Assembly (NCBI RefSeq): GCF_003977615.1
Contig: NZ_RYZR01000003.1
Location: forward strand, 1-64,000
DNA length: 64,000 nucleotides
Direction of reading: 5' to 3'
DNA from: Dyella dinghuensis
GTDB taxonomy: Bacteria; Pseudomonadota; Gammaproteobacteria; Xanthomonadales; Rhodanobacteraceae
Shown: positions 1 to 64,000 of the stretch, piece after piece
Numbering within the stretch: position 1 is the first letter of the stretch
Layout of the letters: the number at the start of each line of letters is the position of its first letter
The notes under the pieces: model-generated
Seen by the model: the letters and a program-made list of their open reading frames with translations, nothing else
Databases searched by the model: none
What the model was told of the DNA's origin: nothing
Made by a program: the position numbers and the translations under genes

Positions 1-1815
1 ACGCAACGGCCACAGCATCTATCACGGGAACTGGCCGCATGCGGGCATCGGGTGTTTTATATCTCCAACAATTTCGTTGATCACGCCGAGCCCGGTTTTC
101 GGGTCGATCCATTAGACGAGCACGGACGCTTGTTTAGAGTCCAACTGCACCTCAGTGGTGCGCCCGGTATCTATTACGGTGTGCCAGACGAGCCCGCGTT
201 GCAACAATTACGCGCCAGTGTGGGGAGCCTACTGGCGTGGACGCGTACGCGAGCCGCCCTGTCATTGGTGCAACACCCGTATTGGCGGGAGACAGCAAGG
301 ATTATACCCAACCAACGACTGATCTATGACTGCATGGACCACCATGGCGGCTTCTTGACCAATAGCGCTGAGGTGCTCGCGTGGGAGCACGATTTGATGC
401 GTGCGGCCGATTTACTTGTGGTCACATCTGATTGGTTGTTCGAGGAGGCGGGCAAATACAACCCACGGCGTTGGATGGTGCGCAATGCGTGCCAGTACGA
501 ACACTTTTCCGCAGCACCAGATGTCGCGTTTCAGGACAAACACGGACGCGCTGTGATCGGCTATTTCGGAGCGATCGCCGAGTGGATGGATCTGGATCTA
601 TTAGAAAAACTAGCTCAACGCTTCCACGATCACTTGATCTTGCTAGTTGGCATGGACAGCACTGGAGCGCGTGCAAGATTGGGGCACCTGGAGAACGTGG
701 AGTTCGTCGGCGAAGTCCCTTATGCAAACCTGCCGTTCTACTTGGCGGGTTTCGACGTATGTCTGCTACCGTTTAGGGTAATACCGCTGACCTTGGCTAC
801 TAACCCAGTCAAGGTATATGAGTATCTAAGCGCAGGTAAGGAGGTCGTGTCGGTTGAATTGCCGGAGATGCAGCAGTTTGGCAATTTGGTGCGCACCGCT
901 TCCGATCATGCAGGCTTCTTGGATGCTGTAGCGCAGGCTTTGCATCATCGCCCTTTGGCAAGTCAGAAAGCCGACAGGCAAGCGTTTGCGATGAGTCAAA
1001 CTTGGACTCATCGCGTACAGGAGCTACTGCGCGGCGTGGATGCGCTGCCGCAGCCACGAGTAAGCGTGATCGTGGTTACTTACAATAACTGCGGTTTCAC
1101 GAAGGCGTGCCTCCGTAGCTTGGAGTTGTACACCGACTACGCCAACCTCGAAACGATCGTAGTGGACAATGCCTCCACTGATGACACACGCGCATACCTT
1201 GCAACGTGGGAGCAAGCTGGCTCGCAGCGACGCGTGTTACTCAATGCGGAGAATCGAGGCTTTGCAGCTGCTAATAACCAGGGGCTGGCGGCAGCATCAG
1301 GTGATTACCTCGTTTTGCTTAACAACGATACGTACGTGACGCCGGGTTGGATTACGACATTGCTTGCACATATGCATCGCTCCGACACACTGGGTGTCAT
1401 TGGGCCAGTCACCAATAACATTGGAAACGAAGCGCGCATCGATATTCACTATGCCACGATGGAAGAAATGGTGCATGTCGCCGCCGAATACACTTTGCGC
1501 CATGCAGGCAAGCGAACAGAGCTGCGAACTGCGGCATTCTTCTGTGTAATGCTGCGTCGGGAGGTGTACGAGCAAGTCGGCCTCTTGGATGAAGCGTTTG
1601 GTCTAGGTTTTTTTGAAGATGACGATTATTGCCGCCGCGTTGAGCGAGCGGGGTGGGGGATTGCCTGTGCGGAAGACGTGTTCATCCATCATCACCTATC
1701 GGCATCGTTCAACAAGCTCAAGCGAGACACTCGCCAAGCACTTTTCCTGAAGAACAAGGCGCTGTACGAAGCCAAATGGGGAGAATGGATCCCCCACAAA
1801 TACCGTTATGGCTAA
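1..1815 (+). CDS. Two-domain glycosyltransferase (GT4-like + GT2), 5' end outside window
   Basis: This enzyme probably adds sugars to a surface polysaccharide in the cytoplasm. The frame is open from base 1: the first codons read RPQHLSRELAACGHRVFYIS, the typical start of a GT4-like 'RPQHLA' domain, so the GTG at 52 is probably not the start and the gene begins upstream. The GT4-like half covers roughly visible residues 1-340. A GT2 domain begins near 354 (VSVIVVTYNN), with DNASTDD and an acidic NNDT motif at about 441-444. The next gene starts about 40 bp beyond the stop, so co-transcription is likely. Acceptor and donor sugars cannot be told from sequence. Confidence 0.88.
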   Translation, partial: TQRPQHLSRELAACGHRVFYISNNFVDHAEPGFRVDPLDEHGRLFRVQLHLSGAPGIYYGVPDEPALQQLRASVGSLLAWTRTRAALSLVQHPYWRETARIIPNQRLIYDCMDHHGGFLTNSAEVLAWEHDLMRAADLLVVTSDWLFEEAGKYNPRRWMVRNACQYEHFSAAPDVAFQDKHGRAVIGYFGAIAEWMDLDLLEKLAQRFHDHLILLVGMDSTGARARLGHLENVEFVGEVPYANLPFYLAGFDVCLLPFRVIPLTLATNPVKVYEYLSAGKEVVSVELPEMQQFGNLVRTASDHAGFLDAVAQALHHRPLASQKADRQAFAMSQTWTHRVQELLRGVDALPQPRVSVIVVTYNNCGFTKACLRSLELYTDYANLETIVVDNASTDDTRAYLATWEQAGSQRRVLLNAENRGFAAANNQGLAAASGDYLVLLNNDTYVTPGWITTLLAHMHRSDTLGVIGPVTNNIGNEARIDIHYATMEEMVHVAAEYTLRHAGKRTELRTAAFFCVMLRREVYEQVGLLDEAFGLGFFEDDDYCRRVERAGWGIACAEDVFIHHHLSASFNKLKRDTRQALFLKNKALYEAKWGEWIPHKYRYG

Positions 1816-1855
1816 GCGTTGCCTCACCTCTGCAAAAACCTTTCAAGGGGAGACC

Positions 1856-3040
1856 ATGACAAGCCGTAAGCATGTATTGTGCATCGTTGGAACGCGCCCA
1901 GAAGGGATCAAAATGGCGCCAGTGATCGTGGCGCTGCAGCGCGAACCCTGGGCACGAGTATCGGTGCTGACGACCGCTCAGCACCGTGATCTGCTAGATC
2001 AGGTGTTGCGGTTCTTCGCTATCCGCCCGGACGTGGACCTGAACGTCATGCGTGCGAATCAGTCACTGCCACAGCTAACCGAACGATTGATCGGCGCATT
2101 GAACCGTACCTTCGCTCGACTGACACCCGATGTGGTGCTCGCGCAGGGCGACACGACGACGGTGATGACCGCCGCTCTCGTTGCTTTTTATCGTCGCATT
2201 GCGTTCGGGCACATAGAGGCGGGATTGCGGACGCATGATTTGCACAACCCCTTTCCTGAAGAAATGAATCGGCGAATGGCAGGCCACTTGGCGCGCTGGC
2301 ATTTTGTTCCGACGGAGCGCTCACGGCAGAATCTGCTGGATGAAGGGGTCGATAAGGCGCAGATTCATCTCACCGGCAACACCGTGATCGATTCTCTCCT
2401 GCAAGTGGCGGCCTACGATCATCCGCTGGCACTTCCATTGGATCCCTCCAAACGGTTGATCCTGGTGACCGCTCATCGCCGTGAAAACTTTGGGGAACCG
2501 TTTCGCGCTATCTGTCGCGCGATTCGCATGCTGGTGGAAAAGTATCCGGATACCGAAGTTCTCTATCCCGTACATCCTAATCCGAACATCCTGACCGTCG
2601 CACACGATTTGTTGGGTGGCCACCCCCGCATTCATCTGTGTGGCCCGCTGGATTACACCGCATTTGTCGAAGCACAAAAACGCGCGTATTTAATTCTTAC
2701 CGATTCGGGCGGCGTACAAGAAGAAGCACCCGCGCTGGGCAAACCTGTCTTGGTGCTTCGCTCAGAAACCGAGCGTCCCGAAGCGGTGGACGAAGGCGTC
2801 GTGCGCTTAGTAGGAACTGACGAGGTGCGTATCGTGGCTGAAGCGTCTCGCTTATTGGAAGATGCCTTCGCGTATCAGGAGGTTGCGCGTGGTGTATCGC
2901 CCTACGGTGATGGGCATGCGTCGGAGCGGATCGTCGCAGTGTTGCGTCAAGCGTTGTGCGTTGAGCCGGCAAGCGTCTCACCGCGCGACCGAAATGAGAT
3001 ATTGCATGCCACACGCACGACCGCCGAAGTGATCGCATGA
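1856..3040 (+). CDS. wecB: UDP-N-acetylglucosamine 2-epimerase (non-hydrolysing)
   Basis: The enzyme interconverts UDP-GlcNAc and UDP-ManNAc in the cytoplasm, supplying ManNAc-type sugars for surface glycans. Visible family motifs are GTRPEGIKMAPV near the N-terminus, QGDTTTV, HIEAGLRT followed by the FPEEMNRR segment, and TDSGGVQEEAP with the ETERPE segment near the C-terminus. The 394-residue length is close to the family norm, with a short extra tail. I chose the ATG at 1856 because AGGGGAGA lies just before it and the protein motif starts at once; the ATG at 1808 overlaps the preceding gene and adds an atypical 16-residue leader. Its stop overlaps the next start as ATGA, indicating translational coupling. 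Confidence 0.95.
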   Translation: MTSRKHVLCIVGTRPEGIKMAPVIVALQREPWARVSVLTTAQHRDLLDQVLRFFAIRPDVDLNVMRANQSLPQLTERLIGALNRTFARLTPDVVLAQGDTTTVMTAALVAFYRRIAFGHIEAGLRTHDLHNPFPEEMNRRMAGHLARWHFVPTERSRQNLLDEGVDKAQIHLTGNTVIDSLLQVAAYDHPLALPLDPSKRLILVTAHRRENFGEPFRAICRAIRMLVEKYPDTEVLYPVHPNPNILTVAHDLLGGHPRIHLCGPLDYTAFVEAQKRAYLILTDSGGVQEEAPALGKPVLVLRSETERPEAVDEGVVRLVGTDEVRIVAEASRLLEDAFAYQEVARGVSPYGDGHASERIVAVLRQALCVEPASVSPRDRNEILHATRTTAEVIA

Positions 3041-4398
3041 TGCACTCAAGCGATGCAGCAGTACGCGAAGATCGTCCACTGATTCGTGCGAGCGGCATCG
3101 GCAAGCGCTATGTAAGCTACGCGCATCCTCATCATCGTCTTCTTCAAGCGTTTGGTGTGCATCGCTACGCCAAGGAATTTTGGGCGCTGCAAGATATTAA
3201 CCTGGAGGTCTGGCCTGGCGAGACCATCGGCATCATAGGTTGCAACGGCGCTGGAAAATCCACACTCTTGCAGATCCTATGCGGGTTGATACCGCCAACG
3301 ACCGGGGCGTTGGAAGTCAATGCGCGGGTAGCAGGATTGCTAGAGCTTGGCGCAGGTTTCAACCCGGAATTTACTGGCCTTGAAAACGTCTATTTCAAGG
3401 CGGGTTTATTGGGCATGACGCGTGCGCAGGTGGCGGAGCTATTAGATACCATCTTGGCATTTGCTGAAATTGGCGACTTCATTCATCAGCCGGTTAAAAC
3501 GTATTCAAGTGGTATGTACGTACGCTTAGCGTTCGCCGTTGCGGTGGCAGTTAAGCCAGAAGTTTTAGTGGTCGACGAAGCCCTGGCCGTCGGCGATATC
3601 TATTTTCAGCGCAAATGCCATCGACGCATTCAGGAATTGCAGGAAGCGGGTAGCACCTTATTGCTGGTAACCCATTCCACCGACATTGTCGAGCGCCTCT
3701 GTGATCGTGGCATCGTCATTGATGAGGGCAGAAAGTCTTATGACGGCCCCGTGCGTGGCGCTGTGACTCACTACATGAAACGCCTCTTTGGCACGCATAT
3801 CAGGCATGACGACACCACACAGGTGTTGGCGGCCGAGCGTGTGGAATCTCCAGAACGTGCTGCCACCAGTTTGTTGGCGCTGGGTGCCGAGGATGTGTTA
3901 TCGATTCGCAGCGGCTACAACCGCGATGAAATTCGCGTAGGCAATGGTGACGCTCTGGTTGCTGATGCTTATCTGGTTGGTCGTTCGGGCATACCAATGG
4001 TGAGCCCGGGGCAGCGAGTAGAAATATTGGTCAAATACGTTTGCGTCAAGTCCGTCAGCCGGGTAATTCTTGGTATCAAGGTGCGCACGGTGGAAGGCGA
4101 GTTGGTGTACAGCACCAATTCGTTCATCGAACGCAGTGAGCTCCTCACGTACGATGCAGGTAGCGTGATGGTAATGCGATGGGCGTTTCAGGCGAATCTG
4201 TTGCCGAAGCAATACCTACTGACCTTTGGCATTTCACAGTTCGATGCTCAGGGGCAAACGATCGTAGCACTGGATCGTCGTACCGACGTTTTGATGTTGG
4301 TGGTTCAGGGAGATACTGGTGCTGCACAAGGTGTGGCCGATTTGTGTGCTCGCGTCGACGTCGAATCCACGGCTCAAAAAGTCGCAGGGTTGTCATGA
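3037..4398 (+). CDS. wzt: ABC transporter ATPase for polysaccharide export (Wzt type, with C-terminal glycan-binding domain)
   Basis: This is the ATPase of an ABC exporter that moves finished O-antigen-like glycan across the inner membrane. Walker A (GCNGAGKST) lies at about 68-76, the signature YSSGM near 156, and Walker B (VLVVDEA) near 176. From about residue 250 to 453 there is a second, mostly beta domain like the Wzt C-terminal domain that recognises the modified chain end. Its membrane partner Wzm is not in the window and would be expected upstream. It starts inside the wecB stop codon (ATGA). A glycan-binding Wzt usually implies a terminally modified chain, which would suit the sulfotransferases that follow; that link is inference. 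Confidence 0.92.
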   Translation: MMHSSDAAVREDRPLIRASGIGKRYVSYAHPHHRLLQAFGVHRYAKEFWALQDINLEVWPGETIGIIGCNGAGKSTLLQILCGLIPPTTGALEVNARVAGLLELGAGFNPEFTGLENVYFKAGLLGMTRAQVAELLDTILAFAEIGDFIHQPVKTYSSGMYVRLAFAVAVAVKPEVLVVDEALAVGDIYFQRKCHRRIQELQEAGSTLLLVTHSTDIVERLCDRGIVIDEGRKSYDGPVRGAVTHYMKRLFGTHIRHDDTTQVLAAERVESPERAATSLLALGAEDVLSIRSGYNRDEIRVGNGDALVADAYLVGRSGIPMVSPGQRVEILVKYVCVKSVSRVILGIKVRTVEGELVYSTNSFIERSELLTYDAGSVMVMRWAFQANLLPKQYLLTFGISQFDAQGQTIVALDRRTDVLMLVVQGDTGAAQGVADLCARVDVESTAQKVAGLS

Positions 4399-4453
4399 TT
4401 TCTTATCGCCCAGCACCAATTGCGCTAATGCAGCGTGTGCGAGGCGAGCGGCA

Positions 4454-6043
4454 ATGATGGCGGCGACGTCAGAGCCATTTCACCTGCACGCACGTGCAGT
4501 CATAGCGCTACAGCAGCAGCTATGGCTGTTGGCCTACGATCTCGCCGTCTGTCAATTGGACCTTACGCCAGAGCACTCGCCGTCGTGTTATGTCGCTGGT
4601 GTCGCGGCAATGGAGCAGCAGAACTGGTCACAAGCGGTGACACATCTTCGCCAAGCAATACAGCTGGCGCCTGAGTGTGCGGAATATGTGGTGCAATGGG
4701 CCAAGGTGTTGAGCTTGACGAATACGTGTGGCGAAGCGCTACGAATGGCGAATCGCGCTGCCAGCCTCACACTTAGCGATCCATTGCTGCTTGATACGCT
4801 TGGCGTGATTTACACCCGCTGCCATGCGCATGAGCGCGCTGCTTTAGCATTTCGCGAAGCGGCACTGCGCGCGCCGCTCAACGCATCTTTCCGGTTCAAC
4901 TACGCGAACGCCTTGATGTACGCAGGCGACAACGACGCAGCAGCAGGCGAATTGGAAACGGTCATCGCACTCAATCCAGGTCATGGGCTGGCTCATTTTA
5001 TGTTGTCGCGGCTTCATCGTCAGACCACGATGGTCAATCATCTGACGCGACTCCAGACCTTAGCCAATCAGACGCCGAGAGGGACTTCTGCTCACGTGTA
5101 TGCCCATATGGCACTGGGAAAGGAGTATGAGGACATCGGCGAGTATGCCCACGCATGGGAGCATTACCGGCAAGGTAAGGCTTCCGTTCCGCCATTGCAT
5201 GTCAACTCGCAACAGCATGATGATGCGCTGTTCGACGCACTGCATGTGGCTTTCGACGCTCCGCACTCGGAGATGGATGGCTGCCGCACTGATGAGGCGA
5301 TCTTCGTGGTGGGTATGCCGCGTACGGGGACCACGTTGGTTGAGCGCATCTTGTCCAATCATCCATATGTCTACGGTGCCGGGGAATTGCCAAACTTCGG
5401 GCTTGCGGTCAAGCAGCTGTCTTCCACCCAGACGCCACATTTGCTGGATGGTGAGACGATCACGCAGGCTGCGTTTTTGCGTCGTTTGGAATTGGGTGAG
5501 CGCTACCTAAGTAGTACCCGACCCCAAACTGACGGAAAGCCGCGTTTCGTCGACAAGCTGCCACACAACTTTCTTTATATCGGCTTCATCGCACAGGCTT
5601 TGCCGCGAGCAAAGATCATATGTTTGCGCCGCCATCCGCTTGATACGTGTCTGAGTAACTTTCGGGAGCTATTCGTACAAGGGTCGCCGTTCCACGATTA
5701 CTCACTCGATTTAATGAAGACCGGCCACTACTACGTTCGATTTCATCGTTTGATGGCGTATTGGAAACGCCTTTTTCCAGACCGTATTTTGGAACTTAAC
5801 TACGAAGACTTGGTGACGGAGCAAGAATTCACAACGCGGAATTTGCTTGCATATTGTGATCTACCTTGGCGCGACAGTTGCCTTCACCATCATGAAAACA
5901 GTGCACCTGTGACCACTGCGAGCTCGGTACAAGTACGTGAGCCGTTACATCGCGGTTCTATGGGGCGCTGGAAAAACTATTCGCCATACTTGGAAGAACT
6001 GTGCGCGTTGCTGCATGACGCAGGAGTTGTGTGGAATGACTGA
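4454..6043 (+). CDS. TPR-domain sulfotransferase, copy 1
   Basis: The protein likely transfers sulfate from PAPS to a glycan or lipid. The N-terminal half (about 1-270) shows repeated helical pairs of tetratricopeptide type. The C-terminal half is a Sulfotransfer_3-like domain with the 5'-phosphosulfate loop GMPRTGTT at about 287-294 and the 3'-phosphate region LRRHPLDTCLSNF further on. I prefer the ATG at 4454 (or the adjacent ATG at 4457) over the one at 4319: GAGG sits about 9 bp upstream and TPR-like sequence begins immediately. It overlaps the next gene by 8 bp. The following protein is a clear paralogue, so this is a tandem duplication. Confidence 0.88.
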   Translation: MMAATSEPFHLHARAVIALQQQLWLLAYDLAVCQLDLTPEHSPSCYVAGVAAMEQQNWSQAVTHLRQAIQLAPECAEYVVQWAKVLSLTNTCGEALRMANRAASLTLSDPLLLDTLGVIYTRCHAHERAALAFREAALRAPLNASFRFNYANALMYAGDNDAAAGELETVIALNPGHGLAHFMLSRLHRQTTMVNHLTRLQTLANQTPRGTSAHVYAHMALGKEYEDIGEYAHAWEHYRQGKASVPPLHVNSQQHDDALFDALHVAFDAPHSEMDGCRTDEAIFVVGMPRTGTTLVERILSNHPYVYGAGELPNFGLAVKQLSSTQTPHLLDGETITQAAFLRRLELGERYLSSTRPQTDGKPRFVDKLPHNFLYIGFIAQALPRAKIICLRRHPLDTCLSNFRELFVQGSPFHDYSLDLMKTGHYYVRFHRLMAYWKRLFPDRILELNYEDLVTEQEFTTRNLLAYCDLPWRDSCLHHHENSAPVTTASSVQVREPLHRGSMGRWKNYSPYLEELCALLHDAGVVWND

Positions 6044-7646
6044 GGTGTTCGCGAAACCCAATTTTCCAACCGCGCAATCGGGCACTGAGTCGCTACATGC
6101 CCAAGCAGTCGCTGCCTTCAAGCTGCGTAATTGGACGCGGGCAGGGGAGTTGGCGCAGGAGGTTACGCGGCAATTACCCGCTCATGACAGCGCGTGGTTT
6201 ATTGCGGGCCTCGCCGCGCTGGAGTTACAGCACTGGCAATTGGCGTTGATATGTCTGCGTAAAGCGACCGACCTAATCCCGAGTAATGCCGCCTACGCGA
6301 CACAGTTTGCGCGGGCGTTGTCCACTGCCAATATGCCAAATTCCGCACTGCGCGCAGCTAATCGTGCGCTCAATCTAGTACCTGACAATGCTTTGACGTT
6401 TCATACCTTGGCGATGGTTTACACGCGGTGCAATGTGCATGAACGGGCGGTGTGCGCTTTGCGTGAGGCGGTCAAACGCGCACCCAAAAACGCCGCAATT
6501 CATTTTGATTACGCCATGGCGCAGGTCTACACCGGCGATATCGATGGCGCGCAGGCGACGTTAGAAACCTGTTTAGCTCTGAATCCACAGGACTGGAGAG
6601 CGTATGCCAAGCGCTCAAAGCTTAGGCGGCAAACACCCGCCAAAAATCATGTGCAGCAGCTTCTTTCGCTGTTGTCACAAACTCAAAGTAACGCGACGGC
6701 ATCAACCTATCTGCACATGGCTTTGAGTAAGGAATACGAGGATTTGCAAGAGTACGCATTGGCGTTCGAGCATCTTTCCCAAGGTAAGGCGATAGCACGG
6801 CGGGAGCGCACTGAGGCCATCCGTGATTATCAAGATATCTTTACGGCGCTGATGGACGCGTTTCCGATGCGGCATTCTGATCTGGCGGGATGCCCAACGG
6901 CGGAGCCCATCTTCGTGGTTGGGATGCCACGTACAGGAACTACGCTAGTCGAGCGCATTCTATCCAGCCATCCCCAGGTGCATTCAATGGGCGAGCTATC
7001 GAATTTCGGTATCGTGCTGAAGCAGCTCGCCGGCTATGGCAGTCGCCCAGGGTTACAGGTGGAAACGATTGTTGCAAGTAAGGCGATATCGTGGCGGATG
7101 CTTGGTGAGAAGTACCTAACTAGCACTCGTCCCGTAACGGATAACAAACCACATTTTATCGACAAGAAGCCACACAATTTTCTCTATATCGGGCACATTG
7201 CACATGCACTGCCTAACGCACGCATTATCTGTTTGCGGCGAGATCCGATGGACACTTGTCTGAGCAATTTTCGTGAGTTGTTTTCACCGGGTGCCGAGTT
7301 CCATGATTATGCGTTGGATTTACTCGATACGGCGAAATACTACGTCGCGTTCGATCGTCTCATGACGCATTGGAAGCGAACGTTCCCCGGGCGCATCTTT
7401 GAAGTGCAATACGAAACGTTGGTCACAGACGTGGAGGCAACGACTCGAGCCATAGTGGCGCATTGCGGGTTGCCGTGGAGTGAAACGTGTCTGCGTTTCG
7501 AGCACAATTCAGCGTCGGTGGCGACAGCAAGTTCCGTGCAGGTAAGGGAGCCCATTTACCGGGCAGCGGCGGGTAGGTGGAAAAAGTACGCGATGCAAAT
7601 GAGTGAGGTGCGCGCATTTCTAGCGGAGGCGGGCGTTGAGATTTGA
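6036..7646 (+). CDS. TPR-domain sulfotransferase, copy 2
   Basis: This 536-residue protein has the same architecture as its upstream neighbour: N-terminal TPR-like helices and a C-terminal sulfotransferase domain with GMPRTGTT at about 296-303 and LRRDPMDTCLSNF. Long segments match copy 1 nearly residue for residue (for example KPHNFLYIGHIAHALP versus LPHNFLYIGFIAQALP), while the TPR halves have diverged more. The ATG at 6036 lies inside the end of copy 1 and begins with the same HAQAV-like helix, so it is preferred over an upstream ATG at 5937. The two copies probably sulfate different positions or acceptors of the same glycan; this is inference. Confidence 0.88.
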   Translation: MTEVFAKPNFPTAQSGTESLHAQAVAAFKLRNWTRAGELAQEVTRQLPAHDSAWFIAGLAALELQHWQLALICLRKATDLIPSNAAYATQFARALSTANMPNSALRAANRALNLVPDNALTFHTLAMVYTRCNVHERAVCALREAVKRAPKNAAIHFDYAMAQVYTGDIDGAQATLETCLALNPQDWRAYAKRSKLRRQTPAKNHVQQLLSLLSQTQSNATASTYLHMALSKEYEDLQEYALAFEHLSQGKAIARRERTEAIRDYQDIFTALMDAFPMRHSDLAGCPTAEPIFVVGMPRTGTTLVERILSSHPQVHSMGELSNFGIVLKQLAGYGSRPGLQVETIVASKAISWRMLGEKYLTSTRPVTDNKPHFIDKKPHNFLYIGHIAHALPNARIICLRRDPMDTCLSNFRELFSPGAEFHDYALDLLDTAKYYVAFDRLMTHWKRTFPGRIFEVQYETLVTDVEATTRAIVAHCGLPWSETCLRFEHNSASVATASSVQVREPIYRAAAGRWKKYAMQMSEVRAFLAEAGVEI

Positions 7647-7735
7647 TTTCAAGGGATCGTCCAACCCGCGGTAGGGTTGCGCCTTGGGTAGGCGGTTTTA
7701 ACGAAGGCTATGCGTTGATCATGCCCTGCGTCTCG

Positions 7736-8172
7736 ATGCCACGAAACATCTCCGTTCTCGACGGCATCCATGGCGTTGCGGCGCTAACCGTGTTTTCGTC
7801 ACATGCGTCGAACATATTCTTTCAAGGTAAATTCCTAGGATGGATGTGGTCGGTTACGTGTGATGTTGTTCTTCGTGCTGAGTGGATTTTGGATGGCCTA
7901 TTTGTATTTGAATACGGCCCCAATGCTAGATCGCAATAGCGTTTTTTTGATCAATCGCATTGCCCACATTTAACCGCTGTTTGTGTTCGTTGTGCTCGCA
8001 AGTTTTACCGTGAACGCATGCGACCTTCGGGTGTGGACTTACCCAATCAAATCTATCGAAGACGTCATGCTTATTTCAGATAAGTTTGCCGTGCGTGGCC
8101 AATGGAGTTAGACCAACTACTTCTTCCTGGGAGGTCCGCTCGGTGCATTGTTCGCGATTCATATGGGGTAAC
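7736..8172 (+). pseudogene. Decayed acyltransferase family 3 (OafA-like) gene
   Basis: The start encodes MPRNISVLDGIHGVAALTVF, close to the first membrane segment of acyltransferase-3 enzymes (typically LDGLRGIAAL). Near 7855-7860 the reading shifts by one base: the next frame continues with VMLFFVLSGFWMAYLYL, the family's second conserved segment. That frame then meets stops at about 7971 (inside RIAHI-stop-PLFVF), 8109 (QWS-stop-TNYFF) and 8168, after which similarity fades. The family O-acylates surface sugars, so this was probably the last modification gene of the preceding glycan cluster and has been lost by one frameshift and several stops. Confidence 0.75.
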
Positions 8173-8311
8173 GGCTTCTAGAGGAAGCTGCTTTAGCCGT
8201 CTATTCAGATTGATATGACTTATTATCCATGCGCAGTAATGGTTTTCGCGCGATACTAAGACGCCAAAGATGGTGCTCCCCAGGGCACGCACTCTCAGAA
8301 ACCATCTGGCA

Positions 8312-8337
8312 AGCCACCTTCGCGGTGGCTTTTTTTT
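8312..8337 (+). terminator. Rho-independent terminator of the glycan cluster
   Basis: AGCCACC pairs with GGTGGCT around the five-base loop TTCGC and is followed directly by seven T on the + strand. It lies after the acyltransferase remnant and probably ends the operon that enters from the left edge. Confidence 0.85.
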
Positions 8338-9298
8338 GCCCGTGTTGACCAGGAATGGTGGCTCTTTTCTTCAGACGTATATCTTCATAGCTATTTGTTT
8401 AATTAAGGCGACGCTTGGAAAGATTCATTGAATATACGCCACGGAAATTGCGTCGGGTCTTCGTCTTCGCCATGACATGCATATGGCTCGATGGCATGGA
8501 TGTTTGTGCAAAAGGAGACAGATTTTACGTGGGGTATGGAAGGGGGCAACATTGGGGGCAACCAAAGGCATCTAATTTGAGTTGGCCCATCAGCTTGAAC
8601 GACGTCGCCACCAGTAGTCCAACGCCGACGAAGAAGCAGGATTCAGCGACTCACTACCATTTATCCGCGCGTTGCTTTTACGTGGAACGATCGGCACTTG
8701 TTTCTTAAGTGAATAGGAAATTTGGATCGTGGAAAACCTGTGGAGCGATTTTCAAAGGTTTTAGCGTGACTGATGTGCCGCGATAGACGCGTTCCAACAA
8801 AGGATCGCAAGAGATAAATACTCAAAACGCCTCTCATGGCCCCTGCTCAAATCGCGATCCATGACGTTGTGAAGCGTCTCGGCGCCCTGTCGACTGGTTA
8901 AGTGACGTATGTAAATCAAGAGTGAAGCTAATCACACTTTTCTATTGATGGGTCTATTTACCAGGCTGATACTCAGTCGGGGCTCAAAGGTCTCATATGG
9001 TTAGCGCAGGCGGTCATGTATCTCGACGGGGGTCGGGATTTGCGAAGCCATCATCTTTGAGCAAAAGAAATCATTGCCGTATTTTCGCCGTTTCTTGACC
9101 GGAACGGCGATGGCTGCCTATGGACAGGATTTAGCGTGGAAATGCCACGAAAGATGATTTGTAGGAAGGATAGACGCGAGGGGTGTGATGACGGTGTGAG
9201 AAAAGCGAAGTGATATCAACACGCGACGTGCCTGCCAAAAGTCAGCCGGGCGGTGCGCCATCAGATTTTAAGCAAAGTACATGATGGGGATTTCATCC
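8338..9298. other. Gene-poor stretch upstream of the S53 protease genes
   Basis: No supported gene is seen in about 960 bases. Open frames such as 8415-8708 have no family similarity that I recognise and biased composition. The stretch carries a CRP/Clp-like palindrome at 8921-8936 and a 26-bp segment shared with 34842-34867. It is probably the regulatory region of the protease pair plus decayed sequence. Confidence 0.5.
8921..8936. promoter_or_regulatory. CRP/Clp-like binding palindrome upstream of S53 protease
   Basis: AGTGA, six bases (AGCTA plus A), then TCACA: this differs from the classical CRP consensus TGTGA-N6-TCACA at one outer base. In Xanthomonadales the CRP homologue Clp controls extracellular enzymes, so a role in protease expression is plausible. 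The site is about 360 bp from the start codon, so the transcript would have a long leader or the site may act elsewhere. Confidence 0.45.
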
Positions 9299-11656
9299 AT
9301 GAGACAAAGGTATTTCATCCTCAGTGCAGCGATTTCTGCGGTACTGGCCAATGCGCCGGGTGCGCTACTGGCGCAATCGGTGGTTACTCGTAATGTGACG
9401 CCTTTAAGTGTTAGCACACCGGAAGCGCCTCGCGTCACACAGACCATCACCAATGCCAACGTAGTGACGATCCAGAAGACCCACCCAGCCTTCGTCGCGC
9501 AGGCAACATCGAGCGCGCCATTGGCCGACACGGCCACCATGAATCACCTGCAACTGGTGCTCAAACCTAGTGCCTCTCGTACGGCGGCAATGGAGTCGCT
9601 GATCTCAAATCAGCACAATCCCACGTCCGCCCAGTTCCATCAATGGCTGACGCCGCAGCAGTTTGGTGATTCCTTTGGTGTCGTCGATAGCGATATCGCG
9701 GCTGTGACGTCTTGGTTAACAGCCCAGGGCTTCGTAGTCAATTACGTCTATCCGAACAAAGCGCAAATTGATTTCACCGGTACTGCAGCACAGGTGAGTC
9801 AAGCGTTCCATACGCGGGAAAATATCTACACAATCGGAAGTGAAAAGCATCTGGCGAATGCCGGCGATATCAGCGTCCCGACAGCATTGCGTCCAGTGAT
9901 TGAAGGTGTGATGGGGCTCAGTGACGTCCACCCCACGGCGCTGCATACAAAGTCGAAATCACAGGTTGCAAAGTGGAGTAAATCAGAGAATGGATTTGTC
10001 TCAAACACTTCCACGAATTCGATGGTCGGTTCGAAGTCGATCGGACAAGCTATGCCATTCACTAACGGCATGCGTGGCTTGGTACCTAACGATATGGTCA
10101 CAATGTACGGTATCAGGACAATTCGCAACAACGGCGTGGTCGGCAAAGGCATCACCATTGCGGTTGTTGAAAGCGGCGACATGGTGCCGACAGACTGGAG
10201 TAACTTTGTCAGTCAATTTAACCTTGCTCAGTATGGTGGTACGTTCAACCTGATTAATCCTGCGCCATCGAGCGGGGCCAACAACTGTAACGATCCTTCG
10301 GTGGCGACTTTCGGTGAGTCCGATGAAACCATTTTAGATGCAGAGTGGGCGACCGCCATCGCACCAGGTGCGAACATCGAAGTTGCTTCGTGTTCTGATT
10401 ACAACGCAGACCAGTCGGGCCCTTCGAGCACCAACTTTTTTGGGGGCGTATTTATTGCGGCTACGAACCTGATCAACGCCAACACACGACCAGACATCAT
10501 CAGCGCTAGCTATGGTTTTGGCGAGTTCTTCGTGGACAGCTCAAGTAAAACGGCGATAGATCTGATGTGGGCACAAGCCGATGCTGAAGGAATTTCGGTG
10601 TTTGTTTCCACCGGAGACTCCGGTTCCAACCCGAGTTTCAACGGAGGGATTATCTATAGCACCGGGCAAGGAAATGCGGCGGTTGACGCAAATGCCTTTG
10701 CTACATCACCGCATGATACTGGAGTGGGTGGGACCGATCTCGCGGACATTCTCGATGGCACAACAAGCCAATACTTTGCACCCACGCCGAGCGTGGTAGG
10801 CGGATCGGCATTGTCCTACGTGCCGGAAATCCCCTGGAATACATCTTGTGGAAACGGTGTCGCGGCGACGTCCCTGGGCTACAGCAGCGCCGTCGCCTTT
10901 TGCCTGGATTTGATGAAGCACGATCCTAGGGGGAACTACCAAACGTCCGAAGCGGGCAGTGGCGGCCCATCTTCTGTAGACGCAAAGCCTGCATGGCAAC
11001 GTCAAATATACAATGCCGCGAATGATCAGTCGCGCGATCTTCCCGATGTGTCGCTGTTCGCTGGATCTTATGGAGGCTACACATCCGTCATTCTATGTAC
11101 TGCCAATTATCCCTGTACGCCGGACTGGAGTACGCCAGTGGAGTTGGTAGAGGGCACGTCGTTATCCGCCCCTATGTTTGCGGGCATCCAGGCGTTGGTC
11201 GACCAGGGTATCGCGGCGCGCGGTTTGCCAGCAGATCAAGGCAATGCGGCACCCACGCTTTATGCGCTGGCAGCTGAAGAATATGGTGGGGCGATTGGGA
11301 CGCCGCCAGCCAGCTTGTCTACATGCAATGCCAACAACGGAGCGGCTGGAACCAGCAGTTGTGTATTCCACAACGTCACCCGTGGCTCCAACTCCACGCA
11401 GTGCGAGGAATTTATAAGTCCGCTTGTTGCATTGCCCAACTGTTACATATACGGACAGGGGGCTGAAAGTCCGTACACCGTACTGGGGTTGACGACATCT
11501 GATGCATCGCCGACGACTTATGGACCGTCTAACAAGGCCTTCGGTGCGCAACCAGGCTGGAGTTTTACGTCCGGGCTTGGCTCCGTGAACGCTACGAACT
11601 TGCTGATCGCATGGCGCGCGTTTGTCCATGCACCCGCGGCGACCGTCGCACCATAG
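9299..11656 (+). CDS. Secreted S53 (sedolisin/pro-kumamolisin) serine-carboxyl protease, catalytically complete
   Basis: An exported acid-type peptidase of 785 residues. A signal peptide occupies about residues 1-26 (ending LLAQ). It is followed by the activation pro-domain (about 70-220, with FHQWLTPQQFGDSFG and ATSWLTAQGF-like motifs) and the catalytic domain. Catalytic residues fit the family: Glu343 and Asp347 in ETILDAEW, the oxyanion Asp440 in STGDSG, and Ser621 in EGTSLSAP. The ATG at 9299 was chosen over 9281 because it aligns with the start of the downstream paralogue and both have a GGGG stretch 9-12 bp upstream. It lies 48 bp before the second S53 gene, so the two are likely co-transcribed. 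Confidence 0.93.
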   Translation: MRQRYFILSAAISAVLANAPGALLAQSVVTRNVTPLSVSTPEAPRVTQTITNANVVTIQKTHPAFVAQATSSAPLADTATMNHLQLVLKPSASRTAAMESLISNQHNPTSAQFHQWLTPQQFGDSFGVVDSDIAAVTSWLTAQGFVVNYVYPNKAQIDFTGTAAQVSQAFHTRENIYTIGSEKHLANAGDISVPTALRPVIEGVMGLSDVHPTALHTKSKSQVAKWSKSENGFVSNTSTNSMVGSKSIGQAMPFTNGMRGLVPNDMVTMYGIRTIRNNGVVGKGITIAVVESGDMVPTDWSNFVSQFNLAQYGGTFNLINPAPSSGANNCNDPSVATFGESDETILDAEWATAIAPGANIEVASCSDYNADQSGPSSTNFFGGVFIAATNLINANTRPDIISASYGFGEFFVDSSSKTAIDLMWAQADAEGISVFVSTGDSGSNPSFNGGIIYSTGQGNAAVDANAFATSPHDTGVGGTDLADILDGTTSQYFAPTPSVVGGSALSYVPEIPWNTSCGNGVAATSLGYSSAVAFCLDLMKHDPRGNYQTSEAGSGGPSSVDAKPAWQRQIYNAANDQSRDLPDVSLFAGSYGGYTSVILCTANYPCTPDWSTPVELVEGTSLSAPMFAGIQALVDQGIAARGLPADQGNAAPTLYALAAEEYGGAIGTPPASLSTCNANNGAAGTSSCVFHNVTRGSNSTQCEEFISPLVALPNCYIYGQGAESPYTVLGLTTSDASPTTYGPSNKAFGAQPGWSFTSGLGSVNATNLLIAWRAFVHAPAATVAP

Positions 11657-11704
11657 TCCTGGCACGCGCCATCAATTTTCAATCAACTTCTGTGGGGCTT
11701 CATC

Positions 11705-14137
11705 ATGAAAGCGAAGCATTTTGTTCTCAGTGCGGCTATCGCTGCAGCGTTGGCCAGCGAACCCAGCATACTATTGGCGCAGCCAATGGTCAGTAGTACG
11801 GCTATTTTAGGCCGTAGTGCCGCTGAAGCGCCGCGAGTAACGCAGTCCGTTACCAACAGTACCCTAGTCACCATTCCAAAATCGCATCCAGGATTGATTT
11901 CTCAAGCATCTTCGATTGTTCCTCTGGCCAATTCGGTCGAGATGAATCACTTACAGTTGGTGCTAAGGCCCAGTGCGGCGCGCACTGCAAACATGGAGGC
12001 GCTGATTGCGAGCCAGCATGATCCGAATTCAGCGCAATTCCATCAATGGCTGACGCCGCAACAGTTTGGAGAATCATTCGGGGTCGTCGACAGCGATATC
12101 GCGGCCGTAACTTCCTGGCTAACCGCGCAAGGCTTCACCGTCAATAATGTGTACCCCAACAAGACTGAGATTGACTTCAGCGGTACGGCGGGACAGGTGA
12201 ATAGTGCGTTTCACACGCGGGAAAACATCTATACGATTGGTAACATCAAGCACCTGGCAAATGCGGATGATGTCAGCATCCCAGCGGCGCTAGAGCCTGT
12301 TGTCACAGGTGTTATGGGTTTGAATGACATGCACGTGGCTGCATTGCATCCGAAATCGCAGGTTGGGCAATGGAATGAGACGAAAAAAAGTCTTATCACC
12401 AAAGATGTTGCTGAGGCTACGACAGCCTCGGCGAAGCGTATCAGCCAAGCCGTTGGCTTCAATGTCGATGGTGGTACGCGTGGTCTCGCGCCGAATGACC
12501 TCGTCACTATGTATGGGATACGGACAATCCGCAATAACGGTGTGACAGGCAAGGGCATCACTATTGCGATTGTCGCGAATGGCGATATGTTGCCCTCCGA
12601 TTGGGCCAATTTCGTAAGCACATTCAATTTGGGCCAGTATGGAGGAACATTCAATCTCATCAATCCAGCACCCGTGAACGGCTCGAACAACTGTGTCGAT
12701 GTCCCTGTTGCCGTATGGGGAGAGTCCGAGTCGGTGGTGGTGGGTGCGGAATGGGCAACCGCGATTGCACCGGGTGCGAACATCGAGGTTGCTAGTTGCG
12801 GGGACTACGACGCCAACGGCAATCAGTTGACAAGTAATTTCTTTGGTGGCGTGTTCATTGCTGCGACAAACATAATCAATGGCACCAATCGACCCGATAT
12901 CATCAGTGCCAGCGCAACTGGCGGTGAGTTGCAGGAATATACTAATAACGTTGGAACTTTTGGCACGGATAGCACTAGCAAGACAGCTATCGATTTGATG
13001 TGGGCACAGGCAGATGCAGAAGGTATCTCTGTATTCACGGCTGCGGGGGACGGTGGTTCCAATGCAGGCTTCGGGTACGACCCTAGTGGGGCTGGTCAGG
13101 AGCAACCAACCATCAATGGAGTCAGCGCTATAGACGCTAACGCGATAGCGACCTCTCCTCATGTTACTGCCGTTGGTGGTACGGACCTGGGCGATGTGTT
13201 GGACGGGACGACCAGCAAATACTTCGCGGCAACTCCCAGCGTGGTAGGTGGGTCGGCGCTGTCTTATGTGCCGGAGATTGCGTGGAATGAGTCTTGCGGC
13301 AATGGTGTGGCTGCGAAGGCTCTTGGGTATAACAGCGCTGTCGCCTTCTGCCAGGATTACTACTTGGCATATGACCCTGATGGTCTTTACACGACATCCA
13401 CCGCCGGAAGTGGGGCTCCGTCTTCGGTCGATGCGAAGCCGGCATGGCAGAGTCAGGTATATAACGCGCCAACGGACCAGTGGCGTGACGTTCCCGATGT
13501 TGCGCTTTTTGCTGGTTCTTATGGGGGCTATACCTACTTCATTGCCTGTAACTCCAGTTATCCCTGCACCCCGGGCTGGTCAGGTCCGGTGGATCTGGAA
13601 TCAGGCACTGCGTTGAGCACGCCGATGTTTGCCGGAATCCAGGCTCTTATCGATCAGGGCATCGCGGCGCGCGGTTTGCCCGCTGATCAAGGCAATGCGG
13701 CACCAACGCTCTATACACTGGCGGCCGAAGAATACGGCAATGCCAGCGGTTCATCTCCTGCTAGTTTGGCTGCGTGCAATGCAGACAACGGCCCCAATGG
13801 CACAAGTGGTTGCGTGTTTCATAACGTGACGCGGGGTTCTATTTCCACTAATTGCGTTCAAATCGATGAGTCAGTAAACCCAGGTATTGCTCCAGCGACG
13901 ACCCCTAATTGCTATTTCTATGGATCGTTGGTCGATACCTTTGGTGATCTTGGTCCAGGACAAGTCGGGTTGACCACTACGGATGCCGCTCCTTCCACTT
14001 ATGGTGTAAGCAACAAGGCGTTTGGGGCTCAACCAGGATGGAGCTTTGCGGCTGGTTTGGGCTCGGTGAACACGACCAATCTCCTCATTGCCTGGAGAGC
14101 ATACGTCCATGCGCCGCCGGCACCACCCGCACCCTGA
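11705..14137 (+). CDS. Secreted S53-like protein lacking the catalytic triad (predicted pseudoprotease)
   Basis: An 810-residue paralogue of the upstream S53 protease with the same layout: signal peptide about 1-26, pro-domain, then a catalytic-type fold. Aligned positions show three key losses. The family Glu is Ser343 and the Asp is Gly347 (reading ESVVVGAEW instead of ETILDAEW), and the nucleophile is Ala636 in SGTALSTP instead of GTSLSAP. The oxyanion Asp449 (AAGDGG) and the structural segments remain. The reading frame is intact, so it does not look decayed. It may act as a binding protein, decoy, chaperone or inhibitor partner of the active copy; that role is inference. Confidence 0.9.
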   Translation: MKAKHFVLSAAIAAALASEPSILLAQPMVSSTAILGRSAAEAPRVTQSVTNSTLVTIPKSHPGLISQASSIVPLANSVEMNHLQLVLRPSAARTANMEALIASQHDPNSAQFHQWLTPQQFGESFGVVDSDIAAVTSWLTAQGFTVNNVYPNKTEIDFSGTAGQVNSAFHTRENIYTIGNIKHLANADDVSIPAALEPVVTGVMGLNDMHVAALHPKSQVGQWNETKKSLITKDVAEATTASAKRISQAVGFNVDGGTRGLAPNDLVTMYGIRTIRNNGVTGKGITIAIVANGDMLPSDWANFVSTFNLGQYGGTFNLINPAPVNGSNNCVDVPVAVWGESESVVVGAEWATAIAPGANIEVASCGDYDANGNQLTSNFFGGVFIAATNIINGTNRPDIISASATGGELQEYTNNVGTFGTDSTSKTAIDLMWAQADAEGISVFTAAGDGGSNAGFGYDPSGAGQEQPTINGVSAIDANAIATSPHVTAVGGTDLGDVLDGTTSKYFAATPSVVGGSALSYVPEIAWNESCGNGVAAKALGYNSAVAFCQDYYLAYDPDGLYTTSTAGSGAPSSVDAKPAWQSQVYNAPTDQWRDVPDVALFAGSYGGYTYFIACNSSYPCTPGWSGPVDLESGTALSTPMFAGIQALIDQGIAARGLPADQGNAAPTLYTLAAEEYGNASGSSPASLAACNADNGPNGTSGCVFHNVTRGSISTNCVQIDESVNPGIAPATTPNCYFYGSLVDTFGDLGPGQVGLTTTDAAPSTYGVSNKAFGAQPGWSFAAGLGSVNTTNLLIAWRAYVHAPPAPPAP

Positions 14138-14589
14138 TGAGACTCCACATTTAAAAAGGTAAGACAACACTTGAGCTAGCGACCCGGCGGCAGCGTGCCG
14201 CCCGGGTCCCTAAAGCAAGGTGCACTTCACCGTCTCTGTATAGAAAAGAGACGAGAAGGGGAGTGCTCCAAATTTCGCTCTCTACGGAGGCATTGCGCTC
14301 TAGACCCTACACCCCGTCGTATTGCCACCTTGCCGCCGTTCAATTAAGGCAACTGGCAAGGATTCCGAGAAAACAGCTGGATCCCCCAGAGCTAGATGTA
14401 TGCGCTGAACCACTCATATTGCGAAAGCAATCTTAGGCACTTTTGAACGGCCCGCATATGAGCTTTTTTTCAACATGTGCAGCATTGGAACTCCTTTCTG
14501 CCGAAGGAAAACGAAAGCGCCGATTTGGGCTTTACAGAAGCGCGTGCTCGGTTAGTCAGTCCGAAATGGGGCGTTTAAATGGCTCTCTT
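14138..14589. other. Intergenic region between S53 pair and aldehyde dehydrogenase
   Basis: About 450 bases between convergent genes with no supported gene. It contains the GC-rich hairpin at 14181-14209; otherwise I see nothing in it. Confidence 0.5.
14181..14209 (+). terminator. Strong GC hairpin after the S53 genes
   Basis: GACCCGGCGGCA pairs with TGCCGCCCGGGTC around GCG, with one bulged base. It sits about 45 bp after the second S53 stop. No T tract follows, so intrinsic termination is uncertain; it may protect the transcript 3' end. Confidence 0.35.
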
Positions 14590-16014
14590 TCATGCCGCAG
14601 CCGTGCCCAGGACGGCCTTGGGCTCAACATAGGCCTGTAGTCCGAATACGCCATATTCGCGGCCGATGCCTGATTGCTTGAATCCGCCGAAAGGGACCGA
14701 CGGGTCGTGCGGTGCGCCATTGATGACGACACGTCCAGCCACGATCTGGTTCGCTACCACCTTCGCGCGATCCGGGTTGGACGAGATGACATAGGCTTGC
14801 AACCCGTAGGGCGTGTCATTGGCAATCGCGATGGCTTCTGCTTCGTCCTCATAAGTCAGCAAACACAGCACAGGGCCAAAAACCTCTTCTCTGGCAATCG
14901 TCATGTCATTGGTGACATGCGCGAAAACGGTCGGCTTCACGAAGTAGCCGCCCAGTCCTTCAGGATGGCCTTGACCGCCCGCCACAAGGGTGGCGCCTGA
15001 CTCAATCCCAAGTCGAATGTAGCCTTGGACTCGCTCATACTGTGTCTGGCTTACCATCGGCCCAATGGTTGTAGTGGCATCGCTCGGGTTGCCCGCCTTA
15101 ATTTTTCCGAAGCTAACCTGTATCGCTGCAATCGCGTCAGCAAGTCGCGAACCCGGAACGAGGATGCGAGTACCTGCAACACAAGCCTGGCCGCTGTTCG
15201 CGAAACCGGCCTCGAGCGCCAAGGGAATCGCAGTAGCGAAGTCGGCGTCGTCAAGGATTATCGTCGGTGACTTGCCGCCAAGTTCCAAGGTCACACGCTT
15301 GAGCGTGTCGGCAGCCGCGCGAAGGATTGACTTGCCCACGGCTGTGGAACCAGTAAAAGAGATTTTCGATACGTCTGGACTTGCGGTGATTTCTGCGCCC
15401 ACCACGTCGCCTCGTCCATTGACCAGGTTGAACAGGCCGGGCTGTACACCTGCATCATGCAGCGCTTCAAGGACTATCTGCGTCTGAGTTGCGCTCATCT
15501 CGCTAGGCTTGATGACCGCGGTGCATCCAGCGGCTAGCGCATAAGCAAGCTTGTTGCAGATAAAGCCAGCATTGCTATTCCATGGGGTGATCAGCCCCAC
15601 CACGCCGATGGCTTCCATGATCACGTCCGCGTTGCCAATGCGTTGCGTCAGATCGAAACTCTCCAACGCACGCGCAGCGTCCATGAAGCTGTTGGATGCG
15701 TGAGCTGCCATCCAGGTCGCTCGGGAAGCCGGTGCGCCGTATTCAAGAATGATTGCGTCCCGCAACACTTGCTTCCTAGCTTCCATTGCTTCATGAAGGC
15801 GGCGTAGAAGGGCAATGCGTTCCGCTTTCGTGCTCCGTGACCACGCCGGAAATGCACGCTTTGCGGCAGCGATGGCGGCTTTCGTATCATGCGCATCCCC
15901 CAGCCTAACGCGGCCGAATACCTCTCCGGTCGTGGGGTTGTGCAGATCAAATAGCTCGGTTCCGTGAGGCTCGACGAACCGGCCATCGATATAGATTTGA
16001 GTGATTTCTTGCAT
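14590..16014 (-). CDS. NAD(P)-dependent aldehyde dehydrogenase
   Basis: A 474-residue cytosolic enzyme oxidising an aldehyde to the acid. Family features are all present: the PWN motif at 144-146, general base Glu244 in TLELGGKSP, nucleophile Cys278 in FANSGQACVAG, and the NAD-binding FTGST segment near 220-224. The ATG at 16014 gives the standard length. It is divergent from a LysR gene 100 bp away, which probably controls it. Sequence alone does not give the substrate; the family includes many broad-range enzymes. Confidence 0.93.
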   Translation of the reverse strand: MQEITQIYIDGRFVEPHGTELFDLHNPTTGEVFGRVRLGDAHDTKAAIAAAKRAFPAWSRSTKAERIALLRRLHEAMEARKQVLRDAIILEYGAPASRATWMAAHASNSFMDAARALESFDLTQRIGNADVIMEAIGVVGLITPWNSNAGFICNKLAYALAAGCTAVIKPSEMSATQTQIVLEALHDAGVQPGLFNLVNGRGDVVGAEITASPDVSKISFTGSTAVGKSILRAAADTLKRVTLELGGKSPTIILDDADFATAIPLALEAGFANSGQACVAGTRILVPGSRLADAIAAIQVSFGKIKAGNPSDATTTIGPMVSQTQYERVQGYIRLGIESGATLVAGGQGHPEGLGGYFVKPTVFAHVTNDMTIAREEVFGPVLCLLTYEDEAEAIAIANDTPYGLQAYVISSNPDRAKVVANQIVAGRVVINGAPHDPSVPFGGFKQSGIGREYGVFGLQAYVEPKAVLGTAAA

Positions 16015-16113
16015 GTCTGATTACCTACCGTTGCGATGGCAACCAGAATAGGTCTTGCGAATGTCTATGATAATCCGCACGATAGATCACGAGTCGATGC
16101 AGGAATATGGATA

Positions 16114-17016
16114 ATGCGAAAGGTCGGCATCGTAGAACTAGAAGCAGCAATAGCCGTCGCACGGCGACGGAGCTTCCGCGCGGCGTCCGCCGATGTGGGC
16201 CTCTCTCCAACGGTTCTCAGCCAGACGATCGCGGGGCTCGAAGACCGATTGGGTGTTCGGCTGTTCAATCGAACGACACGCAGCGTCTCATTGACGCCAG
16301 CAGGCGAGCAATTTCTAGCGGAAATCGAACCAGCTGTAGGGGCGATCCATCATGCGATGGAGACGGTTAACAGTCATCGTGATAAGCCCGCTGGAACGTT
16401 GCGAATCAACAGTTCCGTGGGCGCGGCGCGGCGCGTTCTATCTCCGATTATTTTGCAGTTTGTACGCCTTTATCCCGAGATGCACGTGGATCTAGTCACC
16501 GAGGATCGTCTCATCGATATCGTGGCCGAGGGCTTCGATGCCGGCATAAGGCCGGGTGATACGGTGCCGGGGGACATGATTGCGATACCCATTCAATCCA
16601 TTGAGGGGTTTACCGTGGTCGGATCGCCAGCGTATTTCGAGGGCAGGGCGTTGCCCGAGACACCACAGGATCTCCTTGACCACACCTGCATTCGTGCGCG
16701 AATGCCAAGCGGCAGCATGTATCGCTGGGAATTCGAGCAGGATGGCCGAATCATTACGCTTGATGTGCCAGGCCAAGTCACGCTTGATGATGCTGGCTTA
16801 ATGCTCGAGGCTGTACTGGCTGGGGCGGGTTTGGCCTACATGGCCGAATGGTGGGTCAGCGAGAGCATCCGCGAGGGCAAGCTTCACCGAGTACTGGATG
16901 GCTTCACTCCCTCATCGGCAGGACTGTGCCTCTATTACTCGCGGCATCGCTATCAACCTGCCGGATTGCGCGCTCTGGTCTCTTTCATTGAAGAAGTGCG
17001 TAACAAGCGTACGTAA
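16114..17016 (+). CDS. LysR-family transcription regulator (divergent to aldehyde dehydrogenase)
   Basis: A 300-residue regulator. The N-terminal winged helix-turn-helix lies at about 4-62 (FRAASADVGLSPTVLSQTIAGLE then LGVRLFNRTTRSV), followed by the periplasmic-binding-like effector domain. I chose the ATG at 16114, with AGGA about 9 bp before it, over the ATG at 16036, which would add 26 atypical residues. The shared 100-bp intergenic region with the aldehyde dehydrogenase suggests it regulates that gene and itself. The downstream malonate operon converges on it. Confidence 0.9.
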   Translation: MRKVGIVELEAAIAVARRRSFRAASADVGLSPTVLSQTIAGLEDRLGVRLFNRTTRSVSLTPAGEQFLAEIEPAVGAIHHAMETVNSHRDKPAGTLRINSSVGAARRVLSPIILQFVRLYPEMHVDLVTEDRLIDIVAEGFDAGIRPGDTVPGDMIAIPIQSIEGFTVVGSPAYFEGRALPETPQDLLDHTCIRARMPSGSMYRWEFEQDGRIITLDVPGQVTLDDAGLMLEAVLAGAGLAYMAEWWVSESIREGKLHRVLDGFTPSSAGLCLYYSRHRYQPAGLRALVSFIEEVRNKRT

Positions 17017-17149
17017 CTAAGCGCGCTTCGCGCCGAACGACGCTACCATCGCGAAACGATTTTCGCCTAAGGCCAATCCCCTCAAAACATTGATGGTGAT
17101 GTGGCGAAGTGTTGGCCGGCGAACTCGCCTTAGCCGTGATCGTGCTCGT

Positions 17150-18079
17150 TTAAGCAATCCTCGACAGCCAATCGAGCGCACCCTGCACGGAACGAAAGTC
17201 GTCGATGCTGCGTGCAGGGATATGGGGATACGCACCGGCGGCTATTTCTGCGAGCGCGCGACCGGGACCGAGTTCCAGAAAGGCGATGGCACCGGCTTCG
17301 ACGCAAGCATCCAGGCATCGTGCCCATTGGATGGGTTGGGATATCTGCAAGGCCAACTTGTTCACATCGTTCTTCGCGTCCAGTACGGCATCGCCATCGA
17401 TGCCGCTGAATAGGCGAGTACCCACCGTTGGCGAAGCTCGAAGACGGATGTCCGCCAAATCATGACCGAAGGCGACAGATGCGCCTGCTAGCAAGTAGGT
17501 ATGCGAAGGTACCTTTACAGGAACGGGTACAACTCGCGCAGCGCCGAGGCGACGCGCCTCTTTCGCGATGGTTTCCAGCGCTGCACGTCGACCACCCAAC
17601 ACCCACGCGTCGGCCGGATTGCAGATCGCGATGGCTGCTTCGCGGCCTGCGCACAGTTGCTCGATGCTCGCCTTCCCCAATCCTCGAATGAACAGCATGC
17701 TTTCGTCGCCGTGACTCGCCGCATCCATCGCACTGGCACGCACGGCGACAAGATCGAGTGTTTCTCTTGCACCTATCAAACCCGCGACACCCCATGCCGC
17801 TACCTCGCCCACGCTATAACCTGCTACGCAACGTCGCTTCGGAAGCGCATCATCGAGTAGTGCGGCGGCAGACAGCGCTTGTAGCGTGCACAGCAACTGT
17901 GCAGTCCGATTGGCATGAAGAACTTCGCGTTCGGCGCGCTTTACCAACGAACGTGGATCCTGGCACAGTAATTCCGAGGCATGCGCAAAGAGCGCAGCAG
18001 CTTGCGGGGCATCACCCGTCAGATCGAACATGTCGGCGTGTTGGCTGCCTTGCCCGGAGCAAAGAATAGCGAGCGTCAC
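17150..18079 (-). CDS. mdcH: Malonate decarboxylase epsilon subunit, malonyl-CoA:ACP transacylase
   Basis: This protein primes the malonate decarboxylase carrier protein by moving malonyl from CoA onto MdcC. It is a FabD-like fold: the N-terminal CSGQGSQ motif and the nucleophile Ser89 in GYSVGE are seen, and LELGPGRAL lies near the end. I start it at the GTG at 18079, which has GGAAG about 8 bp upstream and 13 bp after the preceding stop. A further upstream frame would run into the carrier gene and add an atypical leader. It is the last gene of the mdc operon, giving 309 residues. Confidence 0.9.
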   Translation of the reverse strand: MTLAILCSGQGSQHADMFDLTGDAPQAAALFAHASELLCQDPRSLVKRAEREVLHANRTAQLLCTLQALSAAALLDDALPKRRCVAGYSVGEVAAWGVAGLIGARETLDLVAVRASAMDAASHGDESMLFIRGLGKASIEQLCAGREAAIAICNPADAWVLGGRRAALETIAKEARRLGAARVVPVPVKVPSHTYLLAGASVAFGHDLADIRLRASPTVGTRLFSGIDGDAVLDAKNDVNKLALQISQPIQWARCLDACVEAGAIAFLELGPGRALAEIAAGAYPHIPARSIDDFRSVQGALDWLSRIA

Positions 18080-18092
18080 GACGTATCTTCCG

Positions 18093-19031
18093 TTATCCGT
18101 AGAGCCAGGCGATTGCCAATGCGAGGGTAAACATAGATACCACAGTGCTAGCAATCACCGTGGAGCCGGACTCTTCCGAGGCCTGACCATAGCCGGATCC
18201 AAACAGAATGCCGAAGAAGCCCGATGGCAGCGCCGCCATCATTACACTTACCTTCATAGCGGCAGTCGGAGCGCCCAGCAGATGGGCAATCAGAAAGGCC
18301 AGTAACGGCTGGAAGATATTGGCGACAATAGTTGCCAACGCTACATTCCAACTCAAGCGAAAGTGCTGTGCCGATAAAATCAGCCCAGTGACAAATAGTG
18401 CCAATCCGCCGGCGGCTTGACCAATCTGTCGAAATGAGGCGATGGCTATTGGCGAGAGTGTCACGCTCAATAACGAAAAGAGCGTGCCGATAACCGGCGC
18501 CAGCACTATTGGTTTAATAAGCGCGCGCCCCATGGCACGTGCACCCCGCATCAGAGCACTACCATTTTGCTTGACTACAGATAGTTCAAGCAATGCGAGC
18601 GTTACAGGCGATGGAAGCAACGATCCGGCCGCAATCGCCACGGCCACCGGTACCACGTGGCCAGGACCGAGCAACGCTATCGCGACAGACAAACCTGCCG
18701 CCGCGTAATTGGGCAAGGACACTGTCAATGCCTGCAATGCGGCCTCACTTGCCGATCTTCGTAGCGCACGTCGTTGCAAAAGGTACCAGAGCGGATAGAG
18801 CAACATCATCGCGCTCCCAAGGATGACCAATACCGGCCATTGCGCGAGCATGGCCTGCGCGGGTGTCACGGCAGTGGCCACAAACAGCGACGCAGGGATC
18901 GCATAGCTCATGACGACTGTATTGAGCGAGCCGACATGGGTGTTATCGACAACGTGATACTTGCCGGCAAAATAGCCGAGCAGAAGTACAAAGAAAATCG
19001 GCGCGAGTGCCATCAGAATGATGTTGATCAC
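18093..19031 (-). CDS. mdcF: AEC-family malonate carrier
   Basis: A 312-residue integral membrane protein of the auxin efflux carrier family, likely importing malonate across the inner membrane. It begins with the typical ALAPIFFVLLLGYFAGK and has about ten hydrophobic segments. The central stretch contains SLPNYAAAGLSVA and a later SGFFGILFGSGYG segment, where the family binds anions. The GTG at 19031 overlaps the mdcB stop (GTGA), fitting the tight operon; a longer frame upstream lies within mdcB. AEC carriers (MdcF) are found in Klebsiella mdc operons, while Acinetobacter uses MdcLM; here the carrier sits between mdcB and mdcH. Confidence 0.88.
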   Translation of the reverse strand: MINIILMALAPIFFVLLLGYFAGKYHVVDNTHVGSLNTVVMSYAIPASLFVATAVTPAQAMLAQWPVLVILGSAMMLLYPLWYLLQRRALRRSASEAALQALTVSLPNYAAAGLSVAIALLGPGHVVPVAVAIAAGSLLPSPVTLALLELSVVKQNGSALMRGARAMGRALIKPIVLAPVIGTLFSLLSVTLSPIAIASFRQIGQAAGGLALFVTGLILSAQHFRLSWNVALATIVANIFQPLLAFLIAHLLGAPTAAMKVSVMMAALPSGFFGILFGSGYGQASEESGSTVIASTVVSMFTLALAIAWLYG

Positions 19032-19912
19032 AGCACGACTTCCTCTTCCAGCTCCATGACGAAGAGGCTCATGGCAAGAAGATCCGCTGCACCGCCCGGA
19101 CTGAGTCGACGTTCGATAAACGCCTGATGGATGGCTTCGGCACGGCCAAGCCAATCCGTATGTCCGACACCGCCTTGGTCGAGAAAGTCTTGTGCTGCTT
19201 GTTGTGCAAAGCGCAGGCCATCCAAGCCGCCACGATGCAAAAGGTTGGTGTCTTCGAGGACAGCGATCAGTGCAAAACATGCCTGAACGCGTACCGCTTC
19301 AGGATTGCCCGGTGCCAAGCGAGCCGCGTCGTGCAACGCAGGCAGCCCGATCTGATAGACACAGGGAAATCCTTGAGCTGCTTCTTGCCGCGCGCCTCCC
19401 GCGCCATAGCGCGATCCGGCCATTTCGCCGTGACTATCGGGAAGTCGTGGTCCAGCAAGGATCTCCTTACCCCATCGACGGCTTACGTTGAGGCCTAACG
19501 GCGTTTGCGAATCGGCGTGACCGCCTTCGCGCAAGCCGACAGCAGCGCAAAGCAATCCCATGCCGAAGATCGCGCCGCGATGTGTATTCACGCCACCAGT
19601 TGCATGGAGCATGGCACGTTCAGCACGCAAGCCGATCTTGCGCAGTATCGACATTGACTCGTCACGCATGCCCGCGCCGACCATTTCTGCAAAATAAGGT
19701 CGAAGGACGGATGCGCTTCGCCGAAACATATCCGCATCCATGTCGGTGTGGCTTCCTGTATCGATATGACTCACGAGGCCAGGCTTGGGCCACGTTTCGA
19801 TTTCCAATCGTAGGCAGCGTTCGGCCAGTGCTGCGATACGCTCCTGAAAAGAACGAACACGCGGACTGTTGTCGACCGAAACATTCGGTATTGCGGAGGC
19901 GCGCGAATTCAT
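19028..19912 (-). CDS. mdcB: Triphosphoribosyl-dephospho-CoA synthase
   Basis: The enzyme joins ATP and dephospho-CoA to make the precursor of the malonate decarboxylase prosthetic group. It belongs to the CitG/MdcB family, seen in LEIETWPKPGLVS followed by GSHTDMD near residues 36-58, the TGGVNTHRGAIF motif, and the EDTNLLHRGG segment. It has 294 residues, the normal size. Its ATG overlaps the mdcG stop as ATGA and its end overlaps the carrier start, so translation is coupled throughout. Confidence 0.93.
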   Translation of the reverse strand: MNSRASAIPNVSVDNSPRVRSFQERIAALAERCLRLEIETWPKPGLVSHIDTGSHTDMDADMFRRSASVLRPYFAEMVGAGMRDESMSILRKIGLRAERAMLHATGGVNTHRGAIFGMGLLCAAVGLREGGHADSQTPLGLNVSRRWGKEILAGPRLPDSHGEMAGSRYGAGGARQEAAQGFPCVYQIGLPALHDAARLAPGNPEAVRVQACFALIAVLEDTNLLHRGGLDGLRFAQQAAQDFLDQGGVGHTDWLGRAEAIHQAFIERRLSPGGAADLLAMSLFVMELEEEVVL

Positions 19913-20583
19913 GACGAAGTTCCCATAAAAGATTCACGCGGACACAGAATCACGTCAGTGGCCGTCTTGAGTACCAACTCTGAGGCAGCGGCATGCAATT
20001 CACGCCAGTTCACGCCTGCGCCGTCGGTGCGTACCAATTCACCGTCCAGCCGCATCGGAGCGTGCGATTCGATCTCAGCGAGATCGGCGAGAAACATGTG
20101 GATGACATCGAGACTTGGAAGTGTCCAAATGATGTCGAGGTCGGAGCGCGGACTCAGGTACTCCAGGCCAGTCAACCGCTGCCACGCCAGACTGCCGAAC
20201 ACGCGCGCCTGCACACCGTCCTTCTTGGCGAGCGCCAGCAATTGCCGCATGCACGGCTGCCAGGCGGACGGCGCTGTATCGAAACAATCAGCCAAGGTAG
20301 GCAATGGTTCCGACGCAACGATGTTTTCGGCCCGCATCTGTATCGCGATGCGGCGTTTGCCCGCCGAAGGCGGAAGCGGCAAGCCCAGCGGTAACCCTGT
20401 ACTGTCGCCCGGTGAGGGTCGCCGCACGATGAGTGGCCAACCGCGACGTACCCAGTCGCTGAGCAAGGGCTCATTGGCCAGGTCATCCCGCGACGCGAGC
20501 CATGCATCCCATGCCGCGGGAAGCACGCGCACCAGCTGATGCCGTTGCAGCTTCTGGTTAGACGGAGGCGCGGGCAAGTTCAT
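19909..20583 (-). CDS. mdcG: Phosphoribosyl-dephospho-CoA transferase (holo-ACP synthase)
   Basis: A nucleotidyltransferase-like enzyme that attaches the phosphoribosyl-dephospho-CoA group to the serine of MdcC. The GSLAWQRLTG segment followed by SPRSDLDIIW gives the nucleotidyltransferase acidic motif. With the ATG at 20583 the protein has 224 residues and begins inside the mdcE 3' end, in keeping with the overlapping operon; a longer frame upstream lies wholly inside mdcE. It functions together with mdcB, the next gene. Confidence 0.9.
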   Translation of the reverse strand: MNLPAPPSNQKLQRHQLVRVLPAAWDAWLASRDDLANEPLLSDWVRRGWPLIVRRPSPGDSTGLPLGLPLPPSAGKRRIAIQMRAENIVASEPLPTLADCFDTAPSAWQPCMRQLLALAKKDGVQARVFGSLAWQRLTGLEYLSPRSDLDIIWTLPSLDVIHMFLADLAEIESHAPMRLDGELVRTDGAGVNWRELHAAASELVLKTATDVILCPRESFMGTSS

Positions 20584-21283
20584 AGACACGCTTGGCGATG
20601 TCTGCAGCTTTCGGACGACCGTTGCGTTCCTTGCCAAGTTTGTCGCGTGAGTCTTCGCGCTCGACCGGCTGCGACAGCACACTCGTCAATTGATGGGCGA
20701 GCGAACGATCGGGGTCCAGCGTGATCGCTACCGCACCGGTCTGCGCCAGGTTGTCCAGACCCGGCGCAAAAACGGGCGTGGATTTGGCCTTTTCCTGCAG
20801 TACTTCGATGGATAGCTTGGTCACGCGCGACATCGATGGCAGATCCATCACTGCCGGCTCAGCACCAGGAAGCGCGAGCAAAGTCTGTGTCGCCAGCGCC
20901 GTGGCAATGAAAGCACCTGCGGCGGTGTGACCGTAAAGCAATCCAATGGTGCGATGGCCAAGCTTGTTCGCGAGAATCAGGCACTTCGCCAGATGCGCCA
21001 GAAACTCGTTGAGGCCAAGCAGCTCGTCGCGCTTGCTCATGCGCTGACTGTCGCTGTCGATCAAGATCAGGATTGGCTCGTTGCCGCCTGACTTGATGAC
21101 GTCCAGTACATGACCGGAAAGCAGTGCGGCTTCGTCTACGCCAATCGGGATTCGGCCATCGACACCGATGACGGCAATCGAATCACCATCCGCGAGCGCG
21201 CCGCGCCCGAAGATCAAACCACACGCCACAAGGACGGTGTGCCCGCTTGGGAAAAGGGATTCAAGTATTTTATCGAGCAACAT
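20558..21283 (-). CDS. mdcE: Malonate decarboxylase gamma subunit
   Basis: One half of the carboxyltransferase-like decarboxylase that removes CO2 from malonyl-S-MdcC. The 241-residue protein has a crotonase-like fold typical of MdcE: ILILIDSDSQ, the GLLYGHTAAGAFIATAL segment near the middle, and LPGAEPAVMDLPSMSRVTKL. The ATG at 21283 lies 14 bp inside mdcD and opens with LLDKILESLFP. It should form a heterodimer with MdcD, encoded just upstream. Confidence 0.92.
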   Translation of the reverse strand: MLLDKILESLFPSGHTVLVACGLIFGRGALADGDSIAVIGVDGRIPIGVDEAALLSGHVLDVIKSGGNEPILILIDSDSQRMSKRDELLGLNEFLAHLAKCLILANKLGHRTIGLLYGHTAAGAFIATALATQTLLALPGAEPAVMDLPSMSRVTKLSIEVLQEKAKSTPVFAPGLDNLAQTGAVAITLDPDRSLAHQLTSVLSQPVEREDSRDKLGKERNGRPKAADIAKRVYELARASV

Positions 21284-22217
21284 AATGAGGCTCCTGAAGG
21301 TCATTAGCGAGAGCGACGAAATCCGGATGGGGCAACGCAGGAATGCTTTGCGGTTTAGTCGCCCCCAGTGATCGCCAAATGTCGGCGGCATCCGCGCACG
21401 TGCCAAATTGCTCAATGCGCTGAGTGAGCCGAAATTGCTCCGCCTCCAGCATTTCGAGACTCATACTCGGCGCATGCTTGATGAGAAATCGGGCCGCATC
21501 ACGAAAACTTGCAACGGTGTCGTCCGCGAATACTTCCGCACCACCAATTAGGCGCCGATGTTTGCCTCCCATGGTGCGCCACACGAGTGCGCGATCCTTG
21601 GAGTCGAACTCTTCCAGACCGCGATTCGTTTCGATCACTTCTGGGCCGGAGACGCTGATGCGTCCCTGTTCCGATACCGCCAGCGCCGAACAACAACCGG
21701 CTATCAGGCCGCCACCGCCGTAGCATCCCGCACGGCCACCCACTAATCCCACGACCGGAATGCCTGCAAAACGCGCCTCGATCAAGGCCCGCATGATTTC
21801 GGCAATCGCCAATTCGCCCGCGTTGGCTTCCTGCAGGCGAACGCCACCGGTATCGAACAAGATAAGCACCGGTAACCAAGCGATGTCCCGAGCGGCGCGC
21901 AGCAATCCAGTCAGCTTGGCGCCGTGTATCTCCCCAAACGCGCCACCCATGAAACGGCCCTCTTGTGCGGCAACGAGAACGGGGATTCCATCAAGTCGAC
22001 CATAACCAACAATCATTCCGTCGTCGAATTGTTCCGGTAGGTCGAACAGTGGCAGATGCGGACTTGTCTCACGCAATTCCGGACCGATGAATTCGTTGAA
22101 ACTATTTGCGTCGAGAAGATTTTCCACTCGCTGTCTGGCCGATGACTCGTACCAGCTATCGGTTGATGCAGACGTGTTGTTAGGGGGCAGTGCTTTGTCC
22201 GAGGCGATAATAATCAT
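21270..22217 (-). CDS. mdcD: Malonate decarboxylase beta subunit
   Basis: Partner of MdcE in decarboxylation of malonyl-S-ACP to acetyl-S-ACP. The carboxyltransferase-like features include SARQRVENLLDANSFNEF, the GRFMGGAFGEIHGAK segment, LFDTGGVRLQEANAGE, and GGRAGCYGGGGLIAG with its glycine-rich oxyanion region. It has 315 residues as expected. Its ATG overlaps the mdcC stop (ATGA), so expression is coupled to the carrier protein. Confidence 0.94.
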   Translation of the reverse strand: MIIIASDKALPPNNTSASTDSWYESSARQRVENLLDANSFNEFIGPELRETSPHLPLFDLPEQFDDGMIVGYGRLDGIPVLVAAQEGRFMGGAFGEIHGAKLTGLLRAARDIAWLPVLILFDTGGVRLQEANAGELAIAEIMRALIEARFAGIPVVGLVGGRAGCYGGGGLIAGCCSALAVSEQGRISVSGPEVIETNRGLEEFDSKDRALVWRTMGGKHRRLIGGAEVFADDTVASFRDAARFLIKHAPSMSLEMLEAEQFRLTQRIEQFGTCADAADIWRSLGATKPQSIPALPHPDFVALANDLQEPHYVAR

Positions 22218-22531
22218 GTGCGCTCTCCTTCGATAGCGCTGACGGCTTGCGCCAATCGCAACGCGACCGTGTCGGGTCGAGCGCCGCCGTCATTGATGGA
22301 AAACTTCAGGCCGCCAGGGGAACGGCGTTCAACAAAGTCGGCAACCACCGCCTGCCAGACCTCACCAAAGCCTTCGGCAGCAGTGCGGATGTCTACCTCG
22401 CACTCGCTATCTGGAAGTACGCGTTCTGCCAGCACTTCCAAGTTGCCGGAGGCCACGACGCCGACGATGACCTGGCGCTTTGAGCCCTTCGCACGCTGCG
22501 GCGCATTCGCTCTATAGTTCAATGTTTCCAT
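22214..22531 (-). CDS. mdcC: Malonate decarboxylase delta subunit (acyl carrier protein)
   Basis: A small carrier protein of 105 residues. The family modification site is visible as VVASGNLEVL, putting the prosthetic group on Ser28. It carries acetyl or malonyl as a thioester through the unusual phosphoribosyl-dephospho-CoA arm. The ATG at 22531 is preferred because the sequence METLNYRANAP opens at once and GGAGACA lies before it; a start at 22549 would overlap mdcA. Confidence 0.92.
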   Translation of the reverse strand: METLNYRANAPQRAKGSKRQVIVGVVASGNLEVLAERVLPDSECEVDIRTAAEGFGEVWQAVVADFVERRSPGGLKFSINDGGARPDTVALRLAQAVSAIEGERT

Positions 22532-22542
22532 GACGTGTCTCC

Positions 22543-24189
22543 TCACCAATTACGGAATTTGGAAGGCGGTGCGTACAAATCGCCGGACCAGCGAACCAGG
22601 TCCTTGATCGAACGTGCGGCCAACAAACGCCTATCGGCATCTAGCGGATCGATGCCAAGATCTTCCGGACGTCGAATCACGCCGCGTTCTCTCAATTGCT
22701 GCACCAGTTTCTTGTCGCGCCCCCGCCCTACGTTGGTATAACCGGCGACGCCGCGGATGGCGTGTTCACGCTCATCGTTGTTTCGACATAGCAGCAGATT
22801 GGCAATGCCTTCTTCGGTCACGATGTGGGTCACGTCATCGCCATAGACCATCACTGGCGCAAGATCGAGATCGAGTTTTGTCGCGAGTTTGAGCGCGTCG
22901 AGGTGTTCCACGAATAGCGGTACATTCTTGTCGCCGAATGTTTCACCGATTTGCACGACCAGCTTGCGTCCTCGACGCAAAGCTGCCGGACTATCGGGAT
23001 CGGCTTCCTTGCCCGCCTGCAACCAAGGCTGGCTGGGATGACGCCGGCCGCGTGCATCGCTGCCCATGTTCGGTGCACCGCCAAAGCCCGCCACGCGATC
23101 GGCGGTGACCGTCGATGAGTTGCCCTGCAAATCGATCTGCAGCGTGGAACCGATAAACATGTCGCACGCATACAGGCCCGCGACTTGCGAGAACGCGCGA
23201 TTGGAACGCAACGACCCATCGGGCCCGGTGAAAAAGACGTCCGGACGAGCACGTATGTAGTCGTCCATGCCGACTTCCGAACCAAAACTGTGGACCTGCT
23301 TCACCCAGCCCGATTCGATCGCGGGGATCAATGTGGGATGTGGATTGAGCGCCCAATGGCTCGCTATTTTTCCTTTCAGCCCGAGGCGCTCGGCGTAGGT
23401 CGGCAACAACAACTCGATCGCGGCGGTGTTGAAGCCGATGCCGTGATTGAGGCGCTGCACACCGTAAGGCGCGTAAATGCCCTTGATGGCCAGCATCGCG
23501 GTGAGAATCTGTGTTTCGGTAATGGCGCCAGGATCGCGGGTAAACAACGGTTCCACATAAAACGGTTTGCCGCTCTCGATAACAAAGTCCACCCAGTCAC
23601 CGGGGATATCGACGCGCGGAAGTTTGTCGACAATCTCATTCACTTGCGCGATGACGATGCCGTCCTTGAAGGCCGTGGCTTCGACGATGGCGGGTGTGTC
23701 TTCGGTGTTCGGACCGGTATAGAGATTGCCTTCGCGGTCGGCGCTGACGGCGGCAATCAGCGCCACTTGCGGAGTGAGATCGACGTAATAGCGCGCGAAC
23801 AGTTCCAAATACGTGTGTACTGCACCAAGCTCGATCTTGCCGCCGAAGAGCAGTTTGGCAATGCGCTGGGATTGCGGTCCTGAATAGGCATAATCCAGAC
23901 GCTTCGCGATACCCAGCTCGAAGAGATCCAGATGTTCGGGAAGCACAACCCCCGATTGCACCATGTGCAAGTCATGGATTTTCTCTTTATTTACCGCAGC
24001 TAGCGCTACTGCCAAAAGATCGGCCTGCTTTTGGTTATCGCCTTCCAGGCAGACGCGATCGCCGGGCTGAATGACGGCCTCCAGCAACGCTGTGGCGTCC
24101 TTCTTCTCGACGCGCTTGCCTCGCGCATAGAGTGCTCCTGCACGTTTTCTCGATTCGCGCAGACGTTGCGCGTTGTCCCAGGTAGTCAT
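22543..24189 (-). CDS. mdcA: Malonate decarboxylase alpha subunit (acetyl-S-ACP:malonate ACP transferase)
   Basis: First enzyme of the operon: it swaps acetate for malonate on the MdcC carrier. The 548-residue protein matches the family across its length, with CLEGDNQKQADLLA, NHGIGFNTAAIELLLPT, the GSEVGMDDYIRA and NSSTVTADRVAGFGGAPNMG segments, and a C-terminal GVIRRPEDLGID. The ATG at 24189 has GGAGAAA upstream and opens with TTWDNAQRLR. The operon order here is A-C-D-E-G-B-carrier-H, close to the Acinetobacter/Pseudomonas type but with an AEC carrier inserted before mdcH. No dedicated regulator touches the operon. Confidence 0.95.
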   Translation of the reverse strand: MTTWDNAQRLRESRKRAGALYARGKRVEKKDATALLEAVIQPGDRVCLEGDNQKQADLLAVALAAVNKEKIHDLHMVQSGVVLPEHLDLFELGIAKRLDYAYSGPQSQRIAKLLFGGKIELGAVHTYLELFARYYVDLTPQVALIAAVSADREGNLYTGPNTEDTPAIVEATAFKDGIVIAQVNEIVDKLPRVDIPGDWVDFVIESGKPFYVEPLFTRDPGAITETQILTAMLAIKGIYAPYGVQRLNHGIGFNTAAIELLLPTYAERLGLKGKIASHWALNPHPTLIPAIESGWVKQVHSFGSEVGMDDYIRARPDVFFTGPDGSLRSNRAFSQVAGLYACDMFIGSTLQIDLQGNSSTVTADRVAGFGGAPNMGSDARGRRHPSQPWLQAGKEADPDSPAALRRGRKLVVQIGETFGDKNVPLFVEHLDALKLATKLDLDLAPVMVYGDDVTHIVTEEGIANLLLCRNNDEREHAIRGVAGYTNVGRGRDKKLVQQLRERGVIRRPEDLGIDPLDADRRLLAARSIKDLVRWSGDLYAPPSKFRNW

Positions 24190-24318
24190 CGGAATTTCTC
24201 CGCTTATTCGAATCACGTCGCCTCCAACGGGAAGCGATAACATTTCAGATCGACAGTGGAATGGCGCCGTTCAGCTCGTCGCTATTTGCATCCGCCGTCA
24301 CCAGCGCGACACCGTTAT

Positions 24319-25101
24319 TTACGGCACCGCATGCGTGGCGGCTTCTTCGATCAACGCTGCGACTTCTTTCGGATGCGATTCGTACACGGAGTGGCTGGCA
24401 CCGGGCACCTCGATCGTGGTGCTGTGCGCACGCTTGGCGTACATCCGCTCCAGATCCGGATTGATGATGCGATCGTCCATCGCCACGGCGTACCAGCTGG
24501 GCTTGGTCTTCCATGCAGGTTGACCGGCCGGTACGTTGAATACCGATGCAGCCGTCAACTCTTGCGCATTCGCTTCGAACTCGGCCTGTTTTAATGGCAG
24601 ATCCGCGGCGAAGTCGGCCGGATAACGGGACGGCTCCAGATACAGAAAGCCATCTGCGGTCTTCTTCACGTCCATGGTTTTGCTGGTTGCGTTCGGGAAG
24701 CGCTTGCCGTTGGCTACTTCGGTTTCGCCCTGATCGAGCGCATGCGCGGCGATATAGACCAGTCCAACCACCTTCGGATCATTGCCAACATCTGTAATGA
24801 TCGCCCCGCCGTAGCTATGACCGACGAGGATGGTTGGGCCGTTCTGCATGTCGACGATTCGCTTTACGGCCGTCACGTCGTCGCTGAAGGACGTGAGCGG
24901 GTGTTCGGCAATGGAAACGTGGTAGCCGTCTTTGACCAGGATGTCATAAACCGGCTTCCACCCGCTGCCATTAACCCAGGCACCGTGAACCAGCACAATG
25001 TTGTGAACGGGTGATGCCGTCATCGCGAAAGCCTGTGCCCCAATCACTCCCGCGAGGAGTGCGATTGATAACAGTGAGCGCTTGATTAATTTGCTTTTCA
25101 T
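24319..25101 (-). CDS. Exported alpha/beta hydrolase
   Basis: A secreted or periplasmic hydrolase of 260 residues. A signal peptide covers about 1-26 (ending AQAFA). The mature part opens with NIVLVHGAW (oxyanion loop), has nucleophile Ser96 in GHSYGG, an acid in AMDDRIINPD, and the catalytic His in PGASHSV. These are typical of small esterase/lipase-like enzymes with unknown substrate. It faces a LysR gene across about 130 bp, which probably controls it. It lies 130 bp upstream of mdcA on the same strand, but a functional link with malonate use is not shown. Confidence 0.9.
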   Translation of the reverse strand: MKSKLIKRSLLSIALLAGVIGAQAFAMTASPVHNIVLVHGAWVNGSGWKPVYDILVKDGYHVSIAEHPLTSFSDDVTAVKRIVDMQNGPTILVGHSYGGAIITDVGNDPKVVGLVYIAAHALDQGETEVANGKRFPNATSKTMDVKKTADGFLYLEPSRYPADFAADLPLKQAEFEANAQELTAASVFNVPAGQPAWKTKPSWYAVAMDDRIINPDLERMYAKRAHSTTIEVPGASHSVYESHPKEVAALIEEAATHAVP

Positions 25102-25189
25102 CTGAGTAGTCCTTGAGGGGCAGGTCGGGTCGGCGCGATGCGCTATGCTGCGCGCTCGGTAGAGAGAGCCTAATCCATGGTTCTCTGTC

Positions 25190-25217
25190 GATTTATGAAG
25201 TTATTAGCGGTGATTTA
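25190..25217. promoter_or_regulatory. Leader segment shared with 53570-53597
   Basis: A 28-bp stretch starting GATTTATGAAG and ending GATTTA, just before the LysR start at 25230, recurs in 24 of 28 positions on the - strand at 53570-53597. It may be a regulator binding or translation-control segment, or the second copy may be a fragment of a duplicated LysR gene start. Confidence 0.35.
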
Positions 25218-25229
25218 GAGGAATTTACG

Positions 25230-26078
25230 ATGCGACCGTTGCCCACCGAACTTCTCCGCAGCTTTGTCATCGTGGCTGATACGGCAAACTTCACGGTTGC
25301 CTCCGAGCGCATATCTCTTTCGCAGTCTACGGTCAGTCAGCACATTCGCAGGCTCGAAGATTTAGTAGGGGTTCCGCTGTTTGAGCGCGATACGCGCAAT
25401 GTGCGGCTATCCCGTCATGGCGAGGCATTGCATCGTTACGCGTTGCAGATTTTGAAACTTATGGACGAAGCCATGACGACCGTTTGCGGACCACCGCTGA
25501 ATGGGACTGTGCGCTTAGGGCTTCCGGAAGATTTTGCCTCCTCTCGGTTAGCGCAGGGTTTAGCCAGCTTCGTCCAGCGTAACCCTGACGTGGAGCTAGT
25601 CATAAGCACGGGTTTGAGTGGCGATTTGTTTCGAGAACTTGACGAAAATAAGCATGATCTTGTGTTCGCAAAGCGCTTAAGCGGCAGCCAGCGTGGTTAC
25701 GTAGTGAGTCGTGAACGGCTCTATTGGTGTGGTAGTCCCAACTCGTCGTTGATGGGGAATGAATCCATTCTTCCACTTGTCGTTCATCCTGAACCAAGCG
25801 TCACACGCACGCGTATTTTCGAAACGCTAAAAGCTGCAGGCCGTCCGTACCGCGTAGCAGTTGTAAGTAGCAGCATCGTAGTGATCCAGGCTGCGGTATC
25901 GGCGGGATTAGGTATTAGTGCTTTTGCGGGCTACGTCATCCCTGAGGGCCTTATACCTCTCGCCGGAGACTTACCTGATCTGGGTGTCTTGGAATACGTC
26001 ATTGATCGACAGCCTTCCGTTTCTGAAGCGGCCGCAGCGCTAGAACTCATTATTGCGGACACGGCAAAGCAGCCCTGA
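25230..26078 (+). CDS. LysR-family regulator (LrhA-like), divergent to the alpha/beta hydrolase
   Basis: A 282-residue regulator. The DNA-binding helix-turn-helix lies at about 5-60 (NFTVASERISLSQSTVSQHIRRLE, then VGVPLFERDTRNVRLS). The effector domain is shorter and more divergent than in its window mates, and it resembles the LrhA/PecT-type group. The ATG at 25230 has GAGGA 7-8 bp upstream; an ATG at 25113 would add 39 non-family residues. It likely regulates the divergent hydrolase gene. Confidence 0.9.
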   Translation: MRPLPTELLRSFVIVADTANFTVASERISLSQSTVSQHIRRLEDLVGVPLFERDTRNVRLSRHGEALHRYALQILKLMDEAMTTVCGPPLNGTVRLGLPEDFASSRLAQGLASFVQRNPDVELVISTGLSGDLFRELDENKHDLVFAKRLSGSQRGYVVSRERLYWCGSPNSSLMGNESILPLVVHPEPSVTRTRIFETLKAAGRPYRVAVVSSSIVVIQAAVSAGLGISAFAGYVIPEGLIPLAGDLPDLGVLEYVIDRQPSVSEAAAALELIIADTAKQP

Positions 26079-26129
26079 GTTCGCCATCGCTATGCAAACC
26101 ATGATACGGACGCCGAAATTTCCATCGAT

Positions 26130-26897
26130 GGCTTCGCGCAAGATTTAGTCGCAGATCGACACGCCGGACGACGCACGGCAAATAGCCGATCAGTACAAGC
26201 TTGCATGGATCGATGTAAGTCATATCCTTCGGTGTCAACCGAAGGCAGAACAGCCGAGGCAAGCCGATCCAGATCATTACGCTACTGATCTGCTGCGTGC
26301 CGTGACCATGGATACGACCGCGATAACGAGCGGGATGATGTAAACCCATCCGTACATGGATAATCCGAAGAAGATATTCGTGAGCGTCCCAAGGCAAAAA
26401 TTTCGTCGTACTAAGAGCCGAAGATGCATCAGTTGTTGTTTACGAACGAGTGTTACCATCACAAAGGCGATTATGGCGACGATTTCCACGGCCACGATGC
26501 TCAAGCGCAGAATGAAGGTTGAACCGAGCCAGCCGTCCGTTTCGCCTTCTTCAAGCAACGTTTCGAGCGCGCAGAGGACGATAGGGAGGGTCGCCATGCC
26601 AGCCCCGTCACCACGGCGAAACAGATCGAATGAGAGCGGCGCGCCTTCGGACGAGTACCGCCACATCGCAAACATAGCGCTTGCGGATAGCACTTCGACG
26701 CAAATGATTGACTGCGGCCTGAAATTGTCGCTGCAATAACCGCCGATGACAGGGCCGATCACCAATATAGCTCCGAGTAGGCCCAGAATCGCACGCTTAC
26801 GAATGCTAGGGACTTGCTTGGACTCCTCGTTGAATTGCTCAATATTGCGACTGCGTGAGCTTTTCTCCGTCCGGATCGCGGCTGCAGTGGTAGTCAT
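26130..26897 (-). pseudogene. Decayed DHA2-type (EmrB-like) drug exporter
   Basis: The ATG at 26897 has a good ribosome site (AAGGAAT) and opens with a short N-terminus. It then jumps directly to ILGLLGAILVIGPVIGGYCSDNF, which in EmrB-like proteins is the fifth membrane segment, so the first four segments are deleted. It continues with LEEGETDGWLGSTF and FFGLSMYGWVYIIPL. Around 26310-26335 the frame shifts, and the next frame carries TQQISSVMIWIGLPRLF and YIDPCKLVLIGY, the continuing family sequence, before similarity ends near 26130. A LysR gene lies divergent at 27030 and probably once controlled this exporter. Confidence 0.75.
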
Positions 26898-27029
26898 GTC
26901 GGCATTCCTTTCGGATGTGGTGATCGCGCGAATATCAGCGCCAGATGCCCCCAAAGTATGGAAACGCGCCCGAAATGTCGGTAGACGGCAGCGAAGGAAT
27001 GTATCCTTTACGAAAGTGGAAGGCTGGCC

Positions 27030-27926
27030 ATGACTGACGAACTCAGTGACCTCCGTTTATTTGTCCGCATCGTCGCGGCGGGTAGCCTGTCTGAAGCGGC
27101 TCGACGGTTGCATAGCTCATTGCCCTCCATGAGTCGGCGCCTTATGGCAATGGAAGAGCGATTGGGCGTTCGCCTTATCGACCGCGGGACAAGGCACTTC
27201 AAGCTCACGGAGGAGGGGAGCCTTTTGTACGAGCGTGGAATCGCCATCCTGAACGACTTGGATGACCTGACATCGCAAGTAAGCGCCAGTATTGCGATCC
27301 CGCAGGGGCACATTCGTGTTGGTGCCCCCATGGAGATCGGCCGCCGCCGCTTTGGCCCTTTGATTGCCGACTTCACGCGAAAATACCCACGGGTATCCGT
27401 CGAATTAGCGCTGACCGACTCACCCATCGATGTGCTGGGAAGCGATTTGGATATAGGCGTGCTCTGGAATAAACCCACAGATGGAAGCATGGTCGTGCGT
27501 TTATTGCTGGCAAGCCGCGGGGTGATATGCGCTTCGCCGGAGTATCTCGCCGCGCACGGCACACCTGAGAAGCCGGATGATCTCCTGTCGCACGAGTGCA
27601 TCCTGCTGATGTTTGGACGCCATGTCTACGATCGGTGGCCCTTCCAGGAGGATGGCAAAGAGCGCGAGATCCAAGTTCATGGCTCGCTGTGTTGTGACAA
27701 CACCGAAGTTGTGCGCGGTTGGGCATTGGCTGGCTGCGGTGTCGCCACGCGGGCGCTATGGGATATCGAAGAGGATCTGGCGGAGGGAAGGCTCATTGAG
27801 CTGCTTAAGCCTTACTCATGTGATGAGATCAACCTCTACATCGCCTATCCGACGCGTGCTCATCTGCCCCCCCGTGTTCGGGTATTCATCGATTTCCTTG
27901 TTGAACGTATTAGTGGCTCTCCCTAA
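27030..27926 (+). CDS. LysR-family regulator
   Basis: A 298-residue regulator with the winged helix-turn-helix at about 5-62 (SLSEAARRLHSSLPSMSRRLMAMEE then LGVRLIDRGTRHFKLT) and a full substrate-binding domain. The start has GGAAGG about 8 bp upstream. It is divergent from the decayed DHA2 exporter and lies 240 bp before the flavin reductase gene on the same strand; either could be a target. Its group (CrgA-like) often controls oxidoreductase or efflux genes. Confidence 0.9.
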   Translation: MTDELSDLRLFVRIVAAGSLSEAARRLHSSLPSMSRRLMAMEERLGVRLIDRGTRHFKLTEEGSLLYERGIAILNDLDDLTSQVSASIAIPQGHIRVGAPMEIGRRRFGPLIADFTRKYPRVSVELALTDSPIDVLGSDLDIGVLWNKPTDGSMVVRLLLASRGVICASPEYLAAHGTPEKPDDLLSHECILLMFGRHVYDRWPFQEDGKEREIQVHGSLCCDNTEVVRGWALAGCGVATRALWDIEEDLAEGRLIELLKPYSCDEINLYIAYPTRAHLPPRVRVFIDFLVERISGSP

Positions 27927-28165
27927 GCCAGATGTATGTATTGAAATCGCACTCGCTTGATGCGTAGCGATTCTGCATTGGTGCTAACCAATGTTTCGTA
28001 AATCGGAAGCATGCCTTCCAGCTTGTCTATCTTCTGCTCTCCGATTCACCTGCGCATGATGCGTCCGTAGTCCGCCGTGGCTACGCGAACGTATCAACCA
28101 AATGCGATGAGGTGCTTCAACGGATCACCACCGATTCAGTAATCCGTTGCAGGTAGGAGTAATCC

Positions 28166-28798
28166 ATGAATGTCACTCTAAATTTAGTGGGGATCACCGA
28201 CTCCCTCGGCGATGAGGCATGGTCTGGCGCTTTATTGCGAACCCTAGGTGGACTACTCCCACCAGACGCGGATATGTCGATCATGGATATTGAGAACTTT
28301 CCATACTACATACCGTATTTGGATAAGGTCGCCAGTTCCTCAGACATGTGTGAGGTACGCGCGTCGATCCGGGATAGCGATGCGGTCCTTATCGTCACAC
28401 CTCAAGAAAACAATGGACTACCCAATACGTTGAGAAATGCTGTGCGGTGGCTTTCGCAACGGTTGGAGCGGAGCTGTCTCCTGCGAAAGCCTGTGTTTAT
28501 TTGCTCATTTTCAACGGGCGATGACGGAGGTGTCGATGCCCAGATGCAACTCAGTCGCATGCTCTCGAGTTTTTCGACTGAAATCGGGCCACAACACCAC
28601 CTTGCGCTCCGCCATATTGACGACATCGTTGCCGAAGGTGTCATCACCAACGCCGACGTGGCCGTCGCGATTCGCGATGCTCTGGCTCGCTTTGTACAAG
28701 AGATCTTTGCATACCAGGAAAAACAAAGATGCGCTTCACTGCCGGAGCGAGATAACGATCGGCGAGTACGTGCCGCAGACAGGGGCGCCATCGACTAG
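28166..28798 (+). CDS. NAD(P)H-dependent FMN reductase-like flavoprotein
   Basis: A 210-residue protein of the flavodoxin-like fold. It aligns with NADPH-dependent FMN/azo/chromate reductases: DSDAVLIVTPQENNGLPNTLRNAVRWLSQ matches the family's flavin-binding PEYN region, and the following KPVFICSFSTGDDGG matches the next conserved strand. It is divergent: the usual PEYNxS is PQENNG, and the N-terminal GSLRxGS loop reads GITDSLGDEAW, so flavin binding may be altered. AGGAGTA precedes the ATG. About 190 bases separate it from the next operon. Confidence 0.75.
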   Translation: MNVTLNLVGITDSLGDEAWSGALLRTLGGLLPPDADMSIMDIENFPYYIPYLDKVASSSDMCEVRASIRDSDAVLIVTPQENNGLPNTLRNAVRWLSQRLERSCLLRKPVFICSFSTGDDGGVDAQMQLSRMLSSFSTEIGPQHHLALRHIDDIVAEGVITNADVAVAIRDALARFVQEIFAYQEKQRCASLPERDNDRRVRAADRGAID

Positions 28799-28984
28799 CC
28801 ATCAGCTTCTTACGGCGCACGTAGCGCCTTCGCGCTGACTCAAATGTTGTGCGCGGTGATTAGCGGAGGCGCTTCAACGCCTTGTGCCTCACCAAGCCTT
28901 ATCAGACGTAACGTCAATCGAATCGATGCCAACCCGAGCGCTCACACGTTCGGCGCTTAATCACAGCCTAGAGTTGAGGTGTCT

Positions 28985-29905
28985 ATGCGAGCATCATCCC
29001 GAAAAATCAATATTTCGATGTTCGCCATTACGCTGGCGGCCTCGTTCGCGTGGTCGCGCTGCGCGACCGCAAATGAAAATGCCAGTCCTTATCTACCTGG
29101 TGCGACGACCGGCGTTCCTATTGGCGCATTGCCTCCACCGGGCTTTTACTATTCCGATACGTTCTACACCACGAACGGTAATTCACTAAAAGACGGCCAA
29201 GGCAAAGGCGTTCCGCTAAAGCTGCGCAATTACACGAATACATCGCTGTTTGTTTGGGTGCCTGGTTGGCATCTTCTGGGTGCGGAATACGCCGCCAATG
29301 TGATCTTTTTCTACAACCAACACAACGTAGACACTACCTCGTTGGGTGGTTATCGATCGAGATCAACGGGCTTCTTCAATCCGATCATTACCCCGATGAT
29401 CTTGTCGTGGAATCTCGGTAACGGGTTTTTCACGTCGACGAGTTTGTCCGTCTACATACCGGGTGGCGACTACCACTATCTGGGAGGTAAGGCGTTACAG
29501 ACGAGCTACGCGAACGACTATTGGACGTTCGAACCAATGTGGGCCGTTAGCTATTTGCACAACGGTTGGGACTTCACCATCAACAACATTGTCGATATCA
29601 ACAAGCGCAATCCAGCAACCGATTATCTATCTGGAAATGCCTATTACATGGATCTGACAGCCACCAAGACGGTCGGCAATTGGACTTTCGGTGCGATTGG
29701 TAATTACTCCCGTCAGTTTACTGATGACCGTCAGTACGGTGCAGTCGTCGGTGATGGTAATCGCTTCGAGCACGTGCTTGTCGGTCCGTTGGTCGCCTAC
29801 GATTTCGGCAAAGCTAAAGTGACCCTGCGTTATTTGCAGAACGTTCGAACGCGTAACGACGTCAACGTATCGTTCGCCCTCGCCACGGTCTCATTCAGAA
29901 TCTAA
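28985..29905 (+). CDS. Outer-membrane channel of the phenol-degradation MetA type (SphA-like)
   Basis: A predicted outer-membrane beta-barrel of 306 residues. A signal peptide covers about 1-31. The mature part contains alternating aromatic strands (WVPGWHLLGAEYAANVIFFY, FNPIITPMILSWNLGNGFF, YANDYWTFEPMWAVSYL) and ends in SFRI, a phenylalanine-near-end barrel terminus. This family is usually encoded with aromatic-compound uptake and catabolism genes. The ATG at 28985 with GAGG 5 bp upstream is preferred to the GTG at 28979. An MFS carrier follows after 14 bp, starting a likely uptake-and-degradation operon. Confidence 0.82.
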   Translation: MRASSRKINISMFAITLAASFAWSRCATANENASPYLPGATTGVPIGALPPPGFYYSDTFYTTNGNSLKDGQGKGVPLKLRNYTNTSLFVWVPGWHLLGAEYAANVIFFYNQHNVDTTSLGGYRSRSTGFFNPIITPMILSWNLGNGFFTSTSLSVYIPGGDYHYLGGKALQTSYANDYWTFEPMWAVSYLHNGWDFTINNIVDINKRNPATDYLSGNAYYMDLTATKTVGNWTFGAIGNYSRQFTDDRQYGAVVGDGNRFEHVLVGPLVAYDFGKAKVTLRYLQNVRTRNDVNVSFALATVSFRI

Positions 29906-29919
29906 TGGGAGGACAGAAC

Positions 29920-31143
29920 ATGAATAACCGATGGCTCGCGCTGACGATCATCTTTTTCTCGTTCCTGCAGTTCACTCTGAACTGGTTCAACATCGTGCCG
30001 ACATTTGGGCACCTAATTGCGGAGCTTCATCTCACGCTTCCTCAGCTTGGGACGATCGTGGGTGTCTTCATTGCAGGCTATGGATTAGCCCATATTCCAG
30101 GGGGCATGCTGGCTGAGGCGTTTGGTATGCGTTTCGCCATGCTCTTCGGCATCGCAGTGGAAACGTTTGGCGAGATTCTTTCGTCGAACGCTGATTCGTA
30201 TTTGGCGATGCTCGTGGCACGTTTCATTTGCGGCGTTGGCGGATCTGTCTATATCGGAAGTGCTATTGGCCTGACCACAGCCTGGTTTCGTGATCATGAG
30301 TTGGTAACGGCGAATGGGTTGATTACTGGAGTGGCATTCACGGTGGGTGCCGCGTTGGGTCTTTATGCGTGGGATGGCGTGGTCGTGCACTTTGGTTGGC
30401 GAAACGCACTGCTGATCGGTGCTGCGATTGGAGCGGTAACCTTTATAGCGATGCTGATAGCGTTCCCGAAACCTCCCGGCGTAAATGCGAGGTCCATTCA
30501 AGGCAGCCACCTTGATCGCGCATCATTAAAGCGTGTTTTCGGAAATCGTGATCTGTGGATCCTTGGCCTCAGTTTCCTGGGCGGTTACGGTGGCTATTTC
30601 ACCGCAGCGGAATTGCTTCCGACCTACGCTCAGCAACATCTCGGACTTAGTCCGGTCGAAGCGGGTGGCATTGGCGTTATCTTGCTAGTCAGTGGTATTC
30701 CGGGCTCTTTCGTTGGTGGTTGGCTGGCGGATAAATTGTTCGGCATCTTACCGACGCTTATCGGTGCTTGGTTGATCGAGAGCGCGGCGCTGTTGATGAT
30801 CCCGTTCTTGGGGATGTCAGGCTTGTATGTTGCCGCCGCAATCATCGGTTCGACCGCCATTCTTGGCTTCGTAGGATGGATCGCGGTACCGGGACTTTAT
30901 CGACACAGCCTTCATCTCTCCGATGTGCCAACTGCTTGTGGCCTGATGCTTACCATCGCAGCTATCGGTGGCGTACTCGTACCGTCACTGTTCGGGAAAA
31001 TCGCCGCGACCTGGGGTTATCCCAGTGCATGGATCTTCGCTGCGTTCATATCGATAGCAACGATGTCGTGCTGCTTTTTTGCCGAGCGGCCCGAAGACAA
31101 GGCGGCCGAGACTGACTCGCTCAAAGCCGCAAAGATTGTCTGA
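29920..31143 (+). CDS. MFS-family carrier, likely for an aromatic or organic acid
   Basis: A 407-residue inner-membrane protein with about twelve hydrophobic segments. Typical MFS loop motifs are GMLAEAFGMR after the second segment and GGWLADKLFG after the eighth. The ATG at 29920 has GGGAGGA 6 bp before it; the longer frame from 29905 would overlap the preceding stop region. Placement between an outer-membrane channel and two hydrolytic catabolic enzymes suggests it imports the substrate of that pathway. Confidence 0.88.
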   Translation: MNNRWLALTIIFFSFLQFTLNWFNIVPTFGHLIAELHLTLPQLGTIVGVFIAGYGLAHIPGGMLAEAFGMRFAMLFGIAVETFGEILSSNADSYLAMLVARFICGVGGSVYIGSAIGLTTAWFRDHELVTANGLITGVAFTVGAALGLYAWDGVVVHFGWRNALLIGAAIGAVTFIAMLIAFPKPPGVNARSIQGSHLDRASLKRVFGNRDLWILGLSFLGGYGGYFTAAELLPTYAQQHLGLSPVEAGGIGVILLVSGIPGSFVGGWLADKLFGILPTLIGAWLIESAALLMIPFLGMSGLYVAAAIIGSTAILGFVGWIAVPGLYRHSLHLSDVPTACGLMLTIAAIGGVLVPSLFGKIAATWGYPSAWIFAAFISIATMSCCFFAERPEDKAAETDSLKAAKIV

Positions 31144-31186
31144 AAGAAGACTTCTCTCATACAGGGATATTGTAGGAATCGCAGTC

Positions 31187-32506
31187 ATGATCCATCTTGA
31201 TGATACACATGACCCAAACCGTAGAAGCTGGGTCGAAAGCGCAAATGATCCGGATAGTGATTTTCCTATCCAAAATTTGCCAATTGGGATTTTTAGCGGG
31301 CGAAGCGGTCAACTCCGCGCGGGAATGGCGATCGGCGATTCTATCTTCGATATTAGCGTCGCGCATGCGAGAGGTTGGCTGACTGGTGACGCCGCGAAGG
31401 CCGCTGAAGCCGCCAAAAGTTGCCTGCTAAATGAACTCTTCGCACTGGGTCATAGGCCTCTCAGAGAGCTGCGTTGGCAAGTCAGTGCGTTGCTGGATCG
31501 TCGCGGAGCGTTGCGAGAACACGCACAGGCAGCCCGCGAAGTGCTTTTGCATGATCGGAGCAAATGCACGATGCATCTACCTGTGCATGTTGGCAATTAC
31601 ACCGACTTTTACGCCGGCATTTATCACGCACGTACCGCGGGTGCACTGCTGATTCCGGAAGATCCGCTTCCTGCCAACTATAAGTGGGTGCCAATTGGCT
31701 ATCACGGGCGCGCTTCGTCCGTTCGTGCTAGCGGTGGAATGGTTCGCCGACCGCTTGGGCAACAACCACCTTCCACTCCAGGAGGAAAACCGAACTTCGG
31801 TGCAAGTGAGCGATTGGACTTCGAGCTGGAGATGGGATTCTACGTCGGTGCCGGCAATGCTCTAGGCGAACCAATAGAGATCGGAGAAGCTCATCGCCAC
31901 ATCATCGGTTATTGCCTGCTCAACGATTGGTCCGCACGCGACATACAGCGTTGGGAGATGTTTCCGCTCGGTCCGTTCTTAAGTAAGAACTTTGGAACGA
32001 TGGTCTCTCCATGGGTCGTTCTTGCCGATGCGTTACTGCCGTTTCGCGTACCTGCCATGTCGCGTGGTAATGATGATCCGGCACCGCTGAATTATCTGTT
32101 AGATACAGCAGATCAGCGTATCGGTGGTATCGACATCGCCCTGTCGGTGGGACTGCAAACGGCGAAGATGCATCGAGAAAACGAAACTTCGGTGGAAATA
32201 TTGCAGTCGAACGCGCGTCATCTCTATTGGACGCCCGCGCAAATGCTCGCGCACCACACGGTTGGCGGCTGCAACTTGGAGGCTGGAGATCTAATAGGCA
32301 CTGGCACAATTTCCGGTCCAACAGTGGATCAGCTCAGCAGCATGTTGGAACTGACCTTCGGCGGCATGAAGCCCGTGCACCTACCAAACGGAGAGCAGCG
32401 AGGGTTTCTTGAAAACGGCGACGAAGTCGTCTTCACGGGTAAGTGCCATCGTAAGGGCTTTGTGTCCATTGGGTTTGGTGAGGTCCGCGGTCGCATTGAA
32501 GGCTAA
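31187..32506 (+). CDS. fahA: Fumarylacetoacetase
   Basis: This enzyme hydrolyses fumarylacetoacetate to fumarate and acetoacetate, the last step of homogentisate (tyrosine/phenylacetate) breakdown. It has 439 residues, the normal size for full-length FAH. Active-site segments are visible: NYTDFYAGIYHA, VPIGYHGRASS, the metal ligands in ELEMGFYVG, and LNDWSARDIQRWE followed by PLGPFLSKNFGT. The ATG at 31187 (TAGGAAT upstream) is preferred. No homogentisate dioxygenase or isomerase is in the window, so the enzyme may serve a variant pathway. Confidence 0.93.
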   Translation: MIHLDDTHDPNRRSWVESANDPDSDFPIQNLPIGIFSGRSGQLRAGMAIGDSIFDISVAHARGWLTGDAAKAAEAAKSCLLNELFALGHRPLRELRWQVSALLDRRGALREHAQAAREVLLHDRSKCTMHLPVHVGNYTDFYAGIYHARTAGALLIPEDPLPANYKWVPIGYHGRASSVRASGGMVRRPLGQQPPSTPGGKPNFGASERLDFELEMGFYVGAGNALGEPIEIGEAHRHIIGYCLLNDWSARDIQRWEMFPLGPFLSKNFGTMVSPWVVLADALLPFRVPAMSRGNDDPAPLNYLLDTADQRIGGIDIALSVGLQTAKMHRENETSVEILQSNARHLYWTPAQMLAHHTVGGCNLEAGDLIGTGTISGPTVDQLSSMLELTFGGMKPVHLPNGEQRGFLENGDEVVFTGKCHRKGFVSIGFGEVRGRIEG

Positions 32507-32536
32507 GTCGGATCTCTCGAACACGGAGAAAGAAGT

Positions 32537-33310
32537 ATGAGCAAACTGATCGATATTTCCATCACACTCGACAATGAAACGATTTCCGATCCACCCTTCT
32601 TACGCCCATCGATAACGTATACGACACACAAGGAATCGGCTAAGGATGTAGTGGCATCGTTTCCTGGCATGACTGAGGATCGGTTGCCGGAAGGACTGGG
32701 TTGGGCCGTCGAAACGATTACCTTATCCACTCATAATGGCACGCACATTGACGCGCCATGGCATTACCACCCCACCATGGATCATGGAAAGCGTGCTATC
32801 GCCATTGATGAGGTACCGCTTGAGTGGTTCATGCAGCCTGGCGTAAAGCTCGACTTTCGCCACCTCCCTGATGGTCATGTTGTGACACCCGCTGAAATTG
32901 ATGCCGAACTTGCACGCATCGGTCACATACTTAAGCCCCTTGAGATCGTTTTGATCAATACACGGGCAGGCGAGCGGTATGGTCACCCGGATTATGTTCA
33001 CAGCGGCTGCGGCATGGGGCGCGATGCGACACTCCACCTTGCCTACAAAGGCGTGCGAGTCGTGGGCACTGATGGGTGGAGTTGGGATGCACCTTTCAGT
33101 CATACGGCCAAACGTTTTGCGGAAACCGATGATGCGAGCCTGATTTGGGAAGGGCACAAAGCCGGACGCGATGTTGGCTATTGTCAGATTGAGAAACTGC
33201 ACAATCTCGAACAACTACCGGCGAATGGTTTCATCGTCATTTGCTTTCCGGCAAAAATCCGGGCCGCAAGCGCGGGCTGGACGAGAGCGGTAGCCCTTCT
33301 TCCCGACTGA
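32537..33310 (+). CDS. Cyclase-family metal hydrolase (isatin hydrolase / kynurenine formamidase-like)
   Basis: A 257-residue hydrolase of the cyclase family (PF04199-type). The signature HNGTHIDAPWHYHP near 63-76 supplies histidine and aspartate metal ligands, and a further SGCGMGRDATLHL segment and GTDGWSWDAPF are conserved. Related enzymes open cyclic amides or formamides such as isatin or N-formylkynurenine. GGAGAAAGAAG precedes the ATG, 30 bp after the fumarylacetoacetase stop. The pairing suggests ring-opening of an aromatic or heterocyclic substrate; which one is unknown. Confidence 0.88.
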   Translation: MSKLIDISITLDNETISDPPFLRPSITYTTHKESAKDVVASFPGMTEDRLPEGLGWAVETITLSTHNGTHIDAPWHYHPTMDHGKRAIAIDEVPLEWFMQPGVKLDFRHLPDGHVVTPAEIDAELARIGHILKPLEIVLINTRAGERYGHPDYVHSGCGMGRDATLHLAYKGVRVVGTDGWSWDAPFSHTAKRFAETDDASLIWEGHKAGRDVGYCQIEKLHNLEQLPANGFIVICFPAKIRAASAGWTRAVALLPD

Positions 33311-33818
33311 CGTCCCAATATGCAGGGGTTCAATCCACGCTATGACTGGATTGTGCTGATCAAAAATCGTCAGATGCCCCTATGCGGTCGACAAATTACG
33401 GCATGAAGAAGTTTGATATGTATTGAATCAATTATGGTTAAATCGAATGATGGAAAGAGCATTGGGCGCTTGACGGAAGCGTGCGTCATGTTTTGGAATC
33501 TCTCCATTAAATGCATCATGTATCGATCAGTTACATCTAGTGTTCTGCTCTTGGCCGAAGCTTCTTGATGGAAACAGGACGCACTACTCAATTGGTGCCA
33601 ACGGCGAATATCTACATCGAGTTGCATACTGCATTTAGAAAAGTGATCAGCGACATGAGAATTACTCGAGAAGGCCGTATCTCTCATCGTTTGGTGCAAG
33701 GCACTAGGTTAGTTGTATCCCGCTCGGTTGCTACCAGTCAGCCTGGAGCGGACCTCTTCGATTCCCACAGAAGGGAGGCCATCACCTCCCTAATTTTCAT
33801 TCAAGTAGGAGCGAGGCA
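33311..33818. other. Intergenic stretch after the cyclase gene
   Basis: About 500 relatively AT-rich bases. Open frames on both strands (33370-33699 minus, 33565-33822 plus) overlap each other, lack recognisable family sequence and are not called. I see no terminator hairpin with a T tract. Confidence 0.45.
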
Positions 33819-34193
33819 ATGAAAGCCGCGCCAGTTCGGAAAGACAATCTCAAATATACCGCCCAGATTATTGGGGTAAAGAGCGGAAATAAGGTTCGCA
33901 CAGATCATACCTATCTCGCACAAGTTTCTAAGGAGCTGGAAAGACTCCAGGCCGCACGCGAACAGATCATCACGGACGCATTCAGCGTTTTTGAGAAGCG
34001 CTACGTCACTCCCGCAGCGTTGCTGTTGCAACATTTTGGCGATTCAAGAAAAGCAGCCAGGTGGCTGTGCTCCCACCAGAAAGTATTCGGAGGGCGCACT
34101 GCCTATGACGTCATTGTAGAGGGCGACGATGAGATGGTATGGGACGAGATCCAGCGCATTGTCCGGATGATTTCGGTTATTCAATATGCATGA
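33819..34193 (+). CDS. ParS/MbcA/Xre-type antitoxin-like protein, without visible toxin
   Basis: A 124-residue protein. The C-terminal part (about 60-115) matches the antitoxin/toxin-binding domain found with RES toxins: DSRKAARWLCSHQKVFGGRTAYDVIVEGDD corresponds to the family pattern of a short helix, a GGRTP-like turn and a following acidic helix. The N-terminal part is basic and helical and may bind DNA or RNA. A RES-domain toxin normally follows immediately, but the next gene, 9 bp on, is an ArsR-like regulator. AGGAG precedes the ATG. It may be an orphan antitoxin or a repurposed regulator. Confidence 0.7.
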   Translation: MKAAPVRKDNLKYTAQIIGVKSGNKVRTDHTYLAQVSKELERLQAAREQIITDAFSVFEKRYVTPAALLLQHFGDSRKAARWLCSHQKVFGGRTAYDVIVEGDDEMVWDEIQRIVRMISVIQYA

Positions 34194-34202
34194 CAATAAC
34201 TC

Positions 34203-34613
34203 ATGAATAATTCGCCTGCGCGCAAGGAACGGTCGCCGCTAGATTGTCTTTTCCATGTCCTGGCCGACCCGACACGTCGTGCGATGCTACTCAGCCTGGC
34301 TGTTCAGGGACGCAACATCACCGAGCTTGCATCTCTCCATAAGGTGACTTTCCCCGCGGCGTCAAAGCACGTAAAAATGCTTGAGAGCGCAGGGTTGGTC
34401 TCACGCCGACTAGTTGGGAAAAAGCATGTACTACGCGCCATGCCGCTCCGTCTCGTGATTATCGATGAGTGGCTCCAGCTTCAATTGGCTTTCGGGCTTG
34501 GAAGAGATGGGCCTGCAAGCGCGGCGCTTAGCCATAGTCAGAGTGATCTGAATCCTATGCTCCTTCCTTCCACGGGCAATGGAGCAATACACGCGAGCGC
34601 AATTAAGACCTAG
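34203..34613 (+). CDS. ArsR/SmtB-type winged-helix regulator
   Basis: A 136-residue DNA-binding protein. It contains the ArsR pattern VLADPTRRAMLLSLA, ITELASLHKVTFPAASKHVKMLESAGLVSRR and GKKHVLRAMPL. Metal-binding cysteine pairs are absent, so it likely belongs to the group that senses other signals. The last 40 residues are low in similarity. Only 9 bp follow the antitoxin-like gene, so the two are probably co-transcribed. Confidence 0.85.
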   Translation: MNNSPARKERSPLDCLFHVLADPTRRAMLLSLAVQGRNITELASLHKVTFPAASKHVKMLESAGLVSRRLVGKKHVLRAMPLRLVIIDEWLQLQLAFGLGRDGPASAALSHSQSDLNPMLLPSTGNGAIHASAIKT

Positions 34614-35029
34614 GCGAGTCGACCTGCGCGACGATTGACCTCCTCGATAGAAGGCGTTCAGCGACGGTCCGTATCGGGGACTCGGGGCCGAGTTTGACGC
34701 TAATCGGTGCATGCCGCGTGTTCTACATCAACGGGCCCGTGGCTCTAGGCGCATTTCTCAGTAATTGAATGCGCGGACGCCGGATCGTGGCATCGAAGCT
34801 GATGTGCCCATCACTCCTTCAATGCATCGCACCACGGGTTCGTGACGTATTTAGATCATGAGTGAAAAACGTCAGGTGTTTCGATTGAATATATTTCAAT
34901 CGGAGACGATGCTGACGGCACGCTTAAGCTCTGGAGGAAGCTATGGCCGCAAGCGTTAGCGGCATCTTTACCGGCAAGCGTCGGTGATCGGGCAGGGTAA
35001 TTAACACGTCTCCCAGGGGTTCAAATTAG
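34614..35029. other. Regulatory-looking gap before the Gtr-like operon
   Basis: No supported gene longer than a few codons. It carries the 26-bp segment shared with 8902-8927 (at 34842-34867) and a strong GGAGGA in front of a 14-codon frame at 34943-34987. It probably holds the promoter and leader of the following operon. Confidence 0.45.
34842..34867. repeat. 26-bp segment shared with 8902-8927
   Basis: It begins GTGACGTAT and ends in GAGTGAA plus one base, with 22 of 26 positions identical to 8902-8927. Both copies lie in long leader regions in front of genes for exported proteins. Each contains GTGA followed six bases later by TCAC (first copy) or TCAG (this copy), resembling a CRP/Clp site. 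Confidence 0.45.
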
Positions 35030-35209
35030 ATGAAACGTGCCTTCTGGAAACTCGGCTTAGCCGCCACCGTCGCCGTCGTTGCAACGCCCAGTATCGTGCG
35101 TGCGCAGCGGTCGGGTACCGATGTTGCCCCCAATGCAAACGACGCCACGGCGTGTCTTCGAGCGATTCGTAAAGGTGCGGCATTGGGCAGCGCTAATTCT
35201 GGTCAGTAA
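35030..35209 (+). CDS. Small exported peptide of unknown function
   Basis: A 59-codon gene. It starts MKRAFWKLGLAATVAVVAT and continues to an SIVRAQ cleavage-like end, a good signal peptide of about 26 residues. The mature peptide is only about 33 residues with one cysteine and is unlike anything I recognise. AGGGG lies about 11 bp before the ATG. It ends 7 bp before the GT-C gene start, so the two may be one transcript. The alternative is that it is the tip of a gene whose remainder was lost when the glycosylation genes arrived. Confidence 0.5.
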   Translation: MKRAFWKLGLAATVAVVATPSIVRAQRSGTDVAPNANDATACLRAIRKGAALGSANSGQ

Positions 35210-35216
35210 CGAACCT

Positions 35217-37640
35217 ATGTCATTGCAGATAGCGCCGGCTCATTACCGTGTGGCATCCACGGGGTTTTTCTGGGCCGGTGTCGTATTGGTTGTGTGCGGG
35301 GTTTTATGGTCGAGGATGTGGCTGAAGATTCCTTATTCCGCAGATGAATTCCTTGTGGAGCTGGCGTTGGTCGCGCTGGCCTTTGCCTACGCTCTTCGAC
35401 GTCTACTTAGATGTCGGCTCGCTACTGGGTTGGCAGTGTCGTGGATCGTTGCACTCGTATGCTATGCGGGCATCGCACCGCTGATTTCAAGTCTGTTAAT
35501 CGGTTCCTCCGCCATTGGTATCGGTAGTTTGGTGGTCCCTCACACCTCGATGCGCCCCGCGCCTTTTGCATTACTCGTGGGCCTGTCGGTTATAACGGGG
35601 CTGGTAGGGTGGACGCTACCTCTCCCGATTCATACGCATTCGGCGTATCTATCAATCCTGATCGGCATCTGCGTTGTCCGCTGGCACGCAATCGCGGCGA
35701 CGATGCAGTCATGGCCTGCATCATGGGTGCAAGCGATAGACGTTGCACCGGGCTCGGCAGCGTTGGCCGTGATGGCAATAGGTATGGTTTCGACCTGTGC
35801 TTGGACGCCGACCATTCATTTTGATGATCTGGCCTATCACCTCGGGCTGCCTTATCAGCTGCAAACACTGGGCTATTACCGCATGGATGCGGGGTCGCAA
35901 TTGTGGGCGGTAGCACCGTGGGCAGGCGACGTAATCCAGGGCATCGCGCAACTCGTTGCGAAGACCGAGGCGCGCGGAGCAGTGGACAGCATGTGGCTGA
36001 CTCTCACGCTCGGAATGCTGTGGAATTTAGGTGAGACCCTTCAACTGAGTCCCTCTGCGCGTTGGCTGATGCTTGCTCTTTACGCAAGTGTGCCGCTAAC
36101 GGCAGACACGCTCACTGGCATGCAAACCGAAGGTCCTACGGCCGCTGTAGCCGTGGCTCTCGCATGGCTGATACAGCGTGACCTGGTGCCGGATCGCCGG
36201 TCTCTGATGATGGCAGGGCTACTCGGCGGGCTACTGCTCGGCCTGAAAGCAAGTAACGTCTTGATCGCGGGGCCGCTTGGGCTTTGGCTGCTTTGGCGAT
36301 GGCAAGCACACATACCCTGGCGAACCGTTCCTATCGCGATGGCGGCGGCGATCGTCGTCGCTGGATCGAGCTATAGCTATGGATACGTACTGGCAGGCAA
36401 CCCCGTGCTGCCATTGTTCAATGGCTATTTCCATTCGCAGTATTACCTTCCCATTAATTTTCGAGATACCACCTATGAAACAGGTCTTCATGTTTGGTTT
36501 CTTTGGGACCTGATCTTTCATACCTCGCATTATTTCGAAGGAGCAGATGGATCGCTGGGCTTTGTGCCACTCGCTCTAGGCGGCAGCCTGCTCATCGCGA
36601 TCACAATGCCACGCGTACGGCCACTGGCCTTGGTGGCTAGCACTGCTTTCGTATTGCCTTTGACTCAGATTCAATATGTACGATACGTACAGCCAGCTAT
36701 GGCGTTGCTCTTGCCGGCTATGTTCTGCGGCATTCCTTCGATTGACCTCCGGCAACACGAGAATCGTGCAGTACTTACTGCCGTGGCGCTGCTAGTCCTG
36801 AGTAACCTCGCGTTCGTTGCCAATGGCAGTTGGCAACTTTATGGGGGCGTATTGAAAGATTTATGGGCGCATGGGGAGCTAAAAGTCCTCAATTCTTATG
36901 CGCCGACACGCCGAATCGCCGCGATCATTCGCGAAGGTTATGGCGCCTCGGCACGGACGTTGCTCGTGGATCGTCGGTATCCATATGCCGCAGAGCTAGC
37001 AGGGACGGCCTTTGTAACCAGCTGGTACGACAATGAACTGGTGCAAATGGCGTGGAATGCCGACGTTCGTACCGATGGTGTGCAATGGGCGCGTGTGTTC
37101 GATCGGACCGGCGCCAACCTCATCGTTGTCCATCAGGACGATTATACGTCTGCGCTTAAGACGGCGCTGTCGCAGGCGCGAGGAGTCCGTGTTTCGACGG
37201 TGGGTGATTTTGACCTGTGGGCTCTGCATTGGTACCAGATGGGTGTCGAGTCACGGGCGTCACCTGAGACTGTTGCGGTAACGTTTGATACTTCCTCGGC
37301 CCCTCCAGGCGCCACGCTCGTGAGCGCTGATCTGAACGTTAGATGCAAAACAGGGACAACGCCCATCGAGATCCGTTGGGACGTGACGCAAGAGGACAGT
37401 GTCCATAAGACGCGTTCCGAGAATATCTCGTGCGGGCTGCTAGGCGCTGCCCATTCATCGTTCGAAGAGGCCGTTTCCGCGAAGGTAGTCGGTTTCACCA
37501 TAACGGCGACACAGTCACGGCTGGTTGCTATTCCTTTGCAGGTGGATAAGGCAACGGTGAGCTTACGCAGTGATCTGACGGCCGAGCGCGACTTGGCCTG
37601 GCACTGGCAGCGTCGCTTGTTAGGTTGGGTAACGCCATGA
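35217..37640 (+). CDS. GT-C-fold polytopic membrane glycosyltransferase
   Basis: An 807-residue inner-membrane protein with about a dozen hydrophobic segments in the first 570 residues and a soluble C-terminal part. The acidic motif HFDDLAYHLGLP near 201-212, in the first large periplasmic loop, is typical of GT-C enzymes that use polyprenyl-phosphate sugars. I start it at the ATG at 35217; a longer frame from 35079 would overlap the small secreted peptide. It overlaps the GtrA gene by 4 bp (ATGA) and forms a trio with GtrA and GtrB-like genes, as in O-antigen glucosylation systems. Confidence 0.8.
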   Translation: MSLQIAPAHYRVASTGFFWAGVVLVVCGVLWSRMWLKIPYSADEFLVELALVALAFAYALRRLLRCRLATGLAVSWIVALVCYAGIAPLISSLLIGSSAIGIGSLVVPHTSMRPAPFALLVGLSVITGLVGWTLPLPIHTHSAYLSILIGICVVRWHAIAATMQSWPASWVQAIDVAPGSAALAVMAIGMVSTCAWTPTIHFDDLAYHLGLPYQLQTLGYYRMDAGSQLWAVAPWAGDVIQGIAQLVAKTEARGAVDSMWLTLTLGMLWNLGETLQLSPSARWLMLALYASVPLTADTLTGMQTEGPTAAVAVALAWLIQRDLVPDRRSLMMAGLLGGLLLGLKASNVLIAGPLGLWLLWRWQAHIPWRTVPIAMAAAIVVAGSSYSYGYVLAGNPVLPLFNGYFHSQYYLPINFRDTTYETGLHVWFLWDLIFHTSHYFEGADGSLGFVPLALGGSLLIAITMPRVRPLALVASTAFVLPLTQIQYVRYVQPAMALLLPAMFCGIPSIDLRQHENRAVLTAVALLVLSNLAFVANGSWQLYGGVLKDLWAHGELKVLNSYAPTRRIAAIIREGYGASARTLLVDRRYPYAAELAGTAFVTSWYDNELVQMAWNADVRTDGVQWARVFDRTGANLIVVHQDDYTSALKTALSQARGVRVSTVGDFDLWALHWYQMGVESRASPETVAVTFDTSSAPPGATLVSADLNVRCKTGTTPIEIRWDVTQEDSVHKTRSENISCGLLGAAHSSFEEAVSAKVVGFTITATQSRLVAIPLQVDKATVSLRSDLTAERDLAWHWQRRLLGWVTP

Positions 37641-38050
37641 AAGCAACTCTGTCGCGTTCGGTTGCGGGCAATACGCTATGGGCTCGTCAGGGCATGACCT
37701 TCCTGCTCATCGGCCTCTCTCTGGTTGTTACCGATTGGATGGTATTCGTAGTGCTGACGGCATGGGGTTTGAACACACCCATGGCGAATGTAACGGCGCG
37801 CTTCGTCGGTGCGTTGATGGGATTCGTGGCGAACGGTCGCTGGACTTTCTCGGCGCATCTCAGCGCGCGGCGTCTCGCGCGCTATTTGATTTTGTGGTTG
37901 TTTATGACTGCGCTAAGCACCGGTTTAGTCAGCACGATCACTATTCACTCGAGTTTGCATGGCTCATGGCTCGCTAAGTTGTTGATCGAGGCAACGTTGG
38001 CTGTAGTCAGTTTTTGGATATCTCGACGCTGGGTCTACCGCATGCCATGA
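37637..38050 (+). CDS. gtrA: GtrA-like polyprenyl-phosphate-sugar flippase
   Basis: A 137-residue membrane protein with four hydrophobic segments: FLLIGLSLVVTDWMVFVVL, the NVTARFVGALMGFVANGRWTF region, YLILWLFMTALSTGLV and LLIEATLAVVSFWISRRWVY. The sequence and length fit GtrA, thought to flip undecaprenyl-phosphate glucose to the periplasm. The ATG at 37637 overlaps the preceding stop and the gene overlaps the following one, so the trio is coupled. Confidence 0.85.
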   Translation: MKATLSRSVAGNTLWARQGMTFLLIGLSLVVTDWMVFVVLTAWGLNTPMANVTARFVGALMGFVANGRWTFSAHLSARRLARYLILWLFMTALSTGLVSTITIHSSLHGSWLAKLLIEATLAVVSFWISRRWVYRMP

Positions 38051-39093
38051 ATGAACATTCGCAGTCGCCCATCGCCGTGGTCATTCCCTGCTATCGCGTT
38101 AGCGCGCAACTTCTTGCCCTGATCAACCGTATCGGACCCGAAGTTGGATGGATCATTGTTGTCGATGATGCATGCCCTGAACGCAGCGGCGACGTCGTAG
38201 AAAAGCATTGCTCGGACCCACGGGTGACAGTGTTGCGTCATGCGAAAAATCGTGGCGTTGGAGGAGCTGTCATGACCGGATATGCGATGGCACGTAATCT
38301 ACCCGCCAAAGTGGTGGTCAAACTCGATGGTGATGGGCAAATGGATCCGGCCTCAATTAGCCGTTTGGCGGCCCCGTTGCTGTCAGGACATGCAGACTAT
38401 GCGAAGGGCAATCGCTTTTACCGCCTTTCCGATACAGCAGGGATGCCGCCTCTTCGCCTCGTGGGCAACGCAGGTCTATCGTTTCTAACGAAGCTTTCGT
38501 CGGGCTACTGGCAGCTTTTTGATCCAACCAATGGATTTACTGCAATCCATCGATCGCTGTTGGCCGAATTGGATTTCGATGGCATCGCTCCACGCTATTT
38601 CTTCGAGTCGGACATGCTTTATCACCTCAATCAGTTGCGGGCCGTGATTGTGGAAATGCCGATGCCGGCCCGATATTCGGGTGAACCCTCGAGCCTGAGG
38701 CCGTTACGAATCATCGGACCTTTTCTACGTGGAAACCTGCGCAACCTGGGACGACGCGTGGTGTATAGCTATTTTGTACGCAGTTTTTCGCTCGCCTCTA
38801 TAGAACTGTGCCTCGGCTGTGCGCTCGTGGCGTTTGGTCTGCTGTTTGGCTTTCGACACTGGTGGATATCAGCGACGGTTGGGCCGCCAGCTACTGCGGG
38901 TACCGTGATGCTGGCGGCCCTACCACTAATACTGGGTGTGCAACTTGTCTTGTCATGGTTGAGCGCCGATATTGGTGCAGAACCTCACAGGCCGGTTCAT
39001 CCATACTTGGAAAGTGAACAATCCCAGGGATCACCATTAGAGAATGTTTCTGTCGAGTCGGAAGCCAACGAACGGTTTATGCGACATCGGTAG
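38047..39093 (+). CDS. GtrB-like polyprenyl-phosphate glycosyltransferase (GT2)
   Basis: A 348-residue enzyme that probably loads a sugar onto undecaprenyl phosphate at the inner face of the membrane. The GT2 domain has VVIPCYR at 11-17, VVDDACPE at 38-45 and the metal-binding LDGDGQMDP at about 93-101. Two hydrophobic segments follow at about 255-280 and 290-312, as in DPM1/GtrB-type proteins. It starts in the GtrA stop (ATGA). The tail of about 35 residues after the last membrane segment is hydrophilic. Confidence 0.88.
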   Translation: MNEHSQSPIAVVIPCYRVSAQLLALINRIGPEVGWIIVVDDACPERSGDVVEKHCSDPRVTVLRHAKNRGVGGAVMTGYAMARNLPAKVVVKLDGDGQMDPASISRLAAPLLSGHADYAKGNRFYRLSDTAGMPPLRLVGNAGLSFLTKLSSGYWQLFDPTNGFTAIHRSLLAELDFDGIAPRYFFESDMLYHLNQLRAVIVEMPMPARYSGEPSSLRPLRIIGPFLRGNLRNLGRRVVYSYFVRSFSLASIELCLGCALVAFGLLFGFRHWWISATVGPPATAGTVMLAALPLILGVQLVLSWLSADIGAEPHRPVHPYLESEQSQGSPLENVSVESEANERFMRHR

Positions 39094-39689
39094 GTCTAGC
39101 CTGTGATGGCGGTTTCGGTCCAACCAACAGATCGTGCCACAAAGTGTTTCAATGTGGACTTTAACCGAGCACGATAGCGATTCAGGAGTATTGTCGTGTT
39201 ATCGCGATAGGCTTAAGTCTGCTTTCCGTTTCCAGTCCGCGGCAAATAAACTTTTTAAAGAAGGGTGTCCTGGGCTATCCTGGAGCGAGCAGGAGAGATG
39301 TTCAAGAAACAAAACACATGAATATCCGTTAATGGATGAAGCGTTTCGCTCAGACAACCCGGCGCTCAAATCTGTCTTCAGGATGAGGCCTCGATGCTTT
39401 GAAGCCCGAGTGGCTGTGGTACGAGAGGTTCAGTCCGGTGGCGTTCCGGGATAGGCCATTAACGAACTTCGCCTGACTAGCGATATTGACAGGCTGATCA
39501 TCGACTTTTCTCGGTAGGCGGCAGCCCTGCCACCATAAGACCCCCATGCCGAGGGAGAGGGGGCTCCCTCGGCATACTCGTCGGGTCAATGTTCAGCAAG
39601 TGACAACCATTCCATACTCGAATTTTCGCCGCGTCAGCGACCAAACATCGTGTCTGCCTAACAATCGCCCTATCTTGAGGATGGCCTTA
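39094..39689. other. Intergenic region between GtrB-like and SDR genes
   Basis: About 600 bases between convergent genes. An open frame at 39134-39454 shows no recognisable family. The only clear structure is the perfect inverted repeat at 39546-39575. Confidence 0.5.
39546..39575. repeat. Perfect 12-bp inverted repeat (terminator-like)
   Basis: ATGCCGAGGGAG pairs fully with CTCCCTCGGCAT around the six-base loop AGGGGG. It lies between two convergent genes, where a shared terminator would be expected, but no T run follows on either strand. Confidence 0.5.
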
Positions 39690-40409
39690 TCAGCTCACCG
39701 ATGCGCCGCCGTCGGATACTACGACCTGACCTGTCGTAAATCCTGCTCGCATCAGATAAAGGTAAACTTCAGCGACTTCATGAGCTTCACCGACATGTTT
39801 TACGAGCAGGTTCTGTTCCGCGCGTTTGAATGTCGCCTCGCGAGCAGCTTCCGGGAAACTATTCCAAAGTTCCGTCTTGATGACTCCTGGGCAAACCGCG
39901 TTCACTCGGATCGGCGCAAGTTCTACTGAAAGCGCTCGCGTGAGGGCTTCGGCTGCACCACACACGCTCGACACTATTGTCATCCCGCTACGAGGGCGGC
40001 GTGCCGCCATCCCTGAGGTAAGGACAATAGAGCCGCCCTCGCGGATTTGACCTGCGCCGTACTTCGTTGCCAAGAAGGCGCCCCAGTAGCGGAGCCCAAA
40101 AAAGTCCTGTGCTTCTTCCAAGCTCAAATCTTTCTGGTCGACCACTAGCAGGGCATTGCCTGCGGTGTACACCAGATGGTCGTATTCTCCAATCTTTTCA
40201 AAGAATGATTTGATGCTGCCCTCATCCAATAAGTTGACCGTATGTCCTTCTGCACTCGGAGGTAATTTCTTTTTCGCCTCGGTGATACGCGCTTGACTGC
40301 TGGACGCGATGACAACGAGTGCCCCCTCGTTGGCCGCGGCCATCGCCGTGGCAAGACCGATGCCTGCTGATCCACCAAGCACAACGATTCGTTTGTTTTT
40401 GAGCGACAT
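39690..40409 (-). CDS. SDR-family oxidoreductase lacking the usual Tyr-Lys motif
   Basis: A 239-residue Rossmann-fold protein. The nucleotide loop GGSAGIG lies near 13-19, NAG is replaced by TAGNA, and the RVNAVCPGVIKTE segment follows the active-site region. Where classical SDRs have YxxxK before the AAxxAL helix, this protein reads SGMTIVSSVCGAAEAL, with neither Tyr nor Lys. Similar variants exist in the family and may bind cofactor with altered or no redox activity. The ATG at 40409 has GGAGAAA upstream. About 200 bases separate it from the NmrA-like gene on the same strand. Confidence 0.85.
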   Translation of the reverse strand: MSLKNKRIVVLGGSAGIGLATAMAAANEGALVVIASSSQARITEAKKKLPPSAEGHTVNLLDEGSIKSFFEKIGEYDHLVYTAGNALLVVDQKDLSLEEAQDFFGLRYWGAFLATKYGAGQIREGGSIVLTSGMAARRPRSGMTIVSSVCGAAEALTRALSVELAPIRVNAVCPGVIKTELWNSFPEAAREATFKRAEQNLLVKHVGEAHEVAEVYLYLMRAGFTTGQVVVSDGGASVS

Positions 40410-40607
40410 GTCTTTCTCCGAAACTGCGTTTATGGGTGATGCGCGGGGGTACGGCGAGTGCTGCCGGACCCCGAAACCTTCAATAATCACGATCGGTTCA
40501 TTTTCATGTGATGTACGTGAGGGTGTCGAAATCGTGTTTTACAGATGTGGCGAATTTCTGTGTGCCAGCGCCAATGGTGGTGTCCACTTCGTGTCAAATA
40601 GGAACAC

Positions 40608-41471
40608 TCACAGCCTCTCGATCAGTGATTTGAGTGAAGCTTCAAGCGATACCCCACCTTTGCGTGCGCCGGCCTCACCATCCTCGAACTCAATCCAGCC
40701 TTCGTTGAACCCATCGAGCATCTGTATTCGCGGCGTGGGATTCTTCATCCCTTGCGCAATAAAGCGCCCCTCCCACGTCTCACGTGGAACGGGCTCTGCA
40801 CGAACCGGTCGAGCGAACAACTTTGCAAACGTTGCAGCGAGATCATGCGGAGTAACACGACGAGGGCCTTCCAAATCTACGATACGCCGACCGCGCCATC
40901 GCTCCTGCATCAATTCAGCGGCGACACGGCCGACGTCGGACGTCGCGACCATGGGAACAGGTTTATCGAGCGGCTGCAGAAAGCTGGCGATCACGCCACG
41001 ATCTCGCGCTGAGGCTATGTCCGATCTTGCGTTTTCCATAAACCAGGCTGCACGAAGAAAAGCGATCGGAATCGACAACGTATTAAGTGCTTCTTCCAGA
41101 ATACGAAGCTTGTTGAGAAGATTGGGTTGCTTCACCTGCACGCCAATCGTCGATAGGCAAACGATTCTCTCCGGGCGTGTAGCATCGAGCGCTGTACGCA
41201 ACGCGGCCACCATGGGGAGCGCTTCTGCAAAACCAGGTTGTGGATCGCGCACCGATGGGAGCATGACGAATACACCTTCGGCCCCTTTAAATGCTTTGAT
41301 CAGTGCTGCTGTGTCGGTTGTTTCCGCTATGGCGACCTCACAACCGCGCGCGACCCAAGCGGAAGCTTTGGCCTGATCACGCATAACTCCGCGAACTGGC
41401 AGTTTTCCGCTCCGCAACGCACGAGCAACATGGCCACCGACTCGACCAGTGATTCCTGTAATGACATACAT
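40608..41471 (-). CDS. NmrA-like NAD(P)-binding protein
   Basis: An atypical SDR of 287 residues with the nucleotide motif ITGITGRVGGHVARAL at the N-terminus, MLPSV and ERIVCLSTIGV strands, and FLRAAWFMEN, typical of NmrA/quinone reductase-type proteins (QOR2-like). Such proteins sense or use NADP(H). I start it at 41471 because AGGAA lies about 8 bp upstream; another ATG at 41489 adds six residues. Several large frames on the opposite strand here are shadows. Confidence 0.85.
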   Translation of the reverse strand: MYVITGITGRVGGHVARALRSGKLPVRGVMRDQAKASAWVARGCEVAIAETTDTAALIKAFKGAEGVFVMLPSVRDPQPGFAEALPMVAALRTALDATRPERIVCLSTIGVQVKQPNLLNKLRILEEALNTLSIPIAFLRAAWFMENARSDIASARDRGVIASFLQPLDKPVPMVATSDVGRVAAELMQERWRGRRIVDLEGPRRVTPHDLAATFAKLFARPVRAEPVPRETWEGRFIAQGMKNPTPRIQMLDGFNEGWIEFEDGEAGARKGGVSLEASLKSLIERL

Positions 41472-41640
41472 AGAATCATTCCTATTCATTTCTTGCGCGT
41501 GATGCCGATGCGCACAGCGGCGCGGCGAGAGGAGCGATCCTCGGAGGAGTGCGTGTCAAGCCAGCGCGTATTTAGGAGGAAGCCGGCCACGACCATTGCT
41601 GCTATGGGGTGCTGCTTGTTTGATAAAACGCGTGCAAGGC

Positions 41641-42291
41641 TCAAGGTCCCTCAGAAACCCACTTCAGCGTGGCCAGCCAAAGATCATGGCCACGATGCAT
41701 CAAGCTCTCATCGGTCTCACGCAAGTGGGCCGCAGCAGCACCCTTTCCAACTTCATCCATAACAACATCGCAAGCGTTACCAGCAGGCGTCAGATACCAA
41801 GTGTGGTAGAACGTGGGCCTGGTGCCTGGCGTATAGCCGTACCAACCGATCCGAGAATATGGGACGTACTCGTTGACCTTACTTTCCAGTGGCAGCCCAA
41901 ACGTCGTCCAGCGAAAAACCGTACCTTGTACAAGAACGGGACTGATACCGATGATTCGGACATCCTTCGAATTGGGGTACCACTGCGGCCATTTGTCTGC
42001 GTCAATAATATGTTTCCACACTCGTTCACACGATGCATGGATGACAAGCTCGTTGTGCGAGAACAAATCAGCCTTTTCAGGATCGAATCCATTTGGCCAA
42101 TGAATATCGTGCGAACGATTTTTGAGGTCATCCTTCATAGTGCCAGCGATTTTGGTGGATGCCGCTGAGCCGGCCTGCGGAGCCTGGACGGTCTGCGCGC
42201 GGGTTATGCCACTCCAATAAGAAACTGCAAAAAGCACAGCTGCGAAACCAAAGAGTTGGGTTGTATTGCGAACACTGTTCTGTGCGCTCAT
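41641..42291 (-). CDS. Exported SRPBCC (polyketide cyclase-like) protein
   Basis: A 216-residue protein with an N-terminal hydrophobic segment at about 11-30 (LFGFAAVLFAVSYWSGI) that could be a signal or anchor. It is followed by a START/SRPBCC-type domain: NELVIHASCERVWKHIIDADKWPQWYPNSKDV is the typical first strand and helix, and VNEYVPYSRIGWYGYTPG and TWYLTPAGNACDV are later strands. The domain forms a hydrophobic ligand pocket. GAGAG precedes the ATG at 42291. It lies downstream of an aldo/keto reductase on the same strand. Confidence 0.78.
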   Translation of the reverse strand: MSAQNSVRNTTQLFGFAAVLFAVSYWSGITRAQTVQAPQAGSAASTKIAGTMKDDLKNRSHDIHWPNGFDPEKADLFSHNELVIHASCERVWKHIIDADKWPQWYPNSKDVRIIGISPVLVQGTVFRWTTFGLPLESKVNEYVPYSRIGWYGYTPGTRPTFYHTWYLTPAGNACDVVMDEVGKGAAAAHLRETDESLMHRGHDLWLATLKWVSEGP

Positions 42292-42347
42292 GGGGCTCTC
42301 CGTGTGGATGGGCTGGGCATATTCATGGTCGACCGGCTTCCCGAATA

Positions 42348-43367
42348 TCAAGCACGATCCTTATCGTGGAAGCGCTGCATCCAGTGCGGGTAGGGCACGA
42401 TGGGTTTGGACACATCGTTCAGACGTTGACGGTGCTCCATCGACAGCACACGTTCCTCCGCCTGCAAATTGGCCAGTAGCTGTGATTCGGAACTGGCACC
42501 GACAATCACAGTTGCGACTTCGTCGCGTCCCAGTAACCAAGCTAGTGCAACTTGCGCAGGTGTCGTTTCCATCGCTTCGGCGATAGCGCGCAATTCGTAC
42601 ACGATGGGATCTACTTTCTGTGGATCGATCGGTGGAAAGTTGAGGTTCGTGCGACGCCCCTTTGCGGCTTGGCCATCCTGGGCGGTGTACTTTCCGCTGA
42701 GATAGCCACCGGACAGTGGACTCCAAACCATCAATGCCACATTGTTCTGCTGCGCCACGGCGGCAATGTCGTGTTCGATATCGCGGGCCGCGAGTGAGTA
42801 ATGCACTTGATTGCTGGTGATCTGCGCCCAGTGTGCGTGCGAAGCGATAGCGTGAGCACGCTCAAGTTCGGCAGCGCTGAAGTTGCAAACGCCGATGTGG
42901 CGAACTTTGCCTTGAGAGACCAGGTCGTCGAGTGCGCGTAACGTCTCGTCCAGCGGTGTCAGTGCATCACGATCATGAAGCTGCATCAGATCGATGTGAT
43001 CGCGGCCGAGGCGCTTGAGGCTTGTCTCTATCGTACGCAGAATATGCGAGCGCCCAAGGCCAACCTGGTTTGGCCCGGGACCGGTCCGCAAGCGCACTTT
43101 GGTCGCAACGAGCATGCGTGTTTCATCGACACCGAGATCCGCGAGCACTTGTCCAACCACCAGCTCGGACTGTCCTTGCGAGTAGGCATCGGCGGTGTCG
43201 ATCAAATTCACCCCGTGGTCTAGCGCCAGCCCGACCAGGCGGGTGGCCTGTTCACGATTCAGGCCCGCAATCGATTCCCAAATGCCGCTACCCGCTCCAA
43301 AAGTCATGGCGCCAAGGGCGAAACGGGAAACTCTTAGGCCAGAACGGCCAAATGTGCAGTAGTTCAT
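42348..43367 (-). CDS. Aldo/keto reductase
   Basis: A 339-residue NADPH-dependent oxidoreductase with the full AKR tetrad: Asp57 and Tyr62 in NLIDTADAY, Lys90 in LVATK and His131 in LMQLHD. The C-terminal nucleotide-binding region VATVIVGASSESQLLANL is also seen. The ATG at 43367 has GGAG about 9 bp upstream and gives the family N-terminus (MNYCTFGRSGLRVS). It is divergent from a LysR gene, and the region between them recurs as a decayed copy at 52080-52250. Confidence 0.93.
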   Translation of the reverse strand: MNYCTFGRSGLRVSRFALGAMTFGAGSGIWESIAGLNREQATRLVGLALDHGVNLIDTADAYSQGQSELVVGQVLADLGVDETRMLVATKVRLRTGPGPNQVGLGRSHILRTIETSLKRLGRDHIDLMQLHDRDALTPLDETLRALDDLVSQGKVRHIGVCNFSAAELERAHAIASHAHWAQITSNQVHYSLAARDIEHDIAAVAQQNNVALMVWSPLSGGYLSGKYTAQDGQAAKGRRTNLNFPPIDPQKVDPIVYELRAIAEAMETTPAQVALAWLLGRDEVATVIVGASSESQLLANLQAEERVLSMEHRQRLNDVSKPIVPYPHWMQRFHDKDRA

Positions 43368-43441
43368 GGCTTGGCTCCGGTGCAGATCGACGATGGTGCA
43401 CACGATAGATATTCGACGGCGGCTCGCCTAGAGCGTAAAAT

Positions 43442-43458
43442 ACGAAATACTTATTCGT
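43442..43458. promoter_or_regulatory. LysR-type operator palindrome between aldo/keto reductase and LysR genes
   Basis: ACGAAATACTTATTCGT is an interrupted palindrome (ACGAA, seven bases, TTCGT) lying 17 bp before the LysR start and 75 bp before the reductase start. It is conserved with one change in the diverged copy at 52100-52116, which supports it as a real binding site. Confidence 0.6.
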
Positions 43459-43475
43459 TAAAAGCGAACAATTGA

Positions 43476-44396
43476 ATGCGTGTCGATCAACTGGCAGCCA
43501 TGCGCCTGTTTGTCCGGATCGTTGAAACAGGTTCATTCGGCCGCGCCGCACGAGCCCTTCATATGTCTTCATCGAATGCAACGGAACGGGTGGCGCGGCT
43601 GGAGGAAACCCTGGGTGTACGGCTATTGGCTCGCACGACACGAGCAGTCGCGCCAACTGAAGCCGGAACGCGCTATTACGAAGTCTGTCGGCGTGTGCTG
43701 AACGATCTGGACGAAATTGAAGCCTCGCTAACCGATTCACGTGAAGCACTGACGGGTAAGGTCAGAGTGAGTGCGAATATTTCGGTGGCGCGATCGATCC
43801 TCATTCCACGATTGCCGCAATGGTATTCGCAGCATCCAGGCATTCACCTCGAATTGGTTATGAGCGACCAGCGCAGCGACTTCGTGCGTGACAGCATCGA
43901 TTTCGCGGTGCGCATCGGTGGTCTTGAAGATCAAGATCTGGTCCTGCGGCCATTAGGGCGCCCACGACGCGTCACCGTGGCATCGCCTGCCTATCTGCGT
44001 CAGATGGGACGCCCACAAAATCCCGAGGATCTATCAAAGCATCGATTGATTGACTTCCTCCTTCCTCAGCCCGGAGCACAGTTGGAATGGGAATTTGAAT
44101 CCGATGGTAAGCGTTGTGAGTTGCATCCACCGAGCGTTGCATCCGTGAGTGACGCAGATGCACGCCTTCAGCTCGCGATAGCGGGCGTGGGCATTGTGCA
44201 GAGCTTGTCCTTCATTGCTGCACCGGCATTGCTGGACGGTAAGCTAGAACGTGTGCTCACCGCCTGGGAAACGCATGCTCCCGAGGTATCGATTCTCTAC
44301 CCGCGTGATCGCCATCTACCTACCCGAATCCTGGCGACAATGGATACGTTCACAGCGTGGATAAGAGAAGCGCTGAGCGATAGCCGCACGGTTTAG
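43476..44396 (+). CDS. LysR-family regulator divergent to the aldo/keto reductase
   Basis: A 306-residue regulator with the winged helix at about 7-64 (SFGRAARALHMSSSNATERVARLEE, then LGVRLLARTTRAVAPT) and a full effector-binding domain ending near 290. No strong Shine-Dalgarno sequence is seen in front of the ATG at 43476, and the operator palindrome lies very close, so translation may be weak and autoregulated. It most likely controls the divergent aldo/keto reductase. Confidence 0.9.
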   Translation: MRVDQLAAMRLFVRIVETGSFGRAARALHMSSSNATERVARLEETLGVRLLARTTRAVAPTEAGTRYYEVCRRVLNDLDEIEASLTDSREALTGKVRVSANISVARSILIPRLPQWYSQHPGIHLELVMSDQRSDFVRDSIDFAVRIGGLEDQDLVLRPLGRPRRVTVASPAYLRQMGRPQNPEDLSKHRLIDFLLPQPGAQLEWEFESDGKRCELHPPSVASVSDADARLQLAIAGVGIVQSLSFIAAPALLDGKLERVLTAWETHAPEVSILYPRDRHLPTRILATMDTFTAWIREALSDSRTV

Positions 44397-44481
44397 TAAA
44401 GTCAATTGCACGAACCGGCCTGGCTTTTCCATTCCAAACGAGCCTCGATGGACGTTCAGCGGGATTATCCGAATGCCCAAT

Positions 44482-44511
44482 AATGTCCGCTTTGGGTCGG
44501 AAGCGGACATT
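44482..44511. repeat. Hairpin repeat copy A
   Basis: AATGTCCGCTT and AAGCGGACATT form a perfect 11-bp stem with loop TGGGTCGG. It lies 17 bp beyond the stop of the small - strand gene at 44529. It belongs to a seven-copy family confined to 44.4-50.4 kb. Confidence 0.85.
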
Positions 44512-44528
44512 GATGAGTAGTCCGCGAG

Positions 44529-44753
44529 TTACTTGCCTGCAAGGTATTCGGCCTGCGAAATCTCCAGTCCATACAAAGTGGCTTCCGTGAACAATCCGTT
44601 ATCGTGAGGCACCGGAGTAGCGGTCTCGACGTGGCCATAGTGCCGGACATATATTTTCCCGGCTACGTGGTCCCACCGGAACATGACACGCAGATAGGCG
44701 TAGTCAATGTAAATGTCACGCCTCGCAAACTCCGGTCCTTTTGAAACACCCAT
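44529..44753 (-). CDS. Small hypothetical protein (first gene of the repeat-separated block)
   Basis: A 74-residue protein, MGVSKGPEFARRDIYIDYAY onward, rich in Tyr and acidic residues and without a signal peptide. GGAGGA lies about 6 bp before the ATG, so translation is likely. No family is recognised. Hairpin repeat copy A follows the stop at once, as seen for the other genes of the block. About 100 bp upstream is the inverted repeat at 44859-44889. Confidence 0.6.
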   Translation of the reverse strand: MGVSKGPEFARRDIYIDYAYLRVMFRWDHVAGKIYVRHYGHVETATPVPHDNGLFTEATLYGLEISQAEYLAGK

Positions 44754-44858
44754 CTAGTCCTCCATGTGTCTGTCCGCTATCCCGATAGCGCGCTCATAAC
44801 GATGAATGTTATGAAAGGCAATGTTCTTATGAGAGTCTCCTATCTTTCATGACAAGCG

Positions 44859-44889
44859 TGCACATCATGTAAGGCAAAAATGATGTGCA
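44859..44889. repeat. 10-bp inverted repeat
   Basis: TGCACATCAT pairs perfectly with ATGATGTGCA across an 11-base AT-rich loop. It is in the leader of the small gene at 44529-44753 and could be an operator or a structural element of the array. Confidence 0.5.
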
Positions 44890-44937
44890 TTATCTGTTCG
44901 ATTTAGGACGCGTCGTACGAGATCGCTCCCGGCCCGC

Positions 44938-44967
44938 AATGTCCGCTTTGGGTCGAAAGCGGACATT
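44938..44967. repeat. Hairpin repeat copy B (best-conserved), touching attC
   Basis: AATGTCCGCTTT and AAAGCGGACATT form a perfect 12-bp stem around GGGTCG. Its last three bases (ATT) are also the first three of the attC end box ATTCAAC, so the repeat and the recombination site overlap. Confidence 0.9.
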
Positions 44968-45021
44968 CAACGCCTGAGTTAAGCGGCGCCGGAGGCGTCC
45001 GCCTTAAACGACTTGTTAGGC
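44965..45021 (-). other. Integron attC recombination site
   Basis: Read on the - strand, the site begins GCCTAAC and ends GTTGAAT (GTTRRRY). The inner arms TTAAGGCGG and CCGCTTAA pair with two unpaired bases, as extrahelical bases do in attC hairpins. The stop codon of the membrane-protein gene lies inside the first box. The length is 57 bp, the size of a short attC. A matching GTTAGGC lies 8 bp before the start codon of that gene, marking the other cassette edge. Confidence 0.8.
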
Positions 45022-45555
45022 CACTCTTGCGGCCAAGCGCCGATAGTAACCGTGAAAAATCCATGCGACAGGAATAGCCAACAAGCCTCCAAGGTACGCC
45101 GAGTTGTGCATGTAACCAACGCAAATGAAGTTACGTGGGTGCACGAGGTTAGGCGGTATGAACCAACCCCGATAGTTGCCCAAGTTCAAGCTATCTGTCT
45201 GGAAGTAACCGTATGTCAGCCCAGCCAGAGCAAAGATGAGCGTGAATGCGGAAATGACAACAAGCGATAAGAGTAGTGCTCGCAGCATCTGTGCGGCATT
45301 CGGGTGAATGAAGCCAGCGACGCCGGCAAGCAAGCCAAGTGGGATTCCCATCCACCAAGATGCTCGGAATCCGACAATTGCTGCACGTACTCTTTCCGGT
45401 ACATCTGGGTCCAACAAATGAAACTGGAAAAATTTGAACTTGGTGAAGTACTCGTGTGAAACGGTATAGCTGATCTGGTCGTGAAGCGCGCCGAATATGC
45501 CAGCAGTGAGAACAGCCAGTAAGATGAATGCGATAAAAGTGGCGAGCTTGAGCAT
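45016..45555 (-). CDS. Integron-cassette membrane protein of unknown function
   Basis: A 179-residue protein with about four hydrophobic segments: the N-terminal LATFIAFILLAVLTAGIFGAL, MGIPLGLLAGVAGFI, LLSLVVISAFTLIFALAGL and YLGGLLAIPVAWIFHGY. The segment HDQISYTVSHEYFTKFKFFQF after the first helix resembles a hypothetical family I have seen in other proteobacteria. The gene is tightly packed as a cassette: attC overlaps its stop and GTTAGGC lies 8 bp before its ATG. No promoter or strong ribosome site is visible, so it may depend on upstream transcription. Function is unknown. Confidence 0.8.
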   Translation of the reverse strand: MLKLATFIAFILLAVLTAGIFGALHDQISYTVSHEYFTKFKFFQFHLLDPDVPERVRAAIVGFRASWWMGIPLGLLAGVAGFIHPNAAQMLRALLLSLVVISAFTLIFALAGLTYGYFQTDSLNLGNYRGWFIPPNLVHPRNFICVGYMHNSAYLGGLLAIPVAWIFHGYYRRLAARVA

Positions 45556-45563
45556 TTATATTG

Positions 45564-45570
45564 GCCTAAC
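45564..45570 (-). other. Cassette boundary box (GTTRRRY) before the cassette gene
   Basis: On the - strand GTTAGGC lies 8 bp before the ATG at 45555, where the upstream attC crossover point should be. Beyond it is a perfect 16-bp palindrome CGGACGTG/CACGTCCG at about 45582-45597, but a full attC with a matching second box is not clear, so this attC may have degenerated. Confidence 0.5.
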
Positions 45571-45720
45571 TACCGAATAGACGGACGTGCACGTCCGGTT
45601 ATACATCTGCACGCACTTGCTGAACGCAGCCCCTAAAGCCTTGACCTATGGGAACTTTACTTGTCCGAAGTCCGGCTAACAATCCGGCGCAAACCCGGAC
45701 ATCGATTGCTGCGCTGGAAG

Positions 45721-45746
45721 GTCTGCTTTGGGTTGAAAGCGGACAT
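45721..45746. repeat. Hairpin repeat copy C
   Basis: GTCTGCTTT, GGGTTG, AAAGCGGAC: a 9-bp stem with one G-T pair. It lies 9 bp after the stop of the lipoprotein gene at 45756. Confidence 0.75.
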
Positions 45747-45755
45747 CCGCTGAGA

Positions 45756-46046
45756 TCATGGTCCCCAATAGTCGAACTTGAAAATAGTTCCGCGAGGGAT
45801 CTCGAACGTAATTACCGCACCGCATTCGATTGTGTGTTTTCCTGGCTCAACGGGAACTTCCTCTCCCATTCTGTGGCTCCAGACCTTCCCGTCGACCTTT
45901 AGCGGGCCACAGGCTCCTCCGTTGTCATCAACGACGGCCAGATAAGTTTTTCCATCTGGCGAGGGGGCGGCAGCCCCTCTCAGAGGACGGTCCGAACAGG
46001 CCGCAATAAGCACGGTGATGATGATTAGCGAAAACGCCTTCCGCAT
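45756..46046 (-). CDS. Small predicted lipoprotein
   Basis: A 96-residue protein with a lipoprotein signal: MRKAFSLIIITVLIAACSD, with the lipobox LIAAC giving the lipidated Cys17. The mature part includes DGKTYLAVVDDNGGACGPLKVDGK and VEPGKHTIECGAVITFEIPRGT, suggesting a compact beta domain with two conserved-looking Cys. No family is recognised. AGGTAGGCA precedes the ATG at 46046. Repeat copy C follows its stop. Confidence 0.75.
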   Translation of the reverse strand: MRKAFSLIIITVLIAACSDRPLRGAAAPSPDGKTYLAVVDDNGGACGPLKVDGKVWSHRMGEEVPVEPGKHTIECGAVITFEIPRGTIFKFDYWGP

Positions 46047-46080
46047 TGCCTACCTCCTTGTCATGCGAGGCGACCGTAGC

Positions 46081-46107
46081 ATGTTCGCTTTGGGTCGAAA
46101 GCGGACT
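46081..46107. repeat. Hairpin repeat copy D
   Basis: GTTCGCTTT, GGGTCG, AAAGCGGAC: a 9-bp stem with one G-T pair. It lies about 40 bp after the stop of the gene at 46147 and just before the lipoprotein gene. Confidence 0.75.
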
Positions 46108-46146
46108 CTTTTCCCTGGGCCCTTCCATCCCCAACGATGGAGAAAA

Positions 46147-46707
46147 TCAGCCACCCGGTGGCGGGGGAGGAGGTGTCGATGGGTCTGCAACTTCGCTCTT
46201 CGCAGGTGATGCACTGGTATAGCCCGGGCATCCTGCTACGGCAGAACCGCACTTAATGTCTTCCTGATTTAAAACCATACGCAGCCGTTCGCATTGCGCG
46301 GCGTTTGCGCCGCAAAAGATCGAACTACGCATTTCAAAATGCATTCCGGATGCATCAGTAGCGACCACTAATCTACGGCGCACCACCGATGGAAAATACG
46401 GACTCCCCTTAACAAATGCCATGAAGTAATACGGGCCACCCTTTGCCTTTCTGCCGTCGTATTGGATGAGCCCTTGTGACGCAAGGCTGTCATCTGCTTT
46501 AAACGGGCTATTGGAGGCAGCAAGCAGGGTCAAGCCGCCCTGCGCTGATTTGAAAGGTAAGGGCGGTGCGGAGGGATCATTGGTCTCATCGATCAGACCC
46601 TTTTGCTTGGTTCGATTATTGATATAGCTTGATGACTGGGCGAAGCTGGCTAACGAGACGACCGTCAAAGTCACGGCGATTACCATGCTACAAGCGCGAA
46701 TCTTCAT
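46147..46707 (-). CDS. Exported Pro-tailed protein of unknown function
   Basis: A 186-residue protein. A signal peptide occupies about 1-23 (ending SFAQ). The middle (about 40-130) has alternating strands such as GLTLLAASNSPF and RRRLVVATDASGMHFEMRSS. Four cysteines occur at FCGANAAQCERL and KCGSAVAGCPGY, probably two disulfides. The C-terminus is proline-rich (STPPPPPPGG). The ATG at 46707 has GGGGG upstream; a longer frame from 46791 adds an atypical leader. I do not recognise a family. Confidence 0.7.
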   Translation of the reverse strand: MKIRACSMVIAVTLTVVSLASFAQSSSYINNRTKQKGLIDETNDPSAPPLPFKSAQGGLTLLAASNSPFKADDSLASQGLIQYDGRKAKGGPYYFMAFVKGSPYFPSVVRRRLVVATDASGMHFEMRSSIFCGANAAQCERLRMVLNQEDIKCGSAVAGCPGYTSASPAKSEVADPSTPPPPPPGG

Positions 46708-46810
46708 ACCGCCCCCTGAGTAATATTGTAAAAAAGTAGCTCGCAAGCCGGACACTAGGAACAGTGTCTTATTAGTCCATCCAATCCCCAACCTTAGTCA
46801 CTCTCACAAA

Positions 46811-46836
46811 TCTCCGCTTCGGTTCGAAAGCGGAGA
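46811..46836. repeat. Hairpin repeat copy E, with compensatory change
   Basis: TCTCCGCTT and AAGCGGAGA pair. Compared with the consensus, the outer G-C pair is replaced by C-G on both arms, so pairing is kept despite sequence change. It is about 60 bp after the stop of the S1 protease gene. Confidence 0.75.
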
Positions 46837-46895
46837 TGGCGAACTCTCTCACTGCATGTTGTCAGATTTGCCCCAGGCAATCCTTTCTGGAACAT

Positions 46896-47789
46896 CTACT
46901 GCGTACCACCAACGACACTGTCAATCCAATGCGCAAAATAGGAAATACGCGCATTGGAAAAATCCTGGCCACAAACTCCTTGGCGGTACGCACCTGCGTG
47001 CATCGTGAAATAATCCATCTTTTGTGCATCCAAACCATGCGCGATACCAGCCAATTTCCAAATCCCAGCATCCTCGACAAGAACGGGACCTCCGCTATCT
47101 CCATCGCCGATCACCCCCTCCAAAGGCAACGCATCCGCGCCGCAGTCAAATCTATAAACCAATAGCTGGTTATCCGATCGGACAATACGGTTGTATGCTC
47201 TGCGCAACTTTCCGTCAGAGGTCGCGTTCGGATCAGCGCCTTTCAAGTCGTTTCCAGTAACTCCCCTTCCATAGATTTTTGCGATCTTTCCATGCTCGTC
47301 CGAGTGCCGGTACAAAGGAATGGGGGTTACGTCTTCAACAGGGCTCGCTAGCTGCAAGAGCGCTATATCGTGCATGAGTGCGCGAACCGAGACGTATTTC
47401 GCCATCCACGATGTGGCATCCGTGGACTTCACTCCACGGAAAAGCGTCGTCCATTTGGCCGAAAAGTTCAGGTAATCAGGATAGCGGACGACCCGGGAAA
47501 CAGCTCTCCGCTTGCCGTTAATCACCACGTAGTTGCCATGTTCTGGCATATCCAACGTCGTATGCCCAGCTGTCACAACCCATTGCCTTGCGATGAGCAC
47601 TCCTTGTCCCCCGCCTGGTAAGTCAACCAGCGCAGGAAAGGCGTTTGTTGCGACGACGTAACTTGCATCTGGGACATCATGTCGAGTGACTACGGCATGA
47701 GTTGGCACGGTAGTCGCTAGAGCCGCCAGGAAAAAAAAGATTCCCCGTTTTAGGCGCCGCATCTTCTTTAGATAAAAGTATAATTTCAT
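46896..47789 (-). CDS. Exported trypsin-like (S1) serine protease
   Basis: A 297-residue protein with a signal peptide at about 1-32 (ending PTHA). The catalytic triad is complete: His76 in VVTAGH, Asp141 in HDIALLQL and Ser232 in GDGDSGGPV. Two cysteines (FDCGAD and GVCGQDF) could form a disulfide. The segment between His and Asp is longer than in trypsin. GAAAGGAAT precedes the ATG at 47789. It is the fifth gene of the repeat-separated block; no inhibitor or partner is evident next to it. Confidence 0.9.
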   Translation of the reverse strand: MKLYFYLKKMRRLKRGIFFFLAALATTVPTHAVVTRHDVPDASYVVATNAFPALVDLPGGGQGVLIARQWVVTAGHTTLDMPEHGNYVVINGKRRAVSRVVRYPDYLNFSAKWTTLFRGVKSTDATSWMAKYVSVRALMHDIALLQLASPVEDVTPIPLYRHSDEHGKIAKIYGRGVTGNDLKGADPNATSDGKLRRAYNRIVRSDNQLLVYRFDCGADALPLEGVIGDGDSGGPVLVEDAGIWKLAGIAHGLDAQKMDYFTMHAGAYRQGVCGQDFSNARISYFAHWIDSVVGGTQ

Positions 47790-47902
47790 GCCAAGATTCC
47801 TTTCGAAATTTGCCGTCTGTCCACGGACGAACGCAGATACTTCGTACTAACTTTGACTATCAACAATCCGCAAATCAAGTTGCGTTCGTATAACCAGTTA
47901 GT

Positions 47903-47925
47903 GTCTGCTTAGATCGGAAGCGGAC
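47903..47925. repeat. Hairpin repeat copy F
   Basis: GTCTGCTT, AGATCGG, AAGCGGAC: an 8-bp stem with one G-T pair and a changed loop. It lies about 75 bp after the stop of the ankyrin lipoprotein gene. Confidence 0.7.
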
Positions 47926-47999
47926 GCTTTAAGCTCGCCAAACAATTCGGCGATAAGACCGACCAGGGGCCAGAAGCGCAAGCTTACGTTTCCGCGAGG

Positions 48000-50183
48000 T
48001 CAATACAACCATTCCTGTGCCTTGGCGCGATCAGAGTGACTCAACACCGGATTGGGTGGTGTTGGGCCATAGCCAAGCAGATAGTCGATGGCTCGGAAGC
48101 CCTTGCTATCGGTCTGGTACGGATCGGCGCCACTAACTAGCAGCAGCTTGATCGTAGCTAACGAAGCATTGGCAGCGGCATACATCAGCGCAGTGCGTGC
48201 ATCATGGTGCAGCAGCGCATCGTCGTTGGCCTGCCACGTCGTGGCATTGGGGTTGGCATCATGCTGAAGCAAGAATTGCACGCTCTGCGCCTGATTGAAC
48301 TGCGCCGCCTCCATCAATGCCGTCTTACCGATGGGGTTGACGTCATTCACTGTCGAACCGTGGGCGAGCAGTAGATCAAGCGCCTCGGGATAACTGCCGG
48401 CGGCAATCAGCAGCAACGGGTCAATACCGCCGAACCGCGTGCAACCTGCCAGGAGTTCGTCGTCGTTGTCGTGCTTGTCTAATGCCTCTTGTATCGCCAG
48501 CAATGGCGCATGTTCGAGAAGCAATACGCGCGGCGAGGTATCCGGCATCGACTGGCCGCAATCACCTCCGAACACTAACGAAAAAAGTCCATTGCGTGCC
48601 GCTTGCATGCCTTGCTCATGAGACATGTGCATCGTGACGTAGTAGTCAGCCAGTTTTCGTCGGGCTGTTTCAAATTCGGCTATGAGACGCAAGCTGGTGC
48701 GGTAGTTATTGAGCCCTAGGTAGCCCCAGTTCTGATATGGATAGTTCTGGACATTTGCGACGACTGGCAACAGGAAGGACGCCGGATCGACCTTCATCGC
48801 CGTCTCGGTGAAGGCCTGCTCCTTTTCGAAGCCATAAACCATGCTCCCACCAAAGTTGTCGATGAAATGACCGTCGGCATTGGCCGCATCTTCTCTGAAC
48901 GTGGCCACCGCTTCCGCTGGGTAGCCATCAGGGTCACCGGCTTCGTCGCAACCAGAACGCGGCAGAAAGTTGTCCATGTTGCTGCCATAGCGCGCCTGTG
49001 TGGCCGCTACCAGCGCGTGTCTTGCCTGTAGTACATCGCACGGAATGGCGTACTGGAACACGCTCCGATCCTCACCCATCGATGCGAGGATGATTCGTGG
49101 TACCAGCGAATCGTCACTACCGTCATAAGCGGTGATCGGGAATTCACCAGTCGGCTTTTGATGCACGTACGACTTGCCCTGTATGTCGTCGAGTAGATGT
49201 TGGATCTGTGCATCGCGCGCCGGCGTGTGCGGGCGGAAGGCATGCAGGAACAACGCATAGTCCAGTTCGCCGCGCAGATCCTTTTCGGCGGCCTGTTTCA
49301 GCACGGGATCGGCCGCATCGGGATGCATGGCCATGCTGGCGATAGCCACTTCGCGCGGGTTCGGTGGCGATGGTTTGGATGGCGCGATGGCCGCACCGCA
49401 CGTGCCATCGCGTGCGACGCCATTTAGGCAGTTTGGCATCTGGTGTGGCTTCAACAACTGGGGCGTGCCCGCAATGCCGGCCAGTGACATGATGGCCTGG
49501 TCGTCACTTGGGCAATCCAACAGGGGACCAGATAAGCTTTTTAACGCATCCGCGTTGGCCGCAAAATCTTTTTCGTGGCCATGCAAGCTGCGGCATGGCA
49601 GGCGTAGCCATAGGCCAGCCTGCGGCTGGGGGGTGCTGCTGTGCATCCCTAGTTGGTCATCCCGTTGCTCAGGACTCAAACCACCGGCCTCGAAGTAAAG
49701 CGCGGTGTCCACGACGCGGATCGCTGCCAGCAGATGTGGCAAGGGTTGGCTCGCACGGACGGCATCAGCAAGGCGTGCGTTGTATTTCTCGTACATCGGC
49801 GCCTGCCACTGCGGCATGTCCTGCATTTTTTGTTGTGCGCTACCCACGGCGATGGCAAGCGCCTCATTCATACGCGTTTCGTCGTGTCGCAGGTAGGCCG
49901 CATACGCGTCCACGATGCTTTCTATAGGATCGCGGCTGGCACCGTCAGGAACGGTGCGTCGTGGTTGGCCCGCGGCGACCCGATTGAGGTCAGACTGGAT
50001 GCGGATGAAAACGCGATAAGGGTCGTCGTAGCCGCTCTTGTTATCGCCGATCGCCACGCATCGCGCAGGCGTCGAGGCGCAAGGGACCGGCGCGGTTGGC
50101 GCGGTCCCACATGCCGCAAGGATCAGAACACTGGCACATGCCAGCAGTCGCAATGTAAGAATCATTGAACATTTTCTGCCCAT
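48000..50183 (-). CDS. Large ankyrin-repeat lipoprotein
   Basis: A 727-residue protein anchored by a lipoprotein signal (LLACASVLILAACG, lipidated Cys at about 25). The first 560 residues are helical with many Ala and several Cys and match no family I know. The C-terminal 160 residues are ankyrin repeats: PEALDLLLAHGSTVNDVNPIGKT, ALMEAAQFNQAQSVQFLLQHDANPN and TALMYAAANASLATIKLLLVSGADP. The ATG at 50183 has GGGGA 5 bp upstream; the ATG at 50165 is an alternative that starts directly on the signal peptide. Probably a periplasmic scaffold protein. Confidence 0.82.
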   Translation of the reverse strand: MGRKCSMILTLRLLACASVLILAACGTAPTAPVPCASTPARCVAIGDNKSGYDDPYRVFIRIQSDLNRVAAGQPRRTVPDGASRDPIESIVDAYAAYLRHDETRMNEALAIAVGSAQQKMQDMPQWQAPMYEKYNARLADAVRASQPLPHLLAAIRVVDTALYFEAGGLSPEQRDDQLGMHSSTPQPQAGLWLRLPCRSLHGHEKDFAANADALKSLSGPLLDCPSDDQAIMSLAGIAGTPQLLKPHQMPNCLNGVARDGTCGAAIAPSKPSPPNPREVAIASMAMHPDAADPVLKQAAEKDLRGELDYALFLHAFRPHTPARDAQIQHLLDDIQGKSYVHQKPTGEFPITAYDGSDDSLVPRIILASMGEDRSVFQYAIPCDVLQARHALVAATQARYGSNMDNFLPRSGCDEAGDPDGYPAEAVATFREDAANADGHFIDNFGGSMVYGFEKEQAFTETAMKVDPASFLLPVVANVQNYPYQNWGYLGLNNYRTSLRLIAEFETARRKLADYYVTMHMSHEQGMQAARNGLFSLVFGGDCGQSMPDTSPRVLLLEHAPLLAIQEALDKHDNDDELLAGCTRFGGIDPLLLIAAGSYPEALDLLLAHGSTVNDVNPIGKTALMEAAQFNQAQSVQFLLQHDANPNATTWQANDDALLHHDARTALMYAAANASLATIKLLLVSGADPYQTDSKGFRAIDYLLGYGPTPPNPVLSHSDRAKAQEWLY

Positions 50184-50555
50184 ATCCGTCCCCTAAGAAG
50201 TGCCTCCAATGCAGAAAGCATGTTGGCACAAGCGCGGGGACGGGAGCTGCCAATAGCATGGCAATTTAGTGTCGGCTATCGGCAGTGATGTTGCGAGATT
50301 TTCATCCGTGCCCGCTTTGGGTCGAAAGCGGACATTATTTAGGGATGAAATACTTCAACGTCACAATTCTTTAAATCACCCCAAGGTATTGCCACGGGAA
50401 AAACGAAGTGCAGTCGGCGTATAAAACAGCGCCGCAAATATTGTTCAAGACATTGAACATGTGGGATACGTTTTCCGGCTTCCTTGGGAACTTGCCTTCA
50501 TATCCCAATCGTTGCATGTTAAGGCAACGCACCATGCCCCGAGCGAGACACTTGA
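50184..50555. other. Divergent intergenic region at the end of the cassette-like block
   Basis: About 370 bases between the ankyrin gene and the diguanylate cyclase. It carries hairpin repeat copy G and no supported gene. Confidence 0.5.
50308..50336. repeat. Hairpin repeat copy G (outermost)
   Basis: CCGCTTT and AAAGCGG around GGGTCG, then GACATT; the outer pairs are partly lost on the left arm. Unlike the others, no - strand gene ends just before it, so it may mark the block boundary or a lost gene. Confidence 0.75.
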
Positions 50556-52052
50556 ATGGCGGAAATACGGGAAGCAGGCCTAGTGGAGGGGACATCCCCT
50601 CGCACGTATCGTGCAGTCCTAGTGCTATACGCGCTTCTATTTATCGCCCATGCCTTGGCGATAGCAAACGACGCCCAGGGAACCATGTGTGTCAGCTACA
50701 TCATCATACTGCTCGTTCAGTGGCTAACACTCACTACCGCCGTTTGGCGCTGCCGTCATTCGACATTTCCAAACTCCTTTCGATGGGTGCTTACGGCCAT
50801 CGCACTTGCGTTCGTTAGTTTCTCCAACATGGCCGCCCTTGCGCAGGCGATTAATGGCAATTACAACCTCGTGCCAGGCGCTTCTTTATTTTTCGGCGGT
50901 ATCTACTCAGTAATGATTGTCCTCTCATGCGCAACGACCTTTAGACGACGAACTTTGCGCATCACAACCTATATTGACATGTTGATGGGCGCATTTTTGG
51001 GCCTGTTGTTTTTTGTACAAATCTTTTCAGTGGTAAGCAGTGAAGGAAGCGCCAACACCAACGATGTCGTTTTTATCATTCGCATGTTCGACGTCATTGG
51101 TATCTACATGACACTAATTGCGGGGGTAAGGCTTTTGGGATCCGAGAGCTCTAGTCGGCGCCATTTCTTTTTTGTTCTGTTTTCCTTTCTACTTACAAGC
51201 ACTCTATTAGCTGCGCTTCGCAATCGATTGCTGCTCGCGTACGACAATCGCTTCCTTGAGCTCCTGCTATTACCTTCATTCTTTGTCTTTGGCCTATTGG
51301 GCCTGCGTCCTCCCCCAAATTGGATGGCGCGGTATAAACCAAAGCAGTCGATCGTTCACATATCGGAAGGCATCAGTCCACTCTTTCGCGGTCTTGGTCT
51401 ATTAGCGGTTAGCATCAGCATTTGGAGGGACCACCCCACGCTTGGGGCTATAGGGGTATGCATTACGGTTATTGGCTATGGCGTACGGAACGTCATTACG
51501 CAAAGTGCACAAATGGCTAATGAGAGATCTCTGATTTCTCTACAAAGGGAGCTGCAAAACTTAGTCGTCACTGATGCGCTTACCGGTATTCCCAACCGGC
51601 GGGCGTTTGACGAACTATTGGATCGCGAGGTGTCCGTCGCGAAACGCGAGGGAGAACCTGTCAGCCTGCTGATGATCGATATCGATCTGTTTAAGGAATA
51701 TAACGACCTGTATGGTCATGTCCGAGGCGATGAGTGCTTGCGTACCGTTGCAAGATTGCTGGCGGGAGCGCTGCGCAGGCCATCTGATTTTATTGGACGG
51801 TATGGTGGCGAAGAATTTGTGGTGCTGTTGCCAAGGACGCCGATTGCGGGGGCATACACTGTCGCGCGGCGAATGAACAAAGTCATTGTCGACGCCGACC
51901 TCTCTCATGACAAAGGCCTGGATAGGCGCGTCACTGTTAGCATCGGCGTAACCACTTTGGAAAACTTCGGAATTTCCAACGAGGAATTAATGCACAGAGC
52001 CGACTCGAATCTTTATCACGCGAAGTCAGAAGGCCGGAACCAATATGCCTAG
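50556..52052 (+). CDS. Membrane-anchored diguanylate cyclase (GGDEF)
   Basis: A 498-residue enzyme making cyclic di-GMP. About eight hydrophobic segments fill residues 15-320 and form an integral-membrane sensor domain. The C-terminal GGDEF domain has TDALTGIPNRRAF near 338, IDIDLFKEYND, and an active GGEEF at 417-421. An inhibitory I-site RPSD lies at 408-411, exactly five residues before it, so product inhibition is expected. The ribosome site before the ATG at 50556 is weak. It does not belong to the opposite-strand block next to it. Confidence 0.93.
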   Translation: MAEIREAGLVEGTSPRTYRAVLVLYALLFIAHALAIANDAQGTMCVSYIIILLVQWLTLTTAVWRCRHSTFPNSFRWVLTAIALAFVSFSNMAALAQAINGNYNLVPGASLFFGGIYSVMIVLSCATTFRRRTLRITTYIDMLMGAFLGLLFFVQIFSVVSSEGSANTNDVVFIIRMFDVIGIYMTLIAGVRLLGSESSSRRHFFFVLFSFLLTSTLLAALRNRLLLAYDNRFLELLLLPSFFVFGLLGLRPPPNWMARYKPKQSIVHISEGISPLFRGLGLLAVSISIWRDHPTLGAIGVCITVIGYGVRNVITQSAQMANERSLISLQRELQNLVVTDALTGIPNRRAFDELLDREVSVAKREGEPVSLLMIDIDLFKEYNDLYGHVRGDECLRTVARLLAGALRRPSDFIGRYGGEEFVVLLPRTPIAGAYTVARRMNKVIVDADLSHDKGLDRRVTVSIGVTTLENFGISNEELMHRADSNLYHAKSEGRNQYA

Positions 52053-52379
52053 GCAAGCCCGGGGTAGTGGATCGGAGGACTTTTAATTGCTCGCTCCTAA
52101 CGAATAACTATTTCGTCTTTCGCACTCTAGGCGAGCGCCGCTCGTATGCCTATCGTGGTGCGTATTGTCGATCCGTGCCGGAGCCCCGCAATGAACGACT
52201 GAACATTCCGTCGTTCGGACCCAAGAGTTTCCTGCCTTGCGTTGGCGCCTTAGCGACATCCGAGAATTGATTGCCAGCTTCGATTGCGTGTAGGCCGACA
52301 GCCCACACAAAAGACAGCGAGCTTGGTCTGGATGCGCGCAACTCCATGCGTTAACGCCATCTCATTGAGGGTACCGCCA
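52053..52379. other. Intergenic region holding a decayed aldo/keto reductase promoter copy
   Basis: About 330 bases without a functional gene. Most of it (52080-52250) is the remnant described separately; the remainder contains the leader and GAGGG ribosome site of the dehydrogenase gene. Confidence 0.6.
52080..52250 (+). pseudogene. Remnant: promoter, operator and first codons of a second aldo/keto reductase
   Basis: This stretch matches the reverse complement of 43310-43475, the intergenic region and start of the aldo/keto reductase gene. The operator-like palindrome is kept (ACGAATAACTATTTCGT at 52100-52116). The start region ATGAACGAC then TGA replaces ATGAACTACTGC, and codons for RVS and ALA-like residues follow before another stop. 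So the copy kept its control region and about 20 codons with an early stop; the rest of the gene is missing. Confidence 0.7.
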
Positions 52380-53324
52380 ATGAACAACAAAACCATAAAG
52401 AAGATCGGCATCGTAGGCACTGGCGTCATCGGCGCAAGTTGGGCGGCTTACTATCTTGCACAGGGTTTTGATGTCTCCGCGTTTGATCCGGCTCCGGATG
52501 CGGAAGAAAAGCTTCGCACGCTGATACCTCAATTCTGGGTGCCTTTGACTCGCATTGGCCTAGCCAATGGTGCATCGCTCGATCGTCTGAGTTTCTCCAA
52601 GGACCTAGCGACGGCGCTGCATGGGGTGGATTTTGTCCAAGAAAACGGCCCCGAGCGTGTGACTATTAAACGTCAACTTTTGGCCGGTATCACCGAACAC
52701 GTGGGCCCCGACGTTATCATCGCGACGTCCTCCTCAGGCATTTTGATTTCTGAAATTCAGAATGCCGCAAAAGGGCCGGATCGCATCGTCGTAGGTCATC
52801 CTTTTAATCCGCCGCACCTCATTCCTCTTGTCGAGGTAGTGGGGGGCAATCTCACGAGTCCGAAGGTCATTGAGCAAACGCTTAGCTTCTACGCGATGGT
52901 GGGTAAGAAACCGATCCATATCCGTCGCGAAATCAAAGGCCACATCGCCAATCGGCTGCAGGCGGCTTTATGGCGCGAAGCGTTCTATCTAGTCGATCAG
53001 GGCATAGCAAGTGTTGCTGATATCGATACTGCTATCGCTCAGGGCCCTGGATTGCGCTGGGCGCTTCTTGGTCCGTTTATGAATTTGCATTTGTCCGGTG
53101 GGGCAGGGGGCATTGGATACGCCATTGATCATCTCGGTCCGCCGATTGAAAGTTGGTGGCGTGATTTGGGCGATCTGTCATTCACGCCAGCTATTCGCAG
53201 CGACGTCGTTGATGGCATCCAGGAGGAACTCGATGGACGCAATCTCGATGCCGTAACGGATGCTCGTGACAATGTGCTCATCCAGCTTCTTGCCCTAAAG
53301 GCTGCCGCCGCGCCGCTTCCATAA
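52380..53324 (+). CDS. 3-hydroxyacyl-CoA dehydrogenase family (carnitine dehydrogenase-like)
   Basis: A 314-residue NAD-dependent enzyme. The Rossmann motif IGIVGTGVIGASWAAYY lies at about 8-24. The domain junction GHPFNPPHLIPLVEVV near 140-155 contains the catalytic-type His, followed by the helical domain with IANRLQAALWREAF and QGPGLRWALLGPF. These features fit the single-domain 3HCDH/L-carnitine dehydrogenase group rather than the fatty-acid oxidation multienzyme. GAGGG lies just before the ATG. A CoA-transferase gene follows on the same strand after 600 bp. Confidence 0.85.
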   Translation: MNNKTIKKIGIVGTGVIGASWAAYYLAQGFDVSAFDPAPDAEEKLRTLIPQFWVPLTRIGLANGASLDRLSFSKDLATALHGVDFVQENGPERVTIKRQLLAGITEHVGPDVIIATSSSGILISEIQNAAKGPDRIVVGHPFNPPHLIPLVEVVGGNLTSPKVIEQTLSFYAMVGKKPIHIRREIKGHIANRLQAALWREAFYLVDQGIASVADIDTAIAQGPGLRWALLGPFMNLHLSGGAGGIGYAIDHLGPPIESWWRDLGDLSFTPAIRSDVVDGIQEELDGRNLDAVTDARDNVLIQLLALKAAAAPLP

Positions 53325-53927
53325 GCAGCCGCGCAGCTCATTGGCGATTGGCATTGTGTCTGCACTCACGCAGTGAGTTGAGCGGTGCTATCCGTTCGTC
53401 GGAGTCGCACGATGAACTGGATGATCGAACTGCCAACTGATGCGCCTCGCTCACGAATCTTCTTCGTATAAGGCGGACTGCTCGACGGTCGATGCACGCA
53501 GAAACCGAGCAGTCTCGACTGCTTCGCATGCTTCCGGTTAGTGGGTCGTGGGCCCATCATGATTTCGAATAAATCCGCACTAAGAACTTCATAAATCACT
53601 GGCAGCGCCTGGAGTAGGCTTTTTCAGCCAGTGGTGGGACGTTCGCCGACGCCATCGCCAACGGAACGCTATGCAGTTGATGCGTTTTAAAAAGCGCTCG
53701 GCTGACTTCCTAACGCATGATCAACAGGGCGCGCCCCGGTGCCTGTGGGTGGTGCATCACCCGGACACGACCACATCCCTCCCTTCCCTCTATCGAGCTG
53801 CACGACTGAAGCGCGTCGCTCCATAACAAAACACGTGAGCGGCAACTTCGCGAGAACCCGAGCAGCCAAGAAAGCGTTCGCATGCCTCGCTTGAGAAAAT
53901 CGACGTACTCATGACTAAGAGCAAAAA
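53325..53927. other. Intergenic region between dehydrogenase and CoA-transferase genes
   Basis: About 600 bases without a supported gene. On the - strand, 53570-53597 repeats the leader segment found before the LysR gene at 25230, and the next few codons (MMGPRPTN) faintly resemble that LysR start (MRPLPTE). It may be the remains of a duplicated regulator. Confidence 0.45.
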
Positions 53928-55439
53928 ATGACTGACCGTATTCGTCATCCGCATTTTCGTTCCAAGCTTATGCCAGCCGATCAGGCTGCCGCCCAGATTA
54001 TGCCGGGCATGACCGTGGGCATGAGCGGATTTACGGGAGCCGGCTATCCCAAGGAAGTTCCAGCGGCCTTGGCTTCCCGCATGGAACAGGCGCATGCCCG
54101 CGGTAGTGACTTTAAGCTTCGCTTATTGACCGGGGCGTCCACGGCGCCTGAGCTCGATGGCGAATTGGCCAAAGCCGGGGGTATCGATTTTCGGTTGCCG
54201 TATCAATCGGATCCCGAGCTACGGGCGCGAATTAATCAGGGCAAGATTGAATACATGGACATTCATTTGGGCCAAGTGGCTCAATATGCCTGGTTTGGCT
54301 TTTTGGGAAAGATCGACATGGCGGTGATCGAGGTGTCGGCCGTCTTAGACGATGGTCGACTCATTCCTTCAACGTCGGTGGGCAATAACAAGACATGGCT
54401 CGACCTGGCCGATAAGGTGATTGTCGAGGTAAATGCCGAGCAGCCAGATGGGCTCGATGGCATGCACGATATCTATTACGGTACAGCGCTTCCCCCGCAT
54501 CGCAAGCCGATTCCCTTGGTCAAACCAGGAGATCGCATTGGCGAGCCCTATTTGCGACTGGATCCTTCGAAGATCATGGGGGTCGTCGAAACGCGGGCGC
54601 CCGATCGACTGGGTCGGTTTGCGCCGACGGATGAGACGTCCAGGCGGATCGCAGGGCACTTGGTGGAGTTCTTTCGCCATGAAATTCGTCAGGGGCGACT
54701 TGGAGAGCACTTGTTGCCGTTACAGTCTGGCGTGGGCAACATTGCCAATGCCGTGCTGCTTGGATTGCGTGATGGTGGCTTTGAGGGCTTGACGGCTTTC
54801 ACTGAAGTGATTCAGGACGGCATGCTGGACTTGATCCGTACGAATACCATTTTAGCGGCCTCTGCGACGGCACTCTCACTCAGTCCGGAGGGCATCCAGC
54901 AATTTGTGGGGAATCTTGAGCATTACCGAAGGCGCATTGTTCTCAGACCGCAAGAGATCTCCAATCATGCCGAGTTAATTCGACGGCTTGGGTGTATTGC
55001 GATAAACGGCATGGTCGAGGCTGACATTTACGGCAACATCAATTCGACGCACGTTGCCGGAACCTCCATCATCAACGGCATCGGTGGGTCAGGTGACTTC
55101 GCACGGAGTGGCTTTTTGTCGTGTTTCGTTACACCTAGCACAGCCAAAGATGGCGCAATTTCCTGTATAACCCCGATGGTCAGCCACACCGACCATACCG
55201 AACACGATGTATCCATTATCGTGACAGAGCAGGGCTTGGCGGACCTTCGCGGCCTGTCGCCTAAACAGCGGGCAAGGCTCATCATCGACAATTGCGCGCA
55301 CCCGAGCTACCGGCCCTTACTTCAAGATTATTTCTTGCGCGCATGCCATCAAAGTGGGGGCAAGCACACGCCGCATGTACTTAGTGAGGCGTTGGCGTGG
55401 CATCAACGGTACCTCACACGTGGCCGTATGGTCGTGTAG
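53928..55439 (+). CDS. Acetyl-CoA hydrolase/transferase family (succinate/acetate CoA-transferase)
   Basis: A 503-residue class I CoA-transferase. The N-terminal GMSGFTGAGYPKEVPAAL, the QSGVGNIANAVL loop, catalytic Glu in LTAFTEVIQDGMLDL, and GIGGSGDFARSGF are all in place, as in succinyl-CoA:acetate CoA-transferase. It moves CoA between short acids such as succinate, acetate or propionate. The start at 53928 lacks a strong ribosome site, but the protein begins with the expected IRHPHFRSKLM. Some members are acetyl-CoA hydrolases, so exact specificity is open. Confidence 0.93.
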   Translation: MTDRIRHPHFRSKLMPADQAAAQIMPGMTVGMSGFTGAGYPKEVPAALASRMEQAHARGSDFKLRLLTGASTAPELDGELAKAGGIDFRLPYQSDPELRARINQGKIEYMDIHLGQVAQYAWFGFLGKIDMAVIEVSAVLDDGRLIPSTSVGNNKTWLDLADKVIVEVNAEQPDGLDGMHDIYYGTALPPHRKPIPLVKPGDRIGEPYLRLDPSKIMGVVETRAPDRLGRFAPTDETSRRIAGHLVEFFRHEIRQGRLGEHLLPLQSGVGNIANAVLLGLRDGGFEGLTAFTEVIQDGMLDLIRTNTILAASATALSLSPEGIQQFVGNLEHYRRRIVLRPQEISNHAELIRRLGCIAINGMVEADIYGNINSTHVAGTSIINGIGGSGDFARSGFLSCFVTPSTAKDGAISCITPMVSHTDHTEHDVSIIVTEQGLADLRGLSPKQRARLIIDNCAHPSYRPLLQDYFLRACHQSGGKHTPHVLSEALAWHQRYLTRGRMVV

Positions 55440-55702
55440 CGTCCCGAGATGGCGAGAATCCGAGCATTGTTCAGCAGGCAAGGGAAGGCGTTTCCAGATT
55501 CTGGTCAATCGCCTGCAAAGCTGCGCAAAGCGGTTCGATTCAGCTCCCGGCATCGGTGACGTGCCAGGATCGATCTTCGCCGGGGTGTGTTGGCGATTGG
55601 TGTTTATCAGCGTGTTTTGGATCAGTAGGGCGTTGGGTGTTATGCAAGATAGAAGAGCTCAGCGATTGACTGGAACTCGGCTACGCATAAAGGGCTAAGA
55701 GG

Positions 55703-56443
55703 TTAGTCGTCAATTGTTTCGTCAAAAGACTCTTCGCTCATTTTCCACATAAAAGCATCAATCGCGTGATTTTTCTGTTCGGATTTAGAAACCTTCACTT
55801 CATCAATCTGCTTCAGTCGCTTACACGCTTGTGTAGCGGTTTTAGCTGTGAGTTCTCTAACGAATGCGAGCTGTTCATCCAGGTAGCTCGCAGTGACGAC
55901 CAGGGAGCCCCAGAATGGCGTGTGAGCGTTCCCATTTTGGTCGGGGATCTTTTTTTGTTCCAAATATTTGGTCGTAAAAACGCCCCCATGGTGTACAAGC
56001 AGATTGCGATCCCTCAATAACGAGTCGAACTTTTTCGCATCATCCTTTGAGAATGGTGAAATGCCAAGCGTTGCGTTAAAGAGACCATTCACTTTTTTCC
56101 AAGTGCCAAAGTCATGCTTTTCCGCTATCAAAAATCCAAGCTTACTACCCCAATAGTCCTGATACGCTAGCAGTGCGACGGGATCAATCAGCGCGTCATA
56201 TCCGGCCTTCATAAGTCCGCTGACGAGAGTTGGTTCGATGTTGAGGATCGCTGCAAACTGATCTTTAAAAAACGCCTCTGAGTACGAAACCAAGCCGATA
56301 AGGCAAAGCTCGTTAATTCGGCTGATGCCAGCCGACTCTCTATCAATTGTTTGACTCAAATCATCCAAAATTCCGTCGATTATTAAGAGGGGAGGGACGC
56401 CACCGGAGAAGTAGTCGAGACATTGAGGTTCGGAGTGCACCAT
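55703..56443 (-). CDS. HEPN-motif protein of unknown function (candidate RNase)
   Basis: A 246-residue mostly helical protein. Near the middle lies RDRNLLVHHGG, in which Arg146 and His151 match the HEPN RNase motif (R-x4-H). The surrounding helices (FFKDQFAAILN before, YLDEQLAFVRELTAKTATQACKRL after) suit the HEPN bundle. HEPN proteins are frequent toxins and defence effectors, but others bind ligands without RNase activity. It is divergent from a YaaW-like gene, separated by about 110 bp, and has lower GC than its flanks, suggesting transfer. Confidence 0.7.
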   Translation of the reverse strand: MVHSEPQCLDYFSGGVPPLLIIDGILDDLSQTIDRESAGISRINELCLIGLVSYSEAFFKDQFAAILNIEPTLVSGLMKAGYDALIDPVALLAYQDYWGSKLGFLIAEKHDFGTWKKVNGLFNATLGISPFSKDDAKKFDSLLRDRNLLVHHGGVFTTKYLEQKKIPDQNGNAHTPFWGSLVVTASYLDEQLAFVRELTAKTATQACKRLKQIDEVKVSKSEQKNHAIDAFMWKMSEESFDETIDD

Positions 56444-56552
56444 GAAATTTTATCCCGACTGGATTCGCTCAGAGTTGCGACAGGTGTATTGTTTCGACAC
56501 TATAATTTATAGCCCGATGAATCGCTCTCGGATTTTAAAATGAGGAGCTCGC

Positions 56553-57341
56553 GTGCCGTACGAGATGCAGCCATTGCTGGAAAAATGCGACGCCGAGGAC
56601 TTGAAGGTCATTCTCGAACAGATCGCGAGCTACATCAATCTGTCGAGCGATTCCGAACTTAAGCATAGTTTTGCATTATCCAGTCAAACGCAAAGTCTGG
56701 AAGATCGTTCCCGCTTTCTGAAAATCATTGAGCGGGAAATTCGTTATCTTGGATCATCCGAGATTGCATATGCCTCACGCAAGCTAATGGTTAACGACGA
56801 TCCTCCCGGCGTCAGCATCTATGAAATGATTGAAGATGTGAGTGTCAAACTTAAGGTCAAGCAGAAATACTTTGGTTCCGTTGAATCTAGGCTGGAACGT
56901 TTGGTTCGAGCCACTGCAGAAAGAACTTTCTTTGAACTTTCTGCAGAACAGCAGCGCGAATTGTTCGAAAGGGCCTGCGTTGGAAAGAAGCAACAAAAGG
57001 AGTTCTTCGACAAGCTAAAGGGTAACAAGGTCCTTATTATTCCACTGCTGCTTACCGTGCTTGGACCTGAAATCACAAAAGAGATAGTCATAGGTCTCGC
57101 TATTTCAGCTGCGGCGGTGCACCTGGGAAGAGACGCAGCAAAGGCATTTATCGCGAAGCTGATTACAAAATTCCCGGTCTGGGCGGAGTGGCTCGGTCCA
57201 ATAGTATGGGGATTGAGCCTGGGCTGGATCGCTATCGACCTTCAGGGCGCCGCTTATCGAAAGACGATTCCGATATTGCTCTACCTAGGTATCGTTGGTT
57301 TGCGTGATGGTCCGGAAGAAGGAGATGCGTTTTGGACGTAA
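56553..57341 (+). CDS. YaaW-like (UPF0174-type) protein with C-terminal hydrophobic segments
   Basis: A 262-residue protein resembling E. coli YaaW, a family of unknown function. Residues 1-145 form a helical region (EDLKVILEQIASYI, then YEMIEDVSVKLKVKQKYFG and FELSAEQQRELFERA). Residues about 158-190 form a long hydrophobic stretch, and the C-terminus keeps the family end WLGPIVWGLSLGWIAIDLQGAAYRKTIP. It begins at a GTG at 56553 with GAGGAG about 6 bp upstream. YaaW proteins are often on mobile regions. Divergence from a HEPN gene suggests a two-gene module; that is inference. Confidence 0.7.
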   Translation: MPYEMQPLLEKCDAEDLKVILEQIASYINLSSDSELKHSFALSSQTQSLEDRSRFLKIIEREIRYLGSSEIAYASRKLMVNDDPPGVSIYEMIEDVSVKLKVKQKYFGSVESRLERLVRATAERTFFELSAEQQRELFERACVGKKQQKEFFDKLKGNKVLIIPLLLTVLGPEITKEIVIGLAISAAAVHLGRDAAKAFIAKLITKFPVWAEWLGPIVWGLSLGWIAIDLQGAAYRKTIPILLYLGIVGLRDGPEEGDAFWT

Positions 57342-57377
57342 CGCTCATAGGCCTTGAGCGCGTAGGCGAACTGGGAA

Positions 57378-57734
57378 ATGGCTATGCGCATGGATTTTCT
57401 TTTAGGCACGTTGTTGGTTATGGCAGGCATCACGGCGGGCACAAAAGCCGCGGATCCGCATACTAGGGAATACGGTGATGCGCAGGTTCAGTGCGCAACT
57501 TGGACGAAGTTGGTTACTGATCCCGAGCAAATGAAAAAGCCGTGGTCTGAGAATGTCTTTTTTAGATATGCGTCTTGGGAAACGGGATTTGTCAGCGGGG
57601 CGAGCGCTGCGAATCCGAGTTTACGCACGACGACGGCACCTGAAATTATCAAATTCGTCAGCCACTATTGTGTAAGGCATCCCAGTGATTCCCTTCAGCA
57701 AGCCGGTGAACGCTATATCGATGGGCTGAAGTGA
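57378..57734 (+). CDS. Small exported Rap1a/Tai-like protein
   Basis: A 118-residue protein with a signal peptide at about 1-24 (ending GTKA). The mature part has QCATWTKLV, WETGFVSGASAAN, then EIIKFVSHYCVRHPSDSLQQAGERYIDGL. This is the pattern of a two-cysteine helical fold seen in Rap1a/Tai immunity proteins and HdeA-like proteins. It follows the YaaW-like gene by 36 bp and may be part of the same unit. No effector toxin for which it could be the immunity protein is visible here. Confidence 0.65.
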   Translation: MAMRMDFLLGTLLVMAGITAGTKAADPHTREYGDAQVQCATWTKLVTDPEQMKKPWSENVFFRYASWETGFVSGASAANPSLRTTTAPEIIKFVSHYCVRHPSDSLQQAGERYIDGLK

Positions 57735-57985
57735 ATTAATGCGTCTGAGCTCGCCAAAAACATCGGAATCGCTAAAGCAGCCCGGTCATACGTGTGAGTA
57801 AGGCGATGGCGCGCGATGGTATGCATTCGGTTGCATAACATCATCACGATCGGATTGAGATTTTGCCGTACCAGGCAGCGTGGCGCCTTATCCTCCTCGG
57901 ACGCACGGTGTTCGATAGCTTTCCACGCGGACTCGTCCGCATCATGCGACGCCTCCGATCTCGATTTTTACGATACAAGGCATGC

Positions 57986-59074
57986 TCATTTTCGTACTGG
58001 CGCATCGAGCAAACGTGCCGCGGGATTATCGGCCACACCGCCGGCCTGAAAGTAGCCGATCACACTGGCGACGCTGCGGTGATTCGTCATGGCCATGAGC
58101 GCAGCCAGCGCGACGCCTTGCCGCCCCCCTTCGGTGACGAAGCCCGAGCGCAGACTATGGCCCGCAAAATGGCCGTCGAGGCCAGCCAACCGCGCGCGTT
58201 TTTGCACCACACTCGCGACGGCGGCCGGCGAGAGCGGCGGTCCCATCCGGTTTTTCCATAGCCGTCGAAAGAGCGCGCCCTCGACGAGCCCACTGCGTGC
58301 CAACCACGTCGCGAGTGCCTCGCCGGCCACGCCGACGACGGGCTTGTCGGGGGTTGAGGTCGCCGTGGCACCGGCTTGCTCGGTCTTGCTGCGCTCGAGC
58401 CGATAGACATAGTCGTGAGGGCCGACCTGCTTCAGATCCGATAGGTTCGCTTCCGCGACTTCGCTGCGTCGGCGCCCGCCACTGGCGAACGCAAAGTAGA
58501 GCAGGGCGCGATCGCGTACGCCCTGCAGCGAGTCGTCGCAGGTGGCGACCAGCGCGTCGAACGCGTTGCGGGTGATGGCCGTTTTCTTGGCGGGGCGTTC
58601 CCCGCGCTTGGCGGCGGCGCGGCGGGCGCGACTCAAGAGGTGCCGCACGGTGACGCTTTCGCAGGGATTGGTGGCTTTCTTCAGGCGATGCACCGCGGAC
58701 AGCACCGCCACCCGATGGACGATGGTGCTGAGCTTCAGCGCGCCGGGACGTTGCTTGAAACCGGCCGCCACCAGATGACCATCGAGCGCCGCGGGCAATT
58801 CCCAAGTCGAACCGGTTTTGCTGCGGCGAACGAGGTGATCGACCACGAATTGCACCACGGCGGCGTCGGGCACCGGCAGCGCTAAGGGCTGACCGAAACG
58901 GCCGTGGTACCAAGCGGCCCAATAGCGCAGCGCGCTGGTGTAGCTGCGCACCGTATTGGCCGACGCCGCCTCGTCGAGAATGTCGCGCACGGCCTGGGCG
59001 GCACTGGCCGTCAGCGTGTCCGCCGACACCGTGGGGAGGGCGGTCGGCACTGGCAGAAGATCGTTCTTTTTCAT
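57986..59074 (-). CDS. Tyrosine recombinase (integrase)
   Basis: A 362-residue site-specific recombinase. The SAM-like core-binding domain (about 35-150) is followed by the catalytic domain with Arg203 in GGRRRSEV, Lys230, HSLR (His306 and Arg309), His332 in TNHRS and nucleophile Tyr341 in VIGYF. The gene is markedly GC-rich compared with 55.7-57.7 kb, producing many spurious long frames on other strands. It is divergent from a KfrA-like gene across a perfect inverted repeat and likely moved this island; no tRNA or attachment-site repeat was found beside it. Confidence 0.93.
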   Translation of the reverse strand: MKKNDLLPVPTALPTVSADTLTASAAQAVRDILDEAASANTVRSYTSALRYWAAWYHGRFGQPLALPVPDAAVVQFVVDHLVRRSKTGSTWELPAALDGHLVAAGFKQRPGALKLSTIVHRVAVLSAVHRLKKATNPCESVTVRHLLSRARRAAAKRGERPAKKTAITRNAFDALVATCDDSLQGVRDRALLYFAFASGGRRRSEVAEANLSDLKQVGPHDYVYRLERSKTEQAGATATSTPDKPVVGVAGEALATWLARSGLVEGALFRRLWKNRMGPPLSPAAVASVVQKRARLAGLDGHFAGHSLRSGFVTEGGRQGVALAALMAMTNHRSVASVIGYFQAGGVADNPAARLLDAPVRK

Positions 59075-59108
59075 ATGTTGTATGTAGTATTTATAACACT
59101 ATGGATCG

Positions 59109-59143
59109 CGTACCCACGATAACTATCCCTTATCGTGGGTACG
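59109..59143. promoter_or_regulatory. Perfect 14-bp inverted repeat between integrase and KfrA-like genes
   Basis: CGTACCCACGATAA and TTATCGTGGGTACG, separated by CTATCCC, lie in the 108-bp divergent promoter region 35 bp from the integrase start. It is a strong candidate operator for the KfrA-like protein or a recombinase binding site. Confidence 0.8.
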
Positions 59144-59182
59144 GTGCCAAGACGGTCGTTTCGAAATCGAGGAGACATCCCC

Positions 59183-60061
59183 ATGCCCAAGGGCATCACT
59201 CAAGAGCAGGTCAATGCGGCAGCGGATGCTTTGGTCGCCGCGGGCGAGAAGCCGACGGTGGAGAAGATCCGCGAAGCGCTCGGGACCGGCTCACCCAATA
59301 CCGTCACACGCATGCTGGAGGTGTGGCGCGGCACCTTGGCGCAACGGCTGCAGGAGGCCATGACGCTGCCCGATGTACCGACGGAAGTAGGGCAGGCGTT
59401 TGTCGAAGTGTGGCGCATTGCCGTGACACATGCGGCAACGCTCGCACGAGAAGCCCTGGCGGAAGATCAGAATGCGCTTTTTGCTGCCCAAACGTCGTTG
59501 ACCCAGGAACGAAAACTCTGGGAGATCGCGCTGGCCGAAGCGCAAGCGAACGTTGCCGAATCCACCGTACAGCGGGCCCAGGCCGACACACAATTGCGTG
59601 AACGCCAGATACTGGTCGATCAACTGGAAGCCCAGCGCACCGACCTGTTGCAACAACGCGATCGCTTGCAGGGACAACTTGACACGCAACACGCAGAACT
59701 CCAGACGTTACGCGTTGAACTTGCCACCCAGCAGGACCACGTACGCACCGTGGAGGATCGAACCCATCAGCAGATCGATCAGGCACGACAGGAAAACAAA
59801 GCCCTCCAGCAGAGGCTGGAACGGGAGCGCCGCGAACACGGCAAGCAAGTCGCGCAACTCACAGCCAAGCACGAGGAACTCCGAAAGGTGGCAAGGACCG
59901 CCGAACAGACCGCGGCGCACCACGCAGGGCATGTCGCTGCACTGGAAGCGACCGTCGCACAATGGCGCGAAAGTCGAGAGCCCGCAAAGCGCACCACACA
60001 TACGGTAACCAAGAGAGCGGTCAAATCCACGGGCACCCGGTCCCGTCGGCGCAAGCCGTGA
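59183..60061 (+). CDS. KfrA-like DNA-binding coiled-coil protein
   Basis: A 292-residue protein. The N-terminal domain ITQEQVNAAADALVAAGEKPTVEKIREALGTGSPNTVTRML matches the KfrA DNA-binding region (helix-turn-helix). Residues about 95-265 are a long heptad coiled coil rich in Gln, Glu and Arg, and the tail is strongly basic (TGTRSRRRKP). KfrA in plasmids represses its own promoter and forms filaments linked to stability. GAGGAGA sits about 8 bp before the ATG at 59183; an upstream ATG at 59135 lies within the operator region. It probably binds the inverted repeat in front of it. Confidence 0.88.
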   Translation: MPKGITQEQVNAAADALVAAGEKPTVEKIREALGTGSPNTVTRMLEVWRGTLAQRLQEAMTLPDVPTEVGQAFVEVWRIAVTHAATLAREALAEDQNALFAAQTSLTQERKLWEIALAEAQANVAESTVQRAQADTQLRERQILVDQLEAQRTDLLQQRDRLQGQLDTQHAELQTLRVELATQQDHVRTVEDRTHQQIDQARQENKALQQRLERERREHGKQVAQLTAKHEELRKVARTAEQTAAHHAGHVAALEATVAQWRESREPAKRTTHTVTKRAVKSTGTRSRRRKP

Positions 60062-60182
60062 GTGTTCCATTCACGATGACGGGCGCAGCCCGCTATGCTG
60101 CAGGTAGGAGACGCAATCGGGATAGCGACTAGATGCGCTGTCGCGTGCGGTGCGACAAGGGAAAGGTATACAGGGGGCAACT

Positions 60183-61289
60183 ATGGATCAGCTTAAATTC
60201 GCCATAATTCACGCATTAAAGAAAGAGCGAACCGTTCGCGAAGCCGAGGTGCAACTGCGCGGTCGACCGCTGGACGTCGGCAAGGCGCCGGTCCTCAAGC
60301 TAGCGACACAGCTGGCTAACCTGATGGGACGCGACGAAAACGCCGTCTCTTGGGGCCAGTTTGGTGATCGTCGCCGCGAGGGGCTTTTCCCCGGTGCGAC
60401 GGCAGAGCTCGCGGACCATGTCACGGAAGAGGCGTTCCTTCAAGTGGCCCATACCGCAATGACGGAATTGGCGGGACAGGCATCGGAAGAAAACTTTGCA
60501 ACCGGTGGCTACATTTTCTTTGCTTGCTACGCTCAGCAGGCAGCAACCTATCTCTTGATTGCCATGATCAAGGAGCGGGGCGGTATCACCCTTGGAGCCG
60601 ACTTCGAACCGACGGAAGTCAACGAGGTGGATCTATCCAAACTCCACCAGGCCGCGCGTATCAATTTGAATCGCTATGCCGAATTTCTAGCGCAACAAGG
60701 AGGGGCACCAATCGCGGCGGATGAGGAGAAAACGTATCTCTGTTTCGTCAACCGCAAGGGTAAAGAAGATGTAGCGGGTTACTTTATCCAGGCCCTTGGG
60801 TGTGAGCGTGGCGTTTCTTCGGGGCGTGCGACGTCTTCGTTGATCAAGGCGGTCAAGAATTACGTCAAAGGTCAGGCGGCCATTGCTAATAAGGCATCGG
60901 AAGCCCGTCAGGCTGTCATCGATTACCTGCAGTCTCTACCGGATCACGCCATCGTGGAGTTGGATCACGTGATACGCGTGGTTCAGCGCGTTGTTGCGGT
61001 AGACCAATACGAACTTCTCGAGGGACTAAAACTCTTCCTCAATAGCGAGGAAATGCAAATCCCGAACGAATTTCCCGTTAGCAAGACGACGCTTAAGAGT
61101 TATATTCGTATTGCCGCAAAGGCTGATCAGTGGAATTTGAATTTCGAAAGCGGCGCCCTGGGCATCGCCGATAGTGAAATCGTCTACGATCGTGCCCGGC
61201 ATACATTGACCCTTACAAGGCTCCCACCGGAGACCGTCCGCAAGATCGAAGATACGCTGCGCGACCGCGGTCAGCTCGCGGAGGAATAG
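60183..61289 (+). CDS. NdpA/NA37-like nucleoid-associated protein
   Basis: A 368-residue protein resembling the 37-kDa nucleoid-associated family (E. coli YejK): FATGGYIFFACYAQQAATYLLIAMIKE matches the central YxxFAH...YLLI-type strand, and KEDVAGYFIQALGCERGVSSGRATSSLIKAVKNYV matches the FIGC...T..L..AV region. The start is at 60183 with GGGG a few bases upstream. It is followed after 2 bp by a membrane-protein gene with a strong ribosome site, forming a two-gene unit inside an integrase-carrying island, an unusual place for a core nucleoid protein. Confidence 0.75.
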   Translation: MDQLKFAIIHALKKERTVREAEVQLRGRPLDVGKAPVLKLATQLANLMGRDENAVSWGQFGDRRREGLFPGATAELADHVTEEAFLQVAHTAMTELAGQASEENFATGGYIFFACYAQQAATYLLIAMIKERGGITLGADFEPTEVNEVDLSKLHQAARINLNRYAEFLAQQGGAPIAADEEKTYLCFVNRKGKEDVAGYFIQALGCERGVSSGRATSSLIKAVKNYVKGQAAIANKASEARQAVIDYLQSLPDHAIVELDHVIRVVQRVVAVDQYELLEGLKLFLNSEEMQIPNEFPVSKTTLKSYIRIAAKADQWNLNFESGALGIADSEIVYDRARHTLTLTRLPPETVRKIEDTLRDRGQLAEE

Positions 61290-61291
61290 TT

Positions 61292-62524
61292 ATGCTTACG
61301 GACGTGGTGCAACTGTACCGGGAATCCAACAGGCCTCCCCTAAACGGATCGACGTTTGCGTACGAAGGTCCAAGTTCCTCCGCATTAGACGCGGTGCTTG
61401 CGACGTGTGAGCAACTGGGTGAGCAATTTGGACGGTTCGAGGAAAACCCGGAGCGTGACGCGCAAGGGGAAGTGTCCTTTCGCTGGAAATTAGCAGCCAA
61501 TGAGCACGCTCGCTTTTACGACAACGTGTCTCAATTGGCCGATCTCACCACGAGTCCAAGTCAAGGTATTTTCCCTAAGAACTTTTATCTTCTTGATAAC
61601 AATTATATGGATGGCGAGGCGTCACCACCCGCCATCCTCTTGCGCCTCCGCACATTAGTCGAGTTGGTCCAGCTCTTAGGCCGTCTAACACAGTCACTTT
61701 CATCGACCCACCTTGATGCCAAGACACTTATCTTTGTGATTCCGGCCGAGGAGCGCTCGCCGCCACGCACTTTTGAGCTCCAAACGCGGATTTCGAATGT
61801 GACACTGGAGCTACCAACTCCAGAGCTAGCCGTTCTTCGATTGCTGGTGTCAGATCAGGCCAACGAAGCCTTGCACATTGACGAGCGTCGGTCGCTGTTT
61901 CGGCTAGCAATCGCCGATGTGTTGCAGAACGCTCCAGCCGGCAATGAGGCCTTTACGTATTTGATCTCCGAATGGCCCCAAGTTCTCGCCAAATACCAAT
62001 ACGATGTCGATTGCTATATCAGCAATTTCTCTTTCGACAAGGTGCGCAAGCAGATCGCCGCCTCGGAACTTGAGTTTGTCAGCAAAATACAATCTATCAT
62101 GGGTGACAGCGCCGCAAAAATACTCGGCCTCCCTTTGTCATTCGCAGCTGTGATCGGCATCTATCATGCTTCAACCTTGATTGAAAGCGAGCTTTTGGTA
62201 TTAGGATCGCTCGTCATCGCCGTCATTTTTTCCTTCGTGGTGGCAAATCAAGTACTTCAATTGAAACGCATTGATCACGGATTCCGAGTCGTTTTCGAAC
62301 CCTTGAAGAGCAAACGGGGCACGTTTTCCTTGGAGCTTGGAAATATTCTAGACGAGGCAATAAAGGGTTTTTCCGACCAATATCAGCTTTCGAATCGCGC
62401 TTTGACGCTAGTGCGAGCTCTCGCGTGGCTACCTGTCTTTGTCGGCACGTCATTTGTGGCTTACCGATATAGCGCGGCCACACAAAAATTTATCCAGGAA
62501 CTTGCATTGAACCTTTTGACGTAG
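61292..62524 (+). CDS. Membrane protein of unknown function paired with the NA37-like gene
   Basis: A 410-residue protein that I do not recognise. Residues 1-270 are soluble and acidic, with two strand/helix units (LKLAANEHARFYDNV and AKTLIFVIPAEE onwards). Two or three hydrophobic segments follow at about 280-295, 299-320 and 372-391, with a cytoplasmic-looking stretch of charged residues between them. GGAGGAAT precedes the ATG and only 2 bp separate it from the NA37 gene, so the two are surely translated together. The arrangement, DNA-associated protein plus membrane protein, resembles two-part anti-phage modules; this is inference. Confidence 0.75.
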   Translation: MLTDVVQLYRESNRPPLNGSTFAYEGPSSSALDAVLATCEQLGEQFGRFEENPERDAQGEVSFRWKLAANEHARFYDNVSQLADLTTSPSQGIFPKNFYLLDNNYMDGEASPPAILLRLRTLVELVQLLGRLTQSLSSTHLDAKTLIFVIPAEERSPPRTFELQTRISNVTLELPTPELAVLRLLVSDQANEALHIDERRSLFRLAIADVLQNAPAGNEAFTYLISEWPQVLAKYQYDVDCYISNFSFDKVRKQIAASELEFVSKIQSIMGDSAAKILGLPLSFAAVIGIYHASTLIESELLVLGSLVIAVIFSFVVANQVLQLKRIDHGFRVVFEPLKSKRGTFSLELGNILDEAIKGFSDQYQLSNRALTLVRALAWLPVFVGTSFVAYRYSAATQKFIQELALNLLT

Positions 62525-62749
62525 AGAACGCCACAGATTCAAGCACAGCAAAGTGCACCCTCGACGGCCCATCGTCGCGCGTTATCCATCGCCCCTATGA
62601 GGCGCACGCATGAAGCCGGGTAGGTGGGCGCCTTTACCGACACCATTCCAGGCCTGGCGGCACGATTGCTCATTTTCTTTTCTAGACGTCTAAATCAAAT
62701 CGTGATGGTTGACAATTGATATCTCGGGTTGACGCAAACGACTCAAATT

Positions 62750-64000
62750 TCAGGGCACATCAACATCTTTGTGTGCCGGAGTGACACGAATCGTCCCCAT
62801 CATGCCGCCGTCTTCATGCTCGAATAGATGGCAGTGATAGACGAAAGTACCCACGGCATTCGGGTCACGAAAATCCATGCGCAAGCGTACGCTCGGATAG
62901 TGCGACATGCCGGGTTTGAAATACGGCACGGTAATCGTATCGCGCAGATAGCGGTCTGCTACAGGTACACCGGACGCGTCCATGAGCAAGAAATGAACTT
63001 GGTGGATGTGGAAAGCATGTAGCTCATCCGAGCGATTCTCGATAATCCAATCTTCGACGGTTCCTTGTTGAGCGACGATATTGGGGATGTTGGATGTAGG
63101 ATCGAAACGTGAAGGTGTTTGTCCGTCCACGGTGAGATAGAACTCCGTGGCGTTTCCCGGGTTTTTCGGGTCAGTACTTTTCTCTGAAAAGTACAGTTTG
63201 CGTGTGCGCACTGGCGTGACGTCGCCCAGCCAGGGCAATGTGGACGGTGACAACGGCACGGGCGAGGCCGATAGACGCGACGATGGTTCGGAAGCATCGT
63301 TATCGGCGACAAGCCAGGCGAGTGGACGATTGGGATCGTTTTCACCGCTCGGACCCGTGTCGACGGTTCGTGTTATCAGGGCCCCTTTGACACCTGGCGG
63401 AGGTCCTATAACGACGAATTCTGCGCGCGACCCAGGCGCCAAGACGATATGTGTTCGCCAATCGATAGCATGTTTGGTGGGATCGCGATCGACGCGCGGT
63501 ATACCGTCCACCGCAATGATGCCAAGCAACTGGGGATCGTCGCCGACAAACATCCATAAATTGAGGTAAGTCACAGAGCTGGCATTCACCACGCGCCAAA
63601 GTTGGTGCTCTCGAGGCTTTATACTGATCGAGGGGCGAAGGTAATCCGGATACGGAATCGGTACATAGTTGATCGACAGATCCTTGGCCGGAGTTCCAAA
63701 ACCCGTGCCGTTGTTGGCGGCATCGCCATCGGTATCTTTTCTTTTGAAAAGAAGGACGGGATCGCCTTTTGCGGGTGATGCATTCGGTTTCAACAGATCC
63801 TGATCGCGGATAACCAGCACGCGTTCCGGCAAACCGGCCACAGATGGGTTTGCGCGTTCGATACCTTCGATGATGAGTGCTCCGGAAGCACCGCCCACCA
63901 CTTGCGGAGTGCTGAATCCGTGGATATGTGGGTGATACCAATACAGGCCAGGCGGTTGATTTAGGGGTATGCGAAACCTGTATTCAAAGGAGGGGGAGCC
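62750..64000 (-). CDS. Multicopper oxidase, 5' end outside window
   Basis: A secreted laccase/CopA-like oxidase, incomplete because the start lies beyond base 64000; the frame is open to the edge (GLYWYHPHIHG is read there). Copper motifs are complete: the HPHIHG motif in that N-terminal part, HAFHIHQVHF near the end and HCHLFEHEDGGM at the C-terminus, giving the type 1 and trinuclear sites. A central FVGDDPQLLGIIAVDGIPRVD region links the cupredoxin domains. The enzyme oxidises phenols or metal ions with O2. Confidence 0.93.
   Translation of the reverse strand, partial: GSPSFEYRFRIPLNQPPGLYWYHPHIHGFSTPQVVGGASGALIIEGIERANPSVAGLPERVLVIRDQDLLKPNASPAKGDPVLLFKRKDTDGDAANNGTGFGTPAKDLSINYVPIPYPDYLRPSISIKPREHQLWRVVNASSVTYLNLWMFVGDDPQLLGIIAVDGIPRVDRDPTKHAIDWRTHIVLAPGSRAEFVVIGPPPGVKGALITRTVDTGPSGENDPNRPLAWLVADNDASEPSSRLSASPVPLSPSTLPWLGDVTPVRTRKLYFSEKSTDPKNPGNATEFYLTVDGQTPSRFDPTSNIPNIVAQQGTVEDWIIENRSDELHAFHIHQVHFLLMDASGVPVADRYLRDTITVPYFKPGMSHYPSVRLRMDFRDPNAVGTFVYHCHLFEHEDGGMMGTIRVTPAHKDVDVP

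Follow-up and report, generated by a model that had tools for sequence, protein, structure and literature searches.

Two adjacent genes of Dyella dinghuensis raise the question of why a genome would keep a protease-like protein that lacks the residues for cutting directly beside a relative that has them. Both lie on the forward strand of the window, the 64,000-nucleotide stretch of DNA that was analysed (contig 6 of the 4.2 Mb host genome, which has 17 Pro-kuma_activ matches). The first gene, P1 (9299..11656), encodes an S53 (sedolisin/kumamolisin-type) protease precursor with an intact catalytic triad. The second, P2 (11705..14137), encodes an 810-residue protein without the triad, a putative S53-fold pseudoprotease. 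As the preliminary description had stated, both frames are intact (9281/9299-11656 and 11705-14137) and the co-oriented genes are 48 bp apart (11657-11704). P1 is 785 residues long from the ATG at 9299, from which its residues are numbered here, or 791 from the ATG at 9281, which makes all numbers six higher; its start is preceded by GGGG-ATTTCATCC-ATG, to be compared with GGGG-CTTCATC-ATG at P2. Secretion of both proteins is predicted from an N-terminal hydrophobic stretch. The genes are similar in composition (GC 0.546 for P1 and 0.542 for P2, GC3 0.583 and 0.55, window GC 0.548), and the proteins share 66% identity over 807 columns (BLASTP). Chance similarity was dismissed, as this identity spans the full length, and so was an assembly or frameshift artefact in P2, which is a single open frame on one contig and has a matching copy in Dyella sp. 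S184.

P2 retains the architecture of the family. The pro-kumamolisin activation domain (PF09286) occurs at 9509..9925 in P1 and 11930..12328 in P2, both on the forward strand, with scores of 95.8 and 94.8 bits against a cut-off of 23.5, which bears out the earlier claim that both proteins keep it. It is the only domain that Pfam detects in P2, and no NCBIfam model matched P1 or P2 at E <= 0.01. Ten cysteines are conserved in P2. By sequence, P1 matches pro-kumamolisin 1t1e (E 4.3e-08) and P2 matches nothing in the PDB at E <= 0.001. AlphaFold models were obtained for P1 (pLDDT 87.2, pTM 0.90) and P2 (pLDDT 85.2, pTM 0.90), and a Foldseek search with the P2 model placed 1t1e first (E 1.1e-29, TM 0.80 by target length, 21% identity), with S53 structures at ranks 1-17 and subtilases below. 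Judged by its pro-domain and modelled fold, P2 is an S53 homologue.

The catalytic residues tell the two proteins apart. Alignment places the P1 residues at Glu343 and Asp347 (ETILD, 10325..10339, also found by a motif scan), at the oxyanion Asp (STGDSG, 10616..10618) and at the nucleophile Ser621 (GTSLSAP, 11159..11161), all on the forward strand; P1 therefore has the full set of an S53 peptidase, with Glu and Asp in an ExxxD motif and Ser in GTSxxxP. The corresponding forward-strand sites of P2 read Ser343 and Gly347 (SVVVG, 12731..12745) and Ala636 (SGTALSTP, 13610..13612), and only the oxyanion residue, Asp449, is kept (AAGDGG, 13049..13051). Without a Glu-Asp-Ser triad, P2 does not qualify as an S53 peptidase. 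These assignments agree to the residue with the preliminary description, which had also noted the retained oxyanion Asp, and its proposal to align the proteins to a characterised structure bore fruit: the residues map onto the Glu, Asp, oxyanion Asp and Ser sites of kumamolisin 1t1e fragments, although 1t1e as deposited has Ala at the Ser site (GTA). When the proteins are aligned with the kumamolisin fragments and some 90 relatives, the stretch from the Glu to the Asp site and the Ser motif are both free of gaps; gap columns start two to four residues upstream of the Glu site.

A triad preserved elsewhere in P2, named in the preliminary description as an outcome that would overturn it, was looked for and ruled out: the 810 residues hold no E-x-x-x-D and none of the three Ser-motif patterns scanned (GTSxxxP, SGTxxxP and TSxx[AS]P). 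The same scan of P1 finds two ExxxD and the GTS motif. P2 is further changed at Glu297 (where it has Ala), Tyr411, Gly412, Asn454 and Glu557 (P1 numbering). Ala404-Thr405 (12914..12919, forward strand, by alignment) replaces Tyr411-Gly412 of the S-Y-G strand; for this strand and the Glu297-type residue we assume the roles described for sedolisins. Because residues are inserted in the Asn454 loop of P2, the column that pairs with Asn454 is uncertain (Gly by BLAST, Ala by MAFFT).

Among the 17 S53 proteins of the host genome, 15 keep Glu/Asp/Asp/Ser at the Glu, Asp, oxyanion Asp and Ser sites, the exceptions being P2 and one other. This second triad-less protein (L156:1146-3998, forward strand; host contig 6, 434645-437497) has 951 residues and reads Leu/Asp/Asp/Asn, with GTN in place of GTS. 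All 30 of the other S53 rows aligned with it have Glu/Asp/Asp/Ser (four unrelated ORFs were excluded from that alignment), and no other S53 neighbour was seen within the 6 kb examined around it.

The preliminary description had proposed a search of related genomes for pairs of active and inactive copies. Dyella sp. S184 (G188, locus L132) carries such a tandem pair, in which the first copy (S184a) reads Glu/Asp/Asp/Ser and the second (S184b) reads Gly/Asp/Asp/Gly in an open frame, so that S184b, unlike P2, keeps the triad Asp. A second copy frameshifted in relatives, which would have spoken against the earlier reading, is thus not what S184 holds. In a careful tree, from which the catalytic columns and those of three further positions (Gly412, Asn454 and Glu557) were removed, P1 groups with S184a (support 100/99), P2 with S184b (88/88, a value that is not starred) and all four together (86/92). 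In a quick tree of 92 rows, SH-aLRT support for these groups is 98, 98 and 94. The likeliest history, as read from these sequences, is that a pair of the P1/P2 type predates the split, with the live copy staying live and the dead copy staying open in both genomes. What the two genomes have in common is the pair itself, since none of the five window neighbours adjoins the pair in S184. In D. psychrodurans (L137, genus-mate G011) both copies of the pair are intact, and a dead partner is therefore not obligatory.

We then examined how widely such changes occur. In total, 233 genomes of the family were searched and 47 had a match at E <= 1e-150; the best four candidates per genome were scored and the collection was scanned once, so the set is not exhaustive. 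Loci L001-L151 yielded 92 distinct sequences of at least 400 bits, of which 89, including P1 and P2, were counted. The 89 do not include three outgroup sequences or the cut fragments L059 2215-4176, L122 2-1867 and L084, and L085 fell below 400 bits. Loci after L151 were checked separately and added one member, L199, for a total of 90. Gly412, Asn454 and Glu557, which lie near the catalytic motifs, are all kept by 80 of the 90, all lost by eight, and two of the three are lost by two members. The first count of 89 had given 80, eight and one (L122b, without 454 and 557); L199 lacks 412 and 454 and keeps Glu557, which makes the joint loss less clean than first counted. Asn454 is changed in 10/10 changed members and 0/80 others, and Gly412 and Glu557 in nine each. 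In three outgroup S53 lines, Glu297 and S-Y-G are present and Asn454 and Glu557 are not, so the latter two mark this subfamily only; to judge from where they fall in the alignment, they may line the substrate cleft.

The ten changed members come from eight genomes, and seven of them lack a triad residue. Besides P2 (Ser/Gly/Asp/Ala) and S184b (Gly/Asp/Asp/Gly), these are L114a from Rhodanobacter MP7CTX1, L124a and L199 from Rhodanobacter L36 and L059a from a MAG, all with Ser for Glu, and L112b from Rhodanobacter C05, with Asn for Asp. L126b (Rhodanobacter C03), L122b (Rhodanobacter L36) and L128b (Luteibacter yeojuensis) keep Glu, Asp and Ser, so that calling them inactive depends on the other changes alone. 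Within the lineage of L114a, L124a and L059a, Glu is Ser in 3/3 and the oxyanion Asp is Gly in 2/3, while Asp and Ser are kept. L199 (G187 contig 4, 151109-153460, minus strand) has Asn for the oxyanion Asp in the full alignment, Ser for Gly412 and Tyr for Asn454. Three of the ten thus belong to Rhodanobacter L36, where one S53 array contains two of them. A search with L124a matched seven of the 233 genomes at E <= 1e-250, returned the L114a and L059a lineage and, at that threshold, yielded no further close member except L199 at 58%.

Changed copies sit beside normal ones. A co-oriented paralogue lies within 1.5 kb of 9/9 changed members and 26/77 others, with three undetermined (Fisher p 1.5e-4, from sequences that are not independent). 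L199 also adjoins an S53 paralogue, ending 73 bp from it, so 10/10 changed members adjoin one. All three positions are kept in each of the adjoining copies; the copies next to L059a and L199 are cut in the loci used. Tandem members are mostly normal (26/35 in the adjacency count). The p-values are guides only, because the positions were noticed after the data had been seen and the sequences are related.

These changes arose more than once. A single origin of nine changed members is rejected (AU p 8.9e-7), with five changes on a 32-row tree; three changes are needed in the quick tree, where seven members are labelled, and five in the careful tree, where nine are. L128b is placed with the L114a lineage at 100 in the quick tree and with its own neighbour at 44/99 in the careful tree, and L199 is absent from the trees, the dN/dS estimates and the Fisher count. 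Two further arrays were recorded: a two-copy array in Rhodanobacter C03 (L126:3342-5888 and 5895-8471), whose changed member L126b has an intact triad, and four tandem copies in Rhodanobacter C05 (L112:5033-16678), whose changed member L112b has Asn for Asp. The two arrays possibly represent a series of stages of loss.

The surroundings of the S53 genes vary. In the window, two tandem TPR-sulfotransferases (PF13469; 4319-6043 and 5937-7646, forward strand) lie upstream of the pair, and a relative with about 54% identity adjoins another S53 pair (L071 8038-9597). The 1.6 kb upstream of P1 (7647-9280) has no ORF of 100 residues; the first short frame there (7643-7939) looks by eye like an acyltransferase remnant. 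Sigma-70-like sites in 7600-14700 number two, against 6.2 in shuffles, with none just before P1. Relatives of a TrmB-type regulator (35-63%) lie 45-720 bp from an S53 frame in 15 copies at 14 distinct loci (L132:4688-5725, L137:11782-12912, L124, L114, L122 with two, L123, L126, L112, L133, L134, L071, L140, L082 and L129); the Pfam TrmB assignment was checked in five copies. In L126, L124 and L112 the regulator carries a fused integrase-type Arm-DNA-bind_3 domain, which is an unusual combination. Unlike many other S53 arrays, the window has no such regulator. Several S53 arrays are followed by a protein of about 250 residues that starts HLPKTGGTSF or HLPKTAGTSF (L132:11305-12069, L137:5464-6216, L112:16834-17568, L133, L127 and L125), a motif that we take to be PAPS-loop-like; at E <= 0.01, Pfam gave no match to the L132 copy.

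Similarly altered copies beside normal ones in relatives suggest a function for the dead copy alongside the live one. It is very probable that P2 is non-proteolytic and selectively maintained. Our favoured explanation, which we hold with fair confidence, is that P2 is a secreted S53 pseudoprotease kept by selection and most likely serves as a non-proteolytic partner of P1; on the narrower point of whether it acts as a partner of P1 rather than alone, we lean towards the former. Its secretion, its loss of activity, a physical partnership with P1 and the direction of any effect are all inferred. In such a partnership, P2 would be made next to P1 and fold with its own pro-domain, which P2 itself should not be able to remove. 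It would then act on P1 through its surface or pro-domain, and the possible effects include heteromer formation, folding or stability, the timing of activation, and inhibition.

The strongest competitor, although unlikely, is a stand-alone secreted binding protein, be it an adhesin, sensor or scaffold, in which the S53 fold serves a surface function unconnected with P1; it would lie next to P1 only as a result of tandem duplication. The P2 model has low-confidence loops (pLDDT < 50) at 410-418 and 457-472, consisting partly of inserted residues, where P1 has no such stretch, and the triad-less L156 of the same host has no second S53 gene within 6 kb; both would suit a protein that works alone. 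Such independence is harder to reconcile with the paralogue beside all ten changed members of the subfamily and with the S184 locus, where the pair is the shared part and none of the five window neighbours is found beside it.

Less probable still is that P2 shields P1 as a decoy, soaking up protease inhibitors or the proteases of competing or predatory organisms. A decoy would be expected to look much like P2 in that the fold and pro-domain are kept, the triad is lost and the gene is co-located with the live form. Inhibitors of the S53 clan mostly bind the substrate cleft, however, and what the changed members lack are positions close to the catalytic motifs.

That P2 is a pseudogene early in decay, open by chance, is very improbable. 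Two observations would fit decay: no ORF in the 1.6 kb upstream of P1 reaches 100 residues, and the terminal branch of P2 is slightly longer than that of P1 (0.27 vs 0.22 in the quick tree). Against it stand the 810-codon open frame, the conserved ten cysteines and pro-domain, a GC3 near that of P1, the triad-less open copy in S184 and the changed copies elsewhere. Comparison of P2 with S184b over 787 codons gives pN 0.205 and pS 0.734; with synonymous sites close to saturation, the pN/pS of 0.28 is the only safe value. P1 and S184a give pN 0.154 and pS 0.714. In the lineage of L114a, L124a and L059a, where dS is unsaturated (0.82-0.97), the three pairs have dN/dS of 0.195, 0.161 and 0.193, compared with 0.169 for the normal partners L114b and L124b. 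Selection would thus appear to maintain the pseudoproteases, with dS saturated for P2 and unsaturated for the L114a-type lineage. The earlier reading of a selected pseudoprotease rather than decay is supported by this purifying selection, by the open S184b and by recurrence. Across all 202 loci, adjacent part-matches lying in different frames (at least 45% identity to P2) turned up once, at L085; its position at a contig end, with masked sequence separating the parts, allows no verdict on breakage. Because open frames were the starting point for the set of relatives, broken copies may have been sampled too sparsely.

Constraint is not uniform along the dead copies. Identical positions in the pro-domain number 105/139 in the P2 line and 107/139 in the P1 line (p 0.89), whereas the N-terminal catalytic half is relaxed in the P2 line (130/192 vs 165/193, p 3.9e-5, one of ten such comparisons). 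The P2-line linker is somewhat relaxed (p 0.044, among the same ten), and relaxation is not clear in the C-terminal catalytic half and the tail (p 0.072 and 0.69). The second lineage, of the L114a type, shows no relaxation in any part, and its linker is better conserved than the partner's (35/46 vs 23/47, p 0.01). P2 changes 12 of the 181 positions that are at least 97% conserved in the 80 normal members; all 12 fall at P1 267-640 and none in the pro-domain or C-terminus. Of the normal members, 42/80 have no such change and the highest count is 10, values that are low partly by construction because the thresholds were set on those same 80. Other changed members do alter conserved pro-domain or C-terminal positions (for example, seven and two in L128b, three and four in L122b).

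The suggestion in the preliminary description that P2 could be a substrate trap, its cleft binding the substrates of P1 without cutting them, has lost ground and now seems highly unlikely. The other roles that it had named, inhibitor, folding partner and surface binding protein, may still apply. The kept oxyanion Asp and overall fold would suit a trap or peptide-binding protein. A trap, however, would be expected to keep its substrate contacts, and conserved positions near the catalytic motifs were lost together with the triad, namely Gly412 of the S-Y-G strand, Asn454, Glu557 and the Glu297 position (Asn454 and Glu557 being only putative contacts). A P2 that still cuts, with an activity changed through other residues, would suit the kept oxyanion Asp and altered loops and is about equally improbable. 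P2 lacks both an ExxxD motif and the nucleophile Ser and has Ala where Glu297 would be, and a Ser to Ala change, read as GTA in 1t1e, is the engineered inactive form of pro-kumamolisin.

A non-cutting partner of P1 fits better than a substrate trap or decoy with the loss of the cutting residues and their surroundings and with the retained pro-domain, shell and adjacency. A broader and more tentative proposal is that tandem S53 arrays in Rhodanobacteraceae repeatedly convert one copy into a non-cutting subunit. Gly412, Asn454 and Glu557 could go first (as in L126b and L122b) and the triad later (L112b; L114a, L124a, L059a and L199; all three residues in P2), and the dead member might control folding, activation or targeting as an acid-protease counterpart of CspB/CspA/CspC. 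If true, lineages at different stages of loss would make the path from enzyme to pseudoenzyme readable, and S53 enzymes, among them Kuma030, a gluten hydrolase, and TPP1, a human disease enzyme, would have a naturally recurring dead-partner form. By homology alone P2 would be called an S53 protease, and Pfam reports only its pro-domain; a changed Asn454 (10/10 vs 0/80) offers a search mark inside this subfamily.

In the open-licence literature we found nothing on sedolisin pseudoproteases or pseudoenzymes and, among the matches listed, no description of an S53 pseudoprotease pair; for kumamolisin in Rhodanobacter, the match was a paper on a soil community. In a fungal survey, checks of catalytic sites and structure left 204 of 230 homologues (PMC6278154), and a degradome study classes proteins by the presence of active-site residues (PMC7804941). 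The survey figures, as given in the accessible part of that paper, suggest that S53 homologues lacking catalytic residues are commonly left aside, and in their accessible parts neither paper takes up tandem pairs of active and inactive copies or how selection acts on them.

Among characterised proteins, kumamolisin and pro-kumamolisin (1t1e, 1gt9) and TPP1 (3edy, 3ee6) resemble P1 and P2 in pro-domain, fold and order of catalytic motifs. Both P1 and P2 are longer, and P2 differs in having neither the Glu, Asp, Ser triad nor a PDB sequence match. The closest parallel in arrangement is the Csp set of C. difficile, in which, according to the accessible part of one study, the active protease CspB is encoded with the triad-less CspA and CspC, which are thought to control its activation; the csp genes are predicted to be active in other clostridia (PMC12880746). 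The likeness, active and dead paralogues encoded together, is one of arrangement only. The Csp proteins are spore proteins of clan SB, family S8, with a studied signalling role, and P1 and P2 are not members of that family because P1 has the S53 Glu-Asp-Ser signature. Moreover, in C. difficile the two dead members pair with each other in a complex that, in the same partial account, excludes CspB (PMC12880746). The active/dead pair would therefore be of a kind known from family S8, for which we found no S53 example described, and its likeness to Csp may lie in how the system works.
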